IMG/VR virus record: IMGVR_UViG_3300047552_001669
Span: 1 to 24,403 of that record
DNA from: a virus
Reading direction: 5' to 3' (one strand)
DNA length: 24,403 nt
Part shown: piece after piece, positions 1 to 24,403 of the stretch
How the letters are laid out: every line of letters starts with the position of its first letter
How positions within the stretch are numbered: position 1 is the stretch's first letter
Program-made: the position numbers and the translations under genes
Notes under the pieces: model-generated
The model's input: only the letters and a program-made list of their open reading frames with translations
What the model was told of the DNA's origin: nothing
The model's database searches: none

Positions 1-2149
1 TAATCATTCCAGTTGCAGCTCCGTTTGGTAAATCAATTCCGATATTGATAAAGCCACCGTTTGGATCAGCAGGAATTACAACTGGGTTCAAAACACCCCT
101 GAAGTCAAGCAGTAAATTAAATTCTACTTCTCCAGTTCTAAGGTTCGATTTGAAGTCATTGATGAGGTATCGCTTATCCTTGATTACCAATCTGTCATTG
201 AGCTGAAGGTTCGTCAATATGCTAATTGGTAAGTTGGTTTTTGCCGTAACAAATCGATTCTTAATGTTGTACAGATTGGACAAGTAAGCAAAGTAGTAGG
301 TATAGAACAGCGTATTCGATACCGTTGCATCGAGCAGTGGACTAATTTCTGCGGAAAAGTTTAGGGTGTAATTGATTCCAGTTTCTATCATGTCCTGAGA
401 CATAGGTGTGTAGCTAGTAACCGTGTAATGACCACCCGAGTCATTGACAAATTTAAAGTCGCATGTTTGGTTTTCGTACAAATACAAAACTAGTGGCTTC
501 GGAACGTATGGAGCAAATTCGTTGTTCAGGCAGTATCCTACCATGAGGTCGGTGCCAGTGAATTTATTTTGTAGCAGGTTTTCAAAAGGCACTTCAATAG
601 TGTATTCCTGACCATCATATTGGTAGTCATATAGAACGTCTCCATATTCCCTATTAAACAACTGAGCAAATTGCCTATTCAAAACAGCTTCAGATTGCTG
701 GTATTTCAAGTCGATTCGTTTGAACAAAGGCACCTTACTAATTGTGGTTTCATTGACATCCGTGTAGTCCGTTATGTCGTATATATTACCGTTATTGTAC
801 CAAGATTCTAGCGTCTCAAAATTGTAAACATCTGCTTCAAGTGAGTATGAAGTAATGTTCATTTGCTGCATGATTCCTTTCATGAAGTCGCTAATCTTCA
901 TGCTTGGAGCTAATGATTCTAAGCTCGTATATGCTAAAAGCGAAATAGCCGCACAAGTTATATCGATATAGTTATTGAAAGCCACTGGTATGCCATTCGG
1001 ATCATCAGAGTACCCACTCACAGCATATCTGACTTGTAGCTGTACGTTACAAGTGTCTGTAGCTCTAACCTGAAAAGTGTACAAGTCGTCTAGTCCTGAT
1101 GCGTTTGGTATGTCGATAACAGAAAAGAAACCAATAGTATTTCGTTGAAGCGTCTGTAGGTAGTTTCCATTTCGATACACATCAACATATACCATGTTTA
1201 CCGGTACAGAAAGTGTCAAGAGCTGTACACGAATACTATGCTGTAAAATGTCAATTCCAGTTTCCTGAAGTCTGATTGTGTCATTCGCTAGGTCAACAGA
1301 TGCAGTTAAGTAAGCGGCTACATCAACATAGTTCGGTGTCGGTGTAATTGGAACGGACGATTTTGCTGTGAAGTCAAAGTCGACAGAAGGTGTATTGTAA
1401 TTAAATTCAGTAGCGTTCTTATAGTACAGAAACAGCTTCGTGAATTTTGGATCAGTCAGAAAGTTTCCGTTGAAAGTTACGCCAAATTGTGCTTCGATAA
1501 GCTCCCAAATTTTGCTCACACGAACCGCTGGAAACAGCTCATTCTTGTTTATAGCTCCAGAAGTACTATGAATGTTATTTGAACCGCTCAGAGAGGGTAA
1601 ATTAAGCCAGTTTGGAGTCGTTGCACCTATCAGTTGGGATTGATATTGCCAAATACGATTTGAAGTTATTAGAGGGTATTTAACATCGTAGCTGTCTGTA
1701 GCATCAGTTATTCTATTGTATACCTCATCGCTGGTCCATTCGTGGTTCAAGCTGGAGTAGTCAAGATCCGATAGCATGGAGTCTCCTAGCGTGTCAAGTA
1801 AGCTACGAGTGTCTCCGTAAAAAGTTACTTCATAGCTGTATGCTTGTCCGTTTTTGAGTGTAGATTTTTCAATAGCAATTTTTCCACGTCTGAAAAAAGT
1901 ATTGTCAATTTCAATGACAGCACTTCTCCTGATATTCTGATCTATTGTGCTATCGACATCGCTTTCGTAAAAGTATTGATATATTCTATTGTTGTTTTTC
2001 GTTGCTGGTATGCTGAAACCTTGCGAAAAGTCGGTATATACCTTCGATATATCATTGATATTTTGTACAGATGAGTTTACAGAGATAGTTTCGTCATCAA
2101 ATAAGTCCAAAACCATTCCTTCAACAAATATCCTAACACTTCTGTTCAT
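1..2149 (-). CDS. Large virion structural protein, partial (C-terminus beyond left edge)
   Basis: An open frame runs from an ATG at 2149 to the window edge with no stop, giving at least 716 residues. The ATG overlaps the TAA of the upstream gene by one base. The N-terminus (RIFVEGMVLDLFDDE) and the later motif SIPATKNNN at about residues 46-54 match a pattern I recall from large structural proteins of Bacteroidota phages, in which a short N-terminal strand region is followed by a 'P-x-T-K-N-N' block. The rest is rich in Asn, Tyr, Thr and Ser with many short beta-type stretches, as expected of a tail or baseplate protein. It follows the 347-aa structural gene, a pairing I also associate with this phage group. 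The exact place in the virion cannot be told from sequence. The frame is certain; the role is by family resemblance. Confidence 0.75.
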   Translation of the reverse strand, partial: MNRSVRIFVEGMVLDLFDDETISVNSSVQNINDISKVYTDFSQGFSIPATKNNNRIYQYFYESDVDSTIDQNIRRSAVIEIDNTFFRRGKIAIEKSTLKNGQAYSYEVTFYGDTRSLLDTLGDSMLSDLDYSSLNHEWTSDEVYNRITDATDSYDVKYPLITSNRIWQYQSQLIGATTPNWLNLPSLSGSNNIHSTSGAINKNELFPAVRVSKIWELIEAQFGVTFNGNFLTDPKFTKLFLYYKNATEFNYNTPSVDFDFTAKSSVPITPTPNYVDVAAYLTASVDLANDTIRLQETGIDILQHSIRVQLLTLSVPVNMVYVDVYRNGNYLQTLQRNTIGFFSVIDIPNASGLDDLYTFQVRATDTCNVQLQVRYAVSGYSDDPNGIPVAFNNYIDITCAAISLLAYTSLESLAPSMKISDFMKGIMQQMNITSYSLEADVYNFETLESWYNNGNIYDITDYTDVNETTISKVPLFKRIDLKYQQSEAVLNRQFAQLFNREYGDVLYDYQYDGQEYTIEVPFENLLQNKFTGTDLMVGYCLNNEFAPYVPKPLVLYLYENQTCDFKFVNDSGGHYTVTSYTPMSQDMIETGINYTLNFSAEISPLLDATVSNTLFYTYYFAYLSNLYNIKNRFVTAKTNLPISILTNLQLNDRLVIKDKRYLINDFKSNLRTGEVEFNLLLDFRGVLNPVVIPADPNGGFINIGIDLPNGAATGMI

Positions 2150-3192
2150 TAGTTTACAGAGTTTATCATATCAAATGCAGCGTCAAATGTCAGCTCGTAA
2201 TTGATATTCTTGTTATTAATAGACTTATACAATTCTACTGAGTTGGTGCTTAGGGTGTAAGGCAGTCCGTTTATTAGTATTCTGTCGCTCAAAAGTAGCT
2301 CTCGAACAACTTCCTTGTAGCTTTCTGGCACCCAACCTGAGTTCACTTTGATATTTGCTTTAGCGTTCGTGTTGAATGTCTGCACCTGAGGTTCTTGCTG
2401 CAAATAGAATGGCCAAGAGTTCGGATTCATTTTGTATGTACTAGTTTGCTTCGTCATGTTATCATAAGATGCCTTGAAGAAAAACGTAGATTGCCAAGCT
2501 CCATATCGATTGACAAAGCTGCATTCTACCACATCATATTTGCACTCCAAGTTTGGAGTCATTTTTACCGTGAATTTAGGTACGAGTGCGCCAGTGAGTA
2601 CTTCGAATATGTTTCCATCCTGCTCCCAAGTAGGTCGAACAAGTGGTACGTTTTTCATTCCTGCTAGACCTACAGATGAAGTTGAAACAGCTCCGGTAAC
2701 TAGATTAGTCCAGCGCACAAAGTATCCTGACGTTGCATAGAATGTAAGGAAACCAATTGAATTTCCGAAAGGGTTGTACTGATAGTTGTCAGAAGTCAAA
2801 TGATAGTCGCCCAAGTCTGGATTCGAACCATCCTCGAAGTATCCATATCCTGCAAAACCAAGATATTGCAGGTCGGTACCTACCTGAATAAAGCTAGTCG
2901 TTATCTTTTTGAATTTCTTGATTTTGACATTGACATATTGGTCCGTGTTAGCACTAACCAAACCAGTCACGGTCTGTAATTGGTTGTGGTTTATGTATTC
3001 GAGTATGTATGGAGATACATCATAGTAAGTCGCTGGATTCGAGGTACTTGGTATTTTTTTACTAAGCGTTTTTGTCGGACTAGCTGGAGCTGGACCAGTA
3101 CCATTCCAAATGTAAATTTGCAGTTTAGTTTCAACCTGACCTGCTTCATTGATTTCCACCATGTATGGAGACCTTGCGAATATCTTATCCAT
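2149..3192 (-). CDS. Virion structural protein (347 aa), tail-associated family of Bacteroidota phages
   Basis: The 347-residue protein starts at an ATG that overlaps the end of the gp10-like gene by 8 nt and ends with a TAA that overlaps the next ATG by one base. Its N-terminus (FARSPYMVEINEAGQVETKLQIYIWNG) resembles a structural family I recognise from Bacteroidota phages, with an 'ARSP-x-x-(I/V)-E-I-N-E' opening followed by beta-rich sequence and a Pro/Ser/Thr-rich loop (about residues 33-42). The remainder is rich in aromatic and Asn residues without signal peptide or membrane segment. Its location between connector-type genes and a very large structural gene supports a tail or baseplate role. 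No enzymatic motif is visible. Function beyond 'virion component' is inference. Confidence 0.65.
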   Translation of the reverse strand: MDKIFARSPYMVEINEAGQVETKLQIYIWNGTGPAPASPTKTLSKKIPSTSNPATYYDVSPYILEYINHNQLQTVTGLVSANTDQYVNVKIKKFKKITTSFIQVGTDLQYLGFAGYGYFEDGSNPDLGDYHLTSDNYQYNPFGNSIGFLTFYATSGYFVRWTNLVTGAVSTSSVGLAGMKNVPLVRPTWEQDGNIFEVLTGALVPKFTVKMTPNLECKYDVVECSFVNRYGAWQSTFFFKASYDNMTKQTSTYKMNPNSWPFYLQQEPQVQTFNTNAKANIKVNSGWVPESYKEVVRELLLSDRILINGLPYTLSTNSVELYKSINNKNINYELTFDAAFDMINSVN

Positions 3193-3733
3193 TTTTGAAT
3201 TTTTGTATTTCTTTTAACAATTCCTGAGCTGTTACTTGACCGTATGCTTCTGCTAGGTCTGGGGTTAATTTTCTAAGTAGGTTTTGGTATGGCTTCGTGA
3301 AAAAATATGTCGGCTCAATACCTTGACTATAGATAGAGCGAGCTATCAAAAATTTAAGTGATGCCCTTGACATAAAGCGACCTTTCTTGTCTCGTGGTGC
3401 AATACCTCTTTGAATGATCCATTTGTCCAAAGCTCTGCGCATTCCACCCTTGCCAGTTTTGGTACCAAATCGAAATGGACTTTTCGGTGCCTTTTGAATA
3501 CCATTCGGAACCCTGCTAGGATCTACACCTCGAACCCCTTGATCCTGAAACATTCCGTAATCTTCCATGAGGAAAACTAGCTTTGCGTTTCCATCCTTGT
3601 CAAATTGCAGGGTGTAGTCCAAAGATTTGTACAATTTACCGCTGGCATTTTTTTTCTTTTGGGTAAGGTTGGTCCGTGCCTGCTTAATTACAGACTTGGC
3701 AAATACTTGGAGCGTGTTCTGTACCTCGTTCAT
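3185..3733 (-). CDS. HK97 gp10-like head-tail/tail-completion protein
   Basis: The protein has 182 residues counted from the ATG at 3733, which overlaps the TAA of the upstream gene (TAATG); a TTG two codons further up would give 184. It opens with a helix (NEVQNTLQVFAKSVIKQARTNL), followed by basic loops, a segment with G-M-F-Q-D-Q-G-V-R-G, a Gly/Lys-rich loop (FRFGTKTGKGG) and a C-terminal helical part ending in a TYFFTKPYQNLL stretch. A 'YG-x-x-x-D-x-G' core, a basic loop and a 'P-T-x-F' element near the C-terminus are what I expect of HK97 gp10-like tail-completion proteins. Position between a small tail protein gene and tail genes fits. The assignment rests on pattern and context, not on a catalytic motif. 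Confidence 0.55.
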   Translation of the reverse strand: MNEVQNTLQVFAKSVIKQARTNLTQKKKNASGKLYKSLDYTLQFDKDGNAKLVFLMEDYGMFQDQGVRGVDPSRVPNGIQKAPKSPFRFGTKTGKGGMRRALDKWIIQRGIAPRDKKGRFMSRASLKFLIARSIYSQGIEPTYFFTKPYQNLLRKLTPDLAEAYGQVTAQELLKEIQKFKNG

Positions 3734-4185
3734 TAGCAAATTGACATATCGTTAGGAATAGTAACGGACATATTGATAGTCCATCCTGCTAGGTAGTTTT
3801 CAAAACGCTCACTGAATGATTCCATTGAGAACGAATTGAGCTGGATCATTTTGTCGTATAGATTTCCATGCAATAGACTAGCGTGAAGTCTGAGACAAGT
3901 TTGGTATGTATTGTTCAGTACGTCATGCTCATTGTCATTCCCAAAGAATATGTCTGTAGTCGGCTCCTTTGAGTAGTCAACAATATCCATGACAAAGATT
4001 AGGAAGTCAAATGTTACCGTGTTTGTGTTCGGATTGGCATTGAGTACCGTCATGTGTACAAGTGGGAAAATCGTTTGCTTAGCAATGTCTATAGCAGCTA
4101 TATCTCCATAGCTCGTTGTATTAACAAGTGGGTATGCAGCTATTTCGTTTCGTATTTCTTCGGTTACCCAGTAAAAAGCATTCAT
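3733..4185 (-). CDS. Small tail/connector protein (150 aa)
   Basis: A 150-residue protein whose ATG overlaps the upstream stop by 4 nt (ATGA) and whose TAA overlaps the next ATG. It begins with a helix (FYWVTEEIRNEIAAYP), then IDIAKQTIFPLVHMTV, FLIFVMDIVDYS, and DIFFGNDNEHDVLNNT, and ends ENYLAGWTINMSVTIPNDMSIC. I recognise the order 'D-x-x-K-Q-x-x-x-P-L-x-H', 'M-D-I-V-D', 'G-N-D-N-E-x-D-V-L-N' and 'F-E-N-x-x-A-G-W' from small proteins in the tail module of Bacteroidota phages, where they sit next to gp10-like genes. The alpha-beta layout would fit a tail terminator or connector ring, but no experiment known to me fixes this. No signal peptide or membrane segment. Confidence 0.55.
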   Translation of the reverse strand: MNAFYWVTEEIRNEIAAYPLVNTTSYGDIAAIDIAKQTIFPLVHMTVLNANPNTNTVTFDFLIFVMDIVDYSKEPTTDIFFGNDNEHDVLNNTYQTCLRLHASLLHGNLYDKMIQLNSFSMESFSERFENYLAGWTINMSVTIPNDMSIC

Positions 4186-4466
4186 CGTTTTAATTTATTT
4201 AGTTCTCGTTCGTGTCTCATTTGTTCAATCATGTCCTTTTCGATTTCATAGCTCAAAAATGTAAGTGCTGTAAAGACATTGATGGACGTAACTTGTTCAA
4301 ATTTTGTAATGTCTCCTTTAGCAACTCGGTAAATACTGTTATACCATCCCCATTTTTTGCTGAACTGTGCTGTTTCAGAGTAGTCATCAGCTCTGACTCC
4401 ATCTCCTTGCTCAATGTCTTTATAGAGCGCAGGAAATGATTGTACAATTCGTTTTCTAAAGTCCAA
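4182..4466 (-). CDS. -1 frame extension (94 codons), probably fused to the preceding frame by programmed frameshift
   Basis: This frame has no ATG: its first codon is a TTG formed by the last two T of a nine-T run plus G. It overlaps the preceding gene for 214 nt in the -1 frame. The residues AQFSKKWGWYNSIYRVAKG followed by DITKFEQVTSINVFTALTFLS look like a real conserved protein: a 'K-W-G-W-Y-x-x-I-Y-x-L-A-x-x-D-I-T-K-F-x-x-V-T' block that I associate with short reading frames in tail modules of Bacteroidota phages. It ends in a charged helix and its TGA overlaps the next ATG by 4 nt. If the ribosome shifts at the T run, the product is 163 residues of the upstream frame plus 94 of this one, 257 in all. 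Independent initiation at the TTG is the alternative. Confidence 0.6.
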   Translation of the reverse strand: MDFRKRIVQSFPALYKDIEQGDGVRADDYSETAQFSKKWGWYNSIYRVAKGDITKFEQVTSINVFTALTFLSYEIEKDMIEQMRHERELNKLKR

Positions 4467-4954
4467 AAAAAAAGCGAACTACCGAGTGCCACATCAAGTG
4501 GTGCGTATTGCATAAGCTCTGCAAATTCGGCTGTGCCAGTGTATTGCATGATTCTGTAGCTTCCGTTCTTTTTGGTTTCGATAGGTCGGTACATTACAGC
4601 CAGTGCCTTGTGGTATGTATCCCAAGACTCCATGTATTTCTCCAAGTCCATGTACTCACCCCATGACATATCTTCAATGTTAGGTATGAAACCAAATTCC
4701 ATGTCCTTGATTTTGAATGTCTTGACTAGCTCGGGGGTGCGTTGAAATATAGTAGCAATTTTGGTGACGAGGCGCATGACATCAGTGGCCTTTATCTGAG
4801 CTGCCTGCTGTAATTTCAAACCGCAGAACAATTCAATAGTTTTGTGGTTCAAGAATTCAGGATCGTTGCTGGTTTTGATCAGCTTCATGTACTCCTGATA
4901 AGTCCTGAGCGAAATTTCGTTCAATGATGTCGGTATTTTGATTTCAACCTGCAT
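4253..4954 (-). CDS. Tail assembly chaperone-like protein, zero-frame product
   Basis: The zero-frame product has 233 residues from an ATG 32 nt after the terminase large-subunit stop. Residues 1-160 are mostly helical (ISLRTYQEYMKLIK; ELFCGLKLQQAAQIKATDVMRLVTKI; MSWGEYMDLEKYM), like the N-terminal 'tail chaperone' part of frameshifted gene pairs. From codon 163, at a nine-T run, a second frame takes over with stronger protein character, so the last 70 residues of this frame may be the minor or terminated product. In lambda, G and T are related in the same way, but there they precede the tape measure; here the genes that follow are connector-like, so 'tail chaperone' is an inference from layout and overlap. 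No enzymatic motif is seen. Confidence 0.6.
   Translation of the reverse strand: MQVEIKIPTSLNEISLRTYQEYMKLIKTSNDPEFLNHKTIELFCGLKLQQAAQIKATDVMRLVTKIATIFQRTPELVKTFKIKDMEFGFIPNIEDMSWGEYMDLEKYMESWDTYHKALAVMYRPIETKKNGSYRIMQYTGTAEFAELMQYAPLDVALGSSLFFWTLENELYNHFLRSIKTLSKEMESELMTTLKQHSSAKNGDGITVFTELLKETLQNLNKLRPSMSLQHLHF
4464..4474 (-). other. Slippery run (C followed by nine T, then GG): candidate -1 ribosomal frameshift site
   Basis: On the minus strand the run is read CTT TTT TTT TGG in the zero frame. After the codon at 4468-4466, a one-base slip back gives TTG GAC, which enters the 94-codon open frame exactly at its first codon. T-TTT-TTT heptamers fit the X-XXY-YYZ form of classical slippery sites. 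Transcriptional slippage on the homopolymer would have a similar result. I could not identify a clear downstream stimulatory hairpin by eye. Confidence 0.55.
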
Positions 4955-4986
4955 ATTACTATAACTAATTATTTTGATTTTGTAAT

Positions 4987-6156
4987 TTACTTCAAGAAGT
5001 ATCTACCCTTGTTCGGATTCGCTAGGGTTTTCGATATATAGTATCGGGCAGCATCTATTCCGTGATTCCATTTGTCCTCAGGAATTGATTTGTTCGTCTT
5101 GTCAACCCATGAGTAGTTGTTGAATTCCTTAAGCAGATTCTTGCTTTCCTGCTCGATAATTAACTGGTATTCTAGCATGAGTGAAATACCTGCTGTTACA
5201 GAGCCAGTTCCCTTTTCAGCTGGCACAATATTCAGTCCACGTTGCTTCAATTCGAATATAAGTCGAACTTCCTGCGAGTCTCCGACAATTAAATTTCTAC
5301 CTGCATGAGCTAGGTTTTTGTCATACAATTCCCCAGTGCTGAGTCCGGTACTCCAAAAGCATTCTTTCATGTATATTTTCTTGCCTTTGGTGTCTATCCA
5401 AATTTTAATGAGTGTCGAAGGATCTGTAGAGAAACCGTAGTCCTGACCAAACCCCATGTGTTCAGCTATGTATTTACCATCCTTCTCAAAGTCCTCGTCC
5501 TTGAAAGGTAACGAAACGTAGTTGCTGAATATAGCTCCAGTCGGTTGCGCTCTATTACCAGTACCATATACCTTCCACCAATATTCGTTCGTTAATTTGC
5601 TCTCAATGTCATCAACCTGAGCTTTTGTCAAGTGCGGATTGTCTTTGTATGTCGTAATTAGTGGTGGGTACTTCTCAATGTATTTATCCAACCAATGCTC
5701 CTGAGGTAACGCAGGGTTGTAGTCGGCAATGATTCTATGCCTAGTACGAGGAAAAAGCTGGTCGATAGTTTCTTCAGGGAATTGATGCGCTTCGTTTATC
5801 CAAAGGATGTCCCTTGATCTACCGTGAATTTTGTCTGGGTTGTCTGCTCCGTAGTAGTTTATGTTGTTCCCATACAAGTTGTAAATGTGGTCTGTCTTGT
5901 TGTGAAACTCATCCCGATATAGTTGGTGTTTAATCAGGACATCTTTGAAGTCTTTCCATGCAGTTGCCTTCAATGCCGCATAAGTATCCCTGCATAAGTC
6001 AATTTCCAACCTAGCGTTCGGGTTTGTTTTACACAACCATATCAAATAGTAAATAAGTGAGTACGTTTTTCCTGAGCGTGTACCACCCTGCAACAAGGTT
6101 ACCCTATGATTTGGAACCTTTTTTTTTAGATATAGGAAGTTCGGGTTTGCTTGCAT
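4987..6156 (-). CDS. terL: Terminase large subunit (packaging ATPase/nuclease)
   Basis: This is the motor that pumps DNA into the prohead and cuts the concatemer. I choose the ATG at 6156, which overlaps the small-subunit stop (TGATG), giving 389 residues; a TTG one codon upstream is in frame. Counting from that TTG, the N-terminal ATPase shows Walker A GGTRSGKT at residues 25-32 and a Walker B ILWINE with the catalytic Glu at 123, followed by the ADYNPA coupling motif. The C-terminal RNase H-like nuclease shows an early Asp in GQDYGFS, a second in VGDSQ and a third in GIDAARYY. Size and motif order are normal for Terminase_3/6-type proteins. It directly follows the small subunit. A run of nine A near the start encodes Leu-Lys-Lys-Lys and is not needed for any frameshift. 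Confidence 0.95.
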   Translation of the reverse strand: MQANPNFLYLKKKVPNHRVTLLQGGTRSGKTYSLIYYLIWLCKTNPNARLEIDLCRDTYAALKATAWKDFKDVLIKHQLYRDEFHNKTDHIYNLYGNNINYYGADNPDKIHGRSRDILWINEAHQFPEETIDQLFPRTRHRIIADYNPALPQEHWLDKYIEKYPPLITTYKDNPHLTKAQVDDIESKLTNEYWWKVYGTGNRAQPTGAIFSNYVSLPFKDEDFEKDGKYIAEHMGFGQDYGFSTDPSTLIKIWIDTKGKKIYMKECFWSTGLSTGELYDKNLAHAGRNLIVGDSQEVRLIFELKQRGLNIVPAEKGTGSVTAGISLMLEYQLIIEQESKNLLKEFNNYSWVDKTNKSIPEDKWNHGIDAARYYISKTLANPNKGRYFLK

Positions 6157-6521
6157 CAATCTTCAAGTTCTTGATCCAACCAATCTGGGAGCTTCGATTC
6201 GCTATCTGCTACTAGATGCTCGCTTCTCTCCACATATCCACGACTTTTACCTTTCGTTTTTAGGTAGAATATAATCGAGGTTGTGTTTTCGCTCTTGATT
6301 TGTTTCAGTAGCATAGTCTCTGCCATATCCAACAGAGATTCGTTTACCTCTTCGCACTTGGCTTTGAAGTCCTCATCTTCCTTAAGCCATCGATAGTAAG
6401 TTTCTCGACTGATTAGTATTTTTTTGCAGGCAACCGATACATTACCAGCTGCCTGCTCAAATGCCTCTAGAAACAAGGCCTTTTTTTCAATATTTTTTTC
6501 GATGCTTTTTTTGTATGTCAT
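6156..6521 (-). CDS. terS: Terminase small subunit
   Basis: A 121-residue DNA-binding protein that recognises the packaging site and recruits the large subunit. Residues about 16-50 form a helix-turn-helix of the type found in phage terminase small subunits: AAGNVSVACKKILISRETYYRWLKEDEDF. A long helical oligomerisation segment follows (KCEEVNESLLDMAETMLLKQI), then SIIFYLKTKGKSRGY, a pattern I recall from the phBC6A51-like small terminase group, and an acidic C-terminal tail (LPDWLDQELED) that may contact the large subunit. Its TGA overlaps the large-subunit start. It lies 15 nt after the RarA-C-like gene, and both are probably driven from the promoter at 7180-7211. Confidence 0.85.
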   Translation of the reverse strand: MTYKKSIEKNIEKKALFLEAFEQAAGNVSVACKKILISRETYYRWLKEDEDFKAKCEEVNESLLDMAETMLLKQIKSENTTSIIFYLKTKGKSRGYVERSEHLVADSESKLPDWLDQELED

Positions 6522-6536
6522 ATTTGTCGATTTTTC

Positions 6537-7160
6537 CTAGTCAAATAGTCCTGCAGGTGGCTCAGGTTTGTTTGGCTTTGCTTCCTGCTTTGCCCTGCGC
6601 TCTTCTTCCTGCGCTTCGATGTCAAATTTCCTAGCTAGTTGCTCAAATAGTCGCTCGTTGTCAATTTCGGCTCGGTTGTTAATGAGTGCGCCTTCATCGT
6701 AGAAGTGGTCTAATCCTCTCCTGAGCATTTTGCCTCGTCTAGTGTGCATATCGAATGCGTAGTCAGGTACAATGCGTGTTTTTGCTCTGTTGGAGTGCTG
6801 CGCCCAGTAAACTGAATAAGCTAGGTCAGTGTAGCGTGATTTTTTGGCTCTAGCCAGCTCTATGAATGTTTGGAGCATGACTAGTTTTTTGGAGACCTTT
6901 TTTGGTCTGTGCTTTTCCAAATAGTCGTGTGCTTGTTTAAGTGCAATGACCTGAGCTGTGAAGTTTTTTTCCGCAATACCAATGTCCTCGTGAGCAATGA
7001 TAAGGATTCGATTCCAAAGGTGTCCAACATAATTGCTGTCATAAAGTTCGATACCCCAAAAGACAGCTTCATCCTCATCGCATCTGCGAATAGCTTTTTG
7101 GAAAGCGGACATGGCCTCATAGTAGTCATATCCATTAATAGTTTTCATTTCGTATGCCAT
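6537..7160 (-). CDS. RarA/MgsA C-terminal-domain protein without the AAA+ ATPase
   Basis: A 207-residue protein. Residues 11-150 follow the C-terminal tetramerisation domain of RarA/MgsA (replication-associated clamp-loader-like ATPases): YEAMSAFQKAIRRCDEDEAVFWG parallels the bacterial 'D-x-x-S-A-x-x-K-S-x-R-G-S-D-x-D-A-A-L-Y-W' block, HEDIGIA parallels 'S-E-D-I-G', and ELARAKKSR parallels 'Y-L-A-x-A-P-K-S-N'. There is no Walker motif and no room for the ATPase. The C-terminus is a charged, Pro-rich tail ending PPAGLFD, which could be a peptide docking site. It is the first gene after a strong promoter and precedes the terminase. I infer that it binds or sequesters host RarA or acts on phage replication-packaging coupling; neither has been shown here. 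Confidence 0.7.
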   Translation of the reverse strand: MAYEMKTINGYDYYEAMSAFQKAIRRCDEDEAVFWGIELYDSNYVGHLWNRILIIAHEDIGIAEKNFTAQVIALKQAHDYLEKHRPKKVSKKLVMLQTFIELARAKKSRYTDLAYSVYWAQHSNRAKTRIVPDYAFDMHTRRGKMLRRGLDHFYDEGALINNRAEIDNERLFEQLARKFDIEAQEEERRAKQEAKPNKPEPPAGLFD

Positions 7161-7170
7161 AGTGTTATAT

Positions 7171-7211
7171 ATTTATAGGCAAATATAGGTATTTGTATGA
7201 AGTACTACAAA
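7171..7211 (-). promoter_or_regulatory. Bacteroidota-type promoter for the packaging/structural block (repeat copy 1)
   Basis: On the minus strand TTTG (7211-7208) is followed after exactly 20 nt by TATATTTG (7187-7180), a full match to the Bacteroidota -33/-7 consensus. The conserved extension GCCTATAAA follows. The first ATG downstream is at 7160. The same 16-mer TATATTTGCCTATAAA occurs at three other places in the window, and this copy also shares the GTAGTA just after the -33 box with the copy at 14913. Confidence 0.85.
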
Positions 7212-7222
7212 CCTGATGAAAA

Positions 7223-7870
7223 TTATTTTGCGTTTATTCTGATCACTTCAAAAGCTTCAGCATATTTCGTGTTTGCTTGCACTCCATGACAAATAGCCAA
7301 ACTTTCGATATACTCTGCGCTGGCATAATTTCGGTGGCTTTGTGAAGTGTACTGAGATATTGCAGCTATCTTATTGGCTATGTCAATTTCTTCAACGTGT
7401 ATGAATAATTGATAGTTGAATTTATACAGATTCCATGCAAGCTCATATCCAAATATCGTTTGGTGTTTAAACGCTCTCAATGATTCCTCATGAATAACCT
7501 GATGGTCTTGGTGTATGTCGTGTCCTGAGGGAATGAAAACAATGTCAGGTTGCACCCTAGTTTTGTAGTGCAGCAACAAATCGAGTATCATTTGTCTAGT
7601 TTCATGGAATTTTCGCACTTGAAAGTGGTGTATAAACAACCTATTTTTGTGCAGTCCTAGATCCTGAGAAGCCAATTTGATTTCTTCTACCAACCTATTG
7701 TTTTGAGTTCCGTGTTCAATGATATTTGCAGCCGAGCTAAAAGCTACATGATATACTTCATGCCCATCCCTGATCAATTTGCTTATGCTGGCTCCAAGTC
7801 CAAATTCTCCATCATCCGTGTGAGGAGACAATACTAGTATTTTTTGATTCTGTCCTAATTTCATGTCCAT
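7223..7870 (-). CDS. PIG-L/LmbE-family N-deacetylase
   Basis: A 215-residue zinc-dependent deacetylase of the type that removes acetyl groups from N-acetylglucosamine-linked substrates (PIG-L, MshB, BshB). The first motif is SPHTDDGEFGLGA (residues 15-27), with H17, D19 and D20 in the metal/catalytic site; the second is HDIHQDH (117-123). Length and spacing are normal for the family. No signal peptide, so it acts in the cytoplasm. It overlaps the upstream WbqC gene by 59 nt, and a second ATG at 7864 is possible. It is the last gene of a four-gene overlapping cassette. I infer the substrate is an amino sugar placed by the neighbouring glycosyltransferase, either on DNA or on a nucleotide-sugar. 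The fold assignment is firm, the substrate is not. Confidence 0.88.
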   Translation of the reverse strand: MDMKLGQNQKILVLSPHTDDGEFGLGASISKLIRDGHEVYHVAFSSAANIIEHGTQNNRLVEEIKLASQDLGLHKNRLFIHHFQVRKFHETRQMILDLLLHYKTRVQPDIVFIPSGHDIHQDHQVIHEESLRAFKHQTIFGYELAWNLYKFNYQLFIHVEEIDIANKIAAISQYTSQSHRNYASAEYIESLAICHGVQANTKYAEAFEVIRINAK

Positions 7871-8480
7871 TTATTTCGTGTTGTTTTTCAATATAGTACA
7901 ATATTGTTTTGTTCGAGAATTTCTGAGTATAGTCAGTGAATTCCACTTTGATTCCGTTTTTTTCAAATGCTTCCAAATCCAAATATTTGTTCGATGCACC
8001 ACCAGATAGGTAAGTGTCTCCACCCAAATATTGAACAATGTCAAGTATCAGATCCCCTTTGCTTCCTTGCTTCGGAATGTCGCTGGAGTAAACTAGCGGT
8101 GTATTGATTCCTAGTATTTTTCTAGCTTTCAATATAAAGTCGATGTTTAAGTCAGCTAGCTTAAAGTACTCTATTTCAAATAGTTCTTCAAAGTCAAAGT
8201 AAGCATTTGGGTACAATAGCTTTATCGAATTTTCAAGTTTCTTGTGAATTTGTCTGTAGTCACTAATTTCCACATCGCAAATTAGCTGTCCAAATTTTTT
8301 TTTGACTGGTATCGTAAACCAAAATGGATCAACCTTGTCATTACCAAACATGACTCGATTTGTATACCCACCTGAGCTGTATTGCACATCGTCAAGTATT
8401 ACAAAGAAGTCTGCTTCACGCATTTTCTCAAAGTATCCACCCCATGCAAGAAAGTTTGGCTGGTGTATCGCTATTTTCAT
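7812..8480 (-). CDS. WbqC-family protein
   Basis: A 222-residue protein with the WbqC-family opening IHQPNFLAWGGYFEKMREADFFVILDDVQYSSGGYTNR (given here as consecutive motifs HQPNFLAWGGYF, ADFFVILDDVQY and GGYTNR), followed by FWFTIPVKK. It ends with a segment in which LGGDTYLSGG and a Tyr/Lys-rich stretch are seen. WbqC proteins occur in O-antigen and amino-sugar decoration loci; their reaction is poorly defined to my knowledge, with acylation or aminoacylation of amino sugars a common suggestion. The ATG overlaps the glycosyltransferase stop (TGATG), and the C-terminus overlaps the deacetylase by 59 nt. Next to a deacetylase that would expose an amine, an amine-modifying role is attractive, but this is inference. 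Confidence 0.85.
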   Translation of the reverse strand: MKIAIHQPNFLAWGGYFEKMREADFFVILDDVQYSSGGYTNRVMFGNDKVDPFWFTIPVKKKFGQLICDVEISDYRQIHKKLENSIKLLYPNAYFDFEELFEIEYFKLADLNIDFILKARKILGINTPLVYSSDIPKQGSKGDLILDIVQYLGGDTYLSGGASNKYLDLEAFEKNGIKVEFTDYTQKFSNKTILYYIEKQHEINGHEIRTESKNTSIVSSHG

Positions 8481-9232
8481 CAGAAAGGTACTTTTAAGGT
8501 CTTTTCATAAGGGTGCTTATGCTTCCTGAGGTTTTGGTTGTTTTTCTTCACGATAGCGTCTCCAAATAGCTCTTTTAGGTATTCGTAGTCATTCTTTTCT
8601 GTTTCAATCGATCTGAATTCAGCCATACCACCTTTGGAAACAAAAGTTCCTTCCTTACCCCAAGCATAGTATCGCTCATCCACAAACAATACTCGATTAA
8701 AGTGAGCATTCAATCCGCTTAGAAAGTAATCAAGTCCTGATACGCAGCGGTCCGTGATTTTCATTTGAAAGCCATCCAAGATACCAATAACTCCACCACT
8801 GGCAATACCAGTAATTCTAAATGGTTTGTGTCCTGAGTAAGCAACCGGATTCATTTCCTTGCTGAAGGCAAACAATTTCGCTCCGAGCTGTTGAGCTGTA
8901 TACGCTGTCGATTGAATAATATCGTAAGCTGTTTCAGGATCAATTTCGAATTTTTTGTCTTTGAGGTCTAGTAGGTAGTTCCTACGCAGGTGGTCAATGT
9001 CGTCGCCAATGATTGCAAAGTTTTTAAAGTTAGCGTGTATCCATCGATATTTTGCCGATAGACCAACCACGCTGTCAGGATGCACTATCAATTCGCATTC
9101 GGGGTTGTATTTATAGTACTCGTCATACTGGCTTTCTGCTATACAAATAGCCGCATTTGCGAACGCATGTTTACTGCGCACTGAGTCAGCTCTTTTGTGG
9201 CTAACAATGATCAATTTAACCAACTCTTTCAT
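8480..9232 (-). CDS. GT-A-like glycosyltransferase, resembling TET-associated (TAGT/GREB1-type) enzymes
   Basis: I take the ATG at 9232 (250 aa, overlap of 17 nt with the ParB-like gene) rather than a longer frame from 9271. The protein starts with a Rossmann-type strand KLIIVSHKRADS, followed by PDSVVGLSAKYRWIHANF and NFAIIGDDIDHL; DDID at 77-80 would be the metal-binding D-x-D of a GT-A fold. Later elements are ITGIASGGVIG, SGLDYFLSGL and ERYYAWGKEGTF. 'G-L-S-x-x-R-x-x-I' followed by 'D-D-D-I' reminds me of the TET-associated glycosyltransferases described from phages that hypermodify DNA bases. No TET-type oxygenase is visible in the window, so the acceptor could equally be a hydroxymethylated base made from nucleotides, or a protein. 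Distant similarity only. Confidence 0.6.
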   Translation of the reverse strand: MKELVKLIIVSHKRADSVRSKHAFANAAICIAESQYDEYYKYNPECELIVHPDSVVGLSAKYRWIHANFKNFAIIGDDIDHLRRNYLLDLKDKKFEIDPETAYDIIQSTAYTAQQLGAKLFAFSKEMNPVAYSGHKPFRITGIASGGVIGILDGFQMKITDRCVSGLDYFLSGLNAHFNRVLFVDERYYAWGKEGTFVSKGGMAEFRSIETEKNDYEYLKELFGDAIVKKNNQNLRKHKHPYEKTLKVPF

Positions 9233-9848
9233 CACGTACTTTTGATTTGAATTTTTCAAATGAAACCACACGACCTATTCCAACCCTGCTGTTTTTGTAT
9301 GATTTTTCTACTTCCATATCAAAGAAGTTGTCAAGGTATGCTATGTCAATTTCGTTGGTGGCATAAATAATAACGTAGTCATATTTTTCACTCAAAATTG
9401 GCACAATAGGGTACACTGGCTCTTCATCAATAGTTTTGATTGTTTCGTTTGGATCTACGACAATAGGGAAGTCAGATTCGATAAAACCCCAGCTTGTCAA
9501 ATCCTCTTTGTTGAAGAAAGCTCCGAGAATGTCAAAGTCAAATTTACCTCCGTTTTTATTCATTCGGATATTTAACTGCTTTTCCTCTTTAAGTGTCAAG
9601 TTCATTTCCAAACATGGCACCTCAGTCATTCCAAGTTGCTTACATGCCTTAAGTCTTTGGTGTCCAGAAATAATTACTCCAACACGATCTTCGTGGGTAT
9701 TAATGATAATTGGCTCAGTAAGTCCGAAGATACTGATGCTGTCAATCAAATCATCCATTTCTTTTCGAGAAATTTTTCTCGGGTTGTACTCGCTTTCAAT
9801 CAGTTGTTCCACTGGGTACACCTTGATTTCCATTTTTGTTGCGTCCAT
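9216..9848 (-). CDS. ParB/sulfiredoxin-like domain protein with C-terminal extension
   Basis: A 210-residue protein with the ParB N-terminal nuclease-like fold: VEQLIESEYNPRKIS (13-27), a helix, GLTEPIIIN, and the nucleotide-binding motif SGHQRLKACKQLG with GHQR at 62-65. The following LNIRMNKNGGKFDFDIL plus L-T-S-W-G-F is typical of ParB-like proteins linked to phage DNA methylation or modification genes. The C-terminal half (YPIVPILSEKYDYVIIYATN ... SYKNSRVGIGRV) is an extra alpha-beta domain I associate with Bacteroidota phages. No ParA or centromere-like repeats are seen, so plasmid partition is unlikely. Its position one gene before a glycosyltransferase suggests it works in DNA modification, perhaps by selecting sites or using ATP/CTP. 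That last step is inference. Confidence 0.8.
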   Translation of the reverse strand: MDATKMEIKVYPVEQLIESEYNPRKISRKEMDDLIDSISIFGLTEPIIINTHEDRVGVIISGHQRLKACKQLGMTEVPCLEMNLTLKEEKQLNIRMNKNGGKFDFDILGAFFNKEDLTSWGFIESDFPIVVDPNETIKTIDEEPVYPIVPILSEKYDYVIIYATNEIDIAYLDNFFDMEVEKSYKNSRVGIGRVVSFEKFKSKVRDERVG

Positions 9849-9849
9849 A

Positions 9850-10293
9850 TTATTTGTATTCGTTATAAATTATTGTCAAATCGTTTACCATTGATTGCAG
9901 ACAAGTTCCGCAGCTGGTAGGTTTTTTCTTCGTACTAAAGACTCGATTGTAAATAGCATAGATTTCGTTTCGTGTAACATAGTCAACACGTCTATGTCTA
10001 TTGCCAATGATTCCTGATAAAAATTTGTATTCTGATTCCAAAAGGCATTTTGGCTGCTTGTATCTCCAAACCTTATTCCATTTAGCTCTGCGTTCATCAC
10101 ATCCGCAGTCCTCTCCTGCAATAAATTCCACTACCTTACTGATTCCGGTAGCGTCCATTACTTTTTTGAATGTATCTCCGAAGCCAATGCTTTCGTTTTC
10201 TGATTCAATTTTGTCAGCTAGCTCTTGATCCGACAAATGCTCTTCAATTTGCGGCTCAGGTTTGGCTATTGGTTTTTTTCTAGGTCTGCCCAT
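9850..10293 (-). CDS. Basic AT-hook-like, Cys-containing phage protein of unknown function
   Basis: A 147-residue protein that opens with GRPRKKP, an AT-hook-like motif, followed by an acidic linker (about residues 15-35). The middle holds GFGDTFKKVMDATGISKVVEF and GEDCGCDERRAKWNK, a 'G-D-x-x-x-K-V-x-x-x-T-G-I-x-K' plus 'E-D-C-G-C-D-x-R' block I have seen in small proteins of Bacteroidota phages. Near the C-terminus is CGTC, so the four cysteines could bind zinc or form redox pairs. The ATG overlaps the 3' end of the coiled-coil gene by 28 nt, and the next gene starts 2 nt past the stop. A DNA-binding role is plausible from the AT-hook but is not demonstrated. Confidence 0.6.
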   Translation of the reverse strand: MGRPRKKPIAKPEPQIEEHLSDQELADKIESENESIGFGDTFKKVMDATGISKVVEFIAGEDCGCDERRAKWNKVWRYKQPKCLLESEYKFLSGIIGNRHRRVDYVTRNEIYAIYNRVFSTKKKPTSCGTCLQSMVNDLTIIYNEYK

Positions 10294-10481
10294 TTTTCTC
10301 TGTCTTTTTGGTATTCTCTCGCTAATTCTGTAAGTTCGTTTTTGTAGTGAGCTAATTGCTGCTCAGCTTCTCTAAGGTCATTTTCCAATTTCCCTAGTGT
10401 TTCATACAATTCTCGGTTGCGTTCAAATTGCATTCCGATATGGTTTTCTAGAACCCTAACGATGTTTTCATATCCTCTCAT
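10266..10481 (-). CDS. Small coiled-coil protein
   Basis: A 71-residue protein that is almost wholly helical and strongly charged. From about residue 20 to 65 hydrophobic residues recur at heptad spacing (YETLGKLENDLREAEQQLAH, then YKNELTELAREYQKD), the signature of a parallel coiled coil. It starts 14 nt inside the end of the sigma-like gene and its end overlaps the AT-hook gene by 28 nt, so the three are translationally coupled. No family recognised. Coupling to the sigma-like gene could mean it is a partner of that protein, but there is no sequence proof. Confidence 0.6.
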   Translation of the reverse strand: MRGYENIVRVLENHIGMQFERNRELYETLGKLENDLREAEQQLAHYKNELTELAREYQKDREKWADLEKNQ

Positions 10482-11004
10482 AGTCTTGATTTAAAAAGTC
10501 AATATAATCTTCTCCAACAGCTTTTTCCAGCTTCTTTTTGCATTTTTTTATAGTGTTAAATATGCTGTCTGTACTAATTTTCGTTTCCTGACTGAGCTTG
10601 CGCATTGATTTGTTCGTGTTCATGTAAATATCAAAGAGCTGTCGGTCATACCAGTGCCAGTTCAATTTTTCCTGCTCGATTTTATCCATGATTACCTCGA
10701 TGGATCTAAAGTGGTTCGCATCTGTTTCTTCAGTAGACAAATTTAGTACCGTAGAAATTTCAATCTTGTGAATTTTGGACCGTTGTAGCTTTAGGGTATT
10801 GCAGTAGTTTTTCAATACCATCCAAACAAACCCTTTGTTTACCTGATCATCAACAATGAATTTTTCGGGAGCTGAATAGTTGTACAATCTGATATACATT
10901 TCCTGAACAATATCCTCAGCGTATCCATGCTCGCCAAATGATTTTACCATCTGGATCCATTCAGCATGATGCTCATATAACAGCTCTAACCACCGATTGT
11001 TCAT
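10468..11004 (-). CDS. Phage-encoded sigma-70/ECF-like factor
   Basis: I choose the ATG at 11004 (178 aa) over a TTG at 11010. Region 2-like sequence is seen at GYAEDIVQEMYIRLYNYS (about residues 26-43), matching the ECF pattern 'E-D-I-V-Q-E-x-F-x-R-L', followed by NKGFVWMVLKNYCNTLK. Region 4-like helix-turn-helix is at RKLSQETKISTDSIFNTIKKCKKKLEKAV, preceded by RQLFDIYMNTNKS. The linker is long and acidic. It probably directs host RNA polymerase to a subset of phage genes; being first in the block that leads to the packaging and tail genes, a late-gene role is likely. It has its own promoter, and the -7 box lies so close that the transcript may begin at or near the ATG. Confidence 0.78.
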   Translation of the reverse strand: MNNRWLELLYEHHAEWIQMVKSFGEHGYAEDIVQEMYIRLYNYSAPEKFIVDDQVNKGFVWMVLKNYCNTLKLQRSKIHKIEISTVLNLSTEETDANHFRSIEVIMDKIEQEKLNWHWYDRQLFDIYMNTNKSMRKLSQETKISTDSIFNTIKKCKKKLEKAVGEDYIDFLNQDYERI

Positions 11005-11007
11005 GCC

Positions 11008-11039
11008 CAAATATAAACAAAAAATGGAAGTCTGTTAAA
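11008..11039 (-). promoter_or_regulatory. Promoter of the sigma-like gene, overlapping a terminator
   Basis: TATATTTG (11015-11008) is preceded after 20 nt by TTTA (11039-11036), three of four bases of the -33 box. The ATG begins only 3 nt after the -7 element, so the RNA would have almost no leader. The -33 box falls in the loop of the terminator hairpin and the spacer contains its T run. Unlike the other four copies of TATATTTG, this one lacks the GCCTATAAA extension. Confidence 0.6.
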
Positions 11040-11047
11040 AACTTCCA
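11018..11047 (-). terminator. Intrinsic terminator at the end of the recombination block
   Basis: A perfect 7-bp stem TGGAAGT/ACTTCCA (11025-11031 with 11041-11047) with a 9-nt loop is followed on the minus strand by six T (11024-11019). It lies 24 nt after the stop of the 65-codon gene and before the sigma-like gene. The other side also has a T run in plus-strand sense, so it may work in both directions. Confidence 0.75.
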
Positions 11048-11070
11048 CTTTTTTCTGTTTACAAACAATG

Positions 11071-11268
11071 CTATTTATTACTAGAAACAAATTCATCTAT
11101 TTTTTTCAGTGTGTCTATTGATACTGCTTTACCATTGATAAAACAATCTAAGTTGTACTGCTGAAATTTGTGTCCATTGCTTCTAATAGCTGTAACAACA
11201 CTATTTTTTGTTCTGTATTGGAGTATGTTTTTCAATTTAATTCGTAATTCTACGTCATTTATATACAT
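11071..11268 (-). CDS. Small putative helix-turn-helix protein
   Basis: A 65-residue protein. After a short N-terminal helix (DVELRIKLKNILQYR), the segment KNSVVTAIRSNGHKFQQYNLDCFINGKAVSIDTLKKIDEFV reads like a compact DNA-binding fold: helix, short turn with SNG, recognition-type helix, then 'G-K-x-V-S-x-x-T-L-x-K-I'. That ending is common in Cro/XRE-type domains. It stands last in the recombination block just before the terminator, 10 nt after the SSB-like gene. A small regulator of phage transcription is plausible. The helix-turn-helix is my reading of the pattern; I do not recognise a named family. Confidence 0.5.
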   Translation of the reverse strand: MYINDVELRIKLKNILQYRTKNSVVTAIRSNGHKFQQYNLDCFINGKAVSIDTLKKIDEFVSSNK

Positions 11269-11278
11269 AATCTATTGT

Positions 11279-11533
11279 TTAGAATGGCAAATCATCATCT
11301 TGCTCCGTAGTTGTCGTGTTATTTTCAGTATTTTGCTCAGGTACATAAGGTTCTGATATCGATGCGCTGAAGTATTTCACTCCTTTGGCAGATTCCTTAA
11401 GCCAAAGTGCTATATCAAGATCGTGTCCATTGACATTAATTTTACCTCTGTAGTCCGGATGCTTTTCAGACGTTTTTTTCTCGTTTTTGAAAATTGCTCC
11501 AGTGTTCTGCTTTTGTTCGTATTTCTGCTCCAT
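11279..11533 (-). CDS. Single-stranded-DNA-binding-like protein with SSB-type acidic tip
   Basis: An 84-residue protein. The core TGAIFKNEKKTSEKHPDYRGK plus INVNGHDLDIALWLKES and KYFSASISEPY is a short OB-fold-like beta barrel pattern ('G-x-L-F-K-N-x-x-K-x-x-x-H-P-D-Y-x-G' and 'W-x-K-x-S-x-x-G-x-x-x-x-S') that I know from small phage proteins encoded beside recombination genes. A Thr/Asn/Glu-rich disordered tail then ends in DDDLPF, close to the C-terminal peptide by which bacterial SSB recruits repair proteins. It lies downstream of the annealing protein and the nuclease, which supports a role in phage recombination and replication. It is shorter than a canonical SSB (about 140-180 aa), so DNA binding itself needs proof. 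Confidence 0.65.
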   Translation of the reverse strand: MEQKYEQKQNTGAIFKNEKKTSEKHPDYRGKINVNGHDLDIALWLKESAKGVKYFSASISEPYVPEQNTENNTTTTEQDDDLPF

Positions 11534-11538
11534 TTTAT

Positions 11539-11796
11539 TTAATATAACCAGTTAATAAATCTTCTAATCAATCCTACTTTTTTCGTTTTTCTTGCGCTAG
11601 GTATTACTTCAGCACCCTTTTTATACCAAGTCCTTTTTGTTTCTGCTTGCACGCAGTGTTCTTTCAGGAATTTCGGCTGAAAAGTTTTGATATACCTTTC
11701 GTTTGCACCTTGTTTTCTAAGCTCATTCGTGAACTCGTTTGAAGTAAAGTACTTTGGCATTTTGAGAAGTGCCGCTTCAAATTTACTATTATACAT
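11539..11796 (-). CDS. Small basic protein of unknown function
   Basis: An 85-residue protein, strongly basic, with an N-terminal part KMPKYFTSNEFTNELRKQG and IKTFQPKFLKEHCV that could form a winged or helical DNA-binding unit, and a Lys/Arg-rich C-terminus (SARKTKKVGLIRRFINWLY) ending in an amphipathic helix. The ATG has an AACAACTAT leader like several other genes in the window. It sits between the exonuclease-like and the SSB-like gene, so a role in the recombination module is likely by position. I do not recognise a family. Confidence 0.6.
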   Translation of the reverse strand: MYNSKFEAALLKMPKYFTSNEFTNELRKQGANERYIKTFQPKFLKEHCVQAETKRTWYKKGAEVIPSARKTKKVGLIRRFINWLY

Positions 11797-11817
11797 ATAG
11801 TTGTTATTTATTGGTTA

Positions 11818-12540
11818 CTAATTTCCGATTATTTCAAACAGCGAGTCATAATATTCCCTGCATTGAAACACTTTTTGCTTTATTTTGTCAATCACATCAT
11901 CATCCCTAACTACCGTGAATTTTTTTACTCGAAATTCTTCAGGAATGTTAGATACATTGTGCCTGCGTCTGACCATTTGTTCAATTTCAATATCATCATC
12001 GATGCTTTTCGCTCTCCATAATTCCCTGCGTACTTCATCCATAATCATATCTTCAGGGGTGTCAGTTAGGCAGTATACTAAATATGCTTTTTCGTGTCCA
12101 GAAAGCCACATATAACCCTGCAACTGATAGTAGTAGTCCTTGTTCAATTTGTAAACAGATTCGTTTACTCCATCCTTAAAGAAAGGAAACGTGGTGGCAT
12201 CCCAAGAGCTTTTTATGTCAGCTAGCAGCGTTTCTGTACAAATATCTGTGTGTCCAGTAATGAAGTCATTTTGAAAGTATTCCTGATCATCCTTGTGAAT
12301 GTATTCATGTGTCAAACCCCATCCAAGCACTTTATTGGCAAGTTCGATTGATGCTTTTTCAACCAATCTACCTTTGTCAAAATATCTGCTCCAAATGTCC
12401 TTCTTGATTCCCATTTCTTGCTCTAGAAACAGCTCCTGAATGTATTTTTTTGCAGTTTCTCCGAGTCCAGTTCCGTCCTTAGAGCTAGGCATAACCTTAC
12501 CTAATTGGCTGCATCGTATTTTTATATCTGAAAAGTACAT
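11818..12540 (-). CDS. PD-(D/E)XK nuclease (YqaJ/lambda exonuclease/Cas4-like)
   Basis: A 240-residue nuclease that likely resects DNA ends for the annealing protein encoded just upstream. Visible motifs in order: GRLVEKASIELA with E61, TGHTDI with D99, LADIKSSW with D108 and K110, and YYYQLQGYMWLSG, the 'Q-x-x-x-Y' helix of RecB/Cas4/YqaJ nucleases. Together they make the full PD-(D/E)XK active site. There is no cysteine cluster of the Cas4 iron-sulfur type. The gene begins 2 nt after the ERF stop, the usual pairing of a recombinase with its exonuclease in phages. The C-terminal part with DDDIEIEQMVRRRHN is charged and helical and has no clear match. Confidence 0.8.
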   Translation of the reverse strand: MYFSDIKIRCSQLGKVMPSSKDGTGLGETAKKYIQELFLEQEMGIKKDIWSRYFDKGRLVEKASIELANKVLGWGLTHEYIHKDDQEYFQNDFITGHTDICTETLLADIKSSWDATTFPFFKDGVNESVYKLNKDYYYQLQGYMWLSGHEKAYLVYCLTDTPEDMIMDEVRRELWRAKSIDDDIEIEQMVRRRHNVSNIPEEFRVKKFTVVRDDDVIDKIKQKVFQCREYYDSLFEIIGN

Positions 12541-12541
12541 A

Positions 12542-13174
12542 TTACAAAGCGTTTAGCATTTCTGTTTGCTCACTAGTCAACTGATAGTTAAGAAACAGCT
12601 TGGTTTTGGTATATTCTCCGTTTTGAATTGCTTCTATTGCCTTTACAAACTGAGCTTCAGATAGTACTTTTTTGGTATTAGTTACCTGCGGTTTTTTCGA
12701 TTCCTTGATTTGTGTACCACTGGCATCATTGTCTTGCTCCGTAATTAATGACAACAAGCTGCTAATCGAGTACCTGCGCAAATAAGAAATTGCCGATCCC
12801 ATTACCTGAAAGTCATTCATTCCCTTAAGCTGTACTCCTTCAGGAATTTTCACACTAGATTCTATTGTTTGTCCAGTTGGCTCATGAAACAATATTGTTC
12901 TGATGCTTCCGTTTTCTTCTAATGGCTGAATAATTCCCAAACCATATTTTGCCAGTATAGGTTTGATTGTCGATAGAATGTCAGACAGCTCTACAAACTT
13001 GTATCCATATCCCTGAGCGTTTTTCATTAAGCTAGGTACTTCTAGCTGAAAACATATCAGTGCATGATAAATACTTCTCGTTTCAATAGGAAACGCTGTC
13101 ATTTCAATTTGCCCATTTTCATGGACTTGTTGCATTTCTGCTTCGTGATTCACTTTAGTCATACTCATAGTCAT
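12542..13174 (-). CDS. erf: ERF-family single-strand annealing protein
   Basis: A 210-residue protein of the ERF superfamily, which coats single strands and anneals homologous ends during phage recombination or genome circularisation. After a variable N-terminus, IYHALICFQLEVPSLMKNAQGYGYKFVELSDILSTIKP (as successive motifs) fits the ERF 'K-x-x-x-G-x-x-Y-x-Y-x-x-L-x-x-I-x-x-x-x-x-P-x-L' block, followed by KYGLGIIQPL, and then MNDFQVMGSAISYLRRYSISSLLSL, the 'G-x-x-x-T-Y-x-R-R-Y-x-L' block. The C-terminal third is a Lys/Thr-rich linker and a helical tail (FVKAIEAIQNGEYTKTKLF) resembling the C-terminal part of many ERF proteins. Alternative ATGs lie at 13168 and 13162. Confidence 0.88.
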   Translation of the reverse strand: MTMSMTKVNHEAEMQQVHENGQIEMTAFPIETRSIYHALICFQLEVPSLMKNAQGYGYKFVELSDILSTIKPILAKYGLGIIQPLEENGSIRTILFHEPTGQTIESSVKIPEGVQLKGMNDFQVMGSAISYLRRYSISSLLSLITEQDNDASGTQIKESKKPQVTNTKKVLSEAQFVKAIEAIQNGEYTKTKLFLNYQLTSEQTEMLNAL

Positions 13175-13183
13175 TGGTATTAA

Positions 13184-13378
13184 TTAAACAAACATAAATT
13201 CTTCAGGGTTATCTTCGAGCCAAAGCTCATTGTCAAAGTCATATTCAAAGACGTAAACCTCGTCATTGTATTGCTTCGTTTTGTTAAGGTGTTCAGTTAC
13301 ATTTTTAGCAACGTCATAACTTCCAGTTACCATTATTGCTTTATTGCCACACCTAAGCTCATAGATTTGTGATGTCAT
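13184..13378 (-). CDS. Small acidic protein of unknown function
   Basis: I start it at the ATG at 13378 (64 aa, MTSQIYELRCGNK), since a frame from TTG at 13399 would run through the promoter element. The protein is acidic and aromatic with KAIMVTGSYDVAKNVTEHLNK in the middle and FEYDFDNELWLEDNPEEFMFV at the end, a beta-alpha-beta type layout. It is the first gene after the promoter at 13397-13404 and lies 9 nt before the annealing gene, so it starts that transcript. No family recognised. Confidence 0.6.
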   Translation of the reverse strand: MTSQIYELRCGNKAIMVTGSYDVAKNVTEHLNKTKQYNDEVYVFEYDFDNELWLEDNPEEFMFV

Positions 13379-13396
13379 AGTCAAATAATTTATAGG

Positions 13397-13404
13397 CAAA
13401 TATA
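13397..13404 (-). promoter_or_regulatory. -7 element of a promoter for the recombination genes (repeat copy 2)
   Basis: TATATTTG followed by GCCTATAAA is identical to the other copies over 16 bp and lies 18 nt before the ATG at 13378. The -33 position (about 13425-13428) has no clear TTTG. A 6-bp inverted repeat ATAGTG/CACTAT (13402-13407 and 13425-13430) spans the spacer and the end of the preceding gene, so the site may be weak or activator-dependent. Confidence 0.55.
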
Positions 13405-13426
13405 GTGAATTTATATTGAAATAGCA

Positions 13427-13627
13427 CTATCCTAAGTAAAATTTTTCCGGATCCTCATTCATTGTTCCATCCTGCTTAGTCAAACCCCACATCCAACCAT
13501 TTATGATACAAACTATGTTAAATCTTGGCTCCAAATAGCATCCATTCCATTTTACCATATAGTTGCTGTTTGCCCAGTAAACCGTTTGTCCTGACATTAC
13601 AGCTGATTTGATTTCGTTCAGTTCCAT
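13427..13627 (-). CDS. Small aromatic-rich protein of unknown function
   Basis: A 66-residue protein from the ATG at 13627, which sits one base past the stop of the preceding gene (TAATATG). A frame from 13678 would overlap that gene by 50 nt without need. Sequence features: VYWANSNYMVKWNGCYLEPRF and INGWMWGLTKQDGTMNEDPEKFYLG, a small beta-sheet type protein with several tryptophans. No cysteine pair, membrane segment or catalytic motif. It closes the RadC transcript before the promoter at 13397. Function unknown. Confidence 0.6.
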   Translation of the reverse strand: MELNEIKSAVMSGQTVYWANSNYMVKWNGCYLEPRFNIVCIINGWMWGLTKQDGTMNEDPEKFYLG

Positions 13628-13628
13628 A

Positions 13629-13949
13629 TTAAATAAAGTCAATTTCGTTTCCGTTTTCGTCATAGTAATATCCATCATACATTACCTCATCAAAAGTCCA
13701 TTCGGTGTAGTAGCAATATCCTTCTATATGAAAGAATTCTAACAGCTCTTCATCGCTTGGGTTGGCAGGTGAGTTTTTGTGCTTCCAATCTTCCCAATTT
13801 AGCGTTCTGAGGTGGTCAATCATGTGCTGTCGGTCAGAAAAATAAAGCTCTCCATCCCCGACACAGTATCCTTCATTCATTCCTTTACCAGTAGCATCAC
13901 ATTTGCGAGCAAATACCGTAGTTCCAAAAGACCATTTATAGTGTTCCAT
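13629..13949 (-). CDS. Conserved phage-type protein with CDATGKGMNEGY motif
   Basis: A 106-residue protein starting at the ATG at 13949, which is 10 nt past the RadC stop and preceded by AAAAGGAT, one of the few Shine-Dalgarno-like sequences in the window; a frame from 14000 overlaps RadC. KCDATGKGMNEGYCVGDGELYFS is a 'C-x-x-T-G-K-G-M-N-E-G-Y' block that I recall from unannotated Bacteroidota and phage proteins, probably a small zinc- or nucleic-acid-binding unit. It then has RQHMIDHLRTLNWEDW and an acidic, Tyr-rich tail (YYDENGNEIDFI). The only motif-like Cys/Asp/Gly cluster lies at the N-terminus. Role unknown. Confidence 0.65.
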   Translation of the reverse strand: MEHYKWSFGTTVFARKCDATGKGMNEGYCVGDGELYFSDRQHMIDHLRTLNWEDWKHKNSPANPSDEELLEFFHIEGYCYYTEWTFDEVMYDGYYYDENGNEIDFI

Positions 13950-13959
13950 ATCCTTTTTT

Positions 13960-14400
13960 TTACATGTCTCCGTTATCTGCCATGCTGAGATATCCATCAT
14001 CAGACAATATCAAGTGGTCAAATATTTTAATATCAAAAATTTCCCCAATTTGTACCAATCGCTTTGTCAAATTTATATCTTCACGACTAGCTGTAAGATT
14101 TCCACTTGGATGGTTGTGAGCCACAATAATGCCAGAAGCCAAACTGCGTAGTGCCAAAGTAAATATCACTTTCGGATCAGCCAGTACAGATGAAGTTCCA
14201 CCACTAGAAACCTTATGCACTGCAATTATTTCGTTTTTTCGATCTAAGCACATTAAAATCATTTCCTCAGTCCAGAGTATAGTTCCATCATTAAAAATCA
14301 TTCTAGCGGCTCTGTGTGCATCTTCTGAGCTTTTTATTATTATGCTGTCATGCACTTTATTTTTTTTCTTTACGATAATTTGGAATTCAGGTAATTTCAT
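13960..14400 (-). CDS. radC: RadC-like JAB/MPN domain protein
   Basis: A 146-residue protein comprising only the C-terminal metalloprotease-like domain of RadC. The JAMM site is complete: E45/E46 in WTEEMILMCLD, H95 and H97 in VAHNHPSGNLT, S105 and D108 in SREDI, that is the H-x-H-x7-S-x-x-D motif. Bacterial RadC is about 220 aa with a helix-hairpin-helix in front, which is absent here, as in many phage and plasmid copies. RadC-like proteins are found in phage and defence-rich regions; their enzymatic role is not settled. It is the third gene after the promoter at 14913. The ATG follows an AACAGCT leader. Confidence 0.88.
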   Translation of the reverse strand: MKLPEFQIIVKKKNKVHDSIIIKSSEDAHRAARMIFNDGTILWTEEMILMCLDRKNEIIAVHKVSSGGTSSVLADPKVIFTLALRSLASGIIVAHNHPSGNLTASREDINLTKRLVQIGEIFDIKIFDHLILSDDGYLSMADNGDM

Positions 14401-14421
14401 AGCTGTTATGTTAAAAGTTCG

Positions 14422-14703
14422 TTATTGTACTAGGTATATGTAATCTAATGCTTCTTGATAAGTGTCAAAAAATAGCTCCTCGTATGTCTGGGGATCTTCG
14501 GTTATGTATTCAACAGAATGTCCTAATGTCGATACAATTTGAATTCCGTTTTCAAGTGCTATCCAAACATATCCACTTCTTGGATTAAAACCACAATCCA
14601 TAATATCTTCATCAGATGCAAATTCCTTGTATGCTTTTTGTACCAAAATCCAGCTTTCCATATCGAGATGTCCTAGCTGATCTAAAAATTGTTTCATTTC
14701 CAT
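14422..14703 (-). CDS. Small acidic protein of unknown function
   Basis: A 93-residue acidic protein from an ATG with an AATAACAACT leader, the context shared by several genes here. It begins with a helix (FLDQLGHLDMESWILVQKAYKEF), has a beta-type middle SGYVWIALENGIQIVSTLG and ends EELFFDTYQEALDYIYLVQ. The overall alpha-beta-alpha layout with many acidic residues would suit a DNA mimic or a protein-binding partner, but nothing specific is recognised. It lies 5 nt after the preceding gene and 21 nt before RadC. Confidence 0.6.
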   Translation of the reverse strand: MEMKQFLDQLGHLDMESWILVQKAYKEFASDEDIMDCGFNPRSGYVWIALENGIQIVSTLGHSVEYITEDPQTYEELFFDTYQEALDYIYLVQ

Positions 14704-14708
14704 AGTTG

Positions 14709-14894
14709 TTATTTTTCTTGTTCGTTTTGTAATTCCTTGTAAAAGTCATAAATAGCATGCCAGCGTGAAATAGCTCTAGCGCACGCTTCACTATTTTCGC
14801 CAAATACTAGCTTAGTTGTTTGGTAAGCTTCATAAAGCTCTAGCTCCTTGATTCTGAGCTTTTCCATAATATCAAATACTTCCATAGTTGCCAT
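14709..14894 (-). CDS. Small helical protein of unknown function
   Basis: A 61-residue protein, wholly helical and charged: VFDIMEKLRIKELELYEAYQ, then ACARAISRWHAIYDFYKEL. It may start at the ATG at 14894 or at the second ATG at 14885, which has the AACTATG context. It is the first gene after the strong promoter at 14913-14944. It resembles in general layout the 90-aa protein at 20360-20632, which is also first after a copy of the same promoter. Both have a 'L-x-x-x-E-x-x-x-Y-x-E-Y' type helix. Function unknown; anti-host or regulatory roles would be guesses. Confidence 0.6.
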   Translation of the reverse strand: MATMEVFDIMEKLRIKELELYEAYQTTKLVFGENSEACARAISRWHAIYDFYKELQNEQEK

Positions 14895-14912
14895 TTGTTA
14901 AATGTTTATAGG

Positions 14913-14944
14913 CAAATATAAAGAGTATTTTAAGATACTACAAA
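14913..14944 (-). promoter_or_regulatory. Bacteroidota-type promoter (repeat copy 3)
   Basis: TTTG (14944-14941), 20 nt spacer, TATATTTG (14920-14913), then GCCTATAAA. The match to the consensus is complete, and the region from the -33 box to the ATG is very like that at 20660 (ATACTCTT before the -7 box and CATTTAACAA after it). It drives the group from 14894 down through RadC. Confidence 0.85.
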
Positions 14945-14980
14945 CCGATAAAAATTTTTTCAATATTTTTTTGATTTTTT

Positions 14981-15505
14981 CTAAGATTGTAGCTCCTTGA
15001 TCTTTTGTCGATAGACCAAAATTATTTCCTGAAGTTCAGGTACACTGAATTTTTTTGTCAGATACGCTTTTTCGTATAGTTCGATGAGCTTATCAGCACC
15101 TATTCTTTTTTCAATTCCTAATTGATAGTTCAAAAGATTACCACTCAAATGCTGGTTACAATGAACGCATTGAGCATGGACGTTGTTTTCGTCAAATGTC
15201 ACAGCTCTATGTCCACCTGAGCTGAAATAATGTCCAGCGTCATACTTGGCTCCAAGTTTCGATCCACAACTGATGCAGTTTTGATCCTTGTCTCGAAGTC
15301 GAATATACCTATTGAACATAACCTGAGCTTCCTTCATCCAGTCCTGAGTTGTTTTCAGATCCTCAGTCATTTTTTTCTTTCTTGATTTCCAAGAATTTTC
15401 CTTTACCTCTTGGACGAATGTTCTTACACACTCGTCCTTAAGGCAGTACTTATGATTGAACCTTATAGGTTCGAATTTTTCCTTACAATTTTTGCATCTA
15501 GGCAT
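14981..15505 (-). CDS. ninG: NinG/Rap-type recombination protein
   Basis: A 174-residue protein of the lambda NinG (Rap) family, a structure-specific Holliday-junction/branched-DNA nuclease that aids phage recombination. It opens with a zinc-type CKNCKEKF and HKYCLKDEC, then a basic helical region, then YIRLRDKDQNCISCGSK (given as RLRDKDQNCISCG), AGHYFSSGGHRAVTFDENNVHAQCVHCN (motifs AGHYFSSGG, FDENNVHAQC and CVHCN) and LSGNLLNY. The 'R-x-R-D', 'C-x-x-C-G', 'A-G-H-x-x-x-x-G' and 'C-x-x-C-N' order is diagnostic for NinG. Length is slightly below lambda NinG (204 aa). The ATG overlaps the preceding gene by 8 nt. It is the last gene before the promoter at 14913. Confidence 0.88.
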   Translation of the reverse strand: MPRCKNCKEKFEPIRFNHKYCLKDECVRTFVQEVKENSWKSRKKKMTEDLKTTQDWMKEAQVMFNRYIRLRDKDQNCISCGSKLGAKYDAGHYFSSGGHRAVTFDENNVHAQCVHCNQHLSGNLLNYQLGIEKRIGADKLIELYEKAYLTKKFSVPELQEIILVYRQKIKELQS

Positions 15506-15761
15506 TTTGCAGGTCTTTTTTAAGTCGTTCCAAATACAATATCAAATCCATAGCTTCTTCTTGCGCATGATTGATCCAGTCAAGTTTATTCAAATCTGTC
15601 CTATCAAGATCTGTTCCGTATTTTTTCTTACCTATTCTAGCTCTGTTTTGTATTTTTAGCAATATAGATAAGACTATAGAGTCATATTCAAATTCTTCAT
15701 CATGTTTTTGACATGGACTAGATGTTGGTTTTGGTGGTCGAGGCATCGGTGTTCCGGGCAT
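15498..15761 (-). CDS. MazG-like (all-alpha NTP pyrophosphohydrolase fold) protein
   Basis: An 87-residue protein that overlaps NinG by 8 nt and begins 1 nt after the MazG-family gene. After a Pro-rich start (MPGTPMPRPPKP), the segment NRARIGKKKYGTDLDRTDLNKLDWINHAQEEAMDLILYLERLKK matches a recurrent phage pattern 'R-x-x-x-G-x-x-K-Y-G-x-x-L-x-R-x-D-L-x-x-x-D-W-x-x-H-A-x-E-E-x-x-D-x-x-x-Y', with the E-E...D pair of the MazG-like metal site. Only one half of the usual site is visible, so it might work as an oligomer or together with its neighbour. Activity is inferred from the fold; substrate unknown. (The full pattern spans about residues 39-83.). Confidence 0.65.
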   Translation of the reverse strand: MPGTPMPRPPKPTSSPCQKHDEEFEYDSIVLSILLKIQNRARIGKKKYGTDLDRTDLNKLDWINHAQEEAMDLILYLERLKKDLQNA

Positions 15762-15762
15762 A

Positions 15763-16074
15763 TCATTTATTTTTAGGTTCTACATCACGAATAAAGCTTC
15801 CATTTACCGTTTTTCCAGTGCGGTCTTTAATTGTATTCCATGCAATTTGCAGGCATCTGTCATAATTTATATCAAGTTGCTTGCATAAAATTATCAATAC
15901 TACCTGAATATCTCCTATTGCATCAATAATTTCTTCGGGTTTATGTTTCAGTATTGCTCCGCATAGCTCTCCTACTTCTTCACTCAATTTCAATGATTGC
16001 TGGAAACGATTTTCGTATTGGTCGATATTTCTATCAATTGCCCATTGTTCTATCAATTGTTTAATTTCTGTCAT
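15763..16074 (-). CDS. MazG-family nucleotide pyrophosphohydrolase
   Basis: A 103-residue protein with the MazG-type metal-binding pattern: SEEVGEL (E32, E33, E36) followed after about 15 residues by EEIIDAIGDI (E48, D51, D55), then NTIKDRTGKTVNGSFIRD, in which 'K-x-R-x-G-K-x-x-x-G-x-F' is the family's C-terminal signature. Such enzymes hydrolyse NTP or dNTP to the monophosphate and pyrophosphate; in phages they clean nucleotide pools, may lower (p)ppGpp, or destroy an unwanted dNTP when the phage DNA carries modified bases. Length is normal for the single-domain phage form. The ATG overlaps the preceding gene by 4 nt. Confidence 0.85.
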   Translation of the reverse strand: MTEIKQLIEQWAIDRNIDQYENRFQQSLKLSEEVGELCGAILKHKPEEIIDAIGDIQVVLIILCKQLDINYDRCLQIAWNTIKDRTGKTVNGSFIRDVEPKNK

Positions 16075-16262
16075 ATTTTTTTGTAATTATTTGCTGTATC
16101 TAAATAAATTTCCCATTCTGTTTTGGTGTAAGTCAACGCTATTGCAAATTGATTTTCACTCAATTTATCGGTTCTGTATTTTTCAATACCTGATTTGTAT
16201 TTCAATCTGATAGTGAATGTTCGATCCCAATGATTCGGTTTTGCTATTAGTTCGTAGCTCAT
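16071..16262 (-). CDS. Small protein of unknown function behind leader repeat copy 1
   Basis: A 63-residue protein with mixed charge: SYELIAKPNHWDRTFTIRLKY, then DKLSENQFAIALTYTKTEW and YLDTANNYKKI. It looks like a small beta-sheet protein with one helix. Its ATG is immediately preceded by the repeat AAACAACAAGAAC, and the stop of the 57-aa gene lies 12 nt upstream, inside the same repeat. Its own stop overlaps the MazG ATG by 4 nt. No family recognised. Confidence 0.6.
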   Translation of the reverse strand: MSYELIAKPNHWDRTFTIRLKYKSGIEKYRTDKLSENQFAIALTYTKTEWEIYLDTANNYKKI

Positions 16263-16274
16263 TGTTCTTGTTGT

Positions 16275-16448
16275 TTAAATGTTATGAAATAAATTATATT
16301 CTTCTTCATCTATATCTCTTGAATATAGAATGTGTACTTCTCTTCCTAATTCTTTCTCAATTAAAAGGAAGTTTGTAATACTTGTTGTATGAGCAAATGC
16401 AGTAACATATTTGCCGTCTCTTAAAAATGTTAAATGGTAGTATTTCAT
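16275..16448 (-). CDS. 57-aa protein, unrecognised (too short for usual ORF cut-offs)
   Basis: An ATG at 16448 behind leader repeat copy 2 opens 57 codons ending in TAA at 16275. The product reads MKYYHLTFLRDGKYVTAFAH, then a Thr/Ser stretch, LLIEKELGREVHILYS and an acidic end DIDEEEYNLFHNI. A beta-hairpin start and a helix with IEKELGRE give protein-like character. The ATG overlaps the TGA of the preceding 50-aa gene (ATGA), so translation is probably coupled. No homologue known to me; the case rests on the leader, the coupling and the absence of any other gene in this stretch. Confidence 0.6.
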   Translation of the reverse strand: MKYYHLTFLRDGKYVTAFAHTTSITNFLLIEKELGREVHILYSRDIDEEEYNLFHNI

Positions 16449-16597
16449 TGTTCTTGTTGTTTAAGTTGTTCAATATAAAATTCAATTAACTCTTTTAGTT
16501 CTTCTCCATTCATACACGTCTGAACTAATTGACCAATCTTATCTATAACCTCTCCGTGATATGCAGTGTATATCTTGCAAAATTGTTCATTTGTCAT
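16445..16597 (-). CDS. 50-aa helical protein ending in KQQEQ
   Basis: An ATG at 16597 opens 50 codons to a TGA at 16445. The protein is helical and acidic: FCKIYTAYHGEVIDKIGQLV, then GEELKELIEFYIEQL, ending KQQEQ. The last codons are the leader repeat of the next gene, read AAA CAA CAA GAA CAA TGA, so the repeat is coding and regulatory at once. Its own ATG overlaps the TGA of the preceding gene in the same way. Function unknown. Confidence 0.6.
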   Translation of the reverse strand: MTNEQFCKIYTAYHGEVIDKIGQLVQTCMNGEELKELIEFYIEQLKQQEQ

Positions 16598-16785
16598 TGT
16601 TCTTGTTGTTTTGAACTTGCCGGAATTTCCGGATAGTTGGATTTTTTAAAGGTTACTTTACATCTTTCACAAGTGGAATTACTTGCAATTCTATTGTCCA
16701 AAGGCACATAACCAAACTCTTCAATGTAATCATTCATTGAGGCAGTCCATTTATGCCATCCAAATAAGCATAATATTCTTTTCAT
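16594..16785 (-). CDS. Small Cys-motif protein, DUF1660-like
   Basis: A 63-residue protein with a Cys/His start KRILCLFGWHKW and a C-E-R-C-K pair at about residues 39-43, in line with small phage zinc-ribbon proteins of the 'M-K-x-x-C-x-x-x-G-H-x-W ... C-x-R-C' type (DUF1660-like). Here the His-Trp pair is preceded by Trp rather than Gly-His. Like the next gene it ends KQQEQ, encoded by the leader repeat. The ATG lies behind leader copy 4, 12 nt after the stop of the 37-aa membrane protein. Role unknown. Confidence 0.6.
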   Translation of the reverse strand: MKRILCLFGWHKWTASMNDYIEEFGYVPLDNRIASNSTCERCKVTFKKSNYPEIPASSKQQEQ

Positions 16786-16797
16786 TGTTCTTGTTGT

Positions 16798-16911
16798 TTA
16801 AAATAGTTCGTAAATAAATTGAATTGTCAAAATAATTCCGATTACAGATAGCAGTATCATTGTGCCAATAGCTGCCATTTTTTCTCTCATTCTGTGTCTT
16901 TCTTCATTCAT
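16798..16911 (-). CDS. 37-aa single-pass membrane protein
   Basis: An ATG at 16911 opens 37 codons to a TAA at 16798 that lies within leader repeat copy 4. The first 12 residues are charged (MNEERHRMREKM), and residues about 13-33 form one hydrophobic segment (AAIGTMILLSVIGIILTIQF), with IYELF after it. The charge layout suggests the N-terminus stays in the cytoplasm. It may act on the host membrane or anchor a phage complex; it could also be a superinfection-exclusion type peptide. The case rests on the membrane segment and the regular position in this run of small genes. Confidence 0.55.
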   Translation of the reverse strand: MNEERHRMREKMAAIGTMILLSVIGIILTIQFIYELF

Positions 16912-16930
16912 AGTATATATTTATTAGTTG

Positions 16931-17236
16931 TTACAAATTAACTCGCTCTGTGAGGTTTTTTACAGCTTCAGTGAGCTTCTGATTTTCTAGTTTAAGCTCC
17001 ATGTTTATGCGCTCCAAGTCAAAGCATCTGGATCCTAGTGCGTAATTTTCCTTTTCAATGTTATCCATAACGTCACGGACAAATTCCAAATCACGCTCGC
17101 TAATTTTTGCGTTCTGAATGTATTGCTTTTTGTCAGGACGTTCCTTCTCGATTTTTTCACGCATAACCCTAATTCCAACAAGTACCCCATTCAGCATGAG
17201 CTTAGCTTTCCATATTACAAAATTGTCAGTTCTCAT
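16931..17236 (-). CDS. Coiled-coil protein of unknown function
   Basis: A 101-residue protein from the ATG at 17236, which overlaps the ATPase gene by 11 nt; a TTG one codon up is possible. After a basic N-terminus (FVIWKAKLMLNGVLVG, then IRVMREKIEKERPDKKQY) it forms a long coiled coil: RDLEFVRDVMDNIEKENYAL and FDLERINMELKLENQKLTEA, ending VKNLTERVNL with heptad hydrophobics. Coupling to the replicative ATPase suggests it may be an accessory replication protein, but there is no specific motif. Confidence 0.6.
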   Translation of the reverse strand: MRTDNFVIWKAKLMLNGVLVGIRVMREKIEKERPDKKQYIQNAKISERDLEFVRDVMDNIEKENYALGSRCFDLERINMELKLENQKLTEAVKNLTERVNL

Positions 17237-18137
17237 CAAATAGTTTGTTTGGTTTCAATATCTGTGTTTTTTCGTGGTTCATGCGCCAAACATGTAGTGG
17301 ATCAACATTTTCGTTTGTGAAGCCAAGACCTCGATTGTAGTCAAACAATATCGGATCGTCAATTAAGGTGTGTTTTCCACCAGTGTCAGTGTCCTTGATT
17401 TTTTCGACAGATAGCAGGGTGTAGAAACGCATCGTTTCGTGTTTAATCAATCTGTGTATGACAAACATATCATCACAGCGATTCAAAAATGATTTTCCGC
17501 CTTCAATATGGTCCTTTAAGGGTGCTTTCAAGTGTCCTGCCCAGTGGTGTTTGTCGGGGTAAAGATTTCCACTCCTACCGGATTCGCTGTTAGGGTGTGT
17601 ATTGATATATACCGTTTTTCCAGTGCGGTTGCAAAATTGCCTAGTCATGTTTAGGAAACGATAATTTTCTTCGTATCCCATTCCCCTATCAAGTCCCGTA
17701 AATGGATCTATCAAGCATCCTTGCGCATCCGATTGCTCAAAGATTTCCAAAAGCTGCTCGGGTTTGTACAATATGCTGTTATCTACGAATGTAAACCAGC
17801 TGTCAATATAAGTGCTGTAGCGCATGATTTCACGCTGTTCTAGGTCAAGGAATTTTTTACCTGACAGCATCTGTATCATGTCACGAATGATTTGTCCAGA
17901 TTGATTCTCTCCAGACCAAATTATCCATTTGATGTCGTGTACTGCGCTCAGGCATAAAAAATACCAGTTCATGAAAAAGGTTTTTCCAACATTGTCATGT
18001 CCCAAAATTATGTTCAGTTGCTTAGGTTTGAACCTGAGATACTGATCCATTGGTGCGCCAATTCCAAGTCCTTGTTTGATTTTTCCATCCTTGTAGTCCA
18101 GTAAGTACTGTATTTGATGTCCTTTCGTCAGTATCAT
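17226..18137 (-). CDS. DnaB/RecA-like replicative ATPase (helicase-type)
   Basis: A 303-residue P-loop ATPase. Walker A GHDNVGKT lies at residues 46-53; WIIWSGENQ with E77 matches the catalytic Glu position of DnaB/RecA-fold proteins; Walker B GCLIDP ends with D144; and VYINTHPN with H181 is the sensor strand. EGGKSFLNRCDDMFVIHR and later LLSVEKIKD complete the DnaB-like order. The N-terminal primase-binding domain of DnaB is absent, as in RepA-like and several phage helicases. Its ATG overlaps the initiator stop by 4 nt, so it pairs with the initiator, as lambda P or a helicase pairs with O. Likely unwinds at the origin in the upstream gene. Helicase activity is inferred. Confidence 0.8.
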   Translation of the reverse strand: MILTKGHQIQYLLDYKDGKIKQGLGIGAPMDQYLRFKPKQLNIILGHDNVGKTFFMNWYFLCLSAVHDIKWIIWSGENQSGQIIRDMIQMLSGKKFLDLEQREIMRYSTYIDSWFTFVDNSILYKPEQLLEIFEQSDAQGCLIDPFTGLDRGMGYEENYRFLNMTRQFCNRTGKTVYINTHPNSESGRSGNLYPDKHHWAGHLKAPLKDHIEGGKSFLNRCDDMFVIHRLIKHETMRFYTLLSVEKIKDTDTGGKHTLIDDPILFDYNRGLGFTNENVDPLHVWRMNHEKTQILKPNKLFDEN

Positions 18138-18787
18138 TGTCCTAGCTTTTTCATTATGTTTTCGTAACTAGAGTCGCTCTGAAATAGGTCATTATTGGTT
18201 TTGGCAGCTGAAAGTTCGAGCCATTTTTTAGCTGTCAAAAATAACGATTTGTATTTTTTGATGTTTTTGTAGTTCGCTATGTCATCGAATATGCTGTCCA
18301 CAGCTGGCTTTCCGTAAATAGATGCCAATTTATCAAATTCAGTGTGTGTGATAGACAAATGCTCAATTTGTCTATATATACTCTCTTTATTCTTATATCT
18401 TATATCTGTTGACTGAGTGTTGAAGGGGTGTTGAAGGGGTGTTGAAGGGGTGTTGAAGGTTCGTTTGCTTCTGATTTCTGCACTGCGTTTTCCTGCTAAG
18501 CTGTTGCGTTCGAATGTTTTACGGATGTCATCAAGTTGCTCGTCAAGGAATTTGATCAGGATCCTGCTGTTATCGTCAGAAAACTCGACCAATTTGTATC
18601 TAATGATTTCCTGCCAGCCATTGATTGTAAATTCTAGTTTCGCATCGTCAGGATTCATTTGTCCGTTTGCGTTCCAGTAGAGACAACAGAGCGTAACATA
18701 ACTCGCTCGTGTGTCAGGTCTGCACCTTGATATTTTTCCCATCATCCATTCGGAAGGAGAAAATTTAAACCATTCTAATTTTTTCAT
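18134..18787 (-). CDS. Replication initiation protein with iterons in its own coding sequence
   Basis: I choose the ATG at 18787 (217 aa), which has the GACAACTATG context; an upstream in-frame ATG at 18898 would read through the leader with its inverted repeats. The N-terminal part (LEWFKFSPSEWMMGKISRCR, then ASYVTLCCLYWNANGQM, TINGWQEIIRYKLVEF) has the layout of a winged-helix domain of phage initiators. Residues about 109-123 are encoded by an 11-bp tandem DNA repeat and read NTPSTPLQHPFNT. The C-terminal half (EFDKLASIYGKPAVDSIFDDI) is helical and likely contacts the helicase. Overlap with the ATPase gene by 4 nt supports the role. Compare lambda O, whose binding sites also lie in the middle of its gene. 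Confidence 0.72.
   Translation of the reverse strand: MKKLEWFKFSPSEWMMGKISRCRPDTRASYVTLCCLYWNANGQMNPDDAKLEFTINGWQEIIRYKLVEFSDDNSRILIKFLDEQLDDIRKTFERNSLAGKRSAEIRSKRTFNTPSTPLQHPFNTQSTDIRYKNKESIYRQIEHLSITHTEFDKLASIYGKPAVDSIFDDIANYKNIKKYKSLFLTAKKWLELSAAKTNNDLFQSDSSYENIMKKLGQ
18370..18459 (-). other. Candidate replication origin: four 11-bp iterons plus AT-rich 7-mers
   Basis: In plus-strand sense, TGTTGAAGGGG is repeated in tandem at 18418-18428, 18429-18439 and 18440-18450, with a fourth copy (first nine bases) at 18451-18459. Eleven is not a multiple of three, so the copies are read in all three frames, which points to selection on DNA rather than protein. Directly beside them are three AT-rich 7-mers, TTTATTC, TTATATC and TTATATC (18386-18406), in a stretch that is nearly all A/T from 18370. 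Iterons next to an easily melted region are the usual plan of a theta-type origin. Confidence 0.7.
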
Positions 18788-18802
18788 AGTTGTCAAATGG
18801 AA

Positions 18803-18879
18803 AGTCCCCCTATAAAACTGCGCTACCACCTGCAACTCCATAGAGGGACTGAAATTAATACTAACTGAAGTGTGGTAGC
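18803..18879 (-). promoter_or_regulatory. Interleaved inverted repeats (pseudoknot topology) before the initiator start
   Basis: Arm A1 (18803-18813) pairs with A2 (18840-18850) over 11 positions with one mismatch; arm B1 (18822-18829, GCTACCAC) pairs perfectly with B2 (18872-18879, GTGGTAGC). B1 lies in the loop of A and B2 outside, so the order A-B-A'-B' can form an H-type pseudoknot in the RNA. The edge of stem A is 15 nt before the ATG at 18787, where folding would control ribosome access. A DNA-level operator is the alternative. Confidence 0.55.
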
Positions 18880-18901
18880 TTTGCTGTAAAATTAGCATTT
18901 T

Positions 18902-19168
18902 CTAGTTTAGTGTCGAAATTTTTTTTAAGTAGTCGTTAATTTTAATCTTGTATTCAACGGTGTCTAGGAATTGTTCAAATTTTTCCATTGTGTATATGAA
19001 TTGTGCTTGTATCTTCATAGGGTACTGATTCCATGCTCGTTCTATGTTTGTCATCATGTTAACGTAAACATTCCATTCTCCTATCGTAATTTGCTTATTT
19101 TCAAATTGTTCCATTACATAATTTGTTGCATTCTGAACTTCTTCGGGGGTATAGATTCGTTTTCTCAT
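18902..19168 (-). CDS. Helical protein of unknown function
   Basis: An 88-residue helical protein with KRIYTPEEVQNATNYVMEQF at the start, IGEWNVYVNMMTNIERAW in the middle and TMEKFEQFLDTVEYKIKIND at the end. 'Y-T-P-E-E-V' at the start resembles the capping of small DNA-binding helices, but nothing specific follows. The ATG overlaps the preceding stop by 4 nt. It lies directly upstream of the leader with interleaved inverted repeats. Function unknown. Confidence 0.6.
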   Translation of the reverse strand: MRKRIYTPEEVQNATNYVMEQFENKQITIGEWNVYVNMMTNIERAWNQYPMKIQAQFIYTMEKFEQFLDTVEYKIKINDYLKKISTLN

Positions 19169-19371
19169 ATCAATTTGATTCTAATAATTTGTGATTTATC
19201 AAGTCCTGACTTTTCTAGTGCTTCCTTTTCAGACCTTGCCTTGATGGTTTTGAAGCACTTGCTGTAGGTAGGTGTTTCTGGGAAGTATTCTATAGAGAAC
19301 ATTGCCATTTGCTGCTTTTTAACGAGCCATTCGAAGATAGCTCTAGTGTTATCTTCCGTAATCATATCCAT
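19165..19371 (-). CDS. Small protein of unknown function
   Basis: A 68-residue protein starting at 19371 or at the second ATG at 19365. It has a helix (RAIFEWLVKKQQMAM), then FSIEYFPETPTYSKCFKTI and a helical KARSEKEALEKSGLDKSQI, ending in basic IRIKLI. The pattern 'I-K-A-x-S-E-x-E-A-L-x-x-S-G-L' is common in small phage proteins of ferredoxin-like fold, but I do not recognise a family. It overlaps the 46-aa gene upstream and the 88-aa gene downstream, so it belongs to a coupled chain of short genes. Confidence 0.55.
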   Translation of the reverse strand: MDMITEDNTRAIFEWLVKKQQMAMFSIEYFPETPTYSKCFKTIKARSEKEALEKSGLDKSQIIRIKLI

Positions 19372-19489
19372 GCTGTTGAAATTGAATATTTCTTGCTTTC
19401 AGAACTTCCAAATAGTGTTCGTAATTGAAGTGGGTTCTGACCTCATCATGAAAGGTTTTTTTAGTCCAAAATCTGAGTACAAATGTCAT
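19349..19489 (-). CDS. 46-aa protein, unrecognised (too short for usual ORF cut-offs)
   Basis: An ATG at 19489, overlapping the TGA of the Cys-rich gene (ATGA), opens 46 codons to a TAA at 19349. The product (MTFVLRFWTKKTFHDEVRTH, then FNYEHYLEVLKARN and a Gln/Gly/Tyr-rich end) has a normal composition and fills the otherwise empty stretch between its neighbours. It overlaps the start of the next gene by up to 23 nt. Coupling at both ends is the chief evidence; function unknown. Confidence 0.55.
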   Translation of the reverse strand: MTFVLRFWTKKTFHDEVRTHFNYEHYLEVLKARNIQFQQHGYDYGR

Positions 19490-19791
19490 AGCTCGTATTC
19501 TTTATTAAGTTTCACAATATCAAAGAGCTTTTGCTCTAGTTTCTTCATCCATTCTGGATGCTTTTGCGTGTGGTGTAGGGTAATTAGTATTTGTGCAATT
19601 CTACACGATTCTTCATCTCTGTCATCTGTGATTACACTACCATTTCCATTGCATAGGTAACAATCCACTTCCTGATAGCATCCACCACAGCACATGCTGG
19701 CAGGTTTGTAACAAATAGGTCCTACTTCTTGAATTCCAGTACCTTCACATTCCTGACATTCAATGATTACTGATAATTTTCTTGTGTTCAT
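19486..19791 (-). CDS. Small DnaJ-type zinc-finger protein
   Basis: I start it at the ATG at 19791 (101 aa); a longer frame from 19914 would overlap the previous gene by over 100 nt. IECQECEGTGIQEVG carries the DnaJ Cys-rich motif C-x-x-C-x-G-x-G, and CCGGCYQEVDCYLCNGNG adds further Cys pairs, giving a complete two-zinc site. The C-terminal part is helical (SCRIAQILITLHH, EWMKKLEQKLFDIV). DnaJ zinc fingers without the J domain occur in many small phage proteins and may act as protein-binding or disulfide modules. The role here is unknown. Confidence 0.7.
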   Translation of the reverse strand: MNTRKLSVIIECQECEGTGIQEVGPICYKPASMCCGGCYQEVDCYLCNGNGSVITDDRDEESCRIAQILITLHHTQKHPEWMKKLEQKLFDIVKLNKEYEL

Positions 19792-19801
19792 AGTCATTAA
19801 T

Positions 19802-20341
19802 TTAAAAGCTAAAGTCGTAATATTCTTTTTTGACTCCAAATAAAATATTGATCGGATAGTATTTCTTCGTGTATCGAGTGATTCCTTCAACAAATTGCAT
19901 TGGTCCGTTTCCAAATACCGCTTCGTATTCCTCTTTTGTCAAAACATCCAGTACATATCCTTTCATTGTTTTTCGCATATATTCAGGTGTCCAGTTCAGT
20001 TCGTTTACTTCCATGCACCAGCAACCACCATTTTTAGATTTCCAAACTAGCTTGCGTTCAGATCCTTCAACCAAATCCTTGTATTCGTATTCTTGGCAGT
20101 CGCCCATTCCATAATTGTCAATGCGCTTCACATCATATCGCTTAATGATACATTCCGTTTTGTCAGCAGATACCCAAGTCACTTCAAATGCGTGTCGATC
20201 AGACCACATCATTTGAGTAGCTCCAGCTCCAACAATAGGTTCGCTCTGATTATTTGCCATAAGCCAGTTGTAAAAAGAACCAGTATTTTTCAAATTTAAT
20301 TTTTGTACTTTTTTCATAATTGTTATATTTGTGTCATTCAT
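19802..20341 (-). CDS. Conserved phage-type protein of unknown function (179 aa)
   Basis: A 179-residue protein from the ATG at 20341 with the AACAACTATG leader; a second ATG at 20317 has the similar AACAATTATG. SGSFYNWL-like start (TGSFYNWLMANNQSEPIVGAG), then GATQMMWSDRHAFEVTWVSA and CIIKRYDVKRIDNYGMGDCQ, and EVNELNWTPEYMRKTMKGYV. The order 'V-G-x-G-A-T-x-x-x-W-S-D-R-H-x-x-x-V' plus 'R-x-D-x-x-R-I-D' is one I recall from uncharacterised proteins of phages and bacteria, where a small beta-rich domain precedes a C-terminal helix. Cys and Trp are frequent. Second gene after the promoter at 20660. No catalytic motif identified. Confidence 0.6.
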   Translation of the reverse strand: MNDTNITIMKKVQKLNLKNTGSFYNWLMANNQSEPIVGAGATQMMWSDRHAFEVTWVSADKTECIIKRYDVKRIDNYGMGDCQEYEYKDLVEGSERKLVWKSKNGGCWCMEVNELNWTPEYMRKTMKGYVLDVLTKEEYEAVFGNGPMQFVEGITRYTKKYYPINILFGVKKEYYDFSF

Positions 20342-20359
20342 AGTTGTTATAGCATAAGA

Positions 20360-20632
20360 TTAAAGGAGCGCGCCAGCTCCTTTTTTCATTAATGCAGATT
20401 CTTCAGCTTGATAAAATTGCTTTGTAGTACTGATATTTCTAATTAGCTCACGAGCCCCTAACCATTTGTATTTTTTGATGTCAATCAGTTCGAATTGATT
20501 TTGAATCAATTCCTTAGGGAAGTATCCTTCTGAAATCATCATGTCGTATTTTTCGATGGCTTCTTGGTATTCATCATACATTTTTTGTTCCTCGATGAAT
20601 AATTTTTCTAGTGTAATTGTGGTAGCTTTCAT
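20360..20632 (-). CDS. Small helical protein, first gene of the early block
   Basis: A 90-residue protein from the ATG at 20632 (a TTG at 20641 would add three codons). It is helical and charged: LEKLFIEEQKMYDEYQEAIE, then SEGYFPKELIQNQFELIDIK and GARELIRNISTTKQFYQAEE. The overall type resembles the 61-aa protein first after the copy of this promoter at 14913. Being the first gene after the early-type promoter, it may be an immediate-early host-interaction protein, but nothing in its sequence proves it. A hairpin covers its last codons. Confidence 0.6.
   Translation of the reverse strand: MKATTITLEKLFIEEQKMYDEYQEAIEKYDMMISEGYFPKELIQNQFELIDIKKYKWLGARELIRNISTTKQFYQAEESALMKKGAGALL
20362..20386. 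terminator. Hairpin at a gene end, possible terminator
   Basis: A perfect 8-bp stem AAAGGAGC/GCTCCTTT (20362-20369 with 20376-20383) with a 6-nt loop covers the last codons and stop of the 90-aa gene. In plus-strand sense six T follow, an ideal terminator; in the sense of the genes only three T follow before AATC, so it would at most attenuate. It may block antisense transcription or protect the mRNA 3' end. Confidence 0.4.
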
Positions 20633-20659
20633 ATTGTTCAATTGTTAAATGTTTATAGG

Positions 20660-20667
20660 CAAATATA
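20660..20667 (-). promoter_or_regulatory. -7 element of the early-block promoter (repeat copy 4)
   Basis: TATATTTG then GCCTATAAA, identical to the other copies; the surroundings (ATACTCTT before, CATTTAACAA after) match copy 3 closely. The -33 position reads TTAT at 20-nt spacing rather than TTTG, so this copy is imperfect there. It follows the terminator at 20710-20741 and starts the run of genes beginning at 20632. Confidence 0.7.
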
Positions 20668-20709
20668 AAGAGTATTTTGAAAGTACTATAATTTTAGAAA
20701 AAAAATTGC

Positions 20710-20741
20710 AAAAAAAAATGCCACTCTACATGAATGGCATT
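20710..20741 (-). terminator. Intrinsic terminator after the late/lysis block
   Basis: Perfect 7-bp stem AATGCCA/TGGCATT (20717-20723 with 20735-20741), 11-nt loop, followed on the minus strand by a run of seven or more T (to 20711). It lies about 20 nt after the metallophosphoesterase stop and before the promoter copy at 20660, so it separates two transcription units. Confidence 0.85.
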
Positions 20742-20760
20742 ACCTATATACAAAAAAAAT

Positions 20761-21642
20761 TTATGCAGGGAATTTGTAACTATCTATGTACTTGTTCATT
20801 TTCGTTACATTGTCCTTCGTTTCACGCTTCATTGTGATTTCTAGGATCCTTCCACCGATTGGTTTTGGCGGTGCGCCACGCTCTACATGGAAACCTGCGT
20901 ATCCATCTTCGTACTCTTCCTTGTAAGTTCCAGTCAGCATCAAATGTATCTGCTTGTGAGCTGTTTGGTATCCTATTTTGGACTTATGTACAACTACCTC
21001 ACGAACATCGTTTCTCGAAGCGTTTTCGTGAATATGCCCCATGCTGAATACATCAAATCCTTCATAGATTTCCAATGCTCTGGTAAGGTTTATCGCTCCT
21101 TTGGTAACAATACCACCACCACCTGATCCATGATAGTACTTGATTTTCGTACTAATACCACTGGCAGTACCACGACTATATTGATTGACAATCAACCATC
21201 CGCCATATCCGCCCGTTTGTACTGCTGTTCCACACCTAGCATTCAAAAGGTCAACGAAACGCTGTAAAACGTCTGTTTCCTGCCATTTAATGATAGCTGT
21301 TTCATGATTTCCATATCCTATTACTAGAATAAGGTGTGCATAAGGCATCCACCAATCGACTGCGGTTTCTATAACTGAGTCTATGTACTTGAAGTTGTTA
21401 TGCTCAGGTCGAATGTCAGATTTATTTGATCTTCGATCTCCACGTCCTTGCATCAAACAGAAAAAGTCCCCATTTATCAAAATAGGAATGTCGTTTTTTA
21501 GGCAGTAGTCAAGATCCTTCTTAAGCTCATCTCTCTTGCATTTCGGGTTGTCCCAGTGAATGTCAGAAAGCATCGCTAATCTGAATTGCTTTTGTTCAGT
21601 TGCGTACTGATGGACGTTTCTGGAGTGTCGTGTTAAAGTCAT
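20761..21642 (-). CDS. Calcineurin-like metallophosphoesterase
   Basis: A 293-residue two-metal phosphoesterase. All motifs are visible: LSDIHWD (D27, H29), NGDFF (D59), GNHE (111-114), an isolated H171 in YYHGSGGGG, and SMGHIHE with GHIH at 202-205. Length and spacing suit phage members of the family, which include nucleases of the Mre11/SbcD type, phosphatases and ligand-binding decoys. An extra Arg/Ser/Gly insertion (GRGDRRSNKSD) follows the second motif. No signal peptide. Its ATG overlaps the preceding gene by 4 nt, and it is the last gene before the terminator at 20741. Substrate unknown; a nucleic-acid or nucleotide phosphodiester is the likeliest. Confidence 0.88.
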   Translation of the reverse strand: MTLTRHSRNVHQYATEQKQFRLAMLSDIHWDNPKCKRDELKKDLDYCLKNDIPILINGDFFCLMQGRGDRRSNKSDIRPEHNNFKYIDSVIETAVDWWMPYAHLILVIGYGNHETAIIKWQETDVLQRFVDLLNARCGTAVQTGGYGGWLIVNQYSRGTASGISTKIKYYHGSGGGGIVTKGAINLTRALEIYEGFDVFSMGHIHENASRNDVREVVVHKSKIGYQTAHKQIHLMLTGTYKEEYEDGYAGFHVERGAPPKPIGGRILEITMKRETKDNVTKMNKYIDSYKFPA

Positions 21643-21860
21643 TTCAATGCCTTGATAGCACGCAATACCTTCAAAATAGTAGCTCCTGCTTTGGTTTTGG
21701 TAACAACCTCAACCTTTGTGCTGTCTGCTTCCTTTTCTACATCAACCGTAGCAATAGGTGTTTCAATTTCAATGTCTGTTTTACCATCCTTGCGAACGAC
21801 AGAAACGTCAACATTCGCTGTGTCTAATTTAATGTCTAGATCCTTTTTCTTTTTAGCCAT
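21639..21860 (-). CDS. Small Lys/Val-rich protein of unknown function
   Basis: A 73-residue protein with a basic start (AKKKKDLDIKLDTANVDVSV), then alternating Val/Asp/Glu/Thr segments (DIEIETPIATVDVEKEADS) typical of a small beta sheet, and a basic helix at the end (AGATILKVLRAIKALK). It could bind nucleic acid or a membrane surface with this terminal helix. It overlaps the phosphoesterase gene by 4 nt, so the two are made together. No family recognised. Confidence 0.6.
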   Translation of the reverse strand: MAKKKKDLDIKLDTANVDVSVVRKDGKTDIEIETPIATVDVEKEADSTKVEVVTKTKAGATILKVLRAIKALK

Positions 21861-21869
21861 GACTATGTT

Positions 21870-22451
21870 TTAAAATTCGTGAATTAAGCAGTAGGTAACT
21901 ATTTTTTGACTTTTTACTAGTCTGATTATTTGTCTGTATTTGCTGAGGTTGTTTACAACTTGGCATCCTGCTGACCACCAACCAATTTTATTCGATACTG
22001 GAGCTTCTGATTCTAGATTGTAAGTGTTTGGATGAAAGTTTATTCCAAAATAACCTTTTTCTGTCTTGCCAGTTTGATCCTGCTTCAAGTCCTTATTCGT
22101 ATCTCTGTAAACTTCAACCTTAGCTCCTAATTGTAACAATGCTTCAACACGTCTGCGGTGCGAACCATATTCCCAAACATCATAATACCACTGGTCAGCT
22201 TTCAGAATAGCAGCTCCTTTCTTGTTTACCTTTTCAAATTCTAACATAGTGTTTTTTCCAGCATTTGTGGTGCCAGAAGTTACCATACAGAACTTTTCGT
22301 TGTGAAACAAATAGAATTTATCATCATAAGTATCCGGTACATCTTCATTTGATCTAACTCCAAGTATCCAGTACCCCTGAGGTATTGATTTGTAAGTAGA
22401 CAGCTCTTTAACCTTGTCTAAAAGCTGCTCTGTTGTGTAGTTACGAACCAT
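21870..22451 (-). CDS. L,D-transpeptidase-like cell-wall enzyme, probable endolysin
   Basis: A 193-residue protein with a YkuD-like catalytic region. FGINFHPNTYN with H140 is followed by IGWWSAGCQVV with S160-A-G-C163, the 'H ... S-x-G-C' site of L,D-transpeptidase-fold enzymes. The N-terminal part has a beta-rich layout (YWILGVRSNED, DKFYLFHNEKFCMVTSGT). No signal peptide, so it needs a holin or similar to reach the wall. I recall proteins with 'W-W-S-A-G-C-Q-V' in Bacteroidota phage lysis regions, annotated as lysins. Its context after two small membrane proteins supports a lysis role. Cleavage rather than transpeptidation is inferred, since no assay is known to me for this subgroup. Confidence 0.72.
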   Translation of the reverse strand: MVRNYTTEQLLDKVKELSTYKSIPQGYWILGVRSNEDVPDTYDDKFYLFHNEKFCMVTSGTTNAGKNTMLEFEKVNKKGAAILKADQWYYDVWEYGSHRRRVEALLQLGAKVEVYRDTNKDLKQDQTGKTEKGYFGINFHPNTYNLESEAPVSNKIGWWSAGCQVVNNLSKYRQIIRLVKSQKIVTYCLIHEF

Positions 22452-22457
22452 AATTTA

Positions 22458-22649
22458 CTATTTTTTTTGCCTAGAATAGAACAAAATTGCAACTAGCATG
22501 ATTGCTACTAGCTCCAAAACATTGACAGTTGTTCTAAAGTGGCTTTCACTTTCTAGCTCTCCTTTGACATCGTTGAGCTTTTCAAGTGTGTAATTGAGCA
22601 TTACAGTATCCTGCACTTGCTCTTGATTTTCAGACAATAACGTATCCAT
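22458..22649 (-). CDS. Small tail-anchored membrane protein (lysis cassette)
   Basis: A 63-residue protein from the ATG at 22649, which lies within the last codons of the preceding gene (20-nt overlap). The first part is polar and helical (DTLLSENQEQVQDTVMLNYT, then LEKLNDVKGELESESHFRTT), and residues about 41-58 form one membrane segment (VNVLELVAIMLVAILFYS), followed by a basic end RQKK. The predicted layout is a cytoplasmic helix with a C-terminal anchor. Next to a lysin and another small membrane protein, it may be a holin partner or spanin-like protein. No Lys-rich lipobox or signal sequence is seen. Confidence 0.65.
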   Translation of the reverse strand: MDTLLSENQEQVQDTVMLNYTLEKLNDVKGELESESHFRTTVNVLELVAIMLVAILFYSRQKK

Positions 22650-22866
22650 ATTTAGTCTTGATTTTAGTTTTACTTGGAAGCACAGCGTACATTTGACTGA
22701 CTGATGCAAAAGAAGTACTAGCTGTTTTTTTAACTATGGCTTGTGTTTTATAGCAGTCATACAAGGCAGTTTCTACCTTGTTCAATCTGTTATCTGTATG
22801 CCAAAGCCACATAGCTAGCACTCCAGTTACTCCGTATTTTTTTGTTATCGCTATGAATTGCTCCAT
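22630..22866 (-). CDS. Small holin-like membrane protein
   Basis: A 78-residue protein with a short amphipathic start (EQFIAITKKYG), a hydrophobic stretch (VTGVLAMWLWHTDNRLNKVE) and a helical ALYDCYKTQAIVKK segment. The pattern 'Y-G-V-x-G-V-L-A-x-W-L-W-x-x-x-N-R-x-x-x-V-E-x-x-L-Y-D-C-Y' is one I associate with small one-span proteins near phage lysins. The stop overlaps the next gene by 20 nt, and its ATG overlaps the preceding stop by one base. A holin or antiholin role is likely by context only; the hydrophobic stretch is rather short and ends in charged residues. Confidence 0.6.
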   Translation of the reverse strand: MEQFIAITKKYGVTGVLAMWLWHTDNRLNKVETALYDCYKTQAIVKKTASTSFASVSQMYAVLPSKTKIKTKYGYVIV

Positions 22867-23096
22867 TATGCTGGCTGTTCAGGTGTTTCGAATAGATACT
22901 TGAAAGTTGATCTAGAAAAACCTTCTCCTTTAATACCATCAACATACGCTTCAGCTTCTTCGATAGTATCGAATTGCTCAACAATAGGTTGAATAGTTGA
23001 GTATTTCGCTCCGCTTGTTACAAATGAAAAGTGAACTATTTCTGCGTTTTCACTTGTTGCAACAATGTACTTGTCTGATGTTAATTGAATTTCCAT
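22866..23096 (-). CDS. Small beta-rich protein of unknown function
   Basis: A 76-residue protein with EIQLTSDKYIVATSENAEIV and VHFSFVTSGAKYSTI beta-type segments, then a helix FDTIEEAEAYVDGIKGEG and FSRSTFKYLFETPEQPA. It sits between the tail-fibre-like gene (6 nt) and the holin-like gene (1-nt overlap). In Bacteroidota phages small proteins of this kind often follow receptor-binding proteins and may be chaperones or accessory tail proteins, but I recognise no family. Its acidic C-terminal tail is Pro-rich. Confidence 0.6.
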   Translation of the reverse strand: MEIQLTSDKYIVATSENAEIVHFSFVTSGAKYSTIQPIVEQFDTIEEAEAYVDGIKGEGFSRSTFKYLFETPEQPA

Positions 23097-23102
23097 TTCT
23101 TA

Positions 23103-24134
23103 TTAATTTGTAGATACTGACCAACCTCTGCTTATCAAATTATTTTTTGCAGTTACTCCTGCTGCACTTGGCGGTTGACACAATGAAGTTAAGTTGATTT
23201 GACCATTGTATTGACCTGCGTTATCAATAGCAATTAATAAATCGTCTACCGAAGCAGTATTTAATGGAGCATTGTTAATGTTACAATATTTTTGATATGG
23301 CTCTTTTAATACCAATTTACTACCTACATTAATAGTTGTAAGACTTTGACATTGGTCAATTGATATTCCATTTGCATAAACCAATTCTGGAAAGTTTAGC
23401 GATTGAACATTTGGATTATTATACATGTATAAATCGCTATTGATAACCTTTAGTTTTGGTAAATTTATTGATGACAATGGGCCATTCATATAGTTTATTT
23501 GCAAAGAACCAGCATATACTAATTCAGGTGCATTAAGTGCTTGTACACCTCCGCCAATATTACAGCCATTAACGGCAATCAATTGAGGAAACAAAAGACT
23601 GGTAAAAGGATTTCCGTAACCCTCTAAATTGTCCATGTACAAGCAGTTCGGAAAGTTCAAAATACCTCTGCCTTGTAGGTTACCCGTGTTTGAAAAGAAT
23701 CTACCATAGAAATTTACCGTATATCCTACACCCCATAATTGAATACTTGAACTGGTTACTGAATCATTGTTTATAGTTATTTCAGTAGGATAACTATATG
23801 AAAAATTATCGTATTCAAATGAAAAAGATGTATACTCTTCCACATAAAAAATATAGAATATCTCATCATTTGGCAACAATGGGTGTTTAAAACCAAATAC
23901 CTTTTGTGGAGATGCTGACCATGGGTCAAATTGAAAGCTAATTTTCCCAGAGTTTTGGTTTCCGTTATGAGAAATATTTGTAGGAACTGCAGTCATAGTA
24001 GGAGGTGGTGGTGGTGCAAGATACCCAACCTTTACCTTTTTACTTGTTCCATTTTGTACTAAAGCAACAATTTCACTTCCATCTAAGGGAGTGTCTGCTA
24101 CCGGTAATTCACTAAATCTAATTTCGTCTGCCAT
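23103..24134 (-). CDS. Tail-fibre/receptor-binding-like protein with leucine-rich-type repeats
   Basis: A 343-residue protein. The N-terminus IRFSELPVADTPLDGSEIVALVQNG fits the short region with which many tail fibres attach to the particle ('L-P-x-A-x-x-x-x-G-x-x-x-x-x-V-x-N-G'), ending SKKVKVGYL. A polyproline linker APPPPPT (about residues 40-46) follows. Then a beta-type domain and, from about 165 to 270, repeats of the 'N-x-P-E-L-V-Y-A-x-x-L-x-I' and 'L-P-K-L-x-x-I' kind, as in BspA-like leucine-rich beta-solenoids. The end (PPSAAGVTAKNNLISRGWSV) is the closing unit I know from such Bacteroidota repeats. This would be the host-contact part. Repeat type assigned by eye. Confidence 0.7.
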   Translation of the reverse strand: MADEIRFSELPVADTPLDGSEIVALVQNGTSKKVKVGYLAPPPPPTMTAVPTNISHNGNQNSGKISFQFDPWSASPQKVFGFKHPLLPNDEIFYIFYVEEYTSFSFEYDNFSYSYPTEITINNDSVTSSSIQLWGVGYTVNFYGRFFSNTGNLQGRGILNFPNCLYMDNLEGYGNPFTSLLFPQLIAVNGCNIGGGVQALNAPELVYAGSLQINYMNGPLSSINLPKLKVINSDLYMYNNPNVQSLNFPELVYANGISIDQCQSLTTINVGSKLVLKEPYQKYCNINNAPLNTASVDDLLIAIDNAGQYNGQINLTSLCQPPSAAGVTAKNNLISRGWSVSTN

Positions 24135-24137
24135 TTA

Positions 24138-24347
24138 TTATCGTTTTAAAAGTGTTTCTCCACTCCAACTAGTCTCGTATACATAACCATAACCAGTCGA
24201 ATCTGTTGGACTTTCTGTGACCAACAGTCTATTATCTTCAGTTACAAAAAAGCTACCGTTCTCTGCGAGCAGGTTATTTCCTTCGTCAGCTCCTAGTCCC
24301 CAGCTTATTTCGTTCAGGACTCCTTTGCCCCATCCTATTTCGTTCAT
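24138..24347 (-). CDS. Small IGWG-motif protein of the tail region
   Basis: A 69-residue protein that opens with MNEIGWGKGVLNEISWGLG, two units of a 'N-x-I-G/S-W-G-x-G' motif, followed by a beta-type NLLAENGSFFVTEDNRLLVTE and a Gly/Ser/Tyr-rich end with YVYETSWSGETLL. Small proteins with repeated I-G-W-G and a 'S-W-S-G-E-T' end are common in the tail-fibre region of Bacteroidota phages. It lies 3 nt before the tail-fibre gene. It overlaps an open frame coming from the right edge by 62 nt. Role unknown; probably structural. Confidence 0.7.
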   Translation of the reverse strand: MNEIGWGKGVLNEISWGLGADEGNNLLAENGSFFVTEDNRLLVTESPTDSTGYGYVYETSWSGETLLKR

Positions 24348-24403
24348 CCTCGTTTATGTTAAGATATTTCATTAATTTATACACGTTCTCTACCTTAGGT
24401 ATA
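24286..24403 (-). CDS. 3' end of a gene entering from the right edge (partial)
   Basis: Of the three minus-strand frames at the edge only one stays open; it reads IPKVENVYKLMKYLNINEDE and continues RNRMGQRSPERNKLGTRS to a TGA at 24286. The first twenty residues look like an ordinary helical C-terminus; the last eighteen are in the same DNA as the start of the IGWG gene, in another frame. A 62-nt overlap is longer than most here, so the true gene may end differently beyond the edge or use the overlap to couple translation. Only a gene tail is visible, hence no function. Confidence 0.4.
   Translation of the reverse strand, partial: IPKVENVYKLMKYLNINEDERNRMGQRSPERNKLGTRS

Follow-up and report, generated by a model that had tools for sequence, protein, structure and literature searches.

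A conserved T run that probably joins two overlapping frames into a tail-chaperone-type pair in phages of likely Bacteroidota hosts

In the virus fragment studied here, a frame starting with ATG (frame A) lies directly after the large terminase gene and runs through nine consecutive T residues, where it is overlapped by a second frame (frame B) in the −1 register. This arrangement raised the question of whether A and B are two genes, one damaged gene, or a single gene of which some of the product is shifted into the second frame and, in the latter case, whether RNA polymerase or the ribosome slips and what the two products do. These points were addressed for the window, by which we mean the whole 24.4-kb stretch analysed, and for its relatives in other phages.

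The T run and the frames that meet at it

An earlier note on this DNA had described a run of nine T joining two frames that overlap by 214 nt, with a slip at codon 163. Indeed, the coordinates and lengths of this arrangement were borne out (run at 4473-4465, minus strand), and the overlap and the slip codon were both as described (Table 1). Frame A reads the run as CTT TTT TTT TGG, while a step of one base back after codon 163 leads into frame B, read as TTG GAC TTT AGA. Frame B is all-helical and contains a KWGWY motif. As the note had stated, it has no ATG; however, it does not begin exactly at the slip, since it is open in the 5′ direction to about 4478 and the upstream stop is located 15 nt before 4466.

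Table 1. Features of the A/B locus and its surroundings in the window
Feature	Position	Strand	Description
Source stretch			24.4-kb virus fragment; main genes on minus strand
Frame A	4253..4954	−	233 aa, ATG, 0 frame, gpG-like short product
N-terminal part common to both products	4466..4954	−	A codons 1-163; mixed helix/strand domain
T9 slippage run (putative)	4465..4473	−	C TTT TTT TTT G; in-phase heptamer T TTT TTT
Frame B	4182..4466	−	94 codons, −1 frame; C-terminal part of the putative fused AB
0-frame tail of A past the run	4253..4464	−	overlaps B
Third-frame stop TAG	4456..4458	−	6 nt after run
Large terminase subunit gene	4987..6159	−	upstream neighbour; PF04466, PF17288
Next gene, 150 aa	3733..4185	−	phrog_30964; conserved neighbour
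184-aa gene	3185..3739	−	phrog_29822

We propose that the T run very probably shifts the reading frame part of the time, and that one gene thereby has a short and a long form. The commonest outcome would be translation of A to its own stop, yielding 233 aa. In a fraction of cases slippage at T9, equal to the addition of one extra U, would allow continuation in the −1 frame, and we infer that a product AB of about 257 aa is made in this way, with the same N-terminal domain and a different, helical C-terminal part carrying KWGWY. In lambda, the G part binds the tape measure and the T part binds the tube protein (PMC5009743). By analogy with gpG, A would coat the tape measure protein, while AB, made in smaller amounts, would bring in the subunits of the tail tube by analogy with gpGT, and the A:AB ratio set by the slip would matter in tail assembly. 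All in all, we regard it as probable that A and AB are a chaperone pair of the lambda G/GT type that arises by slippage on the T run, with a slight preference for the polymerase as the slipping machine.

Conservation of the run and selection on both frames

Relatives were collected by protein searches with A, with B and with additional divergent queries, the run itself not being a search condition. This resulted in 562 loci with a match, of which 556 had both A and B parts. The 436 unique junctions were grouped by shared 10-mers into 194 clusters at a target of roughly 90% identity; clusters consist of related phages, and the counts are not independent events. B was in the −1 frame of A in 433 of the 436 junctions. 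The run was T9 in 387 and T10 in 45 of them, while T11, T12, T8 and the complete lack of a run were each seen once. The earlier note had suggested checking whether the run and the overlap are kept in homologous phages, and this proved to be so: at least nine T were present in 434 of the 435 unique junctions having a run, the exception being the T8 of locus L261. The most distant relatives share about 24-30% protein identity with the A/B of the window. Elsewhere in the 194 cluster loci, the strand concerned has just 27 runs of at least nine T in 1.21 Mb, and many of these follow hairpins that resemble terminators. The A/B junction pattern is far beyond chance.

The isolated Nonlabens phages P12024L and P12024S (genus Inhavirus) likewise have a homologous pair, genes 40/41 and 38/39, with T9 and an open −1 frame. 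Their records were annotated without a frameshift, and the pair is only about 26% identical to A of the window. Since the matching genome contigs were MAGs titled Bacteroidetes or Flavobacteriaceae, the hosts are likely Bacteroidota.

Divergence was measured over 743 pairs that were 72-93% alike before the run. At 4-fold sites it amounted to 0.322 before the run, whereas in the overlap it was depressed to 0.102 for B and 0.092 for A; for the part of B past A's stop, a value of 0.228 was obtained. This depression in the overlap suggests that B and the tail of A past the run are both real protein. The constraint is not explained by RNA folding, since single-sequence z-scores for a stem-loop after the run had a mean of about 0 in 38 representatives, and folding of the alignment past the run gave a structure conservation index below 0.15. 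Neither approach, in which pseudoknot-free folds were modelled, revealed a conserved stem, and an Rfam search for an RNA structure after the run returned nothing.

Polymerase or ribosome at the run

Provided that the fusion is made, we slightly prefer slippage by RNA polymerase over ribosomal −1 slippage. The closest competitor, to which we give somewhat less than an even chance, is that the same two products arise by ribosomal −1 frameshifting on T TTT TTT, with nine T being demanded by an aliphatic-Phe-Phe-Leu stretch. This heptamer is in phase in every run of at least nine T, whatever its phase, and it is also intact in L261, which has just eight T; the latter case favours the ribosome. Moreover, ribosomal frameshifting is what PMC5009743 describes for phage chaperones, and no chaperone pair made by polymerase slippage was encountered in the papers searched. 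The length of T9 was considered as an argument for the polymerase in the commonest phase, but this argument was tempered, as the heptamer and the aliphatic-Phe-Phe-Leu residues together already yield T9. Since T9 in the common phase follows from these two demands, the weight for the polymerase rests on the junctions with a shifted phase and on the avoidance of runs.

In several relatives the run has moved in codon phase, with a change in the flanking residues, serine being tolerated on the flanks. The junctions concerned read AGT TTT TTT TTT CAA (L126), AGC AGT TTT TTT TTG TCG (L232) and GTG TTT TTT TTT CTG (L510). That the run is nevertheless re-formed at a length of at least nine T argues against the ribosomal reading, as does the failure to find a downstream structure. 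Two further features of the junctions point the same way. No run of seven occurred among the 435 junctions, and TTC was found at the second Phe codon in none of the T9 junctions, although TTC represents about 30% of the Phe codons elsewhere and would at this position be silent in A and Leu-preserving in B.

For the avoidance of runs, genes at the 194 cluster loci were compared with shuffles of their synonymous codons. A9 was five-fold depleted, with 8 observed versus 44.5 expected, whereas A8 was reduced to only 0.67-fold of the shuffle expectation. For T9, 3 were observed versus 13.8 expected. The values for T runs fell gradually with length (0.75, 0.53, 0.36, 0.22), so that the A runs show a step at nine and the T runs do not. 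A depletion of A and T runs of nine or more in genes is expected if such runs slip at transcription. In many bacterial genomes, selection against A/T runs likewise becomes visible from nine nucleotides on, which has been ascribed to transcriptional slippage (PMC1088944), and slippage on Tn has been described with n>8 (PMC3711429). For Shigella mxiE, slippage of 20-30% is cited in PMC4256274.

In 178 of 191 clusters, the remaining frame is closed by a stop 6-8 nt past the run, compared with about 43% expected from codon usage alone (0.735 x 0.579). Such a stop would at once end the translation of transcripts with a wrong U count; in Thermus dnaX, a nearby stop ends transcripts of the wrong length (PMC1088944). 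As proof of polymerase slippage, however, the stop was dropped. It is ambiguous because the two overlapping proteins already force TTTAGR, through Leu in frame A and Phe-Arg in frame B.

The lambda G/GT logic invoked by the earlier note is strongly supported for the −1 joined pair, but as regards a ribosomal slip, several features fit slippage by RNA polymerase at least equally well. We only tentatively extend the polymerase reading to these Bacteroidota phages as a whole group, whose tail chaperone pairs would then arise from slippage of RNA polymerase on at least nine T rather than from ribosomal frameshifting. If this is true, the ratio of the two chaperone products is set at transcription. 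Our literature search yielded no paper on such a site in Bacteroidota phages, the literature searched leaving out most subscription journals. The locus would offer a clean natural test of whether RNA polymerase, and not the ribosome, can produce a conserved ratio of the G/GT type. In hosts that rarely use Shine-Dalgarno signals, a homopolymer without a stimulator may be a simpler means to fix the ratio of products.

A second poly-T site, T10 (GAT TTT TTT TTT AA), was observed 2.5-2.9 kb upstream of the A/B run, within one ORF and between its ATPase-like and acetyltransferase-like parts. The run starts at position 966 in L042, 197 in L086, 840 in L181 and 946 in L431, these being all four clusters with the motif. 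The −1 frame stops immediately past this run, and slippage would give a dnaX-like truncated product.

Tail role, known systems and remaining alternatives

As the window ends before the tape measure gene, the position of that gene was read from relatives, in which it is located about four to eight genes downstream of A/B in the same block. In relative G003, the terminase region is followed by A/B, two small conserved genes for proteins of 151 and 183 aa, two large ones for 345 and 784 aa, and the tape measure gene (phrog_9483), past which a head protease, a capsid candidate and the portal are encoded. P12024L has a similar block; gene 50 of this phage specifies the tape measure, gene 43 gives a weak match to tail completion/Neck1 and gene 06 encodes the portal. 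Thus, A/B belongs to the tail block and precedes the tape measure gene, with other genes in between. The place right after the terminase had been called unusual, and it is, but with the tape measure gene of the relatives downstream in the same block it is less odd than had been thought.

In several relatives (L207, L517, L523, L527, L539, L543, L553 and L563), a terminator-like hairpin followed by T9 was noted about 510-540 bases before the A/B run. With this element immediately ahead of gene A, a separate transcription unit may start there with A/B. The corresponding place in the window revealed no terminator-like site.

An alignment that combined fused, A-only and B-only rows misaligned B and was left out; the naturally in-frame relative L294 (254 aa) was folded instead. 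In its model (pLDDT 79.5, pTM 0.71; 36 sequences), the N-terminal domain is of mixed helix and strand and a long helix spans the junction, beyond which a linker of poor prediction quality leads to the C-terminal part, which is helical. B modelled alone was all-helical (pLDDT 79.7). Neither a PDB fold search with the A/B models nor a second look produced a meaningful solved-structure match, and sequence searches of PHROGs, Pfam and PDB sequences gave nothing useful with regard to known chaperone families. The family corresponds to phrog_32199 and is otherwise unnamed. A search of BFVD yielded 42 viral proteins with E 0.001 or better, the Nonlabens homologue included, and all were uncharacterised or unnamed; the match to a named tail assembly chaperone, of Arthrobacter phage Kitkat, was weak (E 0.2). 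Five proteins of 226-267 aa (A0A516L5A8, A0A516L611, A0A6J5N0W0, A0A6J5SVK3 and A0A6J7WDG4) were matched by both the fused and the B-only models, which shows that single-ORF versions of A+B occur. Together with the conserved run, the frame relation and the two overlapping frames, these single-ORF homologues strongly support the −1 joined pair.

The tail-chaperone role that had been proposed for this pair is supported by architecture and gene order, but a match to a known chaperone family is absent. We infer this function by analogy, and it is unlikely, though worth weighing, that the fusion is real while its products act at a different step, for instance in head-tail joining or scaffolding. 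Besides the lack of a family match, such a role would suit a gene that comes after the terminase and before tail-completion-like genes; the Nonlabens homologue of the 184-aa phrog_29822 protein, for instance, weakly matches tail completion/Neck1 (phrog_5). On the other hand, chaperones are usually encoded in this way, as a short and a long product with a common N-terminus ahead of the tape measure gene, and G003 has no other chaperone candidate beside its tape measure gene.

A chaperone-like pair joined by a −1 shift is a known kind of arrangement. Lambda gpG/gpGT and the pairs of other long-tailed phages also have a shared N-terminus, a longer −1 product and a distinct C-terminal part, and gpG/gpGT likewise belongs to the tail gene block and precedes the tape measure gene. 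In contrast to lambda, the site described here is a homopolymer of at least nine T instead of a mixed heptamer, the selected 0-frame tail is long (about 140-265 nt past the run), the pair is right after the terminase and four or more genes from the tape measure, and no sequence or solved-fold match was detectable. What differs is the uniform long homopolymer with no stimulator found, the long selected 0-frame tail and the unusual gene position. Nine-base homopolymers are also the sites of transcriptional slippage in Shigella mxiE (T9) and Thermus thermophilus dnaX (A9), the latter resembling the present site in having stops close to the run in other frames. However, these are cellular genes, whereas here the putative slippage would provide a structural-assembly protein of a phage with a second domain. 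The site appears to be a broad recoding site, unannotated in the records examined, in abundant phages of probable Bacteroidota hosts, and for annotation this means that two 'hypothetical' genes should be joined.

It is very improbable that A and B are instead separate genes that overlap incidentally, reinitiation or an internal start allowing B to be translated by itself. The P12024L and P12024S records do list two hypothetical proteins, the second with an ATG that overlaps A's stop; such an ATG-started second gene had been named in the earlier note as evidence against a frameshift, but T9 and the open −1 frame are still present there. TTG is the junction codon in about half of the T9 clusters and could be taken for a start, but in the other half the codon is TTA or TTC. 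Furthermore, B lacks an ATG in 156 of 160 loci, its conservation reaches as far as the run, and it is part of a single ORF in the homologues mentioned above.

Slightly less probable still is heritable on/off switching, in which replication slippage in the run would make phages alternate between A and AB. In-frame A+B copies with a longer run do exist, as the earlier note had envisaged, namely L294 (478-1242, T10) and L153 (1106-1858, T11), yet they are just 2 of 436, and the run is held at a length of 9-10 without spreading widely. In a third in-frame copy, L421 (2989-3684), the run is deleted. These three copies are either natural fusions or homopolymer or assembly faults. As a general explanation, assembly or homopolymer error or a decayed gene is refuted. 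Although two contigs are in frame through one extra T and one has no run, hundreds of contigs and two isolate genomes agree in run and frame, with selection on both frames.

Two minor observations concern other parts of the window. A terminator-like hairpin followed by T9 is located at about 20710-20738 on the minus strand, after the gene at 21642-20761. In addition, genes for a PIG-L deacetylase, a WbqC-like protein, a TET-associated glycosyltransferase and a ParB-like protein stand in a row at 7223-9848 (minus strand), possibly forming a DNA base modification cassette.
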